The notes beneath the pieces were generated by a model. The model searched no databases and had not been told where the DNA came from. It saw only the letters and a program-made list of their open reading frames with translations. From Psychrobacter sp. JCM 18900 (lineage in GTDB: Bacteria; Pseudomonadota; Gammaproteobacteria; Pseudomonadales; Moraxellaceae): a stretch of 64,000 bases of DNA. A program made the translations under genes and the position numbers. The stretch lies in contig NZ_CAJHBL010000001.1 of NCBI RefSeq assembly GCF_904846625.1, forward strand, positions 372,001 through 436,000, written 5' to 3'. How positions within the stretch are numbered: the first letter of the stretch is position 1; each line of letters starts with the position of its first letter. This document shows, one piece after another, positions 1 to 64,000 of this stretch.

Positions 1-148
1 CAATCTCGTCATACTCCGCAAAATCACACATGATTGCCATTGCACGGGTAACATTAGCAGTTTTCATGGCGTCAATCGCACCAGATAATTTACCATCGTA
101 TTTCGTCAAATCTAAACGGTTGAGGTGACAATGAGTATCTGTAAACAT
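1..148 (-). CDS. tatD: TatD-family metal-dependent hydrolase, N-terminal part only
   Basis: The reverse strand from 148 opens with ATG and reads about 49 residues beginning MFTDTHCHLNRLD before leaving the window at base 1. A start followed within a few residues by D-T-H-C-H-L is the metal-binding opening of the TatD DNase/amidohydrolase family (usually D-S/T-H-C-H-L-D). Members are soluble metal-dependent nucleases or hydrolases of roughly 250-270 residues, so about four fifths of the gene lies outside. It is read in the same direction as the GspE-like gene, 158 bases downstream of it. Family assignment is fairly secure; which TatD paralogue (TatD, YcfH or YjjV type) cannot be decided. Confidence 0.8.
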   Translation of the reverse strand, partial: MFTDTHCHLNRLDLTKYDGKLSGAIDAMKTANVTRAMAIMCDFAEYDEI

Positions 149-306
149 AAATAATCTCGTTGTTGAAACTTTCTCAATTAAAAGTCTGGGAATTAAAAAT
201 TTGAATTTTCATTATATTGATTGCTGTGAAGGAAGCTGTTTTCAAGTGACATCATATTTCCTACTTTTAAAAACCTATTCACTAATGCACGTCCTAATAC
301 ATGAGA

Positions 307-2094
307 CTAATTAAGAGGCACGACTCGCATCACCTCTTCTATGGTTGTCACACCTTCACTAATACGTTTTGCCCCTGATAAACGTAATGGCTGTAGACCT
401 TCGCGATAGGCTTGTTGTTTGAGCACATCTAAGTTTGTATCGGCTGCGACCAGTTTTTTTAATTCGTTAGACAATGGCATAATCTCGTATAGGCCGACTC
501 GTCCCTGATAACCAGTATGTCGACAATGCTCGCAGCCTTGAGCCATATAAATTTGTGCTGGGGCAGGCGCACGCCAAGGTTGTACCAACTCCTGCCATTG
601 AATGGCAATCTCACTGTCTGGCACAACGTCTACTGCTTTTTTGCAATGCGGGCATAGCGTACGTAACAAGCGCTGTGCCATTACGCCTAAGATAGTCGCT
701 GATGTCAAAAATGGCTGAATACCCAAATCATGCAAGCGAGTGATTGAACTTGGCGCATCGTTAGTATGTAATGTCGAGAGCACCAAATGCCCTGTCAATG
801 AAGCTTGTACTGCCATATTGGCTGTTTCAGCATCACGAATCTCCCCTACCATAATGATGTCAGGATCTTGACGCATCAAGGAGCGAATGCCGTCAGCAAA
901 GTTTAGATCGACACCTGGGTTTACTTGCATTTGGTTAAATGCAGGTTCAATCATTTCAATAGGATCTTCAATGGTACAGACATTGACTTGTTCAGTCGCT
1001 AGCTGCTTGAGAGTGCTATACAAGGTCGTGGTTTTACCCGATCCTGTAGGCCCAGTGACCAAAATAATGCCGTTTGGATAAGCAGTCAATTCATGCCATG
1101 TTTCAAGCTGCTTGCCGGATAGACCAAGCTGAGCGAAGGAACGTACCAGTACTTCAGGATCAAACACCCGCATGACCAACTTTTCACCAAAAGCGGTTGG
1201 CATAGTCGACAAACGAAGTTCTGTCTCTAGTCCCTTTGGCGTTCGCGTCTTTAAACGACCGTCTTGTGGTTTACGCTTTTCTGCAACGTTTAGTCGCCCT
1301 AGAATTTTAATACGTGCGGTCACCGCGACGATGATTGCCAATGGCATCTCATACACCGTATGTAGCACACCATCGATACGGAAGCGAACCTTACCTGTCT
1401 CACGACGTGGCTCTAAATGGATATCACTGGCTCGTTGCTCAAAGGCATATTGCAACAGCCAATCAACAACTCTAACAATATGCTGGTCATTGGCATCAGG
1501 ATTAGTATTGTCACCCAATTGCAATAATGCTTCAACATTGGTCACATCGGCAGCTGCACGCTTATGGACACTATTTGCGCCTGCAATCGCTTGGGTGACT
1601 TGATAGAACTCTTGCCGATAGCGTTTAATCTGCTCAGGATTGATATAGACCGTACGATAGCTTTTTGATTTGATCAATTTTTCAATACTTGAGTGCCAGT
1701 CAGTATAAAAAGGCTGATCCGTTCCAATAATCACTTCGTCTACAGCGACCTCAATCGGTAAAATATGCTGTGAACGTGCATATTCAAATGACATCAATTG
1801 TGTGACTGCAGGGACATCAACTTTTAGAGGGTCAATACGAACGAGAGTCATATCTGCTTTAGCCGCTAGCCATTGGTTGAGCCAAGCCAAAGTTAATTTA
1901 TTTTCAGCGCTAATGTCCGTCGCATGGCCATTAGGCAAGCCAAATGCACTAATCGTTAGTAGAGGGTGCTGCGCTTTGTCGCGACGGCTAGTAATGACTA
2001 GGTTATAGCCGCGTTGGTCAATCACTTTATCTGCCAATAGCTCATCTAGACACCAACGCAAATCAATCACTATCGAGTACTGTTGAGCAGACAT
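307..2094 (-). CDS. gspE: GspE/PulE-type secretion ATPase
   Basis: A 595-residue cytoplasmic hexameric ATPase of the GspE/PilB family that powers type II secretion or type IV pilus assembly. The Walker A motif GPTGSGKTTT lies near residue 347, followed by an Asp box (CTIEDPIE), Walker B (PDIIMVGEIRD) and a His box (LVLSTLHTND). Near the C-terminus two CxxC pairs (LCPHCK and CEHCRHTGY) form the zinc-binding knuckle of the family. The region around the Walker motifs reads closer to GspE than PilB. No gspF, gspD or pilin genes are adjacent, so it looks like a stand-alone gsp locus as in Acinetobacter-type genomes. It starts 59 bases downstream of trmO on the same strand. Confidence 0.75.
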   Translation of the reverse strand: MSAQQYSIVIDLRWCLDELLADKVIDQRGYNLVITSRRDKAQHPLLTISAFGLPNGHATDISAENKLTLAWLNQWLAAKADMTLVRIDPLKVDVPAVTQLMSFEYARSQHILPIEVAVDEVIIGTDQPFYTDWHSSIEKLIKSKSYRTVYINPEQIKRYRQEFYQVTQAIAGANSVHKRAAADVTNVEALLQLGDNTNPDANDQHIVRVVDWLLQYAFEQRASDIHLEPRRETGKVRFRIDGVLHTVYEMPLAIIVAVTARIKILGRLNVAEKRKPQDGRLKTRTPKGLETELRLSTMPTAFGEKLVMRVFDPEVLVRSFAQLGLSGKQLETWHELTAYPNGIILVTGPTGSGKTTTLYSTLKQLATEQVNVCTIEDPIEMIEPAFNQMQVNPGVDLNFADGIRSLMRQDPDIIMVGEIRDAETANMAVQASLTGHLVLSTLHTNDAPSSITRLHDLGIQPFLTSATILGVMAQRLLRTLCPHCKKAVDVVPDSEIAIQWQELVQPWRAPAPAQIYMAQGCEHCRHTGYQGRVGLYEIMPLSNELKKLVAADTNLDVLKQQAYREGLQPLRLSGAKRISEGVTTIEEVMRVVPLN

Positions 2095-2153
2095 ATCTCT
2101 CTTCTTCTATTGTTTTAAAATGTGTTGTCAAAAATAATATCAATGCAAGCCAG

Positions 2154-3008
2154 CTACACCGCAACCACAGCGATTATCTGTAGCTGTCCTAATTCCATCA
2201 ACTGAAAACTCACATCAACCGATTTATAACGCATAACAAATGGCATAGCGATTTCTGTCCGTCGATAAGCTGGACGCGGGTCTTGGGCAATTAATTCTTT
2301 GATAATGCTCATATCTGAGGCTACTAATTGATTTTGTATACGATGAAACGTAGACGCAACTGTCGCACTATTCGATCCAGTGTTTGCGTCTTTAATACTT
2401 GTATCATTGTTAGCATTACTAGGCTCGCCTGCGCTTACTAGCATCATAAACTGTTCGTTAGCAGCATCGGTCACAGTCACAGTTAATAACTCTGGAGCAG
2501 CTGGTGCAAATCCACTCTGTGCTTGGGTCAGCGCATCACTATAGGCCACATATGGCTTTATATCGATGATTGGCGTGCCGTCTATCATATCAGCACCTTT
2601 GATAATCAATAATACACGACCTTGAACTATTTTGACTTGCTCGAGCTTAACGACAGATAGGCCTAGTCCTGAAGGACGATACATGCTGCGACTGGCAAAT
2701 ACCCCTATTTTTTGATTACCGCCCAATCTTGGTGGGCGTACTTGAGCGCGAAAACTAGTACTGGTTTCATTGTTATTTTTATATCGATAATTATGATGAA
2801 ACTGCCAACTCACCCATATATGACTAAACTTGTCCAAACCAACAAATGCAGCTGGCGTATCATATAGCGCTAACATTTCAATAACACTAGTCAAAGCGAC
2901 TAGGTTTGGCTGGCGCGGCGCACCAAATTTCTGCGAAAGCGGCGCACGATGATAGCCAATAATAGGAGCTTGATGGTAGTCATCTAACAGGGGATTTTCA
3001 TCAAGCAT
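2154..3008 (-). CDS. trmO: tRNA (N6-threonylcarbamoyladenosine37-N6) methyltransferase TrmO (YaeB/TsaA family)
   Basis: TrmO adds a methyl group from S-adenosylmethionine to t6A at position 37 of some tRNAs. The N-terminal part has the family hallmark of a short strand followed by a K-F-G-A-P-R-Q-P segment, and the central part carries RPSGLGLSVVKLE, matching the R-P-N/S-x-I/L-G-L-S motif of the TsaA fold. I chose ATG at 3008 (284 residues) because a TGGAG site sits seven bases upstream; a TTG 21 bases further out is possible. The protein is longer than the E. coli enzyme (about 235) because of a polar insert around residues 195-225. It is probably cotranscribed with the downstream GspE-like gene. 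Confidence 0.8.
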   Translation of the reverse strand: MLDENPLLDDYHQAPIIGYHRAPLSQKFGAPRQPNLVALTSVIEMLALYDTPAAFVGLDKFSHIWVSWQFHHNYRYKNNNETSTSFRAQVRPPRLGGNQKIGVFASRSMYRPSGLGLSVVKLEQVKIVQGRVLLIIKGADMIDGTPIIDIKPYVAYSDALTQAQSGFAPAAPELLTVTVTDAANEQFMMLVSAGEPSNANNDTSIKDANTGSNSATVASTFHRIQNQLVASDMSIIKELIAQDPRPAYRRTEIAMPFVMRYKSVDVSFQLMELGQLQIIAVVAV

Positions 3009-3027
3009 AGACCAACTCCAGTAATAC

Positions 3028-3052
3028 AAAACTGCCCTGATAAGGCAGTTTT
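3028..3052. other. Perfect 9-bp inverted repeat just upstream of trmO
   Basis: The sequence aaaactgcc, a seven-base loop and ggcagtttt form a stem-loop immediately 5' of the trmO ribosome-binding site. It has four A at one foot and four T at the other, so it could act as a weak bidirectional terminator or an attenuator in the trmO leader. Confidence 0.4.
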
Positions 3053-3054
3053 GC

Positions 3055-3434
3055 CAAATGATACAAAATTACTCACTAACGATATTCCATTTTATCATGC
3101 TAGACAAACACTGCTAGACGGATTTTTATTTTAAAGTTTGGTATTATGAGCAAGAAATTTGATGAGAGTCATTTACATTTGGGCGATATGACCGGTAATG
3201 CTGTCATCGTTGACGCAAATTTACTATGTCTAATGACGTAATAGCTGGCTATATATAAGCTGATAAATCAGCTGTATTACGCTTACTCATCATTTACTAA
3301 TTCATAAAAATAGCAGTTTCGACAACGATTAAAAGACTGATACGTTTTTATAATGTTCAATTTAACATTGAAAATTCTGATTTAATACTTATTCAAACTT
3401 AACACACAAATAACAACTTATTAACGAGGACTTT
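3055..3434. other. Intergenic region between trmO and fpr
   Basis: The divergent control region of trmO and fpr. The only translatable item I see is a 31-codon frame at 3146-3241 (ATG AGC AAG AAA ...), without a convincing ribosome-binding site; I do not call it. The stretch just before fpr is AT-rich and ends with the Shine-Dalgarno-like AACGAGGAC. Confidence 0.4.
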
Positions 3435-4208
3435 ATGTCAAAACTTCGCACCGAAACGGTCACAGAGGTTCATCACTGGAATGACTCTCTATTTAGTATC
3501 AAAACCACTCGTGACGATGGCTTGCGCTTTCGTAATGGCGAATTTGCGATGATTGGACTTGTTGTTGATGGCAAGCCACTACTACGCGCTTATTCAATCG
3601 CCAGCCCTAACTATGAAGATCATTTAGAATTCTTCTCTATTAAAGTTCAAGATGGTCCGTTAACTTCACGCTTACAGCATATCAAAGTAGGTGATGAGCT
3701 GTTAGTCAGTAAAAAGCCAACAGGCACACTAGTATTGGACGATCTGCTACCAGGTAAGAACCTTTACATGCTCTCTACTGGTACTGGCCTTGCTCCTTTC
3801 TTGTCACTAGCACGTGATCCTGAAGTGTATGAGCGTTTTGACAAAATCATCTTAGTGCATGGCGTACGTCATGTTCATGATTTGGCTTATCGCGAGATGT
3901 TTGAAAACGAGCTGCCTAATGATGAAATCTTTGGTGAATGGTTCCGCGAAAAATTCATCTACTATCCAACCGTTACACGTGAAGAATTCAGAAACCAAGG
4001 TCGTGTCACTGATTTGATGAAATCAGGAAAATTGTTCGAAGATATTGGTTTACCGCCAATGAATAAAGACGACGACCGTGTCATGCTTTGTGGCAGCATG
4101 CCGTTTAATGCTGAGGTTTCTGCTATTTTAGATGACTTCGGCCTGACTGTTTCACCACGTATGGGTGTGCAGGCAGATTACGCAGTTGAGCGTGCCTTTG
4201 TCGGCTAG
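3435..4208 (+). CDS. fpr: Ferredoxin/flavodoxin--NADP+ reductase
   Basis: A 257-residue FAD enzyme moving electrons between NADPH and ferredoxin or flavodoxin in the cytoplasm. The FAD-binding motif RAYSIASPNYE is at about residues 55-65, and the nucleotide-binding motif LSTGTGLAPF near residue 115. The C-terminus is the short A-F-V-G type typical of bacterial (Azotobacter/Pseudomonas-like) FprA enzymes. It is a single-gene unit. The start is set by ACGAGGACTTT just upstream. It ends just before an inverted repeat that may be its terminator. Confidence 0.9.
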   Translation: MSKLRTETVTEVHHWNDSLFSIKTTRDDGLRFRNGEFAMIGLVVDGKPLLRAYSIASPNYEDHLEFFSIKVQDGPLTSRLQHIKVGDELLVSKKPTGTLVLDDLLPGKNLYMLSTGTGLAPFLSLARDPEVYERFDKIILVHGVRHVHDLAYREMFENELPNDEIFGEWFREKFIYYPTVTREEFRNQGRVTDLMKSGKLFEDIGLPPMNKDDDRVMLCGSMPFNAEVSAILDDFGLTVSPRMGVQADYAVERAFVG

Positions 4209-4230
4209 AATGATGCTATTTAGCATCATT
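4209..4230 (+). terminator. Inverted repeat after fpr
   Basis: A perfect 10-bp stem (aatgatgcta / tagcatcatt) with a two-base gap directly after the fpr stop codon. There is no T-run after it, so termination may be inefficient; it could equally protect the mRNA 3' end. Confidence 0.4.
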
Positions 4231-4261
4231 AGAACAAATGAAAAATTGTATAAAATAATAC

Positions 4262-4289
4262 TTGACGCATGTAAATAGGCTGCTATAAT
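4262..4289 (+). promoter_or_regulatory. Sigma-70 promoter of tRNA-Leu(CAA)
   Basis: TTGACG and TATAAT boxes are separated by 16 bases, about 72 bases upstream of the tRNA. Both boxes are at or near consensus, as expected for a stable RNA gene. Confidence 0.8.
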
Positions 4290-4360
4290 ACGCAGCCTAT
4301 ACAGTCAACACTGTAGCCCAATTAGATAATATTTAGTCAATAACTATTATCACCTAACAT

Positions 4361-4447
4361 GCCAGTGTGATGGAATTGGTAGACATGACGGATTCAAAAT
4401 CCGTTGCCTTTAAAAGCGTGTCGGTTCGAGTCCGACCACTGGTACCA
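4361..4447 (+). tRNA. tRNA-Leu (anticodon CAA)
   Basis: An 87-base tRNA with acceptor GCCAGTG pairing with CACTGGT, discriminator A and encoded CCA. The anticodon arm ACGGA-TTCAAAA-TCCGT gives anticodon CAA. There is a long class II variable arm and the T-loop GGTTCGAGTCC. It is followed closely by a rho-independent terminator. Confidence 0.95.
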
Positions 4448-4465
4448 TTATTTAGTACAAACTAG

Positions 4466-4488
4466 CCTCCTTAATCGGAGGTTTTTTT
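4466..4488 (+). terminator. Terminator of tRNA-Leu(CAA)
   Basis: Stem cctcc / ggagg with loop ttaatc followed by seven T. Confidence 0.85.
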
Positions 4489-4526
4489 GTGCTTATTATA
4501 CTTGTTTTAATAAATTCCTAGCTCGT

Positions 4527-4772
4527 TTATATCGATACTTCAAATGGCATGACAGCGCTTATCTTAATCGGTACCGCATAACTCCATGGCATGCCAGCAC
4601 TACAATAAAAATATCCATCATTAAATGACACAATGTAGGCTGTAAAATCATTACCACACAGATCCATCATAGCTTGTTCATCGCTTTCATCACACACCGC
4701 GCACCATATATTTTCATCACCCCGCGCTAGCATTGCTCGTGTCAAATCGCTCCCTTTTAATTCATGACTCAT
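4527..4772 (-). CDS. Small hypothetical protein, 81 residues
   Basis: I do not recognise the family. The start at 4772 is chosen because AAGGAG sits six bases upstream of ATGAGTCATGAA; longer frames upstream would bury that site. The product is acidic at the N-terminus, has C-x-x-C-like spacing (IWCAVCDES) near residue 25 and further cysteines at about residues 40 and 60, and includes a GYFYCSAGMPWSYAVPI segment. There is no signal peptide or clear membrane helix. It runs convergently toward tRNA-Leu(CAA). The good ribosome-binding site argues that it is real. Confidence 0.55.
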   Translation of the reverse strand: MSHELKGSDLTRAMLARGDENIWCAVCDESDEQAMMDLCGNDFTAYIVSFNDGYFYCSAGMPWSYAVPIKISAVMPFEVSI

Positions 4773-4805
4773 CATCAGCTCCTTAATTATCTTGAACTTT
4801 CTCAT

Positions 4806-5277
4806 TACTATTTTTTTAGAAAGTTAATTTACCAGTACTCAATTTATAAGTTTGGTATGAGCTATAAACAATGTCTTATCAGGTCAACACAATTCCTATA
4901 AAAGACCATTTATTACTTTCATAACTATTGATTATCGTGGTTAATATATTGTAAAACGATAGCATTAGAACTGTAACATATAACTATAATATTCATGATG
5001 GAAGGCGATAATATTCAGACAGGCGGTATAGAAAATCTGAAAAACTTAAGGTATACACCATACTGAACATTTCTTAGTGAACATATGTTAATTATATTGA
5101 ATTTACTAGTGTTTTAACGCCGTATATCTCTGACTATTAACCTTACACTATATTTAATTATTGATATATAAATTATTCATATATTGCCATATTTTTATGG
5201 TTCTATATTCGAAAAAACCTTTACCGTTTAATAATCGATACTGAAATAAAAGTATTGAGTGATGTAAAATATTAATA
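4806..5277. other. AT-rich intergenic region upstream of dinB
   Basis: About 470 bases, strongly AT-rich. I see no gene, tRNA or convincing terminator, and no clear LexA-like palindrome near dinB. The longest frame is 23 codons from 4995 and is not supported. Confidence 0.5.
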
Positions 5278-6363
5278 ATGAAAACTCCTACAGCATTCAA
5301 TCCACGTAAAATCATTCATATAGATATGGATGCGTTTTATGCCAGTGTAGAACAACGTGATTTCCCAGAATTACGGGGCAAGCCACTAGTGGTTGGTGGA
5401 GATCCAAATGGTCGCGGTGTTGTAGCAGCAGCTAGCTATGAGGTACGTCAGTTTGGAGTGCGCTCAGCTATGTCTTGTTATGAGGCTCGCAAACGCTGTC
5501 CAGAAGTCATATTTGTTAGACCACGTTTTGAAGTATATCGAGCTGTTAGCAGCGATATTCGCAATATCATGTACAGCTTAACGCCTCATGTTGAGCCATT
5601 ATCGCTAGATGAAGCTTATCTTGATGTCACTGGTCTTACTGTACATAAAGGCTCAGCAACATTGATGGCCAACTGGTTAAGAGCACAAATATTGCAACAT
5701 ACAGGATTGACTGCTTCTGCTGGCGTGTCCTTCAACAAGATGTTGGCCAAGATTGCCTCTGATATCAATAAGCCTAACGGCACCGCTATTATCACGCCAG
5801 AAGACGCTGATGCTTTTATCAGCACACTACCTATTGAACGATTTCATGGGATAGGTAAAGCAACGGCAAGGCGATTACATGCGATGGGCGTGATTAACGG
5901 TGCTGATCTACGCCGTATGTCAGCTGAAGTATTGATTAATGAGTTTGGTAAGCGCGGACAGTTTTATCATGATATCGCTCATGGTCGGGATAAACGCGCT
6001 GTCAAATCTGAGCGTCTGCATAAGTCTGTTGGTTCGGAGACTACTTTTAGAGAAAACCTAAACGATGACACGGCATTACGTGTACAAATTTATGAACAAA
6101 ACGCGGATGCCTTCGCACAGCTGCACAAAAAAAATCTCATCGCTCATACTATAACGCTCAAGGTTAAGTATGCTGATTTCACTCAGATTACCCGTACGCA
6201 CACCCTAACCACCGCTTTTAGTAGCGCTGAATCTGCACATTACTGGTTAGACAAGTTATTCTTAGATATTCCTCGCCAGCTCCCTATCCGATTAGTCGGG
6301 GTCACTTTTTCTTCATTGACACCTGCAGCTCAACTATTGCCTCAATTAAATTTATTTGAGTAA
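5278..6363 (+). CDS. dinB: DNA polymerase IV (Y-family)
   Basis: A 361-residue error-prone translesion polymerase. The N-terminus carries the palm motif IHIDMDAFYASVEQRD with the first catalytic aspartate, and SLDEAYLDVT near residue 105 holds the other catalytic acidic residues. A helix-hairpin-helix region (FHGIGKATARRLHAMG) lies at about 190-205 and the little-finger domain follows. The C-terminus (PQLNLFE) resembles a beta-clamp-binding QLxLF peptide. Length matches the family. No Shine-Dalgarno stands out before the ATG. It appears monocistronic. Confidence 0.92.
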   Translation: MKTPTAFNPRKIIHIDMDAFYASVEQRDFPELRGKPLVVGGDPNGRGVVAAASYEVRQFGVRSAMSCYEARKRCPEVIFVRPRFEVYRAVSSDIRNIMYSLTPHVEPLSLDEAYLDVTGLTVHKGSATLMANWLRAQILQHTGLTASAGVSFNKMLAKIASDINKPNGTAIITPEDADAFISTLPIERFHGIGKATARRLHAMGVINGADLRRMSAEVLINEFGKRGQFYHDIAHGRDKRAVKSERLHKSVGSETTFRENLNDDTALRVQIYEQNADAFAQLHKKNLIAHTITLKVKYADFTQITRTHTLTTAFSSAESAHYWLDKLFLDIPRQLPIRLVGVTFSSLTPAAQLLPQLNLFE

Positions 6364-6533
6364 AATAAACGAAAACTAACGTGATAAACATTAGGACAGT
6401 TAAATATTTTTGCTTAGGCTATTTAAATAATTCAAATATATTTTGTGCACGGTGACTACTTAGTAAAGCAACCTTTTATAGCAGTATTTCTGCTACAATT
6501 ATGCCAAAATTTCTATCCATTTAAAGACTGATT

Positions 6534-7736
6534 ATGACCAACGCTCACACTGCACCTTCCGATTCTAATGTCCCGCTTGATACCGATAACAATAGTGACG
6601 TCTTAGATTATCTAAGCGTGGAAGATTACGACTATGACCTACCAGATCGTTTGATTGCGCGATATCCATTGGCACAGCGTTCTGCTTCAAAACTTTTGTA
6701 CTTGCCTGCTCACATTGACACAAATGCTACGCCTGTAGAAGACTGTTTGTTTTCTGAATTGCCTGAATTGTTAGACGCTGGAGACCTGATTGTATTTAAT
6801 GATACAAAGGTGATGAAGGCACGCCTATTCGGTCAGAAAGACACTGGCGGTAAACTTGAGGTCTTGATTGAGCGATTGGTTACTGTCTCAGACTTAGATA
6901 TAGCAACACTGCATTTAGAAGATTCAGATAATGAGTCAGTCAACCAAGAACATATTGCCCTTTGCCATGTAAAAGCCAGCAAAGCACTGAAACTTGGTCA
7001 ACGTTTTCAACTTGCCGATAGTCATATGAGTGGCGCGATGATTGGTCGTCAGGATAACTTGTTTATTTTAGCCTTTGATGCGCCAATTTTGCCTGATTTA
7101 GAACTTTATGGTGAGCTACCTATCCCGCCTTACTTTGAACGTCATGCCGATGACACCGATAATACTCGTTATCAAACGGTATTTCATAACCCTGCTAAGC
7201 TTGCAAGTGTCGCTGCACCGACAGCAAGTTTGCATTTCGATGAATTGGTGCTCAATAAGTTGGCAGAAAAAGGCATCAATACTGCTTTTGTGACATTGCA
7301 TGTTGGCGCCGGTACCTTTGCACCAGTTAAAACAGACAATCTACTCAATCATACTATGCACAGTGAGTCTGCACATCTGCCACAAGCAACTGCTGAGCTG
7401 ATTAATCAAACGCATGCAAATGGCAATAAGGTTATTGCTATTGGCACCACGGTGACTCGCGTCCTTGAAACGGCGTATCAAAAAACGGCTATTAATGGAC
7501 AAGCACTCTCTAGCTGGTCAGGGGACACAGACATCTTTATTTATCCAGGGTTTAAATTCGGTGTTATCGATCGACTATTAACAAACTTTCATTTACCCAA
7601 ATCGACGTTGCTAATGTTGGTATCAGCTTTTTCTGGCAAAGCATCGATTGAACAGGCCTATCAACATGCTATTGAAAAAGAATATCGATTCTTTAGTTAT
7701 GGCGATGCGATGTTACTTGACAAGAAAATAAGCTGA
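6534..7736 (+). CDS. queA: S-adenosylmethionine:tRNA ribosyltransferase-isomerase QueA
   Basis: QueA transfers the ribosyl moiety of SAM to preQ1-modified tRNA, forming epoxyqueuosine. The 400-residue protein has DYDLPDRLIARYPL near residue 37, the family motif SVAAPTASLHFDE near 228, and HVGAGTFAPVKTDN near 258. The C-terminal region has LTNFHLPKSTLLMLVSAF. About 30 extra residues precede the usual start, rich in Asp, Asn and Ser; an internal start was not obvious. tgt is not adjacent here, unlike in many bacteria. Confidence 0.93.
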   Translation: MTNAHTAPSDSNVPLDTDNNSDVLDYLSVEDYDYDLPDRLIARYPLAQRSASKLLYLPAHIDTNATPVEDCLFSELPELLDAGDLIVFNDTKVMKARLFGQKDTGGKLEVLIERLVTVSDLDIATLHLEDSDNESVNQEHIALCHVKASKALKLGQRFQLADSHMSGAMIGRQDNLFILAFDAPILPDLELYGELPIPPYFERHADDTDNTRYQTVFHNPAKLASVAAPTASLHFDELVLNKLAEKGINTAFVTLHVGAGTFAPVKTDNLLNHTMHSESAHLPQATAELINQTHANGNKVIAIGTTVTRVLETAYQKTAINGQALSSWSGDTDIFIYPGFKFGVIDRLLTNFHLPKSTLLMLVSAFSGKASIEQAYQHAIEKEYRFFSYGDAMLLDKKIS

Positions 7737-7846
7737 ACATTAAATAAACATTTATGCATTGGACGCAACAGTTGTGAAATAAACTGGTAAACTAAACCGT
7801 ACTTTGTTATAACAGCAAAGATAACTTATTTTGTAAAGGACTGCTC

Positions 7847-9604
7847 ATGTCTTGTCATTTATCTCGTCGCTTGACTCCTGTACATCGCGCGGTATCGATG
7901 GCATTACTTTATTCTGTAGGTTTGGTGGCTATTATTCCAAGCGCGCAAGCGGCAACTATCGGTAAGACAGTCGTTAGCTCAGCTCAACATGAACCGTTGA
8001 GCGCAAGTATCGTGGTTACCGACATACGAGCGTCTGATTTTTCAGCAAGCTTGGCCAATCCAGTTATGTATCAACAGATGGGATTGACGCCGACTGATTC
8101 AATGCAGGTGCGCTTTCAAGCAACTTCAGCGACCAGCGGTCAGGTATTGATCAGCACATCGCAGCCCGTGTCCAAGCCTTTTGCTGATTTGGTGTTATCG
8201 ATCAATGATAATGGGCAGCAAAATGTCGTACCAAAAACATTATTAATGCCGTTAAGCGATAGTCTACCGATTAATAAGACTCCAGAAAACATTGTCAAAG
8301 GTACAAAAAAACCTAATTTACCAAGTGTTTCTGCAAGCACTGCAAAACCGTTAACTGTAAGAAAAGGTGCACCGCCACCACTAATATCGGTATCTAACGC
8401 TGCTGCAAATAAACCAGCTCTAGCAAACATAGCAGCAGTTGATTCCTCTATTTCTAGATCAGTGTCTAAGATACAAGCTCCAACAGTGACAGCTACTTCG
8501 CAGACTAGCAACTTTACTTACGCACCTAGTCGGCTTGATAATGGGCGTTTAAATAGTGATTCTGATATAAAGAACCCTATCAGTAATGCAAAGAATACTG
8601 ATAACGGCTTTAGTTCATCGAACCGTTTAGATAGCAGTGCTTTGAGTGCGAATAACAGCACTGAACCTACGAAAGCGATTGACAACGATAGCGATAAGGC
8701 AAGTATTAAAAATACTCCAATCTTAGATAAAGTATTAATTGATAAACCACTCGATACTCTAAATATTCAAGTCACACGGCAGATACAGCCGAGTCGTAAA
8801 CATACAGACGCTGACGCATCACCCGTACTTACTTCAACTACTAGCATCATAGCAAGCAATACTGAGAACAATGATACTAGCGTCATGGCAGCTTCTATTG
8901 ACAATACAACTTCGAAAACCGCTAATAGCGCTATTAATAATACGTCTTCAAATGACATAGCAATAGATAGTTCGACAACCAATCAATACCAAGTACAACG
9001 TAACGATAGCCTATGGATTATTGCTCAGCAGATCGCGCAAGAAAACAATCTAGATACTTCCGTCGTGATGAAGCAAATTCAGTCACAAAACCCTGATGCT
9101 TTTATCAATAAAGACGCAGATCAATTAAAAGCAGATGCTAAGCTTATTTTACCTAGTTATGATGTCATACCATCACAGAAAAATTTAGAAGCAGCTATCG
9201 ATGCACAAAGGCAGTATATTCGTAGAGCAAATACAGCGGCGATGCAAAAAACAGCTCAGAGACCTTTTAAAAAACCTTCTATAAGTACGCAAGCGGCCAA
9301 GCGCCCTGAGAAAGCCACGACGACTAAAACACAGACCTTATCAAAAGCACAATTTTCTGTGCTTGCGCCTGGGCGAGATGGCAATGCAGATGGCACTCAA
9401 GCAAAAGCGGCATCAAACACAGGGAATGGTTTGAGTACAGATATATTAGCGACACTCAAGGCATCGCGGCAGCAAGCAGCATCACAGGCTCAACGATTAT
9501 CAAGTACGAGTAGCACTCTTAGTAGCTATACTAAAAAAATTCAATTACAAAACCAAAAATTGGCTGAGCTACAGGCTCGTCTCGAAAAATTACGTAATCA
9601 ATAA
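7847..9604 (+). CDS. fimV: FimV/HubP-like protein, periplasmic half (FimV N-terminal and LysM domains)
   Basis: A 585-residue exported protein. An N-terminal signal sequence ends around S-A-Q-A-A (about residue 36). It is followed by the FimV N-terminal domain, whose GKTVVSSAQHEPLSASI resembles the G-x-x-x-x-S-x-L-n-x-P-L-x-A-x-I opening of that domain. A long Ser/Thr/Asn-rich linker follows, then a LysM domain (YQVQRNDSLWIIAQQI, about residues 384-440) and a C-terminal coiled coil rich in Gln, Leu and Lys. FimV organises cell poles and type IV pilus or type II secretion assembly through peptidoglycan binding. The protein stops exactly where FimV normally enters the membrane; the next gene continues the architecture. 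Preceded by AAAGGACTGCTC. See finding on gene fission. Confidence 0.8.
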   Translation: MSCHLSRRLTPVHRAVSMALLYSVGLVAIIPSAQAATIGKTVVSSAQHEPLSASIVVTDIRASDFSASLANPVMYQQMGLTPTDSMQVRFQATSATSGQVLISTSQPVSKPFADLVLSINDNGQQNVVPKTLLMPLSDSLPINKTPENIVKGTKKPNLPSVSASTAKPLTVRKGAPPPLISVSNAAANKPALANIAAVDSSISRSVSKIQAPTVTATSQTSNFTYAPSRLDNGRLNSDSDIKNPISNAKNTDNGFSSSNRLDSSALSANNSTEPTKAIDNDSDKASIKNTPILDKVLIDKPLDTLNIQVTRQIQPSRKHTDADASPVLTSTTSIIASNTENNDTSVMAASIDNTTSKTANSAINNTSSNDIAIDSSTTNQYQVQRNDSLWIIAQQIAQENNLDTSVVMKQIQSQNPDAFINKDADQLKADAKLILPSYDVIPSQKNLEAAIDAQRQYIRRANTAAMQKTAQRPFKKPSISTQAAKRPEKATTTKTQTLSKAQFSVLAPGRDGNADGTQAKAASNTGNGLSTDILATLKASRQQAASQAQRLSSTSSTLSSYTKKIQLQNQKLAELQARLEKLRNQ

Positions 9605-9655
9605 CTGCCTAACTGATTCATACATTAGATTGTGATCACAGGCGTAGGAATAACT

Positions 9656-11290
9656 ATGGACAATATGCTATATATCATCGCCGGATTGGCGCTTATTCTG
9701 TTAGTGGCTGCTTTATTCTTGCGCAAAAACAAGGCGCAGAAATCGTCAGCAGCATCGCCTATTAATTCAAGAAAAGATATGTCTACTCCATCACCAAAAG
9801 TAGATTATGGTACTCCTACCCACACTAATGTCAGCAATAACCATAAATTTGACCATATCACTATTGCTCAGCGTTTTATGGATCAGCAGCGCTATGACAA
9901 GGCGATCGAAACCATTAAACGTGGTTTAAGTGAAAAACCTCATAACAGTGCATTGTCTCTTAAACTACTCAGCATATACGCGACGATAAACCAGCCTGAA
10001 GATTTCAACAATGTTTATGAGTCTATAAGAGCTCATAACGATAGTCATACTATCGCTCAAGCAGATGAGATAAGAAATCTATCTTTTGATGAATTAGAAC
10101 CTGTAGCCATGCAGGCTCAAGAACTACCTGTAGAAAATACAACCAACTTTGAAAGTATAGACTTCGATTTGCCTATTAGTCAGAATAATAGTACTAATGC
10201 AGTAGACCATCAGCCAATTGAAGAAAATAATAACGATACTGCAATAAGTGAGCCTGTCGACAGCTTAGAGTTATCAGACAAAGTCGGCAATGTTAGTCCT
10301 ATTACCGAAAATCCGAATGATAGCTTTGATCTGACCCTCAGCGATTTAGAGAATGATTTCAATGCGCCTAATATGACAAGTGAAACGCCTGTCACACCAT
10401 TGGACAATGTAGATAACAACGTTTTAGAGAGCTCTGCTAACGATAATGTTAGTAATAACGAAGTTAACGATCTTAGTGACTTTGAGTTTGACTTTGATTC
10501 ATTTGATGATACTTCGAATGAATCATCTATAGACACTAACCTCTTACATGATGACAATGAGAAAGCAGTACCAGAAGAAGATTTTATCTTAGATTTCGAT
10601 GATTTAGCAGATGATACAGATAAAAATGACGTCATAACTAATGACGTATCTGTCAACACTGAACAACACTCTATTGATACTGTCCAAAGCGGTGAAGATG
10701 ACTTTACTTTATCTTTGGGCATTCTAGATACATTAGATGAAATCGATACTATCTCCAATGATGACCTGTCTACGACTGAAAACGACAGTGATTTCGATAA
10801 TTTCATTCTGGAAAATACTGATTTTGGAAACAATACTCCTGAGAGTATGACCCTTGAAGAAGAGAGCTTTGCAGATATTAACCTTGAGGAACCATTACTC
10901 AATAATGATATCGAGGTTAATGATGTTGAAGAATCCAATATCACACCTGCTGCATCGTTAAGATTTGATGACAATACGCTGATAGACGATGATTCTCTAT
11001 TTGACACTCCGTCGACCACTACCTCAGTCTCTACAGCTGCGCCAGTTGAGAGTGACACTTCTATCACACCTCAAGAGACTGAATCAGCAGAAGATTTCTC
11101 ATCACGGTTCGCAGCAGATTTTGATTTCGTAAAATCATTAGACAGTAATCAAGTGACGTTAGACTTGGCAGATCAATATCTACAATTGGGTGAATACGAC
11201 AGTGCAAAGCGTTTACTCAATGAGGTGATAGCTCAAGGTACTAATGAGCAGAAACAACAAGCACAGCTATTACTTGAGCGTACTGCGTAG
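9656..11290 (+). CDS. FimV-like protein, membrane anchor and cytoplasmic TPR half
   Basis: A 544-residue protein starting at ATG 9656 behind GTAGGAATAACT. A single N-terminal membrane helix (residues 3-22) is followed by RKNK, predicting a cytoplasmic body. A TPR-like segment (AQRFMDQQRYDKAIETIKRGL) follows, then a very long Asp/Glu/Asn-rich linker, and finally the FimV C-terminal domain (LDLADQYLQLGEYDSAKRLLNEVI). This is the cytoplasmic half of a FimV/HubP landmark protein. It lies in the same reading frame as the upstream gene, separated by 51 bases with three in-frame stop codons. It ends before a strong terminator, so the two genes probably form one operon. Confidence 0.8.
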   Translation: MDNMLYIIAGLALILLVAALFLRKNKAQKSSAASPINSRKDMSTPSPKVDYGTPTHTNVSNNHKFDHITIAQRFMDQQRYDKAIETIKRGLSEKPHNSALSLKLLSIYATINQPEDFNNVYESIRAHNDSHTIAQADEIRNLSFDELEPVAMQAQELPVENTTNFESIDFDLPISQNNSTNAVDHQPIEENNNDTAISEPVDSLELSDKVGNVSPITENPNDSFDLTLSDLENDFNAPNMTSETPVTPLDNVDNNVLESSANDNVSNNEVNDLSDFEFDFDSFDDTSNESSIDTNLLHDDNEKAVPEEDFILDFDDLADDTDKNDVITNDVSVNTEQHSIDTVQSGEDDFTLSLGILDTLDEIDTISNDDLSTTENDSDFDNFILENTDFGNNTPESMTLEEESFADINLEEPLLNNDIEVNDVEESNITPAASLRFDDNTLIDDDSLFDTPSTTTSVSTAAPVESDTSITPQETESAEDFSSRFAADFDFVKSLDSNQVTLDLADQYLQLGEYDSAKRLLNEVIAQGTNEQKQQAQLLLERTA

Positions 11291-11308
11291 TTAATAGTCT
11301 AGTCTCTC

Positions 11309-11353
11309 ATCAGCAAGTACTTCCTAATCACGGGATGCTTGCTGATTTTTTTT
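11309..11353 (+). terminator. Terminator after the split fimV pair
   Basis: A nine-base stem (atcagcaag / cttgctgat) followed by a run of eight T. Confidence 0.85.
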
Positions 11354-11453
11354 GCATTTAACTCTAATAGTATCTATTATTGAACCCTTTAGCCATCGTT
11401 GCTCAATTCTCCAGCACCTCTTTTCTTCCATACTTGTTTACTGTGTTGATACT

Positions 11454-12554
11454 ATGCCATCTTCTGTTATGCTCAAAAATCTATCCGACCCTATTCAATT
11501 GATTTATGCTGGCGGTACTTTTGGTAGCTATGGCAGACCTTTAGCGCCATTATCAGCAGAAGTGTTTTTGCCTACTCTACAAAAACTTTTATCTGCCCAA
11601 GACAGTACGTACAACTTACCAACAGTTTCATGGTTAGAAAACGCCCTGATCAAAGACAGCAGCCAGCTTACCCCTAGCGACTTTGCGCATTTCTATCAAC
11701 TACTACTGAATGCTTATACCAAAGGTGATAGACGCTTTGTACTCATCACTGGCACGGATACGTTGAGTTACTTAGGCGCATTTTTAGCAGAAGCTTTTGC
11801 AGGTAGTGATATTTGTATTGTTCTGACCGCAAGTATGCGTCCATTATTAGACAGTGAGATATTGCATTCCTATAACATCGACGAACATAGCGATGCTTGG
11901 GGCAATCTAAACGACTCGTTAAAACTAGCCGCTGCTGGTGAATCAGGCGTGAAGGTCAGTTTTGGCGGGGAAGCATGGCCTGCTCAAACGGTACAAAAAA
12001 TTCACAGCCATGATCTAATGGCATTTACTGGTCATTCTCGCGCCGCTTACCCAGCCAATAGCTATATAAAAAATCTACCTGACACTCGTAGGCAACATTG
12101 GCTTGATGATCAACAAGACTTGCTATCCAGTATTCAAACACGCGCTGAAAACGCGAGTGTTCATGCGCTATATTGCCTACCTAACGATGTTTCGATGATA
12201 AACAACCAGCTACAAGCTTTATTGTCGCAGCCACCATGTGGCATCATTCTATTAGGGTTTGGCGCCGGTAACATCCCTTATTCAGCTGCACTAGCAGAAA
12301 CACTGTCCCTTGCTCATGAACGTGGACATATGGTGATATCAGCCAGTCAATGTCCGTTTGGCGGCGTCAGCGATAGCTATGCGGCAGGCAGTTGGCAGTA
12401 CGAGCATCATGTCATTACTGGTGGACGTTTGACCATACCTGCTATTTATGCCCGATTACTATGGTTGCTACTTCGCTATGACAGTCCTGCCAGACGCAGA
12501 CAGCGTTGGTTGAATAATGTCAATCAAACTGGCACTAGCATCAAAAAGCGCTAA
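11454..12554 (+). CDS. ansA: L-asparaginase (type I-like)
   Basis: A 366-residue enzyme hydrolysing asparagine to aspartate and ammonia. Both family threonine motifs are visible: AGGTFGS near the N-terminus and ITGTDTLSYLG near residue 100. They are followed by ASMRPLLDSE, as in type I cytoplasmic asparaginases. No signal peptide is seen from the chosen ATG at 11454; a TTG at 11352 would add 34 residues but overlaps the upstream terminator. The C-terminal part (PCGIILLGFGAGNIP, then SQCPFGGVSDSYAAG) fits the second domain. The gene end lies 43 bases before truA. Confidence 0.82.
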   Translation: MPSSVMLKNLSDPIQLIYAGGTFGSYGRPLAPLSAEVFLPTLQKLLSAQDSTYNLPTVSWLENALIKDSSQLTPSDFAHFYQLLLNAYTKGDRRFVLITGTDTLSYLGAFLAEAFAGSDICIVLTASMRPLLDSEILHSYNIDEHSDAWGNLNDSLKLAAAGESGVKVSFGGEAWPAQTVQKIHSHDLMAFTGHSRAAYPANSYIKNLPDTRRQHWLDDQQDLLSSIQTRAENASVHALYCLPNDVSMINNQLQALLSQPPCGIILLGFGAGNIPYSAALAETLSLAHERGHMVISASQCPFGGVSDSYAAGSWQYEHHVITGGRLTIPAIYARLLWLLLRYDSPARRRQRWLNNVNQTGTSIKKR

Positions 12555-12597
12555 GCGACTTTTAATTAATTCCCATTTTATAAGTTTAGAAACCCTA

Positions 12598-13431
12598 ATG
12601 TCTGAGACTGAAATTATTGAAACTGAACCAACCTACACTTTAGCGATTGCTATTGAGTTCTTAGGAACTCATTATCATGGCTGGCAACGGCAACGAGAGG
12701 TTTTGGGTGTACAAGAAGCCTTAGAGACAGCTATCGGCAAAGTTGCCAATGAGTCTGTAGAAGTCATCGCAGCTGGGCGTACTGACGCCAGCGTCCATGC
12801 GAGCAATATGATTGCCCATTTTACAACTCATGCGTATCGCCCAACTCATAACTGGTTGCGCGGTGTGAACAGCCTACTTCCCGATGATATTGCTCTCCGC
12901 TGGATACAACCCATGCCAGCTGATTTTCACGCGCGTTTTGGTGCTATTGCTCGTCGCTATCGTTATATTACGCTCAACCAAGCACAGCGCCCTGCCATAC
13001 TAAATCATCAAGTGACTCATATCTATGAACCGCTTGATTTAGAAGCCATGCAGCAAGCAGCAGCTGATATCGTCGGTACACACGATTTTAGCAGTTACCG
13101 TGCTGCTGCCTGTCAATCCAATCAACCAGTGCGTACGATTAGCCATGCAAACCTTTTTGCTCATGGTCAATTTATCGTTTTCGATATACAAGCAGATGGG
13201 TTTTTACATCATATGGTTCGCAATTTAATGGGCACATTATATGCCATTGGTAGACACGAGCTAGAACCAGCAGATTTTTTGAATATTTTGCATAAAAAGG
13301 ATCGAACGATTGCACCACCTACTGCTTCAGGTGATGGACTATATTTTATCAATGCCTATTATCCTGAACGTTTTCAGAGCTTATTGCCAGATGCGCCGCT
13401 AACACCTGTCTGGTTAAATCTACCTAACTAA
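12598..13431 (+). CDS. truA: tRNA pseudouridine(38-40) synthase TruA
   Basis: TruA isomerises uridines 38-40 in tRNA anticodon arms. The catalytic motif AAGRTDASVHAS contains the essential aspartate, near residue 58. Other family stretches are YHGWQRQ, RYRYI near 120, and FLHHMVRNLMGTL near 205. I prefer ATG 12598 (277 residues) because the product then begins about 15 residues before the first strand, as usual. An upstream ATG at 12517 would overlap the asparaginase gene by 38 bases. Probably cotranscribed with the asparaginase gene. Confidence 0.92.
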   Translation: MSETEIIETEPTYTLAIAIEFLGTHYHGWQRQREVLGVQEALETAIGKVANESVEVIAAGRTDASVHASNMIAHFTTHAYRPTHNWLRGVNSLLPDDIALRWIQPMPADFHARFGAIARRYRYITLNQAQRPAILNHQVTHIYEPLDLEAMQQAAADIVGTHDFSSYRAAACQSNQPVRTISHANLFAHGQFIVFDIQADGFLHHMVRNLMGTLYAIGRHELEPADFLNILHKKDRTIAPPTASGDGLYFINAYYPERFQSLLPDAPLTPVWLNLPN

Positions 13432-13490
13432 ATCAATATCATTTGGCATACATATCACTTACATGCTGTCAAGTCAAAAGCAGGTTCGTA

Positions 13491-13519
13491 TTGCTTTAAT
13501 CCGCTAACTTACGTATAAT
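13491..13519 (+). promoter_or_regulatory. Sigma-70 promoter of infA
   Basis: TTGCTT and TATAAT boxes with a 17-base spacer, ending 33 bases before the infA start codon. Confidence 0.75.
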
Positions 13520-13552
13520 ATGGGCTTATTTTTTAATTGATTGATACAAACT

Positions 13553-13774
13553 ATGGCAAAAGACGATATTATTGAATTTGAAGGCGAAGTCATTGATACC
13601 CTTCCTAATACTTTGTTCAAAGTTCGTTTAGAAAACGGGCACGAAATCATTGCGCATATTTCTGGTAAGATGCGTAAGCATTATATTCGTATCTTGACAG
13701 GTGATAAGGTTAAAGTTGAAATGACACCTTATGACCTATCTAAAGGCCGTATCACCTACCGTGGTAAAAACTAA
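13553..13774 (+). CDS. infA: Translation initiation factor IF-1
   Basis: A 73-residue single OB-fold protein, the family's usual size. It starts [13 protein letters not shown] and ends with a K-G-R-I-T-Y-R segment as in nearly all bacterial IF-1 proteins. The ATG at 13553 is chosen over a TTG four codons upstream because MAKDD is the conserved start. IF-1 occupies the ribosomal A site during initiation. Monocistronic with its own promoter and a downstream terminator. Confidence 0.97.
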
Positions 13775-13969
13775 ATACTGACTGACCAATATGGTTATGA
13801 AAGTATTAGCATTGGTAAGATACAGCCAATAGCCGAATAGCTACGTTATCGCTGATAGCTGATATGACGCTTGGGTAGTGAAACTGATAATAATAATGAA
13901 AATGCTAATCTGCTCATTATTGCCTATCAATATTTTAGTTATTTAGTATTGACTGTTTCTACTTACCAC

Positions 13970-14004
13970 AAAAAATACCGCTAGATTTTAGCGGTATTTT
14001 TTTG
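13970..14004. terminator. Bidirectional terminator between infA and the L,D-transpeptidase gene
   Basis: Stem ataccgcta / tagcggtat flanked by A-run and T-run, serving the two convergent genes. Confidence 0.85.
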
Positions 14005-14034
14005 TCCATTTTTTATGATTTAGTACTGCCGTGT

Positions 14035-15156
14035 CTAACTAAACTCGACAGTTGCGCCGTTTTTTATTACTCCAAGCAGACTAAGCGCATCCCAGTTGGT
14101 CAAACGCACACAACCTGCTGATGCTTGACGACTGATACGAGCAGGATCTGGTGATCCATGAATGCCATAAGTCGGTTTGCTAAGCCCAATCCATACCGAA
14201 CCAACTGGATTGTTAGGACCTGGCGGAATGATCAACTTGCTACCGTCATTGGCCGTATAAGTATAGTTGGGCTCGTGCACCTTTACTTTGACAGTATGCG
14301 TACCTGTTGGTGATGGTGTCGCTGTACTGCCCACTGTCGTCGGATAGCTAGCGATCAAGTTATTGTTCTCATCATATGCGTAGAGTGTTTCAGTGGCTTT
14401 ATCAGCAACGACGCGATGCACAGGCTTGGTATTAGGATTACCAGGGTTGTATACCGTAATGATTTCACCAGCAGTAAAACTGGCATCAGGATTAAGCGAT
14501 TTTAAGTACTTTTCACTAATATGAAACTTCTCTGCCAACGCCTCAGTAATGCTTTCGTAGTACATCCCCTCAAGCTTTGATTTGGCAACAGAATCAGCAG
14601 GTATGGTTGTGGTTTTGACATTCACATCTGCTTCAGTGAGCTGATAGCTGACTAGCACTGGTTGAGTTGTGAGCTTCTCATTCTTGGTCAGCGCTTGCCA
14701 CGTCTCGTTGTTCAACGTATCGGTTGTATCTAAACCATTTGCTTTTTGAAATGCCTGCATGGCTTTGCGAGTATTTTTGCCCCAGTAGCCATCGACAGGC
14801 CCTACTCCGTTATGATGCCAGTTTAATAGAGCCTGCAGCTTTGTTCCTATATTACGATCAATATCTGCATCTGCCATCCAAGTGACATTGTTTACTTTTT
14901 TTGCATTGTCAGATAGGTTCTCAGTTGTATATTTAATCGTAGGCAATAGCTTATTCAATGAAGTCGCAGCTTTACTATCTCCTGTTAACTTTTGACTTAC
15001 GCCATTAGTCACTGGACTGACTTCTGCCGGAGACTTGACGCTATTACTTACGCTCACACTGTCCGTTGGTTCTGCTGCAACGCTTTGCCCCATGAGTAGT
15101 AAGCTAGAGAGACTAACCACTGTTAATGCTTTACTGATTCTTGTTAATTGATACAT
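14035..15156 (-). CDS. L,D-transpeptidase (YkuD domain) with peptidoglycan-binding domain
   Basis: A 373-residue exported enzyme that forms 3-3 peptidoglycan cross-links or attaches proteins to the wall. An N-terminal signal peptide ends near V-A-A-E (about residue 28). A PG_binding_1-like domain (VGPVDGYWGKNTRKAMQAFQ) spans about 105-150. A LysM-like stretch (AEKFHISEKYLKSLNP) is near 208-225. The YkuD catalytic domain fills the C-terminal 125 residues with the signature histidine in IHGSPDP and the catalytic cysteine in SAGCVRL. It resembles the ErfK/YbiS group. Single gene. Confidence 0.9.
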   Translation of the reverse strand: MYQLTRISKALTVVSLSSLLLMGQSVAAEPTDSVSVSNSVKSPAEVSPVTNGVSQKLTGDSKAATSLNKLLPTIKYTTENLSDNAKKVNNVTWMADADIDRNIGTKLQALLNWHHNGVGPVDGYWGKNTRKAMQAFQKANGLDTTDTLNNETWQALTKNEKLTTQPVLVSYQLTEADVNVKTTTIPADSVAKSKLEGMYYESITEALAEKFHISEKYLKSLNPDASFTAGEIITVYNPGNPNTKPVHRVVADKATETLYAYDENNNLIASYPTTVGSTATPSPTGTHTVKVKVHEPNYTYTANDGSKLIIPPGPNNPVGSVWIGLSKPTYGIHGSPDPARISRQASAGCVRLTNWDALSLLGVIKNGATVEFS

Positions 15157-15521
15157 GTAACGCTCCTCATTTAAAAAATTCTATTATTATTTTCAGTTTT
15201 CAAATACTACAGTCTTTAAATTCTATATAACTTGATTTCGTTAATCTTACGTTTACTCTTATACTTCTGCTAAAAGCGAAATATTTTAGCTCCTTTATAA
15301 GCTATTAATATTGTCATATTACCTTGTGAGCATATAACAGCTTTGTGTTAAAAGGAGCTTTGTTGTACAGCGTCTCTGTTAAGACAATGCTTGTAGATAA
15401 GCTTTGCTAACAGATAAACGATAAAAAACCCATAAGCCACTTAGTAGCTTATGGGTATATAACACGTAAACTGAGACTGTGGAAAATGCTATATAGGAAT
15501 AGCCTTTAAACGCAAGTTAAC
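15157..15521. other. Intergenic region between the L,D-transpeptidase gene and leuB
   Basis: Contains the leuB terminator at its right end and the presumed promoter of the L,D-transpeptidase gene at its left end. An AAAAGGAGC motif near 15350 is followed only by a 10-codon frame, so I call no gene. Confidence 0.5.
15421..15456 (-). terminator. Terminator of the leu genes
   Basis: Perfect ten-base stem (acccataagc / gcttatgggt); on the reverse strand it is followed by a T-run. Confidence 0.85.
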
Positions 15522-16625
15522 TTATATCAGTTTGGCCAAGACCGCTTGACCCATTTCTTTACAGCCTACCTGCTTAAGTCCAGCTTCGCTACTATCTAAA
15601 ATATCCAGCGTACGTAGACCATCATCAAGTACATCACTAACTGCCTGCTCAATTGCTTGTGCCGCATCTTCCTGTTTGAAGGTATAACGCAGCATCATAG
15701 CAACAGATAAGATAGTCGCTAATGGATTGGCTTTATCTTGTCCTGCGATGTCAGGCGCTGAACCATGACACGGCTCGTACATGCCCTTACCTGACTCATC
15801 TAAGCTCGCTGATGGCAACATACCGATAGAGCCTGTCAACATCGCAGCTTCATCAGATAGGATATCGCCAAACATGTTACCTGTCACCATGACATCGAAC
15901 TGCTTAGGATCTTTAATCAACTGCATGCAAGCATTGTCAGCATACATATGTGATAACGCCACATCACTATAGTCAGCTTGCTGCATCTCGATCATCGTCT
16001 GTTTCCACAGCTCGGTAACTTCTAATACATTGGCTTTATCAACTGAACATACCTTAGCTGCTGTGCCTGCTGCTTGTGCACGCGTTTTTGCCAATTCAAA
16101 AGCAACTTTACCAATACGCTGAATCTCACTTGTGCTATACACCATCGTGTTATAGCCCTGCTGCTCACCGTTTTCTAGGGTGCGGATACCACGAGGCTCA
16201 CCGAAATAGATACCGCCTGTCAGCTCACGAACGATCAATAGATCTAGACCTGAGATAATTTCAGGTTTGATACTTGAGGCATTAGCTAACTGTGGATAGA
16301 GCTTGGCTACGCGTAGGTTGGCAAATAAACCAAGCTCACCGCGGATTTTCAATAGACCACGCTCAGGACGTTTACTACGCTCGATTGCATCCCATTTAGG
16401 ACCACCGACCGCACCTAGCAATACGGCATCTGCGGCGCGAGCACGGGCCAATGTCTCATCTGGTAAAGGCTTATCAGTTGCATCAATAGCCACACCGCCA
16501 ATCAATCCAGACTCAAGCGTTAAATTAAGTGAAAACTTATCATTGACAGCCTTAAGCACGTCAACGGCTTGGGTCATAATTTCAGGGCCAATACCATCAC
16601 CCGCTAATGTTAAAATCGTTGCCAT
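15522..16625 (-). CDS. leuB: 3-isopropylmalate dehydrogenase
   Basis: A 367-residue NAD-dependent decarboxylating dehydrogenase giving 2-oxoisocaproate in leucine synthesis. The N-terminus has [10 protein letters not shown] and [11 protein letters not shown]. The substrate-binding region reads [14 protein letters not shown]. The metal-site motif is [14 protein letters not shown], followed by [11 protein letters not shown] and a C-terminal [10 protein letters not shown], all standard. It is last in the leuC-leuD-lipoprotein-leuB run and ends before a strong terminator. Confidence 0.96.
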
Positions 16626-16687
16626 ACTGATCCTTTTGGAATGTTTTTATTGGTTGGTTATATTTTTGAGCTTTTCAGTCTCATACT

Positions 16688-17407
16688 TTATGCTGTCATT
16701 TTTTTGGCTTTGGGTGCTGATGTTACTGCTTTGGCCATACCCGTCTCTACAAACTCGCCTTGATGCTCAGCGTCTAGTTGCTTGCAGAATCGGCGCTGTA
16801 CTTTCGTGCCTTGCAATAGCTCAATGCATAAAGGCTCAGGTGATGCTGTGTCTAATAGACTGCCTGATTTTTCGCTGTTCTTCTTCTGATAAGCGCGCAG
16901 CTGATAGGTACCCGCTTCAGTAAAGTCATGAATCATCGCAAAACGCTCAACATAGCCCATGTTATTTTCTGGATAAAAATTAACATGTACCTCGTGTTTG
17001 GCAGGCATGACCCGTGCATAGTAGTTGGTCAATCCTGGCATACTCGAAGGCGCTAACGGCACAACTTTTATGGCATTTTTATTGACGAGTGGTGTCATAT
17101 CCATATTTATCGATGTTTTTACCATTCCTTCTTGACGTGGTAAGGCTGTCATAATCTGAGGATTGATTGGCTCGTGACTGTTGGGCGCAATAATAAGTGT
17201 TTTATCTATCTGCACAATTTCGCAATGATATGTACCCACACACGCAATATTTACTTCACCAGCGATAGGTTTAATTTTACCTACCCATGCCTCGGCACTC
17301 TCTGCTTCATCTATTTTTTGATAGCCCGTCAATAGCTGACAGCCTGACAATAATAAGCTTACAGCAACAATTGTACTTGTCCATAGAGCATAACGTTTTG
17401 TATTCAT
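16688..17407 (-). CDS. Predicted lipoprotein of unknown function, inserted between leuD and leuB
   Basis: A 239-residue protein with a clear lipoprotein signal: positively charged MNTKRY, hydrophobic core, then lipobox LLSGC with the cysteine at about residue 23. The mature part has the phrase ACVGTYHCEIVQID with two cysteines and NNMGYVERFAMIHDF. The C-terminal part also has two cysteines (EPLCIELL and RRFCKQL) followed by a tail rich in Lys, Ala and Thr. I do not recognise a domain. It lies 137 bases after leuD and 62 before leuB in the same direction, so cotranscription with leucine genes is likely, although a functional link is not obvious. Confidence 0.75.
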   Translation of the reverse strand: MNTKRYALWTSTIVAVSLLLSGCQLLTGYQKIDEAESAEAWVGKIKPIAGEVNIACVGTYHCEIVQIDKTLIIAPNSHEPINPQIMTALPRQEGMVKTSINMDMTPLVNKNAIKVVPLAPSSMPGLTNYYARVMPAKHEVHVNFYPENNMGYVERFAMIHDFTEAGTYQLRAYQKKNSEKSGSLLDTASPEPLCIELLQGTKVQRRFCKQLDAEHQGEFVETGMAKAVTSAPKAKKMTA

Positions 17408-17544
17408 AATGGCGGCTACTATTCAAGAGAGATAATAAAATGTAGTGAAAAACTATCCTTCATTTTAGACAGTTCACCGCCATAACTCAACGCTGCGTTG
17501 CGACTACTCATAGTTTTATGAGCAGTAGATTATAGAATGACCCT

Positions 17545-18195
17545 CTATGCTCTTACGTCGTTAAATATCCACGGTGTTTTTTGCATCATTTGTTGCTCAT
17601 AATCTTTGATAGCATCACTTTGTTGCAAGGTTAGACCAATATCATCCAGTCCGTTTAACAAGCAATGTTTGCGAAAAGCATCTACTTCAAAAGCATACTC
17701 TTCACCAGTTGGTGTGATGACGACTTGACGCTCAAGATCAGCGGTCAATTCATAGCCTTCGTTATCAAAAGTCGCCTTCATTAACGTATCTACAATCGCT
17801 TCATCCAACACAATCGGCAACATGCCATTTTTAAAGCAGTTATTGTAGAAAATATCTGCAAAACTCGGCGCAATTACTGTACGGAAACCATACTCTGATA
17901 ACGCCCAAGGTGCATGCTCACGACTAGAGCCACAACCAAAGTTTCTGCGTGCTAGTAAGATAGTAGCGCCTTGATAACGTGGTTTATTCAGCACGAAGTC
18001 TGGATTGATGACTCGTGTACTGTTGTCTTGACCAGGATAACCTTCGTCAAGATAGCGCCAATCATCAAATAGATTCACGCCAAAACCTGTACGTTTAATA
18101 GACTTTAAAAACTGTTTTGCGATAATTTGGTCGGTATCGACGTTTGCGCGATCTAACGGGCAAACGATACCTGTTTGGGTGTTATAAGCTTGCAT
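17545..18195 (-). CDS. leuD: 3-isopropylmalate dehydratase small subunit
   Basis: A 216-residue swivel-domain subunit pairing with LeuC to isomerise isopropylmalate. The family signature [15 protein letters not shown] is present near residue 72, and [13 protein letters not shown] near the N-terminus. Start ATG 18195 is chosen because TAGGAAATTTT precedes it; a TTG five codons upstream would overlap that site. It lies 142 bases downstream of leuC on the same strand. Confidence 0.96.
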
Positions 18196-18337
18196 AAAAT
18201 TTCCTATCAATTATATTTTTGCTGGCTGATGATCTTAATAAGCGTATTAAACAGTAAATAAGTTTTTACCATCTTTGAAACCATGCCCATATATTTATCG
18301 TTAATACAAGCATAATGTCAGCTACTTATTATCAGTC

Positions 18338-19756
18338 TTAAAACGTACGAACGTCTACAAAATGACCTGCCAACGCGGCGGCAGCTGCCATTGCTGGGCT
18401 TACCAAATGCGTACGACCACCGTTACCCTGACGACCTTCAAAATTACGATTAGACGTTGAGGCGCAATGCTCTTGCGGCTCAAGTTTATCCGCATTCATT
18501 GCCAGACACATTGAGCAGCCCGGCTCACGCCATTCAAAACCAGCTTCGGTAAACAACGTATCCAAGCCTTCAGCCTCTGCTTGCAACTTCACCTGTCCAG
18601 AACCTGAAACAACGATCGCTTCTTTTACGTTATCAGCAACTTTGCGACCTTTGATTACCGCTGCCGCATCACGTAAATCTTCGATACGTGAATTGGTACA
18701 TGAACCGATAAATATACGGTCAAGTTGGATATCCGTAATTTTCTGACCAGCTTCTAGCCCCATATAAGTATAAGCGCGTAACCAGCCTTCTTCTTGAGCT
18801 TCATCAATGGCTTGATCTGGTGTCGGTACAGATTGCGTGATATCTACCACCATCTCAGGCGATGTACCCCAAGATACCTGTGGTGCGATCTGACTACCGT
18901 CGATTTCTACCACAGTATCAAATACCGCGTCATCATCTGAATATAGTGTACGCCAGTAGGCTTCCGCTTGTTCCCATTGTGCTTCGCTTGGCGCATATGG
19001 ACGACCTTTGACATAATCAATCGTCGTGTCATCGACCGCAACCATACCGACGCGCGCGCCTGCTTCAATCGCCATGTTACAGACGGTCATGCGACCTTCC
19101 ATACTCATGTCTTCGAACACTTGACCTGCAAATTCAATCGCGTGTCCTGTACCACCTGCAGTACCAATCTTCGCAATGATAGCTAACACCACATCTTTTG
19201 AAGTGACGCCAGCACCAAGTTGACCAGTGACGCGAATCTGCATATTTTTTGATTTCTTTTGAATCAAACACTGCGTTGCCAATACATGCTCAACTTCAGA
19301 GGTTCCGATACCATGAGCCAAGCAACCAAGTGCTCCGTGGGTCGCTGTATGCGAGTCACCGCAAACAACTGTCATACCTGGCAAGACCAAACCTTGCTCA
19401 GGACCGACCACGTGCAAAATTCCTTGACGGGCATCATTGATAGTAAATTCAGCAATATCAAACTTGGTACAGTTATCGTCCAAAGTGACAACCTGCAAGC
19501 GTGATACCTTGTCTTTAATCCCAGGCACCCCTTCTAGGCGCTCTTTAGTAACGGTCGGCACATTATGATCTGGACTGGCAATGTTAGCCGATAAACGCCA
19601 TGGCGCTCTATTTGCCAACTCCAACCCTTCAAATGCTTGTGGACTCGTCACTTCGTGCAATAGGTGGCGGTCGATATAAATCAGGCTCGAACCATCGTCG
19701 CGCTTAGTGACTTCGTGAGCGTTCCAAAGTTTGTCATATAACGTTTGACCAGCCAT
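18338..19756 (-). CDS. leuC: 3-isopropylmalate dehydratase large subunit
   Basis: A 472-residue aconitase-family subunit carrying a [4Fe-4S] cluster. The three cluster cysteines are in [13 protein letters not shown] (near residue 347) and in [15 protein letters not shown] (near 407). [15 protein letters not shown] near 130 is the substrate-site motif. First gene of the leucine run. It is divergent from a LysR gene across a 374-base gap, the usual arrangement for LysR-controlled biosynthetic operons. Confidence 0.96.
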
Positions 19757-20130
19757 GTTGCTATCCTTTATAGGTTACTAATTACTTAATTTTTACTTAC
19801 TTGAACATTGCCAAGCTAAGATTCTATGTAAATACTATGTCTATCTATAATGTTTAATAATTGCTGTCGTATCTATGATTTAAATATTATTTCTTTATGA
19901 GACCCAACATATGACTAAAACTAACGCTTAAAATACCTTTTAAATGGCAAATAGCCAATTTTTTAGAATAAATATGTCACAATACGCCTCGATGTCTTGT
20001 GATTATAGCAGGCAAATCCTATAATAATAATTGATGATTTTTAACCAGACACAAACTTTTATTTCTAATACGTTGTGATTGGGTCAGCCAACTTTTATTT
20101 ATAGCTCGTAAAGTAGCTAAGGACATTCGT
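19757..20130. other. Divergent control region between leuC and the LysR gene
   Basis: AT-rich, no gene or RNA visible. It should hold both promoters and, if the LysR protein controls leuC, its operator; I could not single out one T-N11-A site with confidence. No leucine-rich leader peptide was found. Confidence 0.5.
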
Positions 20131-21003
20131 TTGAACACCACAAACTTGACGACATTCGTTACCGTTATGCACACTGGCAGTATCTCAGGCGCCGCAGAAA
20201 AGCTGTTTATCACGCAGCCTGCTGTCAGTAAACGTATCAAAAACTTAGAAGACGAGTTTAACATTACCTTGTTTGATACGGTAGGACGCGGGATTGTACC
20301 TACTCAAGCGGCTAGTGAAATGCTACCTCATGCCAAACGTTGGCTAGAAGATTATGAGAACTTTAAAATCAACTTACAGCATTCTCAGCATATCGTCTCT
20401 GGCAAGTTAGTTATTGGTACTAGCCATCATATTGGCCTACATCATTTAGCACCTGTCCTGAAACACTTCATTCAAGCTTATCCAGCTGTTCAGTTAGAAG
20501 TACACTTCGTAGATTCTGAAAAAGCGCACAAAGCCGTATTGGATGGTGATTTATCTCTAGCCTTTGTTACGCTTCCACCTGTCTACGATAAGCGGCTAAC
20601 CTACCATACGTTATGGTCAGACCCTCTTTACTTTATGACTGGTACGCTATCAGCGTTGGCAACCAAATCGAATGTCACGTTAGAACAGCTAGCACGATAT
20701 CCTGCTATTCTACCGTCTGCCAATACCTTTACCAGTCAGATTACTTTGGCTGAATTTGCCAAGCACAATCTAAAGCCTTATGCCACGATGAGTACTAACC
20801 CGCTTGAGTCAATTCGTATGCTGGTATCTGTCGGTCTTGGCTGGTCAGTACTGCCTCAAACGATGGTCAGCCAAGATTTGGAACGTATTGATATGGCAGA
20901 TAATATTGAGCTACAGCGTTATCTAGGTGTGGTCATTAATCCGAAGCTTACACAGTCTAGCAGTGTCACTGCGCTCTTAGATTTACTGGCGCCTATCGAA
21001 TAA
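20131..21003 (+). CDS. LysR-family transcriptional regulator, probably controlling leuCDB
   Basis: A 290-residue regulator. The N-terminal winged helix-turn-helix reads GSISGAAEKLFITQPAVSKRIKNLE, with an effector-binding domain of two alpha/beta lobes after residue 90. The start is TTG at 20131 with AAGGACATTCG immediately before it. Position opposite leuC suggests control of leucine synthesis, which is an inference from layout. I see no specific ligand signature. Confidence 0.88.
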   Translation: MNTTNLTTFVTVMHTGSISGAAEKLFITQPAVSKRIKNLEDEFNITLFDTVGRGIVPTQAASEMLPHAKRWLEDYENFKINLQHSQHIVSGKLVIGTSHHIGLHHLAPVLKHFIQAYPAVQLEVHFVDSEKAHKAVLDGDLSLAFVTLPPVYDKRLTYHTLWSDPLYFMTGTLSALATKSNVTLEQLARYPAILPSANTFTSQITLAEFAKHNLKPYATMSTNPLESIRMLVSVGLGWSVLPQTMVSQDLERIDMADNIELQRYLGVVINPKLTQSSSVTALLDLLAPIE

Positions 21004-21460
21004 AACTAGCTGACTATAATAATATATAAATTCAACCTATTCGCATTTGAATCTATCATGCGTTATAATACGCTTGACGTTGTTTGTATAACAAAAATTT
21101 ACCACAAGGACACTGATAGTCATATATTGAATACTTCTAGTAAGATATGATGGTTAACAGTAGGTTTAATGGTTTTGGTTGATTGTGTAGGTTGCTAATA
21201 CTCATATATAAATAGCAGATGCGAGCAATAACAATAGATAAGTGGAATGCAAAATTCCCATTGTTCTCTATCTCTATATGAGTGCTAGCCATAGAACGAC
21301 ATCAATCATATATAACTACAGAAGATACTGAAAAAAGCCATTATGTCTCAATTAATGGCTTTTTTTGTCTTTAAATATTGTTTTGGACATCGCCTTGTAG
21401 GACAGAACTTTTATAGTTAAAAATAATTACAGCCAACCATGTTGGTTAAGGACAATTTAT
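21004..21460. other. Intergenic region upstream of putP containing an isolated terminator
   Basis: A TATAAT at 21064-21069 lies near its left end and a good terminator at 21336-21366. No protein-coding frame of note lies between. A hairpin-forming stretch occurs around 21231-21285. This could be a small RNA gene or merely the long untranslated tail of the LysR gene. Confidence 0.35.
21336..21366 (+). terminator. Rho-independent terminator upstream of putP
   Basis: Stem agccatta / taatggct, nine-base loop, six T. It lies 330 bases after the LysR stop codon. Confidence 0.85.
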
Positions 21461-22960
21461 ATGAACGGAGTTTCTAGTGGCGTGCTGATATCACTCGGCG
21501 CCTATTTCTTAGTGATGATTGGGATTGGTGTTTACGCTTATTTTAAGCAAGCCAATGATACTGAAGGCTATATGTTAGGGGGTCGTAACTTAGGCCCAGC
21601 AGTAACCGCACTTTCTGCAGGTGCATCAGATATGTCAGGTTGGTTACTACTTGGCTTACCTGGTTATATGTTTGCCGATGGTGTGGTCAGTATTTGGATC
21701 GCGCTTGGTTTGACATTAGGTGCATTACTAAATTATCTCATCGTAGCACCTCGCCTTCGTGTTTATACCGAAGTGGCTGACAACGCTATCACCCTACCCG
21801 ATTATTTCGCCAACCGCTTTGAAGACAAGTCGCACATGCTACGCGTCATTTCAGCCGTGGTCATCATTCTATTCTTTACCGTCTATACCGCTGCAAGTCT
21901 TGTCGGTGGTGGTAAACTCTTCGAAAGCTCACTTAACCTCTCATATAGCACTGGCCTGTGGGTTACTGCTGGTGTGGTTGTGGCTTATACGCTATTCGGT
22001 GGTTTCTTAGCTGTTTCAATGACCGATTTCGTACAGGGTGTCATCATGCTGTTTGCCATGGTAATCGTACCTGTCGTTGCCTTTACTGATCTTGGTGGTA
22101 TTTCAGCCACTACAGAAGCCGTCAGAAATATCGACCCTACCCTTTTAGACGTTACTAGCGGCATGAGTGTCATCGGTATTATTTCGTTAATGGCATGGGG
22201 CTTAGGTTACTTTGGCCAGCCGCATATTATCGTACGTTTTATGGCGATTCGTTCAGTGAGAGATGTACCGACCGCACGTAACATCGGTATGAGCTGGATG
22301 GTTGTGAGCCTTGTTGGTTCACTGATGACTGGTTTTGCTGGTCGTGCTTACGTACAAAAAACTGCCATGACACTGGACGATCCTGAGACTATCTTCTTAG
22401 TATTTACTCAGTTCTTGTTCCATCCATTGGTGTCAGGTTTCCTATTAGCAGCTATTTTAGCGGCAATTATGAGTACCATCTCATCGCAGCTATTGGTTGT
22501 ATCAAGCTCTCTAACTAAAGATGTATACAAACTATTCTTTGATAAAGACGCACCAGAAGCTCGTCAGGTATTGGTTGGTCGCGTTTCTGTCGTAGTGGTT
22601 GCGCTAGTATCTATCATGCTTGCTTCTAATCCAGATAGCTCAGTATTGAACCTAGTTTCTAACGCATGGGCAGGATTTGGTGCTGCGTTTGGTCCATTGG
22701 TTATCTTCAGTCTAACATGGCGTGGTATGAACCGTAATGGTGCTGTTGCTGGTATGGTTGTTGGTGCTTTGACTGTTATCCTATGGATTTATGGTCCTTT
22801 CCAAGTAGATGGTATGGCACTAAATAGCTGGTTATACGCTATCGTTCCAGGCTTTATCTTAAGTACTATCGCTATCTTTGCTGTTAGTATCATGACTGGT
22901 GGCCCAAGACCTTCAGTTTCTGCTAAGTACAAAGAGATGGAGCTAAATTTAAACAAATAA
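21461..22960 (+). CDS. putP: Sodium/proline symporter
   Basis: A 499-residue integral membrane protein of the sodium:solute symporter family with about 13 helices. PutP-type motifs include YMLGGRNLGPAVTALSAGASDMSGWLLLGLPG near the N-terminus, GYFGQPHIIVRFMAIRS near residue 250, and AAILAAIMSTISSQLLV near 335. Length and N-terminal motif match PutP rather than other SSS members. No putA is next to it in this window. Preceded by TTAAGGACAATTT. Confidence 0.92.
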   Translation: MNGVSSGVLISLGAYFLVMIGIGVYAYFKQANDTEGYMLGGRNLGPAVTALSAGASDMSGWLLLGLPGYMFADGVVSIWIALGLTLGALLNYLIVAPRLRVYTEVADNAITLPDYFANRFEDKSHMLRVISAVVIILFFTVYTAASLVGGGKLFESSLNLSYSTGLWVTAGVVVAYTLFGGFLAVSMTDFVQGVIMLFAMVIVPVVAFTDLGGISATTEAVRNIDPTLLDVTSGMSVIGIISLMAWGLGYFGQPHIIVRFMAIRSVRDVPTARNIGMSWMVVSLVGSLMTGFAGRAYVQKTAMTLDDPETIFLVFTQFLFHPLVSGFLLAAILAAIMSTISSQLLVVSSSLTKDVYKLFFDKDAPEARQVLVGRVSVVVVALVSIMLASNPDSSVLNLVSNAWAGFGAAFGPLVIFSLTWRGMNRNGAVAGMVVGALTVILWIYGPFQVDGMALNSWLYAIVPGFILSTIAIFAVSIMTGGPRPSVSAKYKEMELNLNK

Positions 22961-22991
22961 GTTTACATAATGTCTTAAGATTATTGTTACA

Positions 22992-23024
22992 AAAAAACCT
23001 CGTCACTATTGGCGAGGTTTTTTT
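22992..23024 (+). terminator. Terminator of putP
   Basis: Stem aacctcg / cgaggtt followed by a seven-base T-run. Confidence 0.88.
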
Positions 23025-23500
23025 CATGAGTGACGATTTAATATATGTGATCTACTACAGTATCAACCCAAGAGAAATTATGGCAAGTGAGACAGGAGTA
23101 TGGATAGCAACAGTAGTATCTAATAGCTCTGTGATGTATATACTAAGCCAGATTGTCCTAGCCTATTTGACAATCTAATGCTACCCACCCTTGAATGGTG
23201 GACCTTTATTACGACAACTACTTCTGTTTAGCACCGTATTTGGCTACCTGTTCATACATATCCATTGTTGTACACCTTGAGTATATTATGCTGTTATTAA
23301 CAGCTTACTTACTAAATACTCGATAAGATATAAGTACGTATCTGCTCTTGATCCGAAGGATATGCGTTATACATGGATACGAAGCTGAATCAAACAAGTG
23401 GGATGCAGTGATATGGTATGAATTAGTTCTATACAAATAATCTTTGCTGTTCTAACTGTATTTAAATATAAATAATAAGATACTTAATAGAAAACCCACA

Positions 23501-23530
23501 AAAAAGCGACCTATGATAGGTCGCTTTTTT
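23501..23530. terminator. Bidirectional terminator downstream of the first FadL-like gene
   Basis: Stem gcgaccta / taggtcgc with A-run on the left and T-run on the right, so it works for the leftward porin gene. Confidence 0.85.
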
Positions 23531-23555
23531 ATTACTCAGCAGTTATATAAAGAGG

Positions 23556-24974
23556 CTATTTACCTTGGTAAGAAAGTTTTACACCAGCGATATAACCATC
23601 ATTATCTTGGAAATCACCAACGATTTTATCACTAGGTAACTGACCTTTTGCATCACCGAACCATAAGTACTTACCACCAGCCGATACTGCCCAGTTTTCC
23701 GTGACGTTGTATTTAGCACCAAGACCGACACTATAGTAGCCTTCAACTGGGCCCAACGATGTAGTTGGATCACCAGCGCCACTATCCCAACCAACGGTAC
23801 CGCTAATAGCAAGTGCTGGTGCTACGCGTTTCGCTAAGCCAAGCTCTACCATCCACTGGTCGTCTTTATATTCCACTAAGTTAAGTCCATCAGGGCCATA
23901 ACTGATTTTACTAGTGTCGTTATAAAGTGGCGGTGTAATGACAAAGTCGCTCCAAGGTACCCAGCGTACTTTTGCTGTTGCTAGTGTCGTAGGATTAATA
24001 CCTGTTTGGAAATCAAAGTTGACTGATTTAGGAGTAGTAATTTCGTATTTGCTGTTTCTATTTGCTGCTGCAGCCGCTTGTTCTGGAGTAGCTCCTGCTG
24101 CTGTAGCTCTAATAGCTACTAACGGATACGACTCAGATATTTGTATATCATGATCGATTTCAGAACGGTAAGTTAAAGCAGCCTTCAATGCGATTTCAGG
24201 CTTACTATAAGCAATACCTGCTATATAACCATAGTCCATATCAGGATTACTGTTTGAAGTGTAACCGCTAGCAGGTCCATAAGCTAAACCGCGTAATTTT
24301 GTTTCAGACTGAGTACGCTGTGCAACTGGACCACCATAAATCTGGAAGTTTTTGTTGGCACCAAACTTCATACCCAAAATCCCTGTGAGGCTTTGGCTAC
24401 GAACTTCTACATTAGTATTCTCACCTGCGGTACTTGCTTCAGCCTGTGCTACTGCTACTGCTCCACGCAAACTATCTAACTGAGCTTGCTGCTCTGCAGG
24501 TAAAGAACCATCGAATGGGGCAAGACTATCAATTGCACCCTCTGCAGCTGCAAGGCTTGGCACTAATCCATTGGTAATAGAAGCAATAGAGGCGTCAACA
24601 TCCCCTTGCGACACGAAATTACTTTGAGTATATTCAGCAGCTGCACCAAAAGGCTCATCGTATAGTAGGCCGATACTAAAAGTATCATTAATGTCAGCTT
24701 TTACGCCATAGCGGAAAAAGTCATAAGACTCAGCGATATCACCTGTCTTGTCACCACGTACGTAATCATTTTGAGAAGGGTTAGTGTTAGCACTATCATA
24801 ACCACTTACATCAGCATCAATATAAGTATAGACGGCTTCTGCATAGGTACCATCTTGAAAGAAAGCAGTGACATCTTGGCCTGAACGATCAAGACCAGCA
24901 GCATTAGTCATGCTAGCGACAGAGAGAGTAGCGATTGCTACTGCAAGGGTTTTTAAGTGAAAGGTAGTGCGCAT
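23556..24974 (-). CDS. FadL/OmpP1/TodX-family outer membrane protein (copy 1)
   Basis: A 472-residue outer membrane beta-barrel for hydrophobic solutes such as long-chain fatty acids. The signal peptide ends at M-T-N-A-A (about residue 25), followed by an N-terminal plug-like region with AGLDRSGQDVTAF. Barrel strands alternate polar and hydrophobic residues, with ALTYRSEIDHD and TLATAKVRWVPWSDF as in the family. The C-terminus (GYIAGVKLSYQGK) is barrel-like but does not end in the usual Phe. An acidic, Ala/Gln-containing variable segment lies around residues 125-190. The adjacent paralogue shares the signal peptide and most of the barrel. Confidence 0.87.
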   Translation of the reverse strand: MRTTFHLKTLAVAIATLSVASMTNAAGLDRSGQDVTAFFQDGTYAEAVYTYIDADVSGYDSANTNPSQNDYVRGDKTGDIAESYDFFRYGVKADINDTFSIGLLYDEPFGAAAEYTQSNFVSQGDVDASIASITNGLVPSLAAAEGAIDSLAPFDGSLPAEQQAQLDSLRGAVAVAQAEASTAGENTNVEVRSQSLTGILGMKFGANKNFQIYGGPVAQRTQSETKLRGLAYGPASGYTSNSNPDMDYGYIAGIAYSKPEIALKAALTYRSEIDHDIQISESYPLVAIRATAAGATPEQAAAAANRNSKYEITTPKSVNFDFQTGINPTTLATAKVRWVPWSDFVITPPLYNDTSKISYGPDGLNLVEYKDDQWMVELGLAKRVAPALAISGTVGWDSGAGDPTTSLGPVEGYYSVGLGAKYNVTENWAVSAGGKYLWFGDAKGQLPSDKIVGDFQDNDGYIAGVKLSYQGK

Positions 24975-25092
24975 TGTGTATCTCCAACGGTCCTTGTTGT
25001 ATTACTACTTTGATAATCAATATATAGCATTGCTGCGCTTAACATTTAAAGTATCAAAGTCGTGTCCTAAGTTGAATACTAATAGCTTTTTG

Positions 25093-25135
25093 ACACTAAA
25101 ACAACAATTAAAGTGCTTTATTTCTCAATTATGAC
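25093..25135 (-). promoter_or_regulatory. Conserved 43-base block upstream of FadL-like copy 1
   Basis: Starts with acactaaaacaac and ends with ttatgac on the plus strand. By my count it matches 34 of 43 positions with the block at 26931-26973 upstream of the second copy, with no gap. Shared position before both paralogues suggests a common promoter or operator. Confidence 0.5.
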
Positions 25136-25272
25136 TGAACAGTACAAATAAGATATATATAGAAAATTGACGTTTACTTCTACTTTTGAATGTGGATTTT
25201 CTAAAAATATATATGTCCACAGAAGAGTTTTTCCTCAGGATAAACGGGTTCACTATAACTATAATACTGCCT

Positions 25273-25305
25273 ATAAAAAAGCGACCCTTAAAGGATCGCT
25301 TTTTA
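25273..25305. terminator. Terminator downstream of FadL-like copy 2
   Basis: An imperfect stem (aaaaagcgaccctt / aaggatcgcttttt) flanked by A and T runs, usable on the reverse strand. Confidence 0.8.
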
Positions 25306-25347
25306 TCAATAACATTTAAAATATTTGCTATATAACTAAGTTGTGAA

Positions 25348-26838
25348 TTACTGAGCTTGGTAAGAAACTTTTACACCAAGTACAAATCCGTCGTTGCTTT
25401 CGAAGTCTGCTACTGTTTTTTGCGTTGGTAGTTGACCTGTCGCATCACCTAACCATAAGTACTTACCACCTGCTGAGATAGCCCAGTTTTCAGTAACATT
25501 ATATTTAGCACCTAAGCCTGCGCTATAGTAGCCTTCAGTAGGTCCAAGCGAGGTAACAGGATTACCAGCACCACTATCCCAACCAACCGTACCACTTACT
25601 GCTAATGCTGGTGCTAAGCGTTTAGCAAGGCCGAGCTCTACAAGCCACTGATCTTCATCGTAGCTCACTAGTGGTAAGCCTTTTGGAAAATCAGGATTAA
25701 GCTTGCTTGTTTCAGTATACAATGGTGGTACAATCGAGAAATCACCCCATGGTACATAACGTACGCGTGCTGTCGCCAATGTAGTTGGGTTGATACCTGT
25801 TTGGAAATCAAAGTTAATTGACTCAGGCGTCGTGATATCAATCACGCCACCTTGACTTGGATTGTCACCGAATGCAGCAACTAAAGGGTAAGTCTCAGCA
25901 ATATTCATGCTGTGCTCGATTTCTGATCGATAAGTCAAAGCTGCCTTTAGAGCGATTTCAGGCTTACTGTAAGCGATACCTGCAAGATAACCATAATCTT
26001 GGTCTGGACTAATATGAGCGGTGTATCCAGTCGCAGGTCCATAAGCAATACCGCGAAGCTTCACATCAGCTGTAACACGCTGAAGGACAGGACCACCATA
26101 TACTTGGAAGTTTTTATTTTTACCAAACTTCATACCTAGTATACCTGTAACGCTTTCGCTACGTACTTCCACCTGTGTACCTTCACCAGTATTCGCTTCT
26201 TCTGCATTAGCAGCAGCAACTGCAGCACCAAGAGATCTTGCTTGCCCTACTAAGTTTTGGGCTTGAGCTTGAGCAGCTTCTGCTTGAGCAGCAAAGTTGG
26301 CAGCATCTTGTGCATTTGTTGCTGACTGAGCCTGTGCTGCAAAATTTTGTGCTGCTATACCAGCAGCTGTTGCGCCCTGAGTTAGAAGGCTAATTTTATT
26401 AGAGGCATCTGTTGGACTGCTAGCATTACCTTCTGAGATAGCATTGACCGATGCATCAAGATCACCTCTAGCCACAAAATTATTATCACCAACATAATCA
26501 GCAGCAGCACCGAAAGGCTCATCATATAAAATACCAACACTAAATGTATCGTTGATATCTGTTTTCACACCATAACGAAAGAAGTCATAAGACTCAGCGA
26601 TATCATCAATCTTCTTACCCTGAGTGTAAGCTTTGTCGTCTGAACCGACATAAGCGTTGTCGTGACCAGTAACGTCAGCATCGATATAAGTGTAGACAGC
26701 TTCTGCATAAGTGCCGTCTTGTAGGAATGCGGTGATATCTTGGCCTGAGCGATCAAGGCCAGCAGCACTAGCGACGCTAGCAACAGAAAGAGTAGCAACA
26801 GCTACTGCAAGAGTTTTTAAATGAAAGGTGTGGCGCAT
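25348..26838 (-). CDS. FadL/OmpP1/TodX-family outer membrane protein (copy 2)
   Basis: A 496-residue paralogue of copy 1, likewise with a signal peptide (ending V-A-S-A-A), AGLDRSGQDITAF, the barrel motif ALTYRSEIEHS and a C-terminus of the form LGVKVSYQAQ. The two differ most at residues about 140-215, where this copy has an Ala/Gln-rich low-complexity stretch (repeats of the AAQA and QAQ type) that may form a helical extension. Tandem arrangement with separate terminators and similar upstream blocks indicates gene duplication with independent transcription. Substrate unknown; long-chain fatty acids or alkanes are plausible. Confidence 0.87.
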   Translation of the reverse strand: MRHTFHLKTLAVAVATLSVASVASAAGLDRSGQDITAFLQDGTYAEAVYTYIDADVTGHDNAYVGSDDKAYTQGKKIDDIAESYDFFRYGVKTDINDTFSVGILYDEPFGAAADYVGDNNFVARGDLDASVNAISEGNASSPTDASNKISLLTQGATAAGIAAQNFAAQAQSATNAQDAANFAAQAEAAQAQAQNLVGQARSLGAAVAAANAEEANTGEGTQVEVRSESVTGILGMKFGKNKNFQVYGGPVLQRVTADVKLRGIAYGPATGYTAHISPDQDYGYLAGIAYSKPEIALKAALTYRSEIEHSMNIAETYPLVAAFGDNPSQGGVIDITTPESINFDFQTGINPTTLATARVRYVPWGDFSIVPPLYTETSKLNPDFPKGLPLVSYDEDQWLVELGLAKRLAPALAVSGTVGWDSGAGNPVTSLGPTEGYYSAGLGAKYNVTENWAISAGGKYLWLGDATGQLPTQKTVADFESNDGFVLGVKVSYQAQ

Positions 26839-26930
26839 TTTATATCTCCAAACATCCGCATTGTTTTACTGTTTTACCTAATTTTCATAGATAAGCAGTA
26901 TCCGAGGTGGAAGATAGTAAAGATTTTTTA

Positions 26931-26973
26931 ACACTAAAACAACTACAAAAATACATTATTTCTATGTTATGAC
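26931..26973 (-). promoter_or_regulatory. Conserved 43-base block upstream of FadL-like copy 2
   Basis: Counterpart of the block at 25093-25135 (see there). It lies 93 bases upstream of the start codon, compared with 119 for copy 1. Confidence 0.5.
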
Positions 26974-27057
26974 CACATAGTCATCAGACAGTATCTATAT
27001 ATAAAAATACGTATATATTTTCCGTTATTGAAAGCTTTTCTCTTCAAATTCTACTTA

Positions 27058-27315
27058 TTAATAATGTGGCGGTCTGTCTGCCATTACATCAAATGGTGCA
27101 ATACCACTTTCCGTATCCTGACCCTCAATCTGTTTATAAATCAGCTGTAGTTGACGTTGCAGTGTATGAATATCTCTGTCTTGTCGCGTAATTACATCAT
27201 CCAGTCGTTCGACGGTTACTTCAAGGTGCGCGAGGCTCATTTGCAAATCGACTACTTGGGCGTGCAAATCATTTTGAACATCAGAAGTGTTATCTGTAGT
27301 TTTAGGTTGGTTCAT
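27058..27315 (-). CDS. slyX: SlyX family protein
   Basis: An 85-residue coiled-coil protein. Heptad-like LHAQVVDLQMSLAHLEVTVERLDDVI and a C-terminus ending in P-P-H-Y are diagnostic of SlyX. The function of SlyX is unknown despite wide conservation. It is divergent from uup across about 250 bases containing a triple 9-bp repeat. Confidence 0.87.
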   Translation of the reverse strand: MNQPKTTDNTSDVQNDLHAQVVDLQMSLAHLEVTVERLDDVITRQDRDIHTLQRQLQLIYKQIEGQDTESGIAPFDVMADRPPHY

Positions 27316-27361
27316 ATTTTTCTCTAGATTATAGTAAGTATTAAAGTGAAAGAATGGATTA

Positions 27362-27388
27362 TTAAGGGGTTTAAGGGGTTTAAGGGGT
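27362..27388. repeat. Three perfect tandem copies of a 9-bp unit (TTAAGGGGT)
   Basis: The unit TTAAGGGGT is repeated three times without error between slyX and uup, outside either coding region. Confidence 0.95.
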
Positions 27389-27564
27389 ACTGTAGATTAG
27401 TGATAAATCTACAAACATAGTCATGGAATAGGAGCAGTTAGCAAAAGCAATAAATAGTACTGATAAAACTATTTACTCGCACTACAGTGACGCGGTTGCA
27501 TGTTATACTGCAGGCAATTTTGCAACAACCCCTACCTCACTATTATATAAGCTTAAGATACTCT

Positions 27565-29508
27565 ATGGCACTGATTCATTTAAAAGACATTCACTTAGCC
27601 TTTGGCGTCGCGCCTGTTCTTGATGGTATTGATTTTTCTATCAATACAGGCGAGCGTGTGTGCTTGATTGGGCGCAACGGCGAAGGTAAATCTACTTTGT
27701 TTAAACTGATCAATGGCTCATTGCAGCCTGACAGTGGTGAGATTATTACCAACAGTAGCATGCGTGTAGCAATGCTAGAGCAAGACGTTCCTGAGACTAG
27801 CGGTCGCATATTAGACATCGTTATGGGCGGCAGTCGTCGCACGGCTGATTTGCTCATTAACTATAATAAGCAAGTCGATATGTGCGCGAATGGCGATATG
27901 GATGCCTGTGAGCATATGGCGACCCTACAGCATGATATCGATGCGGTACATGGCTGGGACTTAGAACGCGATGCCATGCGTCTGATTACGACCATGGGCC
28001 TTAATCCAGAAGATGACTTATCATCACTATCTGGTGGTCGTAAACGCCGCGTGTTACTTGCTCGTGCGCTAGTTACCAAGCCTGATGTACTACTACTAGA
28101 TGAGCCAACCAACCATTTGGATGTTGAAAGTATCGAATGGTTAGAGCGCTTTTTGCTGGATTGGCAAGGCCTGACGTTGTTGTTCGTGACTCATGATAGA
28201 GCATTCGTAAATAAGCTATCGACTCGCATTATTGAGCTTGACCGTGGCCAATTGACCAGCTATGACGTAACACAAGGTGAAGGTGGCTACGCACGCTACC
28301 AAGAGCTAAAAGAGCTACAGTTGCAGGCTGAAGAAAAGAACAATGCCAACTTTGATAAAAAACTGGCACAAGAAGAAGTTTGGATTCGCCAAGGTATCAA
28401 AGCCCGTCGTACCCGTAACGAAGGCCGTGTACGTGAACTAAAGGCCTTACGTGAAGAGCGTAGCGATCGCCGTGAGCAAGTGGGCAATGTAAACATTACA
28501 ATGGGTCAAGGCGAGAAAAGCGGCAAGCTTGTCTGTAAAGTTAAAAACTTACATCTTGAATATGACGGCAACGTCTTGGTAGATGATTTTACGACCACTA
28601 TTATGCGTGGCGATAAGATTGGTATTGTCGGCCCTAACGGTGCTGGTAAAACTACGCTTATTAAAGCCCTACTCGACATGTCTGATGACGAAGTCACTAA
28701 GTCGGGTAGTGTCGAATTAGGAACTAATTTAAAAATCGCCTTTTTTGATCAGCTGCGTGATCAGTTAGATCTTGAGGCGAGCGTTGCGCAAAACGTTTCG
28801 GAAGGTTCTGACTTTGTCGAAGTTGGCGGTCGCAAGACGCACATCATGAGCTACTTGCAAGATTTCTTATTTGCACCAGAGCGTGCACGTACACCTGTCA
28901 AAGCCTTGTCTGGTGGTGAGCGTAACCGAGTACTACTTGCCAAACAACTATTAAAACCTGCCAATATTTTGGTACTTGATGAGCCAACCAACGATTTGGA
29001 TATGGCAACACTTGAGCTATTAGAAGAGTCAGTCGCCAGCTTTAGTGGTACGATTTTGCTAATCAGTCATGATCGTTCATTCATGGACAACGTCGTTACC
29101 TCTACGTGGGTGTTTGGCGAAGATGAAGATGGCAAAGGAGTGGTCAGTGAGTATGTAGGTGGTTATCAAGAGTACCTCGTACAAAAGAACCGCGAAGAAG
29201 CATCCCGTGCTGCCAAAGCACCTGCCAACAATGCAGCTAGTAATAAAGCGACAAACAAGTCTGGCGCAGCAGCGAAACCAAATAAGCCAGCCAAAAAGCT
29301 AAATTATAATGATCAACGCGAACTGGATAACTTGCCAAAAGAAATCGCTGCGCTCGAAGCCGAACAAGTTCAATTGCAAGAAAAGCTGGCCGATGGCTCT
29401 TGGTTCAATACTGACTTTGATGCGGCGACAGCTGCTAGTGAGCGTCTCTTAACCATCGAAGATGAGATGATGCATAAGCTTGAACGTTGGAGTGAGCTTG
29501 AAGGCTAG
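27565..29508 (+). CDS. uup: ABC-F family ATPase Uup
   Basis: A 647-residue soluble protein with two ATPase domains and no membrane helices. Domain 1 has Walker A GRNGEGKST, signature LSGGRKRRV and Walker B LLLDEPTNHLD. Domain 2 has GPNGAGKTT, LSGGERNRV and LVLDEPTNDLD. After an Ala/Lys/Asn-rich linker the C-terminus is a predicted coiled coil, as in Uup, which binds DNA and is linked to precise transposon excision and ribosome function. ATG 27565 is chosen because MALIHLKDIHLAFG matches the family start; a GTG at 27487 would add 26 residues. Confidence 0.92.
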   Translation: MALIHLKDIHLAFGVAPVLDGIDFSINTGERVCLIGRNGEGKSTLFKLINGSLQPDSGEIITNSSMRVAMLEQDVPETSGRILDIVMGGSRRTADLLINYNKQVDMCANGDMDACEHMATLQHDIDAVHGWDLERDAMRLITTMGLNPEDDLSSLSGGRKRRVLLARALVTKPDVLLLDEPTNHLDVESIEWLERFLLDWQGLTLLFVTHDRAFVNKLSTRIIELDRGQLTSYDVTQGEGGYARYQELKELQLQAEEKNNANFDKKLAQEEVWIRQGIKARRTRNEGRVRELKALREERSDRREQVGNVNITMGQGEKSGKLVCKVKNLHLEYDGNVLVDDFTTTIMRGDKIGIVGPNGAGKTTLIKALLDMSDDEVTKSGSVELGTNLKIAFFDQLRDQLDLEASVAQNVSEGSDFVEVGGRKTHIMSYLQDFLFAPERARTPVKALSGGERNRVLLAKQLLKPANILVLDEPTNDLDMATLELLEESVASFSGTILLISHDRSFMDNVVTSTWVFGEDEDGKGVVSEYVGGYQEYLVQKNREEASRAAKAPANNAASNKATNKSGAAAKPNKPAKKLNYNDQRELDNLPKEIAALEAEQVQLQEKLADGSWFNTDFDAATAASERLLTIEDEMMHKLERWSELEG

Positions 29509-30029
29509 TATTGGCAACTCTCTAGCTGAGTTTATTGGAATATCGCATATGTACTTTGCATTGCGTATTTCGATAAATAAGTTCCTGATAGTTTGACAAA
29601 ACATTATTAATCATTATGAAGACATCATCACTTTATTATATAGAGTGGTGATATTTGTTTTACAGCAACTTACAAAGTAGTTAGATGGTGAAAGTTAGTG
29701 AACATTACCTTAATTTCAAGTATCATTCGCTATTGCTGAAAATCCTTATTATTTATAAGGTCATCACATCATAATCCTTGTTAAAGCAAAGTTAGCGTTA
29801 AACGTTGATAATCCAACTGTTTTAGTTTGATTGTCATATTCAACCTTCTAATATGTCCTATTGAGGTTGCTTTATTTTTAACGCAATAATTTATTTTATC
29901 ACCGAAATAGCTTAGAATAGCAACAATTAGCAAAATTAGGCACAGCTAAAGTGGCTTGATATTGTATATTTTCTAAGCCACAAACCCAGTGTGGGATAAT
30001 CCCATTTCATTCACCTGGAGGAAGTATTA
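29509..30029. other. Intergenic region between uup and petA
   Basis: About 520 AT-rich bases, presumably holding the petABC promoter. I find no gene, tRNA or clear terminator for uup. A GGAGGAAG ribosome-binding site precedes petA. Confidence 0.5.
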
Positions 30030-30614
30030 ATGAGCCAAGCCGAAGGCGTTAATGTACAACGCCGTAGAGTTCTTATTGCCTCAACTGCCGCGATTGGTGC
30101 AGCTGGGGTAGCTGCCGTGGCGACACCTTTTGTCCGTTCTTGGTACCCAAGCGCTAAAGCTGAGGCTGCAGGGGCTGCAGTGACCCAAGATATTGGTTCT
30201 ATCGAAGATGGACAAATGATCGTCGTCAAATACCGTGGTAAACCTATTTATGTGGTTAAGCGCACCGAAGACATGGTTGCAGGACTAGAGTCAGTTAAAC
30301 CTCTATTATCTGATCCTGAATCTGATGCGTCTCTACAACCTGAATATTGCAAAAATCCTACTCGCTCTTTAGATCCAACCGTATTGGTTGTCGAAGGCGT
30401 TTGCACACATTTGGGCTGTGCACCAAACTACCGTCCTGATGTGGGCGCGGTGGATTTAGGTGGTAATGATTGGTACGGCGGATTTTTCTGTCCGTGTCAC
30501 GGGTCAAAATATGACTTAGCAGGTCGCGTATATAGCGGCGTCCCTGCACCACTTAATTTACCCGTTCCAGAATATGGTATGGATGGTACCATCTTGACGG
30601 TTGGGGAGGCTTAA
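30030..30614 (+). CDS. petA: Ubiquinol-cytochrome c reductase Rieske iron-sulfur subunit
   Basis: A 194-residue membrane-anchored [2Fe-2S] protein of the cytochrome bc1 complex. The N-terminus has a twin-arginine-type RRR-V-L-I start followed by a hydrophobic helix (residues 14-35) serving as an uncleaved anchor. The cluster ligands are in CTHLGC (near residue 127) and CPCHGS (near 152). First gene of petABC; a consensus GGAGG lies before the ATG and the stop is one base from petB's start codon. Confidence 0.96.
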
Positions 30615-30615
30615 T

Positions 30616-31842
30616 ATGAGTATGGGTAAAAAGTTAATGCATTGGGTGGACGCGCGTTTTCCAGCGACCGAAACCTATGAATACCATATGTCAAAGTACT
30701 ACGCACCAAAGAACTTTAACTTCTGGTACTTCTTTGGCGTGCTATCAATGATTGTATTGGTCAACCAATTGGTGACTGGTATATGGCTTACGATGATGTA
30801 CAACCCGAGTGCCGAAGGGGCATTTGCGTCTGTTGAATACATCATGCGTGACGTAAAAGGTGGTTGGCTCATTCGCTATATGCACTCAACCGGCGCATCT
30901 GCGTTTTTTGTCGTTGTATACCTGCATATGTTTAGAGCCTTGCTATACGGTTCATACCAAAAACCTCGTGAGCTTATCTGGCTCATCGGTATGGGTATCT
31001 ACCTAGCACTTATGGCAGAAGGTTTCTTTGGATATCTACTACCGTGGGGCAACATGTCATTCTGGGGTGCTCAGGTTATCTTGAACTTACCTGCAGCGTT
31101 ACCTGTTATTGGTGATGGCCTTGCTGAATGGGTACGTGGTGACTATATCATCTCTGGTATTACCCTAAACCGTTTCTTTGCTCTACACGTTGTTGCTATT
31201 CCATTAGTACTCGTGGGCCTAGTATTTATGCATATTGTGGCGTTGCACCATGTGGGTTCGAACAACCCTGATGGTATCGACATCAAAAAGCTAAAAGACA
31301 AAAATGGTGTGCCATTAGACGGTATCGAATTCCATCCGTACTACACCGTGCATGACATGGTTGGTATCGTAGTATTCTTTATCTGTTTCTTTGCAGTGGT
31401 ATTCTTCTTCCCAGAAGGTGGCGGTTTCTTCCTTGAGCCACCAAACTTTGAGACAGCGAACTCACTGAAAACACCAGCGCATATTGCACCAGTATGGTAC
31501 TACACGCCTTTCTACGCTATCTTGCGTGCTGTTCCTGATAAGCTTGGTGGTGTTATCGCAATGGGTGCTGCAATTGCTGTATTGTTCTTGATTCCATGGC
31601 TTGATAGATCGCCTGTACGCTCTATGCGTTACAAAGGTATCTTGTCTAAAATCGCGCTTACTGTATTTGCTATTAGCTTTGTTGTATTGGGCTACTTGGG
31701 TGCGACACCTGCTACCCCAACGGCAACTATCATGGCTCGTGTATTCACGATTCTATATTTCTTGTTCTTCTTACTGATGCCGTTCTACACTGCCATTGAG
31801 AAGTGTAAACAGCCACCAGAACGCGTTACCGGAGGTCACTAA
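30616..31842 (+). CDS. petB: Ubiquinol-cytochrome c reductase cytochrome b
   Basis: A 408-residue integral membrane protein with eight or nine helices. The heme b histidines fall in the helices around MHSTGASAFFVVVYLHMFR and FALHVVAIPLVLVGLVFMHI. The quinol-oxidation-site motif is FFLEPPNFETAN, a variant of the usual P-E-W-Y region: the PEW motif is not seen in the usual form. GYLLPWGNMSFWGAQV is present. Start ATG 30616 is preceded by GGGGAGGC lying inside the end of petA, indicating translational coupling. Its stop codon overlaps the petC start by one base. Confidence 0.95.
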   Translation: MSMGKKLMHWVDARFPATETYEYHMSKYYAPKNFNFWYFFGVLSMIVLVNQLVTGIWLTMMYNPSAEGAFASVEYIMRDVKGGWLIRYMHSTGASAFFVVVYLHMFRALLYGSYQKPRELIWLIGMGIYLALMAEGFFGYLLPWGNMSFWGAQVILNLPAALPVIGDGLAEWVRGDYIISGITLNRFFALHVVAIPLVLVGLVFMHIVALHHVGSNNPDGIDIKKLKDKNGVPLDGIEFHPYYTVHDMVGIVVFFICFFAVVFFFPEGGGFFLEPPNFETANSLKTPAHIAPVWYYTPFYAILRAVPDKLGGVIAMGAAIAVLFLIPWLDRSPVRSMRYKGILSKIALTVFAISFVVLGYLGATPATPTATIMARVFTILYFLFFLLMPFYTAIEKCKQPPERVTGGH

Positions 31843-32558
31843 TGAGCACGCTAATTAAATCCCTAGCTGGTCTAGGCTTAGGCGCGGCATTGACGTTGAC
31901 TGCTGGTACGACAATGGCAGCTGGTGGTGGTGGATGTGGTACGTTTACCAACGCTGAAGGTGTTGACGAGCATTTGGCTTGTAGTACTGCCCCTATTGAT
32001 TTTACCAATAAGGGCTCGCTACAAAACGGTGCAAAAATCTTTATGAACTACTGTGCTGGATGTCACTCAGCTAAGTATGTTCGTCACTCACGCATTGCGA
32101 AAGATTTAGAGATACCGCCTGAGTTGGTTGAAAAGTATTTGATGGTTACTACCGATCAAATCGGTGACCACATTACTGCTGAGATAGATCCTGAGATTCA
32201 AGCATCTTGGTTTGGCGCAGCGCCGCCTGATCTATCACTTGAGACACGTCTACGTGGCGATGATTGGGTATATACTTACCTACTATCGTTCTATGAAGAT
32301 CCAAGCCGTCCTTGGGGTGCAAACAACTTAGTACTGGCCAATGCAGCGATGCCTCACGTATTGCATAATATGCAAGAAGAGTTGAGCCAAGAAGAGTTTG
32401 AATCTGAAGTTGGTGACTTGGTTAACTTTATGGCGTGGATGGGTGAACCTGCTCGTCATGACCGTCAAGTAATTGGTTTCTTTGTAATTCTATTCTTATT
32501 AGTACTGCTCATCCCAGTTTACTTATTGAATAAAGAATTCTGGAAAGATGTTAAATAA
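31842..32558 (+). CDS. petC: Ubiquinol-cytochrome c reductase cytochrome c1
   Basis: A 238-residue protein. A signal sequence ends after T-T-M-A-A-G (about residue 27), the heme c attachment motif is YCAGCHS near residue 69, an axial Met candidate lies in NAAMPHVL, and a C-terminal anchor (FFVILFLLVLLIPVYLL) holds it in the membrane. It passes electrons from the Rieske protein to soluble cytochrome c. Translation is coupled to petB through TAATG, with GGAGG upstream. Confidence 0.95.
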   Translation: MSTLIKSLAGLGLGAALTLTAGTTMAAGGGGCGTFTNAEGVDEHLACSTAPIDFTNKGSLQNGAKIFMNYCAGCHSAKYVRHSRIAKDLEIPPELVEKYLMVTTDQIGDHITAEIDPEIQASWFGAAPPDLSLETRLRGDDWVYTYLLSFYEDPSRPWGANNLVLANAAMPHVLHNMQEELSQEEFESEVGDLVNFMAWMGEPARHDRQVIGFFVILFLLVLLIPVYLLNKEFWKDVK

Positions 32559-32587
32559 GTCATAGTCAGCAGACAGTTTTTAGAATT

Positions 32588-32618
32588 AAAAAAGGCACTA
32601 CTCAGGTAGTGCTTTTTT
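32588..32618 (+). terminator. Terminator of petABC
   Basis: Stem gcactac / gtagtgc with flanking A-run and six T. Confidence 0.88.
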
Positions 32619-32753
32619 GTGCCTTGATATAGAGCATAAATACTAGATATGCCGTAAAATAACCCACTCAGCGCTAATGTTTACGTACACTACCTTGATA
32701 AACGTTGCGAGTTTGTTTACGATGACAACCTTCACTATTAACATTAGGCTTTC

Positions 32754-33368
32754 ATGATTGATGCGAATGACATTCCAAGTAGTCAGCTAATTTTGTATGC
32801 TGATGACGGCTACGACAGTCATGTGGTACGCCTATTACTTGAAGAAAAAAAGCTCGCTTACTATTTGTCTCGCTTACATTCTGAGCGCCCTGAAGATTTG
32901 ACTGAGCTAAACCCCTATCATACCTTGCCTGTTTTGCAGCAGCGTGAGATTGCGCTTTATGAGATTAACGTCATTTTTGAATATCTTGAGGAACGCTATC
33001 ATACGAACAAACTGCTCCCTGAGACACCGCAAGAGCGTGCACAGTTTCGCCAACTGGCTTGGCGCATTCAGCGTGATTGGTTAGTACTTGGTAAGCGCTT
33101 GTTGACGCATCCAGACAGCTTTAATAAAGCACAAGCTGCCATTGCCAAAAAACAGCTCAGTGATTCATTAATTACTCTGTCACCGCTGTTCGCTCATAAG
33201 CCTTACTTTATGGCTGATGAGTTTGGCTGGTGTGACGTGTTATTAGCGCCACTATTATGGCGATTAGATGAGATGGGGATTGAGCTGCCACGTGCAATCA
33301 GCCGTCCATTGTTTGAGTACCAAACGAGAGTGTTTGAGCGCAGTAGCTTCCAAAAAAGCGTGCGTTGA
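32754..33368 (+). CDS. sspA: Stringent starvation protein A (glutathione S-transferase fold)
   Basis: A 204-residue GST-fold protein that binds RNA polymerase in starvation. The N-terminal thioredoxin-like part reads LILYADDGYDSHVVRLLLEEK and NPYHTLPVL, and the C-terminal half is helical. It lacks a clear catalytic cysteine or serine for glutathione, as SspA proteins do. Assignment is helped by the following sspB and preceding petABC, the order found widely in Gamma- and Betaproteobacteria. Confidence 0.9.
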   Translation: MIDANDIPSSQLILYADDGYDSHVVRLLLEEKKLAYYLSRLHSERPEDLTELNPYHTLPVLQQREIALYEINVIFEYLEERYHTNKLLPETPQERAQFRQLAWRIQRDWLVLGKRLLTHPDSFNKAQAAIAKKQLSDSLITLSPLFAHKPYFMADEFGWCDVLLAPLLWRLDEMGIELPRAISRPLFEYQTRVFERSSFQKSVR

Positions 33369-33500
33369 TTAGACAAGTATCAAAAGCTGTCCTAAAATAA
33401 AGTATAAATAAGATAAACGTTAATTAGCATTTGTCATTTGATAAATTGCTGAACGAGATATTTTTCATTATTAAAAATTATTAGTATAGGAAATCATTAG

Positions 33501-33938
33501 ATGAGCGAAACCACCTCTATTACACCTACCCGTCCTTATATGGTACGCGCACTATATCAATGGATAGAAGACAACGCTCTGACGCCATACTTGATGGTCG
33601 ATGCTACCGCTGACAATGTGCAAATACCAACCGAGCATGTGCAAGACGGTCGTATCGTATTAAATATCGCCAGCCGTGCTACGGGCAATATGAATATGGA
33701 AAATGACTATATTCATTTTAGTGCGCGCTTCGGCGGCGTCTCACAAGAAATCTGGGTACCGCTTACTGCGGTGATGGGTATTTATGCTAAAGAAAACTCG
33801 CAAGGGATGTTCTTTGATCCAAAAGAGTATGACAACTATCAGCCAGAAGACGATTCAGCACCAATGTCTAACAACAGTCCTACTAAAGCGCCTAAACCAA
33901 AGCGCGATAATAAAGCGGGTTTAAAGGTCTTAAAATAA
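33501..33938 (+). CDS. sspB: ClpXP specificity-enhancing factor SspB
   Basis: A 145-residue adaptor delivering ssrA-tagged proteins to ClpXP. The folded part starts TRPYMVRALYQWIEDNALTPY and has FSARFGGVSQEIWVP. A disordered, Ser/Pro/Lys-rich linker ends in GLKVLK, resembling the ClpX-binding tail of E. coli SspB. Directly follows sspA (132 bases). GTATAGGAAATC before the ATG is a fair ribosome-binding site. Confidence 0.93.
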   Translation: MSETTSITPTRPYMVRALYQWIEDNALTPYLMVDATADNVQIPTEHVQDGRIVLNIASRATGNMNMENDYIHFSARFGGVSQEIWVPLTAVMGIYAKENSQGMFFDPKEYDNYQPEDDSAPMSNNSPTKAPKPKRDNKAGLKVLK

Positions 33939-33986
33939 AAATTCTGGAAGTAAATAGAACCGTAGACCAGCTCTATTTAACACAAT

Positions 33987-34023
33987 AAAAAAGCTAGCCA
34001 TATTTAATATGACTAGCTTTTTC
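33987..34023. terminator. Bidirectional terminator between sspB and dcd
   Basis: Stem agctagccatat / atatgactagct with one mismatch, flanked by A and T runs; the two genes converge here. Confidence 0.85.
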
Positions 34024-34087
34024 ATTAACTATTTAAAGGCTTATTAACTTTCTATAACTGATAAACTTTTAAACGGACGCTTACTGA

Positions 34088-34663
34088 TTAGGTTCTTGGC
34101 AGTGTCACACCGCGCTGACCTTGGTATTTACCACCGCGATCTTTATAACTGGTCTCGCAGACATCATCAGCATCGCTTTGGAAAAACAACATTTGCGCGA
34201 CGCCTTCACCAGCATAGATACGGGCTGGTAGATTGGTGGTATTACTAAACTCTAAAGTGACGTGCCCTTCCCACTCTGGCTCAAGTGGCGTCACGTTGAC
34301 GATGATACCACAGCGCGCGTAAGTCGACTTACCTAGGCAAATAGTCAATACATCACGCGGAATACGGAAATACTCCATAGTACGAGCTAAAGCAAACGAA
34401 TTAGGTGGAATGATACACTCGTCACCAACGATATCGATAAAGCTTTTATCATCGAAGTTTTTAGGATCAACGACCACTGAATGTACGTTGGTAAAAACTT
34501 TAAATTCAGGAGCACAGCGCACATCATAACCGTAGCTTGAGGTGCCGTAGCTAACTAAACGCTCGCCTGCATCATTAAAGCGTACTTGACCTGGCTCGTA
34601 CGGTTCAATCATGCCGTGCTCTTCAGCCATTTTACGAATCCAGCGGTCAGACTTGATAGACAT
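34088..34663 (-). CDS. dcd: dCTP deaminase
   Basis: A 191-residue homotrimeric enzyme producing dUTP from dCTP. Motifs [13 protein letters not shown] near residue 43, [11 protein letters not shown] near 112 and the active-site region [17 protein letters not shown] near 125 are characteristic. Length is standard. Single gene, convergent with sspB. Confidence 0.96.
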
Positions 34664-34791
34664 TGTTGTTCCTTAGCAAATATTTAATAGCGACGATTAT
34701 ACGGAATTGACGGCTAGATTTATAGAGGGGCGGCTACTTAAAACTGAATACAGCCAATAACCTCATTTATCCCCATCTTATATTTTAGAAG

Positions 34792-35964
34792 CTACCACTT
34801 GGCAAAATGATCTTCTGCGAGCCCCATGACATTATCAAGACTAATAACTTCATCTCTTATTCGAATTTCACCACTATAAAAACCTATCCATTGCTCAAAG
34901 ATACTGGCTATCACCCCAAAATTATCAGTCTTTTTATAGACGGTAATCGGTGTAAAGCTTAAATCAATATCGACATTGCTCCACCCAAGATTTTGATGAT
35001 AAATACGCCACGGCTTTGTGGCGCTAGCATCACTTTCTACACTTTCTACACTTTCTACACTTTCAACACTTGGCTTAAGACTGTCTGGCTGACTTGATCG
35101 AATATTTGAACCCTCACGAGCAAACATAACGGGTGGTAAATAGAATATCTGTCCATCAAGCCAGCAAGCATTTTCACTGGCTCCTGTCTCATTGACACCC
35201 ATAGACAGATTGAGCAAAAAGTGTCGACCATCTGACAAATAGCTAGTGATACAGCTCCAAAACCAATTGGTCTCATGACGCATATAGCCGAGCGTCCAAT
35301 CTAGATTGGCAATAGTAGCATCGGTGAAGGTTATTTTTTGAGGTCGAGCGTCAGGAGTATTAACTGCTGAGTTGGATTTAATGAGTAAATACCCAGATAG
35401 TGCGGTCAACGGTTCTTTTTGCGTAAACGTCCAGCCACGCCTACCAGTCGGCGTACATATGGCTAACGGTTGTACGCTTCGTGCTAACGCTGCCGTGATT
35501 GCAACATACTGACTGTCGAGCGCAATAGTCATCTGAGCAGGACTAAAATCTAAGGTGACGCTAAGCTTTGTATGTGTAAATGCCATCTGCCCTTGATAAC
35601 CATCACCGTCTAAGTGCGTATGATGCGTCAAAGGCTGTAGCGCCTCACAGACTTCCAGCTGCTGAGTATCCTCATTATAAATGTAAACGAAAGCACTAGT
35701 CGCAAGCTTAATTGTTGCGAGCGCGAGGCACACTCGATACGGGGGCTGGAGTATCTGAATGAAGCAGAATTGGTTGGCTTTTAATTCTTTACGCCAGTTA
35801 GGTAGGGATTTTTGTGAAATGAGATGACTATGATAGTCTAAGTAATTGATACTTTTGACTTGGGAGAAAATACCAAAGGTAGGCTGACCATTTTGGATAA
35901 GATATTCAAGATTTGCCAGTTTTAAGTTGGCAGCAGTATACGGTTTGTCGTGGCTTTTATTCAT
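34792..35964 (-). CDS. DUF2804-like protein
   Basis: A 390-residue cytoplasmic protein that I associate with DUF2804, from the opening pattern and WTLGYMRHETNWFWSCITSY followed by HFLLNLSMGVNETGASENACWLDG. The function of this family is unknown. No signal peptide or membrane helix is apparent. A four-unit SVE/VES repeat around residues 299-311 comes from a 9-bp DNA repeat. The gene starts 12 bases after the end of the YjaA-like gene and is probably cotranscribed with it. Confidence 0.65.
   Translation of the reverse strand: MNKSHDKPYTAANLKLANLEYLIQNGQPTFGIFSQVKSINYLDYHSHLISQKSLPNWRKELKANQFCFIQILQPPYRVCLALATIKLATSAFVYIYNEDTQQLEVCEALQPLTHHTHLDGDGYQGQMAFTHTKLSVTLDFSPAQMTIALDSQYVAITAALARSVQPLAICTPTGRRGWTFTQKEPLTALSGYLLIKSNSAVNTPDARPQKITFTDATIANLDWTLGYMRHETNWFWSCITSYLSDGRHFLLNLSMGVNETGASENACWLDGQIFYLPPVMFAREGSNIRSSQPDSLKPSVESVESVESVESDASATKPWRIYHQNLGWSNVDIDLSFTPITVYKKTDNFGVIASIFEQWIGFYSGEIRIRDEVISLDNVMGLAEDHFAKW
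35031..35066. repeat. 9-bp tandem repeat (cactttcta, four units) inside the DUF2804-like gene
   Basis: Three perfect units plus a fourth differing by one base (cactttcaa). In-frame, encoding repeated Ser-Val-Glu. Confidence 0.95.
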
Positions 35965-35976
35965 GATATCGGCATC

Positions 35977-36414
35977 CTAGCCAAATTTTTCTAAAGGTAC
36001 TATCTGTCCTTGATAGCTCACGGTGCTATGTAAAATTCTTCTTTTTGCCTGTACAGAACCCACAAAAAACGCTTCAGTTATCACCTTAACTTCAATATTG
36101 GTTAATCCATCTGCTAGTGTTTCTGTAACATTGATTGATGCAAGCGCACTCATCCATAAAAAGTGTCTTGGAAACTTTTTTAACAGCTCAGCGAGAGCCT
36201 TTGCGAATTTGTTAAAATCGGCAATTACCATTCGGCGATTGCTAAAGTCAGCATTAATCTGATAGCGTTTGCTACTGCCATCTTTATAGTAGCAAACGGC
36301 AATCAACTGATTGTTTGAGAGTTCAATGATGTATATCGGCGGACGAAATAATCGTACGACTCTATACTGCTTAGGAGTATTGTCTAAATGGCTTTGATAA
36401 ATAGATAAGTTCAA
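35977..36414 (-). CDS. YjaA-like small protein
   Basis: A 145-residue cytoplasmic protein. The central INADFSNRRMVIADFNKFAKAL and the later EVKVITEAFFVGSVQAKRRILHSTV parallel, from memory, the AFSNQRLLIANF and E-E-R-I-L-H-E-V-V-A-G-A segments of E. coli YjaA, a stress-related protein of unclear function. That similarity is by eye. No signal peptide. It precedes the DUF2804-like gene by 12 bases, so the two form a likely operon between apbC and dcd. Confidence 0.55.
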   Translation of the reverse strand: MNLSIYQSHLDNTPKQYRVVRLFRPPIYIIELSNNQLIAVCYYKDGSSKRYQINADFSNRRMVIADFNKFAKALAELLKKFPRHFLWMSALASINVTETLADGLTNIEVKVITEAFFVGSVQAKRRILHSTVSYQGQIVPLEKFG

Positions 36415-36478
36415 GATATCCTCTTTTTAGACAATACATTCACTTTAAAAGTTGCCAGCTTAGGCTACTTCTCCAACA

Positions 36479-37702
36479 TCAAAAAATCCGCTTATCATCG
36501 ACAGGCTTTGCAAATTTATTGATATTGGTTTCGATGTTTTTGGCAATATCTAGATAATACTGTGCAAACTCATCATCAGCCAATACGCTTGGCTCACCTT
36601 TATCCACTTGTGCACGAATGCCACTGGCAAGCGGTAGCTGACCCAATAGCGGTACCTGATACTGCTCAGCGATAAACTCACCGCCACCCGTACCGAAGAT
36701 CGCTTCAGTGTGGTTACAGTTGCTACAAGTGTGTAGCGCCATATTTTCAACCACCCCAAGCACAGGAATGTTGGTTTTGTTAAACATCTCAACGCCTTTT
36801 TGTGCATCAAGCAGTGCAACATGCTGCGGTGTCGTGACAATGACAGCACCTGTGACTGGAATACGCTGCGCCAATGTCAGCTGTATATCACCCGTACCGG
36901 GTGGCATATCAATCACTAGGTAGTCTAGCTGGGGCCAGTTGGTTTGATTGTATAGCTGCATCAATGCACCCGTGGCTTTTGGTCCACGCCATGCAACCGG
37001 CGTATTATCTCCATCGAGCAAACTACCGATAGAGAGCATTGCCATACCATGCGCATCAACTGGCACGAACTGCTCGTTTTCTAGTTGCGGCTTCACATCA
37101 GCAACGCCCAACATCGTTGGCATACTAGGACCATAGATATCTGCATCTAGCACACCAACACGATTGCCAAGCTTCTGTAGTGCTAGTGCGATGTTGACCG
37201 TGGTGGTTGATTTACCAACACCACCCTTACCTGATGCCACGACAATAATATGACGGATACGAGGATGCGCGGCCAACGATGCTTGTGTAGGTGCAGCTTT
37301 TGTAATCGGTGGCTCAGCGTTAGTGCTACTAGTATTGTTATTAGCGCCAGATGAAGGCTGGGATTCCATCGCATTGGTTGTCTTTGGCATCTGCTTTGGT
37401 AAGCTTGAACCTGAACCCTTTTCTGGCGCAGGCAGACGCACATTCATATGAATCGTAGTGATGCCATGTGGATGTAGCAACTGCCCAAGCTCCTGCTGGA
37501 TAACTTCAGGGTTACTATCTTTTGGCAAACGCAGGTCTAAAGTAAGTGCTTCACCATCACGCTCAAGTCCTGTGACCATTGTGGCAATACTGACAGCACC
37601 TATCTCATATCCAAGTAGGACTTTGTCGACGGCACTATCACGCTCTGCCTGCTGCTGAGGCGTTTCGGTTTTTGTGGTTTTTTTCTTCATAAAGTTAAAC
37701 AT
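36479..37702 (-). CDS. apbC: Mrp/NBP35-family iron-sulfur carrier ATPase
   Basis: A 407-residue iron-sulfur cluster carrier. The N-terminal 90 residues resemble the MIP18/DUF59 domain, a polar linker rich in Ser, Asn and Pro follows, then the P-loop VVASGKGGVGKSTTTVN (residue about 160). Further motifs are DADIYGPSMPTMLG, DYLVIDMPPGTGD and the CxxC pair in HTCSNCNHTEAIFG. Mrp proteins assemble and transfer [4Fe-4S] clusters, for example to leuC-type enzymes. In many Gammaproteobacteria it lies divergent from metG; here metG is 6.4 kb away. Confidence 0.93.
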   Translation of the reverse strand: MFNFMKKKTTKTETPQQQAERDSAVDKVLLGYEIGAVSIATMVTGLERDGEALTLDLRLPKDSNPEVIQQELGQLLHPHGITTIHMNVRLPAPEKGSGSSLPKQMPKTTNAMESQPSSGANNNTSSTNAEPPITKAAPTQASLAAHPRIRHIIVVASGKGGVGKSTTTVNIALALQKLGNRVGVLDADIYGPSMPTMLGVADVKPQLENEQFVPVDAHGMAMLSIGSLLDGDNTPVAWRGPKATGALMQLYNQTNWPQLDYLVIDMPPGTGDIQLTLAQRIPVTGAVIVTTPQHVALLDAQKGVEMFNKTNIPVLGVVENMALHTCSNCNHTEAIFGTGGGEFIAEQYQVPLLGQLPLASGIRAQVDKGEPSVLADDEFAQYYLDIAKNIETNINKFAKPVDDKRIF

Positions 37703-37841
37703 AGCTACTATTATGGCCTATACAAGTGGGTAGATCTGGCAAATCGCTCAAGTTGTCTCATTGTGTATCTTACAGCTGATAGCGTTAATGAGTATATTAG
37801 CCAAACCTTCTATCGTGACAGTGTAGCTGAATTGGAGGCAT

Positions 37842-37878
37842 AAAAAAACCACAACGCCAGTAGGTCTGACGTTGTGGT
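37842..37878 (-). terminator. Terminator of the ketone-body genes
   Basis: Stem accacaacg / cgttgtggt; on the reverse strand it is followed by seven T. Confidence 0.88.
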
Positions 37879-37898
37879 ATATGCAATTTGTACATATA

Positions 37899-38699
37899 TT
37901 AATTCATAAACCAACCATGACTGGCCACGATAGATTGTCCAGTGAATACATTGGTTGGGAAGGCCGCTAAAAATAGCGCCAATTGGGCAATATCTTCTAC
38001 TGTCGTAAATTCTTTATCTACGGTATTGACCAACATGATATCGTTAATAACCGACTCTTCACTGATGCCTTTTTCAGCTGCTTGCTCTGGGATTTGTTTT
38101 TCTACCAATGGCGTTTTGACAAACCCTGGGCAAATCACATGCGAGCGTACCTTATGCGCTGCACCTTCTTTGGCCAACACACGGCACAGCCCTAGTAGTC
38201 CGTGCTTCGCGGTTACATAAGGGGCTTTATATAATGATGCCTCATGCGAGTGCGCAGAGCCCATATAAATAACTGTGCCGCCCTTATCACCTTTATACAT
38301 GTGCTTAATCGCTGCTTTCGTGGTCAAAAAAGCGCCATCTAAGTGGATATTAAGCATTTTCTTCCAATCACTAAACGCCATTTTATCAATAGGGTCAATA
38401 ATCTGAATGCCGGCATTAGAAACCAAAATATCAATACTGCCAAAAGTATCAACCAGCTGCTGTACACCATCGTTTACTGCCTCTTCTGAGGTAACATCCA
38501 TGGCAATCGCCAGAGCACGTCCACCAGCAGATTCAATAGCATCAACGGTTTTTTGTGCTGCTTCGAGATTAATATCGGCAATACCAACCGCTGCGCCTGC
38601 TTTTGCATAAGTTTCAGCGATGTCACGTCCGATACCACTTGCAGAGCCAGTGACTAATGCTACTTTGCCTGTCAAATCTTGTTCTAATTGGGTCGCCAT
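37899..38699 (-). CDS. bdhA: 3-hydroxybutyrate dehydrogenase
   Basis: A 266-residue short-chain dehydrogenase oxidising D-3-hydroxybutyrate to acetoacetate with NAD+. The cofactor motif is [10 protein letters not shown], then NAG at about residue 94, the catalytic Ser near [10 protein letters not shown] and the Y-x-x-x-K motif YVTAKHG. The C-terminus ending GWFMN and the ASHGW tail are typical of HBDH. It lies downstream of scoAB, which fits the route from hydroxybutyrate to acetoacetyl-CoA. Confidence 0.92.
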
Positions 38700-38754
38700 A
38701 CATATTCCTTATCATGGTCTAAAATATTATTAGTTTTTATAAAATTGAACTGAA

Positions 38755-38790
38755 CAAATACGCCACTATAGTCATAGTGGCGTATTTATT
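38755..38790. terminator. Inverted repeat between scoB and bdhA
   Basis: Stem cgccacta / tagtggcg flanked by AT-rich arms. Possible weak terminator or processing site within the operon. Confidence 0.45.
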
Positions 38791-38840
38791 TGCGGGATAA
38801 AACATATTAATCTTACGACAGTCGCTTTACTGTACAAAGT

Positions 38841-39470
38841 TTACTGAATAATACTTACTGGTGTTTTTTCTTGTAGCTCGTCAAAGCTAACACCGTCTGC
38901 TAACTCAACCAGTTTCAGACCCTTATCAGTAACATCTAATACAGCAAGCTCAGTGATGATACGATCAACCACGCCTTTACCCGTCAATGGTAGCTCACAG
39001 TTTGCCAAGATTTTTGGATCGCCGTGTTTATTAACTTGCTCCATCAATACAATCACACGCTGCACACCTGCGACCAAATCCATCGCGCCGCCCATGCCTT
39101 TGACCATCTTTTTTGGAATCATCCAATTGGCCAAATCGCCTGTTTCGGAGACTTCCATTGCGCCCAATATTGCCAAATTGACATGACCGCCACGAATCAT
39201 CGCAAAAGACTCTGAGCTACTAAAATAGCTAGCACCAGCTTCTGCAGTCACCGTTTGCTTGCCCGCATTAATCAAGTCAGCATCAACGTTTTCTGCTGTA
39301 GGGAACTCACCAATACCTAGCAAGCCATTCTCTGATTGTAGCCATACGTCCACGCCTTCAGGGATGTAGTTGGCGACCAACGTTGGGAGACCGATGCCTA
39401 GGTTCACATAGTAGCCATCTTGTAGCTCTTTTGCAGCGCGTTGCGCCATTTGCTCTCTTGTCCATGCCAT
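38841..39470 (-). CDS. scoB: 3-oxoacid CoA-transferase subunit B
   Basis: A 209-residue beta subunit with the catalytic glutamate in [12 protein letters not shown] (near residue 46) and the motif [14 protein letters not shown] near 93. Together with the alpha subunit it moves CoA from succinyl-CoA to acetoacetate; the sequence is of the succinyl-CoA:3-ketoacid (SCOT) type rather than AtoA, by length and motif, although this is not certain. It follows scoA by 142 bases on the same strand. Confidence 0.9.
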
Positions 39471-39612
39471 GCTGATTTCCTTATTTTTTTACGATATTCT
39501 ATTTTTATTCATTTAGACAGCCAGTTATCGAATCAATTGGCTGTCTAAACTATTATCCATCTAAAATTAACTATTGATTTCACGTACGATTAAGTGTCGA
39601 CCACGTGTTTAT

Positions 39613-40326
39613 TTACGCGCCTTCTATAGCTTTAGTCGTGGTTTTTTCGATACGTTTTTCAGGGCTAGCATTCAATACAATACGTTGAACAAAGATACCT
39701 GGTAGATGCACTTCGTCTGGATCAAATGTACCTGTTTCGACGATTTCTTCGACTTCGACAATTGTGATTTTACCCGCCATTGCGCAGTCTGGGTTAAAGT
39801 TACGAGCGGTTTTATTAAAGATTAGATTGCCCGCTTTGTCAGCCTTTTGCGCTTTGATTAAGGCGACATCAGCGCGTAATGAGTGCTCTAACACATAAGT
39901 ACGACCATCAAAATCACGCGTTTCTTTGCCTTCAGCGACTAATGTACCTACGCCCGTTGCGGTATAAAACGCAGGAATACCAGCACCGCCTGAGCGCAAT
40001 TTTTCAGCCAAAGTTCCTTGCGGCGTCAATTCAACTTCTAACTCGCCTGCCAAGTACTGGCGCTCAAACTCTTTGTTTTCGCCCACATAAGATGAAATCA
40101 TTTTTTTGATTTGGCGTGTCTGTAGCAATAGCCCTAGACCGAAGTCATCGACACCAGCGTTATTACTGATACAGGTCAGTTCCTTAACTTTGCTATCACG
40201 CAGCGCTTCGATTAATGCTTCTGGAATACCGCATAGACCGAAGCCACCGATCGCGAGCGTTTGCCCGTCAGTTACGACACCTTTTAGCGCTTCTTCGGCA
40301 CTGTTATATACTTTTGATTGACTCAT
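39613..40326 (-). CDS. scoA: 3-oxoacid CoA-transferase subunit A
   Basis: A 237-residue alpha subunit. The family motif [13 protein letters not shown] lies near residue 27, with [14 protein letters not shown] near 55 and [16 protein letters not shown] near 108. Reaction as for scoB. Its start is preceded by TAGGAGACAAGC, a good ribosome-binding site. It follows atoE after a 267-base gap, in the same direction. Confidence 0.92.
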
Positions 40327-40593
40327 GCTTGTCTCCTATGACTGTTATTTATATTTTTAATCCGTGCATATATTAGGACATGCCCTAATGCTGAATTAAA
40401 TATCTCAATTATCCGTTTGATTGTTGCTTTTAATAAAACCTAACAGTGAAAATTCATCATGCTTATTCTTCTTTTAAGCGTTATAACACCATATAGTCGA
40501 TTCAACTTAAAAATAGTACAAGGCAACCGAGTGTAGATGTATATTAAATACTTCAAGCGAGGTTAACGCAGTAATATTTTTATAGTGGAATGA

Positions 40594-41940
40594 CTATACC
40601 AATAGCCAAAACACGCTCATGATAATAGCACCCGATACTGCCAGTACGATCAAGCAGTAGCCCATGATAGCGCGTGCATCCAAACCTGCGATACCCAATA
40701 ATGGCAAGGCCCAAAACGGCTGAATCATGTTGGTCCATGCATCACCCCATGCTATCGCCATCGCAGTAATAGCTGGACTAACACCTAGCTCAATACCAGC
40801 AGGAATCATAACAGGGCCCTGTACCGCAAACTGTCCACCGCCCGACGGTACAAAGACATTGACCAAGCCAGCACTTAAAAATGCAAAAATCGGAAAGCTG
40901 TCTGCAGAAGCTGAATTGACAAAAAACTCCGTAACCTGCGTACTGATAGAGATGCCATCAGCGTTTGCTCCCGTCATAATGCCCATGATGCCGCCATAGA
41001 ACGGGAACAATAGCACAATACCCGTGATGCCACCTATCCCTGAGTGTACGGCACGATAATAACGCTCTAGCGTGCCATGCGATAGCAAACCTATGAATAG
41101 GAATAGCCCAATGACGATGTTTAGCCCTAGGTTAAAACCGTTACTGCCAAACTCGCTGATATAGTACATCAGTGCTATGGCTAATAAGATGACAGCGATA
41201 ATACGGCTATCATCTAGCTTTTGTGCAGGCGTGTCTCTTTGGGGCGCGACGTAGATCTCTTCTTTGATCAGCTTAGGATCAATAACCGTAGGGTTTTTAG
41301 GATGCATAAAGCGATTTAGCAGAGGCAAAATAATGATAAGTAAACCTACTAGCAGCATGTTGTAGCCTGCAAATACCGTCTGTGACAGAGGCACCGCTTC
41401 CGTCATGGTATTGCCTGATAACGTCAGCAGTGTCTCACCGCCCGAGCTGAGCGTCAGTGGTATCGAACCTGAAAAACCACCATGCCAAATTACAAAACCT
41501 GAGTAGGCAGCCGCGACCAATAGCGGATAGTCGACGTTGGCCACTTTTTTTGCCAATGCTTTGGCAAAGATAGCCCCGATGATCAGACCGAAACCCCAGT
41601 TTATCCATGAACCAACCAATCCCACCAAGGTCGATACGATAATGGCGGTCGTAGGAGAGTGAACACGACTAGCCAGATTGTCCAATAAGCGTTGAATGAA
41701 TGGCGCACTGGCAAAGGCATAGCCTGTCACTAGGACCAACGCCATTTGCATGGCAAAGCTATGCAGTGACCACAGTCCATTGCCCCAATGCCCTGCCATC
41801 GCAATCATATCTTGGCCAGTAATTGCCAGTCCTACAGCAAATGCAATGAGGGTCAATACGATTGAAAACACGAATGGGGATGGTAGATAGCGGTTGACTA
41901 ACTGTACGCTCGCATTAGTGATGGCACTAAACATATTCAC
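40594..41940 (-). CDS. atoE: Short-chain fatty acid transporter AtoE family
   Basis: A 448-residue membrane protein with about 11 helices. NRYLPSPFVFSIVLTLIAF near the N-terminus, NWGFGLIIGAIFAKALAKK around residue 118 and VFVPSGGGQFAVQGPVMIPAG near 360 match AtoE, the acetoacetate/short-chain fatty acid uptake protein. Placement upstream of scoAB and bdhA agrees with import of the pathway's substrate. It is divergent from a GntP-family permease. Confidence 0.9.
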   Translation of the reverse strand: MNMFSAITNASVQLVNRYLPSPFVFSIVLTLIAFAVGLAITGQDMIAMAGHWGNGLWSLHSFAMQMALVLVTGYAFASAPFIQRLLDNLASRVHSPTTAIIVSTLVGLVGSWINWGFGLIIGAIFAKALAKKVANVDYPLLVAAAYSGFVIWHGGFSGSIPLTLSSGGETLLTLSGNTMTEAVPLSQTVFAGYNMLLVGLLIIILPLLNRFMHPKNPTVIDPKLIKEEIYVAPQRDTPAQKLDDSRIIAVILLAIALMYYISEFGSNGFNLGLNIVIGLFLFIGLLSHGTLERYYRAVHSGIGGITGIVLLFPFYGGIMGIMTGANADGISISTQVTEFFVNSASADSFPIFAFLSAGLVNVFVPSGGGQFAVQGPVMIPAGIELGVSPAITAMAIAWGDAWTNMIQPFWALPLLGIAGLDARAIMGYCLIVLAVSGAIIMSVFWLLV

Positions 41941-42332
41941 AGTCCTTGTAAATTTGATGTTTGGTTTTAAGAGTTATTATTAGAGCTTTATCAGACTTGA
42001 GAGCGACTACTGCGTACTCTACCTGATAAATGGCAAGCATTATATTTTACATTATTATCCATAACAATACATTCTATCTCGCTATATCATGCGTGAAACA
42101 CTTGTGCTAACTTAACATATTATTTTCGTAGCGACTAGAAAATAACCATCAGCGCATGTGAGTCAACGCTGTGCAGGAGTTAAATTGTCGAGATTTTAAT
42201 GGTTAGCAGTCTATAAATCTAGATTTATGTTTGATAAAACAGACGAAATAGGCTTATTCTGATTAATTTTATTGACCTATATCGACAAGCACGGCATACT
42301 CGCTGCCTTATTTTTTGCCAAGGAGGGCCGTC
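41941..42332. other. Divergent control region between atoE and the GntP-family gene
   Basis: About 390 AT-rich bases that must carry both promoters. No local regulator gene is present. I see no strong TTGACA/TATAAT pair on either strand, which would fit an activated or sigma-54-type promoter, but I could not point to a convincing GG-N10-GC site. Confidence 0.45.
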
Positions 42333-43748
42333 ATGTTTAGTACACTTGCTATTGTCATTACCCTATTATTACTCATGTTCTTTGCTTATCGCGGTTATTC
42401 TGTGCTGATCCTAGCACCGATTATGGCGACATTAGCAGTCTTACTGTCAGGTGACTTCTTAAGCACCATTCCCGCTTATACCGATGTCTTTATGGGCGCG
42501 TTGAGTGGATTCTTACTCAAATTCTTCCCGATATTCTTGCTAGGCGCACTATTTGGACGCTTAATGGCAGACTCTGGTGCAGCAACCGCCATTGCCAATA
42601 CGGTCGTCGAAAAGCTCGGTGCCAGCAAAGCTATTCTTGCGGTGATTTTGGTCTGTGCTATTTTGACCTATGGCGGCGTATCGTTGTTCGTTGTGGCTTT
42701 TGCTATCTATCCAATCGCTAAGGACTTGTTTAAAGCGGCAGATATTCCAAAACGTTTGATTCCAGCAGCGATTGCCTTAGGGTCATTTACGTTTACGATG
42801 ACCGCATTACCAGGCACGCCAGCTATCCAAAACGCTATTCCAATTCCTTACTACAACACCAACGTATTTGCCGCGCCTATCTTGGGTATCATCGGTGGTA
42901 CGATCATGTTTGTTTGTGGTTGGATGTGGCTCCAGTCGCGCGCCAGAAAAGCCAATGCAGCAGGCGAAGGTTATGGTCAGCATGACGAAGAAGATGTAGG
43001 CGGCGTTGGCGCAACAGCAAAAGAAGCTGAGGTGTTAAACACTCATCATACTTCTTTTACCATTGCGATGATTCCACTCGTATTGGTCATTGGTTTAAAC
43101 GCTCTATTGACCTATGTGGTTTTCCCATCGATAGATTTCAGTAGTCTACAAACTCAGTTCCCAGACTTAAATATCGCAGGCTCACTTGGGTTATGGTCAA
43201 TTATTATCTCGTTGGTCGTGGCTTGTGTGGTGTTAATTTTGCTGCGTATCGGACATTGGAATAACCTACAAAAAACCATTAACCGTGGTACTTATGATTC
43301 TATGTTGCCGATTTTTAATACTGCATCAGAAGTGGGTTACGGTGCAGTTATCGCGTCGCTCGCAGGCTTTCTTATCATTCGTGATAGCATCCTAAACCTA
43401 AACCCTGACAACCCTCTGATCTCAGAAGCAGTCGCTATGACCACGCTCGCTGGTATCACAGGTTCATCGTCTGGCGGTTTGAGTATTGCGCTGTCGACAT
43501 TGGGTGAAGACTATCTAAGAATGGCGGTCAATGCCGGTATCGACCCTGAGCTAATGCACCGCGTAGCCGTTATGGCGGCAGGTGGTCTAGATACACTTCC
43601 GCACAGTGGCGCTGTCATCACCTTGCTAGCCATTTGTGGTCTGACCCATAAGCAGTCTTATTTGAACTTGGCGATGGTTACGATGGTCATTCCATTGGTC
43701 GCTGTGGTCGCTGTGATTATCTTAGGTACGATGTTCGGTTCATTCTAA
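42333..43748 (+). CDS. GntP-family permease, probably for 3-hydroxybutyrate
   Basis: A 471-residue membrane protein of the gluconate permease family (about 12 helices). Motifs include LLKFFPIFLLGALFGRLMADSGAA (near 60), TYGGVSLFVVAFAIYPIAKDLF near 110, FTFTMTALPGTPAIQNAIP near 150, and GITGSSSGGLSIALSTLGEDY near 380. Family members move gluconate, other hexonates or D-3-hydroxybutyrate. Position beside bdhA, scoAB and atoE supports the last. The start at 42333 is set by AAGGAGGGCCGTC. Single gene with its own terminator. Confidence 0.82.
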   Translation: MFSTLAIVITLLLLMFFAYRGYSVLILAPIMATLAVLLSGDFLSTIPAYTDVFMGALSGFLLKFFPIFLLGALFGRLMADSGAATAIANTVVEKLGASKAILAVILVCAILTYGGVSLFVVAFAIYPIAKDLFKAADIPKRLIPAAIALGSFTFTMTALPGTPAIQNAIPIPYYNTNVFAAPILGIIGGTIMFVCGWMWLQSRARKANAAGEGYGQHDEEDVGGVGATAKEAEVLNTHHTSFTIAMIPLVLVIGLNALLTYVVFPSIDFSSLQTQFPDLNIAGSLGLWSIIISLVVACVVLILLRIGHWNNLQKTINRGTYDSMLPIFNTASEVGYGAVIASLAGFLIIRDSILNLNPDNPLISEAVAMTTLAGITGSSSGGLSIALSTLGEDYLRMAVNAGIDPELMHRVAVMAAGGLDTLPHSGAVITLLAICGLTHKQSYLNLAMVTMVIPLVAVVAVIILGTMFGSF

Positions 43749-44108
43749 GCTAGCTTAGTCACTTAGCCATTTATTATGACTAACCACTGGTATCTAAGCG
43801 AATAATAGATAAATAAAAAACCCACTTGGCATACTGCTCGGTGGGTTTTTTCATGGTTGATTGATAACTATTCTATAACTATTAAATACGATGCAAGCCT
43901 ATTGTTTATGGTTACTAAATGCCTGCCAAATGAGAAGTAATTACTAAGGAATATCACAAATTTATTTGATTTACGGTATCATAGGCACACTTTTTGAATT
44001 TTTATTATTTTTAGAAGTTTTTAGCATTAACGATGTCGCATCGATGAGCGATGAACCGCTTGCGATGTTCGATAACTAACCCGTTTATATAAAAATATAG
44101 GTGATTTT
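43749..44108. other. Intergenic region upstream of metG
   Basis: Contains the GntP-gene terminator at its left and AT-rich DNA up to the GTG start of metG. No other gene seen. Confidence 0.5.
43814..43851 (+). terminator. Terminator of the GntP-family permease gene
   Basis: Stem acccac / gtgggt flanked by six A and six T; the loop is 15 bases. Confidence 0.8.
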
Positions 44109-46202
44109 GTGCGTGAGATTCTAGTAACCAGTGCGCTGCCCTACGCCAATGGTGACATCCATTTGGGGCATCTTTTAGAGCATATTCAAACTGACATTTG
44201 GGTACGTGCGATGAAAGCACAAAGCCATAAAGTCACTTATGTCTGTGCAGACGATGCTCATGGCACTGGTATTATGCTCAAAGCAGAGGCCAATGGCGTA
44301 ACGCCAGAGGAACAAATTGCGGCAGTCAAAGCCTCACACGAAGCAGACTTTTCAAAATTCCTCATTAATTATGATAACTATCACACCACCCATTCAGAAG
44401 AAAACAAACAGTTCTCTGAGCTAATTTATCGTCGTCTTAATAGTGCTGGTCATATCAGCACAAAGGATGTTGAGCAGCTGTTTGATCCTGAAAAGCAATT
44501 ATTTCTAGCTGATCGCTTTGTTAAAGGCACTTGTCCAGAATGTGGTTCACCGGATCAATATGGCGACAACTGTGAGGTTTGTAGCACAACTTATAATGCC
44601 GTAGAGTTGAAAGATCCACGCTCAACTATTTCGGGTGCAACACCCATACTTAAAACCTCCAAGCACTATTTCTTTGATCTGCCAGAGTTTGAGCAGTTCT
44701 TAAAAGATTGGACGCGCAGTGACAACCGTTTGCAAACGTCAGTGGCTAATAAACTGCAAGAATGGTTTGATTCTGGACTAGCCAGCTGGGATATCTCGCG
44801 CGATGCACCCTACTTTGGCTTCCAAATCCCAGATACCCCAAGCGATGAGCCAGACAAATACTTTTATGTGTGGTTAGATGCGCCAGTTGGCTACATGGCA
44901 AGCTTTAAAAACCTATGTGATAAGCGTGCAGGGACAGAGCAAGCACTTGATTTTGACCGCTACTGGGCACAAGAAAACGAGCACAAAACCGAGGTTTATC
45001 ACTTCATTGGTAAAGACATTGTTTACTTCCATGCCTTGTTTTGGCCAGCCATGCTAGCTGGTAGTGAGTTACGCACGCCAACTGGTGTCTTTGCCCATGG
45101 TTTCTTGATGGTCAATGGCGAGAAGATGAGTAAGTCACGCGGCACCTTTATTAATGCCAAAACTTACGCAGAGCATTTACATCCAGAATACCTGCGTTAT
45201 TATTTCGCCAGTAAACTGTCTGATAAAGTTGAAGATATTAATTTCGATCTAAATGACTTTATGCAAAAGGTTAACTCTGACTTGGTTGGTAAAGTCGTCA
45301 ATATCGCCAGTCGTAGTGCAGGATTCTTGGTGAAGAAGTACGACGGCATGCTGTCAGAAGTTTGCGTCGAGTCAGAGCTATTAGAAGACATCACCAAAAC
45401 GGGCGATGAGATTGCTGCTGCTTATGAGAATCGTGAATTCTCGCGTGCTATGCGCCTAATCATGCAATGTGCGGATAAAGCCAACGAATATATCGATGCC
45501 AAAAAACCATGGTCACTAGCGAAATTGGAGGGTACTGAGCAAGAAGTTCAAGACGTCTGCTCGGTCGCTATCAATATTTTCCGTCAATTGATGGTCTATC
45601 TTGCGCCAGTATTACCTGAGCTGACTAATAATGCTAAAGAGTTTTTGAACCTTGATGATTTAAGTTTTGCCAGTCGTAACGAGTGGTTGCTAGGTCATAA
45701 AATCAATAAGTTCAAACCACTGATGCAACGTATCGAAGAAAAAGATATTGAAGCAATGGTAGAAGATTCTAAAGCATCCTTAACTCAAGCAGACGCTCCT
45801 GCCGCGACTGAAAGTAGTAAGACTACCGCAAAAGACAAAACATCTGCAACAGATGTGGATGCCGAGCAAACGGACTATATTGGTATCGAAGACTTTGCCA
45901 AAGTTGAGATGAAAGTCGCACACGTTTTAGAGTGTAACCATGTCGAAGGGGCGGATAAGTTACTACAGTTCACGCTAGACGTTGGCGAAGACAAGCCACG
46001 TAACGTGTTTAGCGGTATTCGTAAGTTCTATGAGCCTGAGCAATTGATTAATAAAAAGGTTATTTGCGTGACCAACCTTGCCCCGCGCAAGATGAAATTT
46101 GGTATATCAGAAGGCATGGTATTGTCAACTGGCGAGCCAAAGACCGGCTTAACTGTCGTTACCCTACCGGATGCTTGTGTTGTTGGTGACGTGTTGGCTT
46201 AA
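44109..46202 (+). CDS. metG: Methionyl-tRNA synthetase
   Basis: A 697-residue class I synthetase. The signature HIGH is present as HLGH near residue 20 and KMSKS near 340. A zinc-binding knob has [17 protein letters not shown] around 145. The C-terminal 110 residues form a tRNA-binding OB domain ([17 protein letters not shown]). An Ala/Thr/Ser/Lys-rich linker joins the two. The start is GTG at 44109; the mature N-terminus [14 protein letters not shown] is conserved. Its usual neighbour apbC lies 6.4 kb to the left. Confidence 0.96.
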
Positions 46203-46226
46203 CGGTTATTTTTAGGATTAAAAAAT

Positions 46227-46259
46227 AAAAAAAAGATGCCCTAAGCGGCATCTTTTTTT
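46227..46259 (+). terminator. Terminator of metG
   Basis: Stem aaagatgcc / ggcatcttt with loop ctaagc and a T-run. Confidence 0.88.
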
Positions 46260-46316
46260 ATGGTCGATATAGTAAATGACTAAAAACCAAGCCTTATATT
46301 TATCTGCTCAAAATAC

Positions 46317-46718
46317 TTATCTACTCAAAATATCGATGATCTGCAACGTGTCATTAATCACCGTCACAATGTTATTCTCTGGCGTGCGAATACGAACGTA
46401 ACGGTCATCATAACGATCTAAAACGACAGAGCGATCATAATCCCTTCTATCAATCTTGCCGACTACTCTATAACCGTATCTATCAAGATCACGCTTAAAC
46501 GAAGCATTCGGGCTGGCATTGCGATAAGCGTTAATACTTGGGTGGGCGTTGCCACTATGCTTATAGTTTTTACTGACATGGGCAGAGTTGCCTTTGCTGT
46601 TACCATGTCCATTACCGTGCCCGTTTCCATGAACATCTTTTGCCATAGCAGGCAATCCAATCAAAGAAGTAGCAGTGATACCCGCGATGGTTAATAATTT
46701 AAGATTAGCAGTGTTCAT
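46317..46718 (-). CDS. Small secreted protein with a Gly/His/Asn repeat
   Basis: A 133-residue protein. A signal peptide ends at P-A-M-A-K (about residue 26). The mature N-terminus has a repeated G-N-G-H motif, then a basic region and a C-terminal domain (YGYRVVGKIDRRDYDRSVVLDR) of beta character, reminiscent of PepSY- or RcnB-like periplasmic proteins but not clearly either. Histidines suggest metal binding, an inference. The gene is single and convergent with metG. Preceded by AAGGATAATATT. Confidence 0.65.
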   Translation of the reverse strand: MNTANLKLLTIAGITATSLIGLPAMAKDVHGNGHGNGHGNSKGNSAHVSKNYKHSGNAHPSINAYRNASPNASFKRDLDRYGYRVVGKIDRRDYDRSVVLDRYDDRYVRIRTPENNIVTVINDTLQIIDILSR

Positions 46719-47339
46719 AATATTATCCTTAAAATGGTCATTCGAAAAAGTTAGATAAATAAAAAAATTAGATAAATAATAGCGTCTATTTCACATCCAC
46801 TATGGCAGCACAATGTCACCAAAATGACTGGATTATCTTTAGAATTATCATGTTTCTCGTATGAAAATTAGCTTACGTTAATTATGAAGTGAGTACGTAA
46901 TAGATGCGTTGCTAGGATGTAAGCGTTTTGCATATGGTTTGAGCAAACAAAAGTACCCTAGTGACATCTGTTATATTTAGATCTACATAAGAGCTTCAAT
47001 GCATCACGCGTCTTAATAAGATAAAAAGAAGTGATGATTTTTTTATTATCCATCACCATGACCGCTACACATTAATTTTTTATTGCGATAACTTACATTA
47101 CTGTCATAATATGAACATAATAATCGATGGAACGATTACTTTATTTAATTGTTAGCCTGCTATCTCAGCATCAACATAGCATTGACTTGGCTAATCTGCA
47201 TTCTTCAATATCATGGCAAAAAACCAAAGTACACCAAACAGATGAGCAAAATTACTACTATATAAATTAGTAGGCTCAGTCAGTCTGGCAGTATCCATTT
47301 GGTTTTTGCGATTGATATAACCTATGAGTTAACCTAATA
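46719..47339. other. Intergenic region between the small secreted protein gene and the first TrpX-like gene
   Basis: About 620 AT-rich bases. I find no tRNA, terminator or frame with a credible ribosome-binding site. It should contain divergent promoters. Confidence 0.5.
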
Positions 47340-48389
47340 ATGACTATCGCTTCTACTCTACGCTTAAGCCTATATGGCGTTGCTCTTAGTGCCATTAGCA
47401 CACTTGGACTAATCGGCTGCTCAAACTCCTCTACCGAGGCCGCAGCGACTGCTGAAAATAGCACGGCTACAGACAAACCTGCCAAATCAATTGCCATTAC
47501 TCAAATCGTTGAGCATCCATCATTAGATGATATGCGCCGCGGTATTATTGATGAATTGGCTGATAACGGCTATGTCGAAGGTCAAAACCTAACTGTTAAT
47601 TTTCAAAGTGCACAAGGGAATACAGCGACCGCAGGACAGATTGCCAAGCAATTTGCAGGAGACAATCCAGATGCGATCGTAGCAATCTCAACGCCTTCTG
47701 CGCAGTCAGTGGTAGCCGCGACCACCACTATCCCTATTATCTACACCGCTGTATCAGATCCGCTAGGTGCCAAGCTTATCACAGCAGATGGCAAGCCCTT
47801 TCAAAGCAATTTGACTGGACTATCAAGCCAGCTGCCATTAGAGCCGCAATTGGATTTGTTACAGCAAATAAAACCCGACTTGAAGACCATTGGTTATGTC
47901 TATAGCCCAGGCGAAGCAAACTCAGTATCATTGCGTGAGAACCTAAAACAAGCTCTGCCAGCACGAGGTCTGTCACTATTAGACATTCCTGCCAATCGTC
48001 CAACGGATATCGGTATGGCGACGCGCAGCTTGCAAGGACGTGCAGATATTATTTATACCTCATTTGACAACAATGTTGCCTCTGCCTTTGAAGCCATGAC
48101 TCAAGCAGCAAATGAGCTCAAGTTACCGATTATCGCGTCTGATGAATTCAGTGTAAAACGCGGCGCGACTGCTGCGCTTGGTGTTAATGACTATGACTTT
48201 GGTCGTACCACTGGCAAGATGGTATATCGCGTGTTAAATGGCGAAGCGGTTAACACCATCAAACCTGAAGTCATGAATGATCTGACCCTATATGTCAGTC
48301 CTAAGCACGCCAAAACACAAGGTGTCAGCTTGCCAGCAGAGTTACTAAAAAACGCCATCAATGTTGATATTGATGCCGAAACCAAATAA
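47340..48389 (+). CDS. TrpX-like ABC transporter substrate-binding lipoprotein (copy 1)
   Basis: A 349-residue binding protein of the ABC_sub_bind family. Lipobox-like LGLIGC places the lipid-bearing cysteine near residue 29. The domain begins SIAITQIVEHPSLDDMRRGIIDEL, then NLTVNFQSAQGNTATAGQIAKQF, which is the family hallmark. The ligand may be an aromatic amino acid, by analogy with streptococcal TrpXYZ; that is not shown. The next gene is a close paralogue. A permease and ATPase follow. Confidence 0.85.
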   Translation: MTIASTLRLSLYGVALSAISTLGLIGCSNSSTEAAATAENSTATDKPAKSIAITQIVEHPSLDDMRRGIIDELADNGYVEGQNLTVNFQSAQGNTATAGQIAKQFAGDNPDAIVAISTPSAQSVVAATTTIPIIYTAVSDPLGAKLITADGKPFQSNLTGLSSQLPLEPQLDLLQQIKPDLKTIGYVYSPGEANSVSLRENLKQALPARGLSLLDIPANRPTDIGMATRSLQGRADIIYTSFDNNVASAFEAMTQAANELKLPIIASDEFSVKRGATAALGVNDYDFGRTTGKMVYRVLNGEAVNTIKPEVMNDLTLYVSPKHAKTQGVSLPAELLKNAINVDIDAETK

Positions 48390-48466
48390 AAAGTAGTAAG
48401 CTATCTATTAGCTCGTCAATTATTTATATAGTGTATGGACACACTATTATTTTAGGAGTAAGACCC

Positions 48467-49507
48467 ATGTTGTCTCAAAATCGTTTTGGTCGTTTTAATT
48501 TCGGTAAGGCTTTATTATTAGGCGGTGTATGTACGGCTATCTTGACTGGTTGTAACCAATCAGCGCAAGATGATGGCTCCACTGATGCTGCCGCTGGTGG
48601 TGATGCAGCGACGGCTATGAAGACCGTTGCTATTACCGCTATCGTCGAACATCCAGCACTTGATGATGTACGTAAAGGTGTCATCGACGAGCTAAACGAA
48701 GCAGGATTTAAAGACGGTGAAAACCTAAAGGTTAACTTCCAAAGCGCGCAAGGAAACACTGCTACTGCTGGTCAGATTGCCAAGCAATTTGTCGCTGATG
48801 CACCAGACGTTATCGTCGCTATCGCAACACCGTCTGCGCAGTCTGTTGCCGCTTCTACTAGCAGCATTCCATTGGTATTCTCAGCAGTTACTGACCCAGT
48901 AGCCGCAAAACTGGTACCTAAGCTAGATGGCTCTGGCACCAACGTCACAGGCGCATCAGATGCCCTACCATATGAGCCACAGATTGATTTGATGCGTCAA
49001 ATCATTCCATCATTAAAGAACGTCGGTTACGTCTATAGCCCAGGTGAAGTCAACTCAACGATTATCTTAAAAAATCTAAAAGAGAAGCTAACGCCGCTCG
49101 GTATCAATGTACTTGAAGCACCTGCACAGCGTAGTAACGACATCGCAATGGCAGCCCGTAGTCTCGAAGGTAAGGTCGATATGATCTACACTTCAACTGA
49201 CAACAACGTAGTATCAGCGTACGAGTCACTTTATCAAATCGCTAAACAAAGTAAGATTCCTCTTATTGCCTCAGACACTAGCTCAGTTGAGCGCGGTGCT
49301 GTTGCTGCCTTAGGCGTGAACTACTATGAGCTTGGCCGCGAAACTGGTAAAATTGTCGTACGTATCTTAAACGGTGAAAAAGCAGGTGCTATCCCTGTTT
49401 ACACTCCACAAGCGCTTGATCTATATGTCAGTCCAAAACACGCTAAAGAAGAAGGCATTACGTTGCCACAAGCGGTTATCGATAAAGCTAAAGAAGTGGT
49501 AGAATAA
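48467..49507 (+). CDS. TrpX-like ABC transporter substrate-binding lipoprotein (copy 2)
   Basis: A 346-residue paralogue of copy 1 sharing VKVNFQSAQ-type and GNTATAGQIAKQF segments and the overall fold; the lipobox is AILTGC (cysteine near residue 29). Start ATG 48467 is supported by TTTTAGGAGTAAGACCC. It lies 77 bases after copy 1. The C-terminus of both has LYVSPKHAK. The ligand-contact loops differ between copies, so specificities may differ. Confidence 0.86.
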   Translation: MLSQNRFGRFNFGKALLLGGVCTAILTGCNQSAQDDGSTDAAAGGDAATAMKTVAITAIVEHPALDDVRKGVIDELNEAGFKDGENLKVNFQSAQGNTATAGQIAKQFVADAPDVIVAIATPSAQSVAASTSSIPLVFSAVTDPVAAKLVPKLDGSGTNVTGASDALPYEPQIDLMRQIIPSLKNVGYVYSPGEVNSTIILKNLKEKLTPLGINVLEAPAQRSNDIAMAARSLEGKVDMIYTSTDNNVVSAYESLYQIAKQSKIPLIASDTSSVERGAVAALGVNYYELGRETGKIVVRILNGEKAGAIPVYTPQALDLYVSPKHAKEEGITLPQAVIDKAKEVVE

Positions 49508-49948
49508 CGCACCTTTGTATTTGGCTCAAAATAGCAGGTATAAATAGGAAAGCGACACTACTTAATACTGTGTTGTATACCTTAAATATACAGCTAATGA
49601 TTAAATAAGAAACCCAGCTATGAGTCATTAGGCTGGGCTTCTTGTCTAAACAGAGTCTTTTTTGCAGGCGTGTTTAATAGTGCTGTATTTGTCTGAGAAT
49701 TTATCTGATACTTGTTAAGTAGATGATATGTTGATTGATTACATTGCAGTGCCCTGAACCATTGCTTCAAACCAAGGTAGCTTATGATCGTTGTTAATCG
49801 TGATATGTTTTGGTTTACCCTAACCGCAGATTGCTTAATCTGTTAAATTCACCGCTTAGCTGTTTAGCAGGTAGATGATTTTGGCAGTTGCCATTTACTT
49901 ATCTTGGTACCATACGCTAGACACTTGGTTATGACTTACTGATCTCTT
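49508..49948. other. Intergenic region between the binding-protein genes and the permease gene
   Basis: Long gap inside what should be one transport operon. It carries a stable hairpin (49607-49643) without T-run and otherwise no gene I can support. Either the permease has its own promoter or the hairpin adjusts expression. Confidence 0.5.
49607..49643 (+). other. Stem-loop without T-run between copy 2 and the permease gene
   Basis: The arms aagaaacccagc and gctgggcttctt pair with one mismatch around a 13-base loop. No uridine tract follows, so it is more likely an mRNA stabiliser or partial attenuator than a full terminator. Confidence 0.55.
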
Positions 49949-50848
49949 ATGTCTTTAATTGCTTTTTTTGGTGCGCTTGAAAGTGGTCTGATTTATGGCC
50001 TAGTAGCACTCGGTGTGCTTATCTCATTTCGTACGCTCGACTTTCCTGATTTGACCGCTGACGGTAGTTTTCCGTTAGGTGGCGCAGTTGCTGGTATTTC
50101 TATCATCGCTGGTATCAACCCATGGTTGGCCTGTGCTTTTGGGATGTTAGCAGGTTCAGTCGCTGGTATCGTCACTGCATGGTTGCATGTCAAACTTGGC
50201 ATCTTGCAACTGCTTGCCAGTATCTTGGTCATGGTTGCCTTATATTCTGTCAACCTACGCATCATGGGCGCGCCAAACCTACCCTTGCTTGGCGAAACCA
50301 CAGTGTTTAGCACCTTGGTGACCGATGGTAATGGTTATTGGATGCGCTGCCTGATTATTGGTGTCGTTGTCGCAGCTGCCATGTTATTTTTGAACTGGTT
50401 CTATAGCACTGAGACAGGTCTGTCGATGCGCGCTACTGGCTCAAATCTAAGAATGGCACAGGCTCAAGGTATCAATACTTCTTGGATGACCATCATCGGT
50501 ATGGCGATTTCTAACGGTTTGATTGCCCTAGCAGGTGCGCTGTTTGTGCAGACTCAGGGCGGCGCAGATATCTCGATTGGTATCGGTACGATTGTTATCG
50601 GTCTAGCAGCGGTCATCATCGGTGAGACGATCATTCCTGCCAAGCGTATTTGGCTGATTACCTTTGCCGTTGTTGTCGGCGCGGTATTGTACAAACTGTT
50701 TATCCAGGTTGCACTATCAAGCGATACGCTACGTAGTATCGGCTTTGGTCCACAGGATTTGAACTTGATTACCGCATTGCTCGTGGTACTAGCCTTGGTA
50801 TTGCCAAAAGCGAAAACCAAGTTTTTATCACGCAAGGTTCGCGCCTAA
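49949..50848 (+). CDS. ABC transporter permease, branched-chain amino acid (LivH/TrpY) type
   Basis: A 299-residue inner membrane protein with about eight helices. GALESGLIYGLVALGVLISFRTLDFPDLTADGSFPLGGAV at the N-terminus and GLSMRATGSNLRMAQAQGI near 155 match the BPD_transp_2 family used with ABC_sub_bind proteins. C-terminal KAKTKFLSRKVRA is basic and cytoplasmic. It operates with the downstream ATPase and the two upstream lipoproteins. Confidence 0.87.
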   Translation: MSLIAFFGALESGLIYGLVALGVLISFRTLDFPDLTADGSFPLGGAVAGISIIAGINPWLACAFGMLAGSVAGIVTAWLHVKLGILQLLASILVMVALYSVNLRIMGAPNLPLLGETTVFSTLVTDGNGYWMRCLIIGVVVAAAMLFLNWFYSTETGLSMRATGSNLRMAQAQGINTSWMTIIGMAISNGLIALAGALFVQTQGGADISIGIGTIVIGLAAVIIGETIIPAKRIWLITFAVVVGAVLYKLFIQVALSSDTLRSIGFGPQDLNLITALLVVLALVLPKAKTKFLSRKVRA

Positions 50849-50912
50849 TGACAGTCAAAGCAGGTATTTTTAACACTTGCTTCGCTTGAAGAGACAATAA
50901 GGAATAACGATT

Positions 50913-51707
50913 ATGATGCAAGCCACCGATTTACGGTTGACCTTTAACCCAGGCACGCCTATCGAAAACCCTGCCCTACGTGGTATCAGCTTAAACATTG
51001 CTGACGGTGAATTTGTTACTGTCATTGGTACCAATGGCGCAGGTAAATCTACTTTTTTGAATGCAGTAAGCGGTACGACGCGCGTCGATAGTGGCTCAAT
51101 CTTGCTAAATGGCATTGATGTGACCAAAAAGTCTGCCCATCAACGCGCGCATTGGGTTGCTCGCGTCTTTCAGGATCCGATGGCCGGTACTTGTGAAGCG
51201 CTAACGATCGAAGAAAATATGGCTTTGGCCTACAAACGTGGCGGTAATCGCGGTCTGAAATTTGCATTGAACCAGAACAACCGTGATTTGTTCCGAGAAA
51301 AACTATCCGTTTTAAAATTAGGTTTAGAAAATCGTCTAACCGATCGTATGGGTCTACTCTCTGGTGGTCAACGTCAGGCAGTAAGTCTGCTAATGGCATC
51401 ATTGCAGCCCTCTAAGATTTTGTTGCTTGATGAGCATACTGCAGCTCTCGATCCTAAGACTGCGGCGTTTGTCTTAGAATTGACTGATAAGATTGTCACG
51501 GACAATAAGTTAACCACGATGATGGTCACCCATTCAATGCAACAAGCATTGGCACATGGCACACGCACCGTTATGCTGCATCAGGGTCAAGTCGTATTAG
51601 ATGTAGCTGGTGATATTCGTAAAGGCATGACCGTACATGATCTACTCGATATGTTTGAGCAAACACGTGGCGAAACAGTTGAAGACGACAGTTTGATTTT
51701 AAGCTAA
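50913..51707 (+). CDS. ABC transporter ATP-binding protein (LivF/TrpZ type)
   Basis: A 264-residue ATPase. Walker A is TNGAGKST, signature LLSGGQRQA, and Walker B LLLDEHTAALDP (DEH in place of the common DEP). The H-loop is in MVTHSMQQAL. It starts 64 bases after the permease stop; AATAAGGAATAACG precedes the ATG. Last gene of the transport unit, followed by a terminator. Confidence 0.9.
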   Translation: MMQATDLRLTFNPGTPIENPALRGISLNIADGEFVTVIGTNGAGKSTFLNAVSGTTRVDSGSILLNGIDVTKKSAHQRAHWVARVFQDPMAGTCEALTIEENMALAYKRGGNRGLKFALNQNNRDLFREKLSVLKLGLENRLTDRMGLLSGGQRQAVSLLMASLQPSKILLLDEHTAALDPKTAAFVLELTDKIVTDNKLTTMMVTHSMQQALAHGTRTVMLHQGQVVLDVAGDIRKGMTVHDLLDMFEQTRGETVEDDSLILS

Positions 51708-51785
51708 GTTTTGAGCTAATACTGCCAATAACTTACGACTTATAAATTTGTACCTGTCGGATATAACCATTTTCGACAACTTCAA

Positions 51786-51823
51786 AGACCTTCAAGAGAA
51801 TTGATTTTTCTTGGAGGTTTTTT
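51786..51823 (+). terminator. Terminator of the TrpXYZ-like unit
   Basis: Imperfect stem (gaccttcaagagaa / ttcttggaggtt) followed by six T. Confidence 0.75.
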
Positions 51824-51922
51824 GTTATCTATAGTTAATGATCATATGAACTTTTCACTGACCATTATATAGTTGTCGTCTATCAAAGCTTCGCTGTTGT
51901 CACTTACTATATGAGGTCTGTC

Positions 51923-54244
51923 ATGCGCAAAATCCCTATTTACTCCCACCCTGCTGCTGGTTGGCCTGCGCTGATCTCATCTACCCAAAAGCTAATGGAC
52001 TATAAGACATTTTTGCGCGGCGGTATAAGTGTGTTTAAAAGCAATCAGCCCCAAGGCGGATTTGACTGCCCAGGCTGTGCTTGGCCTGACCATAAGTCAC
52101 ACAAAGCTATTGATGTTTGTGAGAACGGCATTAAAGTCATTGCCAGTGAGACTATGACCCACAAAGCAGATGCTGACTTTTTTACAAGGCATACCGTCAC
52201 TGAGCTACAGAGCTGGACTGGTTACGAGCTTGAACATAGTGGTCGTTTATCAGAGCCGATGTATTACGATGCGGCGCAAGATCGCTATGTTCCTATTCCT
52301 TGGGAAGCCGCTTACAGCTTAATCGCTGAACAGTTAGGACAATTAAATTCACCTGATGAGGCGCTATTTTATACATCAGGCCGTGTGACTAACGAGCCCG
52401 CCTTCTTATTTCAGTTATTTGTACGCTGCTTTGGTACCAATAATTTACCTGATTGCTCAAATATGTGTCACGAGCCAACCTCAGTAATGCTAAGCAGACA
52501 ACTAGGTATTGGTAAAGCAACGGTTAAGTTAGAAGATTTTGAACAAGCCAAACTTATCTTGATGTTTGGGCAAAATCCAGCGACCAATCACCCACGAATG
52601 CTAGAAATGCTCGCCCATGCGCATGAGCAAGGCTGTCGAATCCTCTCGATTAATCCCATGCGCGAACAAGGTTTAAATAAGTTTAGAAATCCACAAAAAC
52701 CAACGCACATGGCAGCCGGTCAAAGCGCTGACATGGTCGATGACGTTATTCAAATTCAAATCGGCGGTGATGCAGCGTTATTGACGGGCATTGCCAAGTG
52801 GTTAATCGAAAACGATAAAATCAATCATGACTTTATTACCACTCATACTTCAGGCTTTGAACCTCTTAAACAGTGGCTGACAGAGCAATCATGGTCAGAT
52901 ATCACACTTGGCTGCGGTATTTCTCAGACAGATATTATTAATCTCGCTGAGTTAGTAGCTGATAGTCCAGCAACGATTTGCACGTGGGGCATGGGCATTA
53001 CTCAGCACGTACAGGGTGATGATAATGTCGCGATGATTACCAACTTGCTCCTCATGATGGGCATGATTGGTATCGATGGCGCTGGTGCATCTCCAGTACG
53101 GGGACACTCCAACGTACAGGGCGATCGCACTATGGGTATCCATGAACGCCCTAGCAAAAGCTTATTAGACAGTTTAGAGCGTGTATTTGAGCACCCTATG
53201 CCGCAAGAGCATGGCTACGATGTCGTCACAGGTGCCAAAGCCCTTATCGCAGGTAAACTAAAAGTCTTTATGGGCATGGGTGGTAACTACGCAGTGGCGG
53301 CACCTGATACCAGCGCTATTGAGCAAGCCTTAACCACTACTCAGCTTAATATATTTGTCGGTACTAAGCTCAATGAGACTATGCTATACCCTGGTGCTAA
53401 TAATTTGATCCTACCTTGCTTAGGCCGTACCGAGCGTATTGTCACAACAAAGGGTGAGCAATTTGCCACTATCGAAGACTCTATGTGTCAGATCGTACCT
53501 ACTCAAGGCAAGCTTAAACCTGTTAGCGATACTTTAAAATCTGAAGTGCAAATCGTAGCGGATATCGCGACCCATGTACTCAGCGCCGACACGTCTATTC
53601 CTTGGCTTGCGATGAGTGAAGATTTCGATATTATTCGAGACTATATCGCTCAAGCTATTAACGGATTTGAAGACTTTAATCAGCGTATTCGCACCTCTGA
53701 GCGTGGCTTTCATTTGTATCATGCGGCGCGTCATCGTGTATGGAATACCAAAAGCGGCAAAGCCCAGTTTGAAGTACCACAATATCCGATTACTTTTGTC
53801 GCTGCACAAATGGCAGCCGCAAATGATATCGATGACCATGCAGATACAGCACAAAAGGTTTGGCAATTGACCAGTGTCCGCAGCCATGACCAATTCAACA
53901 CTATGATTTTTGGGTTTAAAGACCGCTATCGTCAAACGGATCGCCGTGACGTGCTATTCATGCATCCCGATGAAATAAGTCGTTTAGGTTGGCAAAAAGG
54001 TGACCGTGTTATGGTTACTCGCCAGCGTGCTAAAGATAGCCTAGAGCAACCACGCATATTGGGCCCATTGGTATTGAGCGAGATGGATATTGCCTCCAAC
54101 GCTGTTGCCGCTTACTATCCTGAATGCAATGACCTCTTTGATTTAGAGACACATGCGCCAGACTCTCATATCCCAGCATACAAATCGACCACCGTCGTTT
54201 TAGAGCGCGTAGAGGCAAATACGTCGACCGCTACGCCTGCGTAA
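51923..54244 (+). CDS. YdeP/FdhF-like molybdopterin oxidoreductase
   Basis: A 773-residue member of the FdhF/YdeP group (molybdopterin-guanine-dinucleotide enzymes). The N-terminus has FDCPGCAWPD, a shortened Cys motif lacking the full four-cysteine [4Fe-4S] site of formate dehydrogenases. SNMCHEPTSVML near 185 and MFGQNPATNHPRM near 215 are cofactor-domain motifs. A C-terminal molybdopterin-binding domain includes TSVRSHDQFNTMIFGF. I chose ATG 51923 because GAGG lies six bases upstream; ATG 51911 is possible. Reaction unknown; YdeP-like enzymes are linked to acid or electron-disposal functions in other bacteria. Followed by fdhD. Confidence 0.87.
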   Translation: MRKIPIYSHPAAGWPALISSTQKLMDYKTFLRGGISVFKSNQPQGGFDCPGCAWPDHKSHKAIDVCENGIKVIASETMTHKADADFFTRHTVTELQSWTGYELEHSGRLSEPMYYDAAQDRYVPIPWEAAYSLIAEQLGQLNSPDEALFYTSGRVTNEPAFLFQLFVRCFGTNNLPDCSNMCHEPTSVMLSRQLGIGKATVKLEDFEQAKLILMFGQNPATNHPRMLEMLAHAHEQGCRILSINPMREQGLNKFRNPQKPTHMAAGQSADMVDDVIQIQIGGDAALLTGIAKWLIENDKINHDFITTHTSGFEPLKQWLTEQSWSDITLGCGISQTDIINLAELVADSPATICTWGMGITQHVQGDDNVAMITNLLLMMGMIGIDGAGASPVRGHSNVQGDRTMGIHERPSKSLLDSLERVFEHPMPQEHGYDVVTGAKALIAGKLKVFMGMGGNYAVAAPDTSAIEQALTTTQLNIFVGTKLNETMLYPGANNLILPCLGRTERIVTTKGEQFATIEDSMCQIVPTQGKLKPVSDTLKSEVQIVADIATHVLSADTSIPWLAMSEDFDIIRDYIAQAINGFEDFNQRIRTSERGFHLYHAARHRVWNTKSGKAQFEVPQYPITFVAAQMAAANDIDDHADTAQKVWQLTSVRSHDQFNTMIFGFKDRYRQTDRRDVLFMHPDEISRLGWQKGDRVMVTRQRAKDSLEQPRILGPLVLSEMDIASNAVAAYYPECNDLFDLETHAPDSHIPAYKSTTVVLERVEANTSTATPA

Positions 54245-54338
54245 ATCATACTGTGGAGAGTCAATAAAAATGACATTTTCATTGGATCTCCCTTTAAGTG
54301 ACCGTAAGCACACTCATAATTTTAGGCCATAATAAATC

Positions 54339-55421
54339 GTGATAACCATTGAAAATAATGCTGCACAAAGTGAGGCTCTTATTGACCCTACTATAATAGA
54401 TAATTCAACTAGCTCTAAGATAGTTGCACCTGAATTGCCTAGCGGTGATAGGTTGTCAGAGACACCACTTGCTCGTAATCATTTAGCACAAAAGCATCAT
54501 TACCCTTCAGTTATTAGTGACCCTAATAATGACTCTCATCTTCAAATCGAATCTCAGAGCACCAGCTTAGCCGTAGAAGCTGCGGTCTCTATCATTATTA
54601 ATGGGATTCATTATGCTGTGCTGATGGCTAGTCCTCATCAGTTAGAGTACTTGGCTGTTGGGTTCTTATTTAGCGAAGGATTAATTCAATACAGTCACGA
54701 GTTACTCGACTGGGAAGTGACTCACCTTGCAGATCTAGCTAGCTATCAGCAGTTTGCTCAAGATTCGAATGACGAAGATCTTGATTCAGTATCGATTGAA
54801 CAAAGCTTAGAACAATTTCAAGATTACGATATCTATGTCGTGGAGTTGGTATTGAGCCAACGCTGCCATCAACGTATCCAAGCACAAAAACGACAGCTCG
54901 CAGGGCGCACAGGCTGCGGTATGTGCGGTATTACTGGATTAACACAAGCTTTGCCTGATTTAAGTGCTTACTCTCAAAGCAGTCTACAGTCCGACCATAA
55001 TCAATCGACAAGCAACGATAGTGCTAAGACGACTGTTCCAAGTCTTGACTACCTACTGGCACTGCGTCAACAAGTGGATACCGCGCAGCATACACATCAG
55101 CTGACAGGTGCGGTACATGCCGCAGCAACGATACATAATCAGCAGCTGTATTTATTTGAGGATGTAGGCCGCCACAATGCACTCGATAAACTTATCGGCT
55201 GGCAATTACGCCAAAAAGCAAACGTTAGCTGTGTGCTTATGACTTCGCGTCTCTCTATTGAACTGGTTCAAAAATCTATTCGAAGTCAAATCCCGTGGCT
55301 AGTTGGCATGTCAGCACCTACCAGTACAGCAGTGCGCGTGGCTGAGCGTTATGGCCTTGGATTGGCTGGTTTTTTACGTGATAACCGAGTCACTTACTAT
55401 ACCAAACAAGATAATATATAA
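54339..55421 (+). CDS. fdhD: Formate dehydrogenase accessory sulfurtransferase FdhD
   Basis: A 360-residue sulfurtransferase delivering sulfur to the bis-MGD cofactor. Its active CxxC-type loop is in GRTGCGMCGITGL near residue 193. VGFLFSEGLI near 105 and FEDVGRHNALDKLIG near 270 are family motifs. It is longer than E. coli FdhD (277) through an N-terminal extension of about 50 residues and a polar insert after the CGMCG motif. The start appears to be GTG at 54339. It lies 94 bases after the YdeP-like gene, its likely client. Confidence 0.92.
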   Translation: MITIENNAAQSEALIDPTIIDNSTSSKIVAPELPSGDRLSETPLARNHLAQKHHYPSVISDPNNDSHLQIESQSTSLAVEAAVSIIINGIHYAVLMASPHQLEYLAVGFLFSEGLIQYSHELLDWEVTHLADLASYQQFAQDSNDEDLDSVSIEQSLEQFQDYDIYVVELVLSQRCHQRIQAQKRQLAGRTGCGMCGITGLTQALPDLSAYSQSSLQSDHNQSTSNDSAKTTVPSLDYLLALRQQVDTAQHTHQLTGAVHAAATIHNQQLYLFEDVGRHNALDKLIGWQLRQKANVSCVLMTSRLSIELVQKSIRSQIPWLVGMSAPTSTAVRVAERYGLGLAGFLRDNRVTYYTKQDNI

Positions 55422-56189
55422 AAATTCACTTCTACTTGTTCGTTAAGAACAACCATCTATCGCTCATTATCTATTTTTTCTAATGAAAGTTTCAGTTACT
55501 TACTCATAGTTATCATTTAGCTCATAGCGATATATTACTCAATGCTACTCATAATAAAACCCTATCTTTCAATACTTTATTAAACATCTTATTAAATCTC
55601 TTTAAATAAATACTTATATGTTATCTTCAGTCATTGTCTGGTAAATATCGGATAATGTTTGAGGTTGGTGACATAATAGGTTACTCTTACCGCGCAAATA
55701 TGTTACAGGTACTTAACAAATATGTAGTTTTATTTATTAATGCCGCTTAGTAATACATCAATCGCAATAGATAAGTAGAGACTTCCTACCTATTGCTTGT
55801 TACAGCTGACAAGGCTGTCTAAATCGAGTTCGGGTCATGCCATCATGGCTTAGTGCTTATTCGTAATTCCGCTATAGACACTCATCACATGAGTTTTCTT
55901 TAGCATGTAGCTACCTTTGTGTATGCCTATTAATAGCGTGATGGTTTACCCATTAACTGACGCCTATCGAAAGTAGTCCTTGTCTTTTTGATTTGACACT
56001 ATTTGTCTTATCAAGATTTGGGCGCGACACTTAGCATTTGCTTACCACTACAGTTGGTATTTTCGCTATTTATATTAGCCACATACGTTCGGTATGAGGG
56101 CTGTGTAGGCTATGCTGTATTCCTAATGGTTTGGTATCTTTCGTTTTTACTGAACTTTATTCATCAACTAACAATTGCGAGGTCTGAGT
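55422..56189. other. Long intergenic region upstream of the sodium:solute symporter gene
   Basis: About 770 bases. A hairpin gcaatag ... ctattgc lies near 55765-55797. A 65-codon frame at 56003-56200 (TTG start, hydrophobic product, overlapping the symporter gene) has no ribosome-binding site, and I do not call it. The length suggests a long untranslated leader or regulatory region. Confidence 0.45.
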
Positions 56190-57854
56190 TTGAAAACTGA
56201 GTCATTGTTCCAATTTTCATCATTAACGATTATTTTATTATTATTAGCATTTTATGGCGGCACCTATTTACTGTCTCTATTAATCAAAAAAGATAAAGAG
56301 ACAACTTCTGGGTTTATGGTCGCAGGTCACGGTGTTGGCTTTGGTATGGGTGCAGCCAGTATGACCGCCACTTGGATTTGGGCCGCCTCATTTTATGCTG
56401 CGGCTACTTCTGGTTATAAATATGGCGTCTCAGGGCCGATACATTATGGCTTTTGGGGTGCATTGATGATTTTATTCATCTATCCTTTCGGTATGCGCTT
56501 TCGTGAATTGGCACCAGACGGTCATACACTAGGTGAACTTATTCATGCCCGCCACGGTTCATCAAGCCAATTAATCTTAGCCATATCCAATATTATGGGC
56601 AGTTTAATTAGCTTGATGGTCAACTTTACCGCTGCTGGAGCATTGGTGTCGGTTCTGTCGCCATTATCGTTCCAAACAGGGGTAATGATCGCAGGTATCG
56701 GTGTACTAAGTTATACATTGACATCAGGGTTTAGAGCATCTGTCTTTACGGATTTCGCCCAGTTGGTCGCTCTAATGGCCATTGGTATTGTTATTATTCC
56801 CGCCGTGTTATTTGCCATGGGTGGCCCTGAAGTCATGGTCAGCGGCTTATCAAACCTGACATTAGAGCAGCAGAACTTCTTCTCCTCTGAGGCATTCTTT
56901 CAACAAGGTGCGCCTTACTTCGTCGCTGTATTAGCATATGCTATCGGTAATCAAACCATCACTCAGCGCCTATTTGCGATCGATAAAACCAAGATTAAAG
57001 CGACGTTTATCACTGCTACAGTCGGCTATGCTGGTATCGTTATTGGTCTTGGGATGATTGGACTAATGGCTGTGACGATTGGCGTCGAACCACTCGATGG
57101 CAATATGAATAACCTTATCCCTCAAATGGTCAGTACTTATTTGCACCCTGTCTTTATCGCCTTATTCTTCATCTTAGTGATCGGCTCATTGTCGTCAACC
57201 GCTGACTCAGATTTATCAGCGCTATCAACCATTATGATGGCGGATGTCTACGGTAAAAACATCGCCAAAAAAGGCCATGTTAAACCTAAAACCATGATGC
57301 TAATTGGTCGAGGCACGATGATTGTTGCGACAGCAGCTGGACTAATTTTTGCGAGCTTTAAGCTTGATATTCTCGTCATGCTAGTGTTTGTGGGTGCACT
57401 ATGGGGTGCTATTGTCTTCCCTGTAATTGCCAGTGTGTTTTGGAATCGCGTCACCAATACTGCTTTTACCTCAGCAGTGATCGTCGGACTACTCTTATTT
57501 TGCGTTGCCCGTTTCGAACTACTTCCAATCACTGGTGTCACTGCCCTATTCTTTGAAATACTGGCTAGTGTCGGTGCAGCCGTCGTTATTGGTCTAATGG
57601 TCTTTGGGTTCTTAGGTCGTAAGATTGGCATGGTCGCCGCAGCTATCACGCTTGTGCTGATGCTTATCTTCGCTACTGGCTTCTTACGTCAATATATGGT
57701 CCTGCTAGCCTCTCTAACGGCTTACGGTGCTAGTACCGTCGTCTGTGTGATTATCAGCCTGATGGGAGACGAACATTTCGACTTCGACTTAATTAAGCAG
57801 CGCGTGGGCAATTACGATAAAAAATCGGAAATACCATCGTCACTTAAATCTTAA
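56190..57854 (+). CDS. Sodium:solute symporter family transporter
   Basis: A 554-residue membrane protein of the SSS family with about 13-15 helices. GFMVAGHGVGFGMGAASMTATWIWAASFYAAATSGYKYG near residue 40, FRASVFTDFAQLVALMAIG near 178, and LSSTADSDLSALSTIMMADVY near 335 are family signatures, closest in feel to Dur3-like or unassigned SSS members rather than PutP. Start TTG 56190 is supported by GAGG seven bases upstream; another TTG at 56175 lacks this. It is followed after 84 bases by a 44-residue membrane protein that is probably its partner. Confidence 0.83.
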   Translation: MKTESLFQFSSLTIILLLLAFYGGTYLLSLLIKKDKETTSGFMVAGHGVGFGMGAASMTATWIWAASFYAAATSGYKYGVSGPIHYGFWGALMILFIYPFGMRFRELAPDGHTLGELIHARHGSSSQLILAISNIMGSLISLMVNFTAAGALVSVLSPLSFQTGVMIAGIGVLSYTLTSGFRASVFTDFAQLVALMAIGIVIIPAVLFAMGGPEVMVSGLSNLTLEQQNFFSSEAFFQQGAPYFVAVLAYAIGNQTITQRLFAIDKTKIKATFITATVGYAGIVIGLGMIGLMAVTIGVEPLDGNMNNLIPQMVSTYLHPVFIALFFILVIGSLSSTADSDLSALSTIMMADVYGKNIAKKGHVKPKTMMLIGRGTMIVATAAGLIFASFKLDILVMLVFVGALWGAIVFPVIASVFWNRVTNTAFTSAVIVGLLLFCVARFELLPITGVTALFFEILASVGAAVVIGLMVFGFLGRKIGMVAAAITLVLMLIFATGFLRQYMVLLASLTAYGASTVVCVIISLMGDEHFDFDLIKQRVGNYDKKSEIPSSLKS

Positions 57855-57938
57855 ACCAAAGTCGCTTTATCCGAGTACCGATTAGCCAGTAGTATTTGGC
57901 TAGTCGCTACTTACTTAGCAATATTATAAGGAGATATC

Positions 57939-58073
57939 ATGGACAACGTTTTTATCTACGGCTTATATATCTTAATTTGGCCCGCCATTACTCTTGGCGT
58001 ACTCGTATTAATTTGCACGGCCACTTATCGCGATGTTAAGAGTGCCAAACGTGACAATAGAGATATTGTTTAA
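57939..58073 (+). CDS. 44-residue single-helix protein, probable small subunit of the preceding symporter
   Basis: ATG 57939 preceded by TAAGGAGATATC, a near-perfect ribosome-binding site, encodes MDNVFIYGLYILIWPAITL and so on: one membrane helix (about residues 5-27) then a basic tail ending K-R-D-N-R-D-I-V. Its size, site and position after an SSS transporter match what is annotated elsewhere as a putative transporter small subunit. It is too short for most gene finders. Function by association: stabilising or modulating the transporter. Confidence 0.8.
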   Translation: MDNVFIYGLYILIWPAITLGVLVLICTATYRDVKSAKRDNRDIV

Positions 58074-58212
58074 CGCATTATATTTTAAACCATTATCATT
58101 AAACGCTGGTTTACTGACGGCTTAAAAAAGCCTATTAATAGCATAAATGTCCTGAAATTGGGGCTAAATATAGACAAGATAATAAATAAGCTGTTTTTAA
58201 CGAAAAAAGGAC

Positions 58213-58240
58213 TTGTAATTTACTATATTTTTGCTAATAT
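58213..58240 (+). promoter_or_regulatory. Promoter of tRNA-Cys
   Basis: TTGTAA and TAATAT boxes spaced by 16 bases, about 15 bases before the tRNA. Confidence 0.65.
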
Positions 58241-58254
58241 AGGCGACCTTGATT

Positions 58255-58328
58255 GGCTGGATGGCAGAGTGGTCATGCAGCGGACTGCAACTCCGTTAAC
58301 GCCGGTTCGATTCCGACTCCAGCCTCCA
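58255..58328 (+). tRNA. tRNA-Cys (anticodon GCA)
   Basis: A 74-base tRNA: acceptor GGCTGGA/TCCAGCC with discriminator T and encoded CCA. The anticodon arm CGGA-CTGCAAC-TCCG gives anticodon GCA. Discriminator U is specific for tRNA-Cys. Confidence 0.95.
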
Positions 58329-58358
58329 ATTATTTATTAACTTTACGTTAATTTTGGC

Positions 58359-58386
58359 TTGCATTATTATCACAACCGATTATAAT
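58359..58386 (+). promoter_or_regulatory. Promoter of tRNA-Leu(UAA)
   Basis: TTGCAT and TATAAT boxes separated by 16 bases, 67 bases upstream of the tRNA. Confidence 0.75.
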
Positions 58387-58452
58387 AGCGACCACTTATC
58401 TAGTAACTAGATGGTCTATCAGCTAGTTTACATTTTAGATAAAACAAGTTTT

Positions 58453-58539
58453 GCCCGGGTGGTGAAATTGGTAGACACAAGGGATTTAAAATCCCTCGCT
58501 AGCAATAGCGTGCCGGTTCAAGTCCGGCTCCGGGTACCA
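58453..58539 (+). tRNA. tRNA-Leu (anticodon TAA), island insertion site
   Basis: An 87-base class II tRNA: acceptor GCCCGGG/TCCGGGT, discriminator A, encoded CCA, anticodon loop TTTAAAA (anticodon TAA) and a long variable arm. An integrase gene follows 165 bases later, so the 3' end of this tRNA is the likely attachment core. Confidence 0.95.
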
Positions 58540-58572
58540 TTACATAGTCCTATACTATCTTATAGAACAGCT

Positions 58573-58600
58573 AAAGCCCCTGATATCAGGGGCTTTGTTG
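58573..58600 (+). terminator. Terminator of tRNA-Leu(UAA)
   Basis: A perfect palindrome (aaagcccctga / tcaggggcttt) with short T-rich tail. Confidence 0.8.
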
Positions 58601-58650
58601 TATCTGGCGTTCTATACTGTCCTATGAATCTATCCTAATCCATGCACTTT

Positions 58651-58686
58651 GAGTATACTGTCAAGTATACCGAGTTTTGAGTCTAC
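58651..58686. repeat. Direct repeats AGTATAC upstream of the integrase gene
   Basis: AGTATAC occurs at 58652-58658 and 58664-58670 (12 bases apart), with a near copy GAGTCTAC at 58679-58686. GTATAC is itself palindromic. They sit just before the integrase start, in a suitable place for an operator, an excisionase site or integrase arm sites. Confidence 0.6.
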
Positions 58687-58703
58687 TCATGGAGACCTAG
58701 GAT

Positions 58704-60068
58704 ATGGAAAGAAAAGCGATTAGTTCAGACCGAAGCATTAGCAGTCATAAACCTGAAGATAAGAAGTACTTCGTTGCTGTCAAAAATCATCCCAAACTCT
58801 TCTTAATGGTGCGTCCTACTGAAACCAAATCATGGATGTATCGCTACTACCCACCTTCAAACCCCAAACAAAGTATTATCTCCATCGGTATATATCCGAG
58901 TATCTCGTATGCTCGTGCCTGTGAAGTTTGGCGTGAGTATGAAGATCTGTTAAGCAAAGGTATTGACCCAAAACTCCATCGTGAAGAAATAAAGAAAAGC
59001 ATTATTAGTAAAACTAAAAACTCTTTTAATCATTTTGCATGGGAGTACTTTGACGGTCTAGATCAAACTCAGAAGAGCAATACCCTCATTCGTAAGAAAG
59101 GTCGTCTTGATCTTATATGCAAATATATTGGTGACGAGCCAATCAGCGAGATCACCTCTCCTAAAATGCTTGAAGTCCTGTTAGACATTCAAGCTAACTC
59201 ATTAAATAAAGCTGGCAAACCCACAGATAAGGCTGAACGCTGTGCAGGTATCGCCAGCGACGTATTTGTCTATGCTGGTGCTCGCGGCTTCTGTAGTAGC
59301 AATCCAGCTGCCTTGATCAAAAGCCAATTGGCTAAATCGAGCTATGGTCATCGTCCTGCGATCACTAAGCCTAAAGAATTAGCTAAGCTGCTACGTGATA
59401 TCGAGACTATAGAAGGTGATCCAAACACTATCAATTCCCTTAGGCTATTAGCATTACTCTTTGTGCGTAATGGTGATCTACGCCGTATGCGCTGGGCTGA
59501 CTTAGATCTGGAAGCTGGTAGGTGGCGGTTAAAGCCTTTAAAAGGCCAAGGCAAGGTAAATATGGTCAAGGACATGGTCGTGCCCCTACCTCGTCAAGCA
59601 GTAGCTATTTTGCGTGAGCAGCAGCAAATCAATGGTCATACTAAATTTGTCTTCTACAGTGAGACAGCAAAAAAGCATCAGATCATCTCTGATGCGACAG
59701 CGAATAAGCGTTTAAAAGATTTGGGCTACAAAGACATTCATTGTGCTCACGGCTTTAGAGCTACAGCGAAAACCATCTTACAAGAGCAATTAAAGTATCC
59801 TCTCGTGCTTGTTGAGATGGCTTTGGGTCATACAACCAAAGATCCTAATGGCACGGCATATGGTCGATTCGAATACATTGACGATCGTAGTGATATGATG
59901 CAGAAGTGGGCTGATTATTTAGATGCTTTGCGAGAAGGTAGAGATACGGCAAAGTTTAGAGCGGATGCGCAAACCAAAGCTGACTCTACCGCGCAGCTAC
60001 AAGCATTAATTGATCAGCTTGGTGAGGACAAAGTGCTTGGATTACTTAGCCGTAAAGTCTCCGGCTAA
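58704..60068 (+). CDS. int: P4-type tyrosine recombinase (island integrase)
   Basis: A 454-residue integrase. An N-terminal DUF4102-like domain (VAVKNHPKLFLMVRPTETKSWMYRY) is followed by a helical core-binding region. The catalytic domain has Arg in FVRNGDLRRMRW near 251, His and Arg in HGFRATAKT near 348, His in LVEMALGHT near 374, and the nucleophilic Tyr within YGRFEYIDDRSDMMQKWADYL near 388-394. P4-like integrases insert into tRNA 3' ends; tRNA-Leu(UAA) lies directly upstream. GAGACCTAGGAT precedes the ATG. Confidence 0.93.
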   Translation: MERKAISSDRSISSHKPEDKKYFVAVKNHPKLFLMVRPTETKSWMYRYYPPSNPKQSIISIGIYPSISYARACEVWREYEDLLSKGIDPKLHREEIKKSIISKTKNSFNHFAWEYFDGLDQTQKSNTLIRKKGRLDLICKYIGDEPISEITSPKMLEVLLDIQANSLNKAGKPTDKAERCAGIASDVFVYAGARGFCSSNPAALIKSQLAKSSYGHRPAITKPKELAKLLRDIETIEGDPNTINSLRLLALLFVRNGDLRRMRWADLDLEAGRWRLKPLKGQGKVNMVKDMVVPLPRQAVAILREQQQINGHTKFVFYSETAKKHQIISDATANKRLKDLGYKDIHCAHGFRATAKTILQEQLKYPLVLVEMALGHTTKDPNGTAYGRFEYIDDRSDMMQKWADYLDALREGRDTAKFRADAQTKADSTAQLQALIDQLGEDKVLGLLSRKVSG

Positions 60069-60151
60069 AATTTAAAAAAATATTGAGCAATATAATATTT
60101 ACTAAAAACTGATTGTAAGCTAATAGCCTTACATTAAGAAAGGTGTGAGTC

Positions 60152-61189
60152 CTATCTCATTTTATCAGACGTTTGATCGACATAGTAAATCGCTTGCGCT
60201 AGTCTATCAATCGCTTTGGCCTCTTCATTACTATAATGATCTTTATTGATCATACTCGACAAACCCCTTCGCATTCTTGTTATATATCCTTTCGGATACA
60301 TAAGCTTGCAAGTATCTTCATAAGATTCTTCTATGTATCTATAAAGGTTCTTAATGTGGGCTATTTCAGACTCTATGCATCGATTACTGTTTCTAAGCTG
60401 CACATCATCATAGTTTAATTTTTTTGTTTCTGACTTGAACTTCTGAATATTCTTCTCACGGCCGTTAACAGAGGAATAAAGCAAGGCTGCAACTGGAATA
60501 AAAAATACAACGCCTAATGCAACTATACCGCCATTAATACCATCCCCACCTGATACTAAAGAGCCACCGCCAAACCATGCCAAAGTAGCATTAGTTTCTG
60601 CAGCACCTGACAAAGATTGGATAGAGGTTCCAGTGGAAGCATTTCCAAACATTGATACCAAGCCTAATAATGCCATAACTAAAATAGCGCCAATCAATGC
60701 ACCAAACATCACTGCTACAATTGGCTTTATATAAAACTTTGATATACGTTTTAAAGGGTATAACTCCTCTGGTACAAAGCTATACAGGTTAAGCTTTTGC
60801 TCTAGTTCATATTTATCGTAAGGCTGTTTACACAAGCTTTTACTTTTTTCTATCAGTTTAAAGTTATGGATAGTAGTATTTTCTAGCTTCTTTAATAAAG
60901 CATTAGTTTGGTTACGAACGTCAATATGTTGGTTAAACGCATCGCTATATTTTGCAAAGCTACTTTCGTATTCCTGGTTACTTATACTCATAGATGCTTG
61001 ATCATCAATAGTATTATCAATTGGTAATACTTTGATTTTACTACGAACTTTTAGTTTTGTAAGTTTGAAACGCCTGTCGCTTTTTATTTTTCTTATAACA
61101 GCAAATAATATTACTCCTAGTACCACGACCAATACCACCCAACCGAGCGTAGTTACTTCAGATGTCATTGCTATATCAGTCGTGTCCAC
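60152..61189 (-). CDS. Unknown 345-residue membrane protein at the BREX locus
   Basis: I do not recognise it. Predicted helix 1 at about residues 15-33, a basic and then coiled-coil-like cytoplasmic stretch (residues 35-150), helix 2 at about 155-182, a Gly/Ala/Ser/Thr-rich segment (183-222, including SLSGAAETNATLAWFGGGS), helix 3 at about 221-240, and a C-terminal charged helical region (242-345). GTG start at 61189 behind AGAGGAGTT. It begins 44 bases after the end of pglZ in the same direction, so it is probably cotranscribed with it. In type-1 BREX the gene here is normally brxL (Lon-like protease), which this protein does not resemble in any motif. The Gly-rich segment between helices recalls membrane-inserting hairpins, an inference. 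Confidence 0.8.
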   Translation of the reverse strand: MDTTDIAMTSEVTTLGWVVLVVVLGVILFAVIRKIKSDRRFKLTKLKVRSKIKVLPIDNTIDDQASMSISNQEYESSFAKYSDAFNQHIDVRNQTNALLKKLENTTIHNFKLIEKSKSLCKQPYDKYELEQKLNLYSFVPEELYPLKRISKFYIKPIVAVMFGALIGAILVMALLGLVSMFGNASTGTSIQSLSGAAETNATLAWFGGGSLVSGGDGINGGIVALGVVFFIPVAALLYSSVNGREKNIQKFKSETKKLNYDDVQLRNSNRCIESEIAHIKNLYRYIEESYEDTCKLMYPKGYITRMRRGLSSMINKDHYSNEEAKAIDRLAQAIYYVDQTSDKMR

Positions 61190-61233
61190 TGCGGTATAAC
61201 TCCTCTTACAGATACTCTATGCATCAAAACAGT

Positions 61234-63732
61234 TTAAAAATCAAAATCACTAGTAAATGAACGTCTTACTGTATATTTAAGCGATTTGTATTCTTTATAA
61301 TGAGAAGTTCCGCCTACTTTTTCTTCTAGCTTTAAAACAACCTCTTGACCGTTAAGCTCATCGATTCTACGCGTGAAAATCAAGTTTACCTGCTGCTCAC
61401 GCGCGCGCGGGTTTTCTGAGCGTAAATCGAATGTCATCTCATAGCTATCTGAGATCAACTCACCTGATTCAGTGTAGACACCTACTCTCAGTACGCGAGG
61501 CTGATTTTTTTCAGTGACAGGGGTACTTTGGTATAAGCTAACAGTAAGCTCCTCTGTAGTAATTAAAGAGTTCGATCCGCGTAAAATATCCACTTCAACT
61601 GCTGTAGTATCACTTTGCCTTTTTTTATTGATGCTAACGACGGGCACGACAACTTCCTGCAATGATGCTCCGCCATGTACAAAGCGGCTTCCCGAGCCAC
61701 TAAGTCTTAAGCGATTAATCGACTTAGGTATCTGTACTTCAACATCACCAATTAAACCGAGCGCTTCAGAGCTAAACTTATGCAAGCCTGGTGAATCAAC
61801 CAATCCCTTACCCAGTATAAATCGACGATCTTTGTATAATACTTCTTTGCCTCTTACTTCAGCACCTGAAAAATCGCTCTGATCTATCTCACGGTTTTGG
61901 TAAATAAAACCGTGATCAGCCGTGATTAAAATATTATTAGCATTAGCTGCTGCTAGCTTCTTAATGATTTTCATTAAATCGCTAAGCGTCTTTTCTGCCG
62001 CTTCAAACGCTTGCCCTTCAGAGAGCATTTTATCGCCAGTATGATCAATCCGATTATGATAAATATAAATGATGTCATTAGCTTTTAATAGCTCTCGACT
62101 ACCATCTCTATTAAGTTGCATAAAATCATCGGCAGTGATCGCATCTCCTCGATCTTGCAACGCAGCTTTAAGTATCTTACTTCTATTGGACGTTCCTTGA
62201 GAGCTTTGTCCATTCACAAGCACTGTGCCTGACGTGTTGTCTGCTATAGATAATGTCTCGTTCGGTAGGAGCGCTGCCATACCAAGCTGAGTATAGCTAG
62301 GCAACATAGACAGCATAGGCGCTATATCAGCACTGTAGCGATCTTCTTGACGTATTAAGCTGACCAGTTCATCCGCTATCTCATAGCGCATGGCATCGGA
62401 GATAATAACGTATATTTTGTTGTTGTTATCTAGAAACGGTTTCACCCAATGCTTAAAGAACCTATCCTGCCTAAGAATTGGCGCAGCATTCCATTGGCTT
62501 TCAGATTCTACGAACTCCTGAAAGCGATTACCTAATCTGAGTAAATAGTTATTAGAGTATATATTCTCTATTTTATCGTTGAGATGGTTGAGGAGTGATA
62601 CTTCTCCAGACTCAAGTTTATGGTAGATAAACTTACGATAAAGCTGATCAAGCTTGTACCAAGACTGGGTATAACGCTCTACCCCTTGTACAAAGCTATC
62701 CATATCGATTTTGACTTGGTTAAAATTAGCTATAAACTGCGCTGCATTATCAAGGGCTTGATAGGTATGCTCAAACTCAGCGTACCAGTGACTCTGACGA
62801 CGCTGGCGAATCCAAATAGCCATTTGTTCAGCGGTAAAGTCACTTTGTAAGACTGCATTAGCTAGCGCGCTAATTATCTTGTTATCAATTAAGCGAAAGT
62901 AGTCTATATCGATGAGCTGTTTAAAATCTCTACTACTGAGATCGTCTCTAATATCAAGATCATCAGAAAATTTATCGGATAACATCTCAAAGCTGTCTTG
63001 ATATTGTCTACTGTCTTTCCAACGTTTGAGAAATACCAAAGCATCATTGGACAGCTTTACCTGACCATCCGTTGCCATTGCATAGCTAGATTTAAAGAGC
63101 TCAATGGCAAAATCATGAATACTAGGCTCATCAGATTTGTAGCCATAGTAGCGATTCATTTGCTCCCAGAAAAAGCCATCAAGAGCAGATCGACTAATCA
63201 GACTCATCTTTTCATCTTTATCATTGGCCAAGTCCTGCAACAGACTCTCAACGACTGTGTCCATTTTAGGCTCGCTCTTAGCACAAACAGCCAGCATCTT
63301 TAGCTGAACCATACCTGAGCTATCACTGGGCTCTATAAGCTTATTTAGAGCCTCTTTACGGCTTTTAGCGCGAAAGAACTCTGCATGATCTTTTAAGACC
63401 TCTGCAAACTCAATACCTAATGATAGCTCCGAGAGCCAGATAGCAACTTGGTCAGTACGGAATTCCCCGTGAGCCAGCTGTACATCCAATAGCCAATTAT
63501 CTAATAGCGCAGGCTGAGCACCTGCACGATAAAGCAGAAATTTTTGATTAGGCTGCTCACGTATTATTTTATATTTAACACTGAACTCATTGTTATCTAG
63601 GACGATTTTTTCAATATCTTCTAGTACTAGACTGTCAAAGTCATCACGCAGCTCATGCTTGGCATCGTACCAAAAAACAATACGATGTTTTTTAAAGAGC
63701 TGCTGTAATGCGTTGATGATGCGATCATTCAT
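61234..63732 (-). CDS. pglZ: BREX phosphatase-domain protein PglZ
   Basis: An 832-residue protein of the BREX phage-defence system. The N-terminus (FKKHRIVFWYDAKHELRDDF, then DNWLLDVQLAHGEFRTDQVAIW) is characteristic of type-1 PglZ. The alkaline phosphatase-like PglZ domain begins near residue 440 with VIISDAMRYEIADEL (metal-binding Asp), continues with YIYHNRIDHTGD and has ILITADHGFIYQN near 605. The C-terminal domain is beta-rich. PglZ is needed for BREX methylation and defence; its catalytic role is uncertain. Its ATG overlaps the pglX stop by one base (TAATG), so translation is coupled. Confidence 0.92.
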   Translation of the reverse strand: MNDRIINALQQLFKKHRIVFWYDAKHELRDDFDSLVLEDIEKIVLDNNEFSVKYKIIREQPNQKFLLYRAGAQPALLDNWLLDVQLAHGEFRTDQVAIWLSELSLGIEFAEVLKDHAEFFRAKSRKEALNKLIEPSDSSGMVQLKMLAVCAKSEPKMDTVVESLLQDLANDKDEKMSLISRSALDGFFWEQMNRYYGYKSDEPSIHDFAIELFKSSYAMATDGQVKLSNDALVFLKRWKDSRQYQDSFEMLSDKFSDDLDIRDDLSSRDFKQLIDIDYFRLIDNKIISALANAVLQSDFTAEQMAIWIRQRRQSHWYAEFEHTYQALDNAAQFIANFNQVKIDMDSFVQGVERYTQSWYKLDQLYRKFIYHKLESGEVSLLNHLNDKIENIYSNNYLLRLGNRFQEFVESESQWNAAPILRQDRFFKHWVKPFLDNNNKIYVIISDAMRYEIADELVSLIRQEDRYSADIAPMLSMLPSYTQLGMAALLPNETLSIADNTSGTVLVNGQSSQGTSNRSKILKAALQDRGDAITADDFMQLNRDGSRELLKANDIIYIYHNRIDHTGDKMLSEGQAFEAAEKTLSDLMKIIKKLAAANANNILITADHGFIYQNREIDQSDFSGAEVRGKEVLYKDRRFILGKGLVDSPGLHKFSSEALGLIGDVEVQIPKSINRLRLSGSGSRFVHGGASLQEVVVPVVSINKKRQSDTTAVEVDILRGSNSLITTEELTVSLYQSTPVTEKNQPRVLRVGVYTESGELISDSYEMTFDLRSENPRAREQQVNLIFTRRIDELNGQEVVLKLEEKVGGTSHYKEYKSLKYTVRRSFTSDFDF

Positions 63733-64000
63733 TAGCTAAGCCCCGTCACTTTCTTTAATGCCTTACCAAATTTAGGATAGTTTACTTTTACACCATCATC
63801 TAGGTCTATCTCTATTTGTTTAGTGGCTAATGGATACAGTACCTCACGCTCATAATCTTCCATCTCTGTGATCATTTTGTTAGTGATATCTAGCTTCTTT
63901 TGTGCTTTTGTTTTTTCACTTTGGCTTTGACTGGCACTAATATTGATCGCATTAAGCTGATCTTTATAAGCATTAAGCTTAGTACGGAACTCACGTAGAT
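63732..64000 (-). CDS. pglX: BREX adenine-specific methyltransferase PglX, C-terminal end only
   Basis: The last 88 codons on the reverse strand, entering from beyond 64000. It starts in a helical, Lys/Gln-rich coiled coil, and ends with the conserved tail YEREVLYPLATKQIEIDLDDG and NYPKFGKALKKVTGLS. This tail and its coupling to pglZ match PglX of type-1 BREX. PglX methylates an asymmetric adenine site in host DNA; the catalytic domain is out of view. Confidence 0.8.
   Translation of the reverse strand, partial: LREFRTKLNAYKDQLNAINISASQSQSEKTKAQKKLDITNKMITEMEDYEREVLYPLATKQIEIDLDDGVKVNYPKFGKALKKVTGLS

Follow-up and report, generated by a model that had tools for sequence, protein, structure and literature searches.

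Introduction

The locus reported here is best compared with type 1 BREX, in which a PglZ of type A is encoded after brxA, brxB, brxC and pglX and is usually followed by brxL. According to the passages on it in a recent survey, some BREX systems need BrxL and others do not, that of Salmonella being among the latter (PMC12839542). The same survey, in the parts concerned, describes nuclease accessory effectors of BREX; searched by term, its main text gave no match for Bunzi, TerB, Zorya or integrase and contained "membrane" in a reference title alone. The GmrSD-type enzyme BrxU, which cuts modified DNA and has its gene between brxC and pglX, was experimentally shown to be a second defence layer beside BREX, as stated in the sections that deal with it (PMC8565348). 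Reviews count Bunzi, for which TerB has been reported, among the defence systems (PMC10952713, PMC12926258). The PDC entries of PADLOC are phage defence candidates obtained by guilt-by-embedding, as stated in two papers (PMC10855318, PMC11811056), and the ClyA-like alpha-pore-forming toxins are defined, in the text that introduces them, by a five-helix bundle fold (PMC6162564).

The window, a stretch of 64,000 nucleotides from Psychrobacter sp. JCM 18900, shares with type 1 BREX the order of the five core genes and the type A PglZ. In the place of brxL it has an unrelated membrane protein, as the original prediction had proposed, and no true brxL was found in the genome. This membrane protein gene is probably (probability about 0.6) an exchangeable accessory anti-phage gene that comes last in a BREX operon carried by a tRNA-Leu island, with a product acting on its own at the membrane. 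What is new is the occurrence of a PDC-M09A-type gene in a BREX-island exchange slot without its partner gene; the family itself is already listed as a candidate. Genomes and loci are denoted below by G and L numbers, and window coordinates equal those of locus L002 plus 52999.

The BREX Operon and its tRNA-Leu Island

The window ends inside the operon. The gene pglZ (61234..63732, minus strand) encodes a BREX-1 PglZ of type A (TIGR02687, E 3.1e-292, above cut-off; PADLOC PglZ), and the 3' end of pglX (63732..64000, minus strand; L002:10733-14209; NF033452) runs past the window edge, where the operon goes on with pglX, brxC, brxB and brxA. The type 1 gene set of brxA, brxB, brxC, pglX and pglZ is present, with TIGR02687, NF033452 and NF033441 matched above cut-off and with PADLOC matches for BrxB and for BrxA (the query being 164 of its 200 residues).

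A tyrosine integrase gene of the island (58704..60068, plus strand; PF00589, PF13356, PF22022) is convergent with the membrane gene, and a tRNA-Leu gene (TAA; 58453..58539, plus strand; ARAGORN) serves as the integration site. An att copy, in the form of an 84-bp perfect direct repeat (58523..58606, plus strand), lies at the 3' end of this tRNA gene; since the repeat recurs outside the window at contig positions 454921-455004, BREX sits in an integrated island of ~24.5 kb. The genome as a whole gave only two matches to the BrxL profile, both partial and in its Lon-like C-terminal part (515-674 and 581-647 of 680), and the 345-aa membrane protein has no BrxL family match up to E 1.

The Membrane Gene and its Product

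The membrane gene (60152..61189, minus strand) is an intact ORF of 345 codons with a GTG start and an AGGAG motif 10 bases upstream. It follows the pglZ stop (61234) in the same direction after a gap of 44 bases and is the last gene of the brxA-brxB-brxC-pglX-pglZ operon. In this gap no minus-strand promoter was listed by a promoter scan, and site counts in the promoter and terminator scans were no higher than in shuffles.

The three-helix protein predicted at this position was borne out by ORF and hydrophobicity analysis, which placed hydrophobic segments at residues ~14-36, ~156-180 and ~217-238. The Gly/Ser/Ala-rich segment foreseen between helices 2 and 3 is also there: among the 36 residues that separate them 23 are Gly, Ser, Ala or Thr and none is Lys or Arg, and of the 1543 windows taken from the other ORFs of L002 and L003 a single one attains 23/36. 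This stretch, ASTGTSIQSLSGAAETNATLAWFGGGSLVSGG (residues 181-216; codons at 60542..60649, minus strand), is the conserved Gly/Ala/Ser-rich core as delimited by family alignments and composition. AlphaFold models confident long helices for the coiled coils, at ~57-121 and ~241-297, and a last confident helix at residues 321-344 (60158..60229, minus strand); the hairpin of helices 2 and 3 is modelled with low confidence. Successive non-membrane parts of the protein contain 0, 22, 0 and 20 Lys plus Arg, from which the positive-inside rule predicts an N terminus on the outside and a cytoplasmic position of both charged coiled-coil parts. No enzymatic domain was recognised by any library searched.

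A gene encoding a 98.5% identical protein occupies the same place in G806, of the same genus, with a pN/pS of 0.23 (13 substitutions); against the 3' part of the copy in G779 the value is 0.15 (36 substitutions). Because of the G806 counterpart at the same place, the low pN/pS and the occurrence of the core motif in many phyla, the membrane gene is regarded as more than a chance ORF.

Relationship to the PDC-M09A Family

Pfam and NCBIfam gave nothing above cut-off for the protein, and PADLOC assigned it to PDC-M09A through two profiles, PDLC04407 (E 4.8e-24, residues 68-296, profile positions 15-246 of 282) and PDLC04406 (E 5.8e-21). Its description as an undescribed component is therefore to be qualified, since PADLOC lists PDC-M09A as a candidate; by name, PDC-M09 was absent from the literature searched, which did not extend to preprints. 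The window protein shares with PDC-M09 the match over residues 68-296 and the same conserved core, and differs from it in several respects: it is 15-33% identical to aligned relatives, its gene is the last of a BREX operon without PDC-M09B, and at its N terminus it has a hydrophobic helix, which is absent from the M09B-linked proteins of L027, L028, L030 and L033. No PDC-M09B-like ORF was found by blastp in L002 or L003, where the immediate neighbours are pglZ and the integrase gene, and the whole genome gave no PDC-M09B match; control genomes gave none either, though the model matches L024 and L028.

The family was detected in 16 of 390 genomes of an order sample and in 7 of 369 genomes of a class sample (under a stricter limit and with a six-row alignment), its own genome included in both. 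A scan of genome contigs yielded at least 241 relatives among at least 597 pattern matches, distributed over many phyla, of which the best 80 were kept. Over 54 alignment rows the residues A184, S185, T186, G187, I190, L193, G195, A201, A204, G207, G208, G217 and G221 are invariant. In a tree the window protein groups with relatives from BREX and Zorya loci (SH-aLRT 94), a grouping that joins long branches and is of unsure placement. Weak matches to LeoBC were obtained for the relatives at L041 (E 5.5e-7), L023 (E 8e-4) and L031 (E 4e-4). With the window protein as sole query no viral contig was matched, and two family alignments found the same 2 contigs; plasmid records numbered 3 for the window protein, 2 for the L041 protein and 2 for that of L038, while the L023 protein matched no plasmid; phages gave no match. 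The conserved core also occurs in a 524-aa protein at L034:3096-4670, and one member of alignment A1, by sequence most likely this same protein, matches DUF726 (PF05277, E 4.4e-39).

What the protein has in common with ClyA-like pore formers is its layout alone, long helices and a hydrophobic hairpin head, with no significant sequence or fold match. Foldseek gave no match at E 0.001 or better (E 0.03 or worse for the window model); its top ranks were AhlB, SmhB and ClyA for this model and axonemal coiled-coil proteins for the better L044 model. VIA-align scored the window model against ClyA (2wcd) at Z 7.0 with an rmsd of 4.2 over 150 residues and the L044 model at Z 6.6, both within the noise for helical proteins. 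A 16-row profile matched XaxA at E 8e-4, with viral fusion proteins scoring better, and with a deeper profile of 60 rows XaxA was no longer listed; homology to alpha-pore formers was not established by these searches. Homology to BnzA was rejected: hhalign gave a probability of 1%, and a blastp stretch over the Gly-rich hairpin (E 0.004) looks compositional.

Because of the Gly-rich motif, homology to the interferon-induced Ifi-6-16 proteins was considered. No match to the Ifi-6-16 Pfam family was seen at E 10 or better with four family proteins, in a search in which HMMER filters drop weak matches, nor among the 25 families listed, of 51, for alignment A1.

An Exchange Slot Between pglZ and the Integrase Gene

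Within a sample of 105 genomes of the genus, 15 PglZ loci besides that of the window were compared, taking as the slot whatever follows pglZ and precedes the next gene on the opposite strand. Aligned with the islands of G763, G833 and G758, the window island loses DNA homology at most ~10 bases from the pglZ stop and regains it within the final 26-61 bases of the integrase gene. The segment from the pglZ stop to the end of the integrase gene is an exchange slot, which spans 60008..61232 (unstranded) when its borders are set as in G763.

The islands closest to that of the window show how variable this slot is. It holds the membrane gene in the window and in G806 (PglZ 97.5% identical); in G779 (PglZ 97.4%) a 1.2-kb insertion that encodes an rve transposase interrupts the gene after ~residue 43. 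In G763 (PglZ 96.6%) the occupant is a GmrSD gene (PF03235 and PF07510), in G833 (PglZ 85.2%) it is the Bunzi pair BnzA-BnzB (PADLOC E 3e-208 and 2.5e-183), and in G758 (PglZ 82.1%) the slot is empty; these three forms were each seen once, all within one genus. BnzA of G833 also has a Gly-rich hydrophobic stretch. BrxL fills the slot in G791 (PglZ 58.6%), G216, G793, G769 and G803. The slot proteins of G811, G380, G837, G777 and G794 are all without a family match, some with signal-like N termini (one protein each from L225, L229 and L163 was scanned). At L228:9982-11544 and L229:6874-8493 the slot encodes lipoprotein-like and 146-aa proteins, those scanned having no family match. The BREX locus of G794 (L232) is decayed, with pglX, pglZ and a HEC-05-like gene in pieces. 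Near-identical BREX cores thus end in different genes, and the membrane gene is therefore exchangeable cargo and not a core part.

Integrase identities to that of the window are 99% (G806), 85% (G779), 92% (G763) and 87% (G758), and a tRNA-Leu matches that of the window at 82-87 of 87 bases in 6 of 7 islands compared, and at 67 of 87 in G833. PglX of G806, G779 and G763 (L220, L221, L222) is 74-76% identical to that of L002:10733-14209, against ~97-99.5% for PglZ and BrxC, as if methylation specificity were also exchanged between islands. At L224:2959-4625 and L031:8574-10240 a family gene, a CxxCxxCC gene and a gene for a 141-aa protein were observed together on the brxA side of a BREX operon, and at L031 an AbiLi/AbiLii-like pair adjoins this cluster. 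Across the 105 genomes the family occurs in 12, PglZ in 16 and both in 5 (p 0.018, with kinship ignored and the pair in G791 unlinked).

Relation to brxL

PglZ was detected at E 1e-20 or better in 28 of the 390 order-sample genomes, and among the 27 other than that of the window brxL lies 1-3 ORFs after pglZ in 25 (24 of the 26 loci L150-L175, plus G245); the exceptions are G380, which has no brxL after pglZ, and G021, where the contig ends. A family gene at the PglZ locus was found in G245 alone among these 27 genomes. There (L023) HEC-05, pglZ, brxL, NERD-UvrD and the family gene form one run, with the family gene last in a different BREX operon, so that the expected recurrence beside BREX genes was confirmed by G245 together with G806 and the broken copy of G779. 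In G346 the symporter and tRNA-Leu are as in the window and the integrase is 86% identical, with a different BREX that has brxL in the slot position; its family gene, beside an AbiL-like pair, lies on the same contig as brxL at a distance of ~20 kb (L031, L176).

Family and PglZ occur together in 3 order-sample genomes against 1.15 expected, which is not significant (p 0.099), and are linked in 2 of those 3 (P 5e-4 for random placement, the clustering of defence genes being ignored). Taken together, the order-sample counts and the linked cases point to linkage, yet to no general anti-correlation with brxL. Such an anti-correlation, raised as a question in the original prediction, did not hold: G245 has both genes, brxL follows pglZ in 25 of 27 genomes, and several brxL-less loci of the genus have no family gene in the slot. 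Replacement of BrxL as a rule was rejected, since G245 and G346 keep both and those brxL-less loci have another slot content or none. A true brxL is absent from 9 of the 10 compared genus genomes that were searched whole, a set without G794, and present in the tenth, G791. As BrxL is not needed in every BREX system, going by the statements on Salmonella (PMC12839542), a BREX core without brxL may still be functional.

Genomic Settings of the Relatives

Neighbours were tallied within four ORFs of 87 relatives of 250-700 aa, with 14 proteins besides the family and the integrase as queries and PADLOC on chosen loci, a design in which other defence neighbours may be missed, one locus may count more than once and identical loci enter twice (L025/L044, L024/L105). 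A YkgJ-type CxxCxxCC protein was found beside 27 relatives, a 140-aa protein beside 17, an LRAT/PDC-M09B-like protein beside 15 and PDC-M09B beside 7, followed by TerB-like (6), hsdM (3), NERD-UvrD (2), brxL (1), pglZ (1) and HEC-05 (1); none of the 14 was present at 37 of the 87. The commonest setting is a cluster of TerB, LRAT-domain and CxxCxxCC genes, which may serve membrane stress. Whole or in part, this cluster with the family gene (L025:8460-11281, L044 and others) is widespread in several phyla.

A BREX gene lies within four ORFs of 1 of the 87 relatives, and slightly further away at L031 and L088; at the family loci of the class sample there was none among the matches listed. In Vibrio sp. 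AND4 (L041:1604-10603) a complete Zorya type I operon, ZorA-B-C-D, is followed by a family gene. Two Vibrio plasmids carry a relative 71% identical to this protein; among the plasmids counted as matching ZorD at E 1e-50 there is none from Vibrio. Most of the relatives examined are not beside BREX, and some follow BREX or Zorya operons.

Proposed Function and Alternatives

The strongest argument for an anti-phage role is that the genes replacing the membrane gene in its slot, GmrSD, Bunzi and BrxL, belong to recognised defence families, GmrSD and Bunzi having been seen once each. Relatives that end another BREX operon (L023, G245) and follow Zorya type I (L041) favour the same reading, as do the PDC-M09A match, the low pN/pS and the genus co-occurrence with PglZ (p 0.018, with the limits given above); against it stand the TerB/LRAT/CxxCxxCC cluster as commonest setting, the 37 of 87 relatives without queried neighbours, the presence of a BREX gene near only 1 of 87, the five genus genomes whose slot proteins lack a family match and the order-sample overlap (p 0.099). 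As a GmrSD enzyme in a BREX operon was shown to be a separate layer, in the sections on BrxU (PMC8565348), a separate layer is the default reading here, and the membrane protein would be co-expressed with BREX yet work alone. It resembles BrxU in being encoded by an accessory gene of the operon, and the GmrSD gene of G763 occupies this very slot; unlike BrxU it is a membrane protein with no recognised nuclease domain. Of the two options offered originally, the better fit is the second, that of an independent anti-phage gene in a shared operon.

The proposal that the membrane protein replaces BrxL as the effector arm, with PglX, PglZ and BrxC sensing unmodified DNA and the membrane protein exerting the block, is very unlikely. 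The occupied brxL place, the lack of a true brxL and the presence of BrxL in the same slot of G791 are in keeping with it, but G245 has brxL as well as the family, the two share a contig in G346, close relatives of this core in G763 and G833 have neither gene, and the slot of the brxL-less G758 is empty although its BREX is flanked on the opposite side by a family gene; G779, moreover, retains the core genes with the membrane gene broken, and BrxL is itself reported to be dispensable in Salmonella BREX. An anchor or regulator of the BREX complex at the membrane would account for the charged, probably cytoplasmic coiled coils and for the common direction with pglZ; with a 97% identical PglZ encoded in G763 without the membrane gene, and a relative beside the unrelated Zorya, such a role is highly improbable. 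A passenger or mobile-element fitness gene, concerned with membrane stress, entry exclusion or island stability rather than with phages, is unlikely: many relatives lie in TerB/LRAT/CxxCxxCC clusters or have no recognised neighbour, and the slot abuts the integrase gene and in five other genus genomes holds only proteins without a family match, but sister islands have GmrSD, Bunzi or BrxL there, and relatives follow Zorya and BREX operons. The broadest proposal would make the 3' end of BREX on tRNA-Leu islands an effector socket, in which BrxL, GmrSD, Bunzi and a membrane-permeabilising PDC-M09A are exchangeable effectors fired or licensed by the core; this is quite unlikely.

For the accessory anti-phage gene favoured here, the membrane anchor, the long cytoplasmic coiled coils and the strictly conserved hairpin suggest a membrane-acting effector whose trigger is a change in its coiled coils. 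The protein would be anchored in the inner membrane with its N terminus outside, its two charged coiled-coil regions in the cytoplasm and the Gly/Ala-rich hairpin of helices 2 and 3 within the membrane. Upon infection, or once BREX is overcome, the coiled coils might rearrange or oligomerise, and the hairpin could then perturb or permeabilise the membrane and so stop the infected cell. Membrane damage is the least certain part of this mechanism, conceivable at somewhat less than even odds.

The islands constitute a natural allelic series, in which the slot beside closely related BREX cores is empty or holds the membrane gene, a broken form of it, a type IV restriction enzyme gene, Bunzi or BrxL. 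On such a series the need of this BREX for BrxL can be tested directly, as can the question whether accessory genes act alone or through the core, and the candidate family PDC-M09A is seen in a slot that recognised defence systems fill in its stead. Apart from the island, a tandem pair of similar lipoprotein-like substrate-binding proteins, of 349 and 358 aa, is encoded at 47340-49507 of the window, ahead of an ABC permease and an ATPase, all named by eye.
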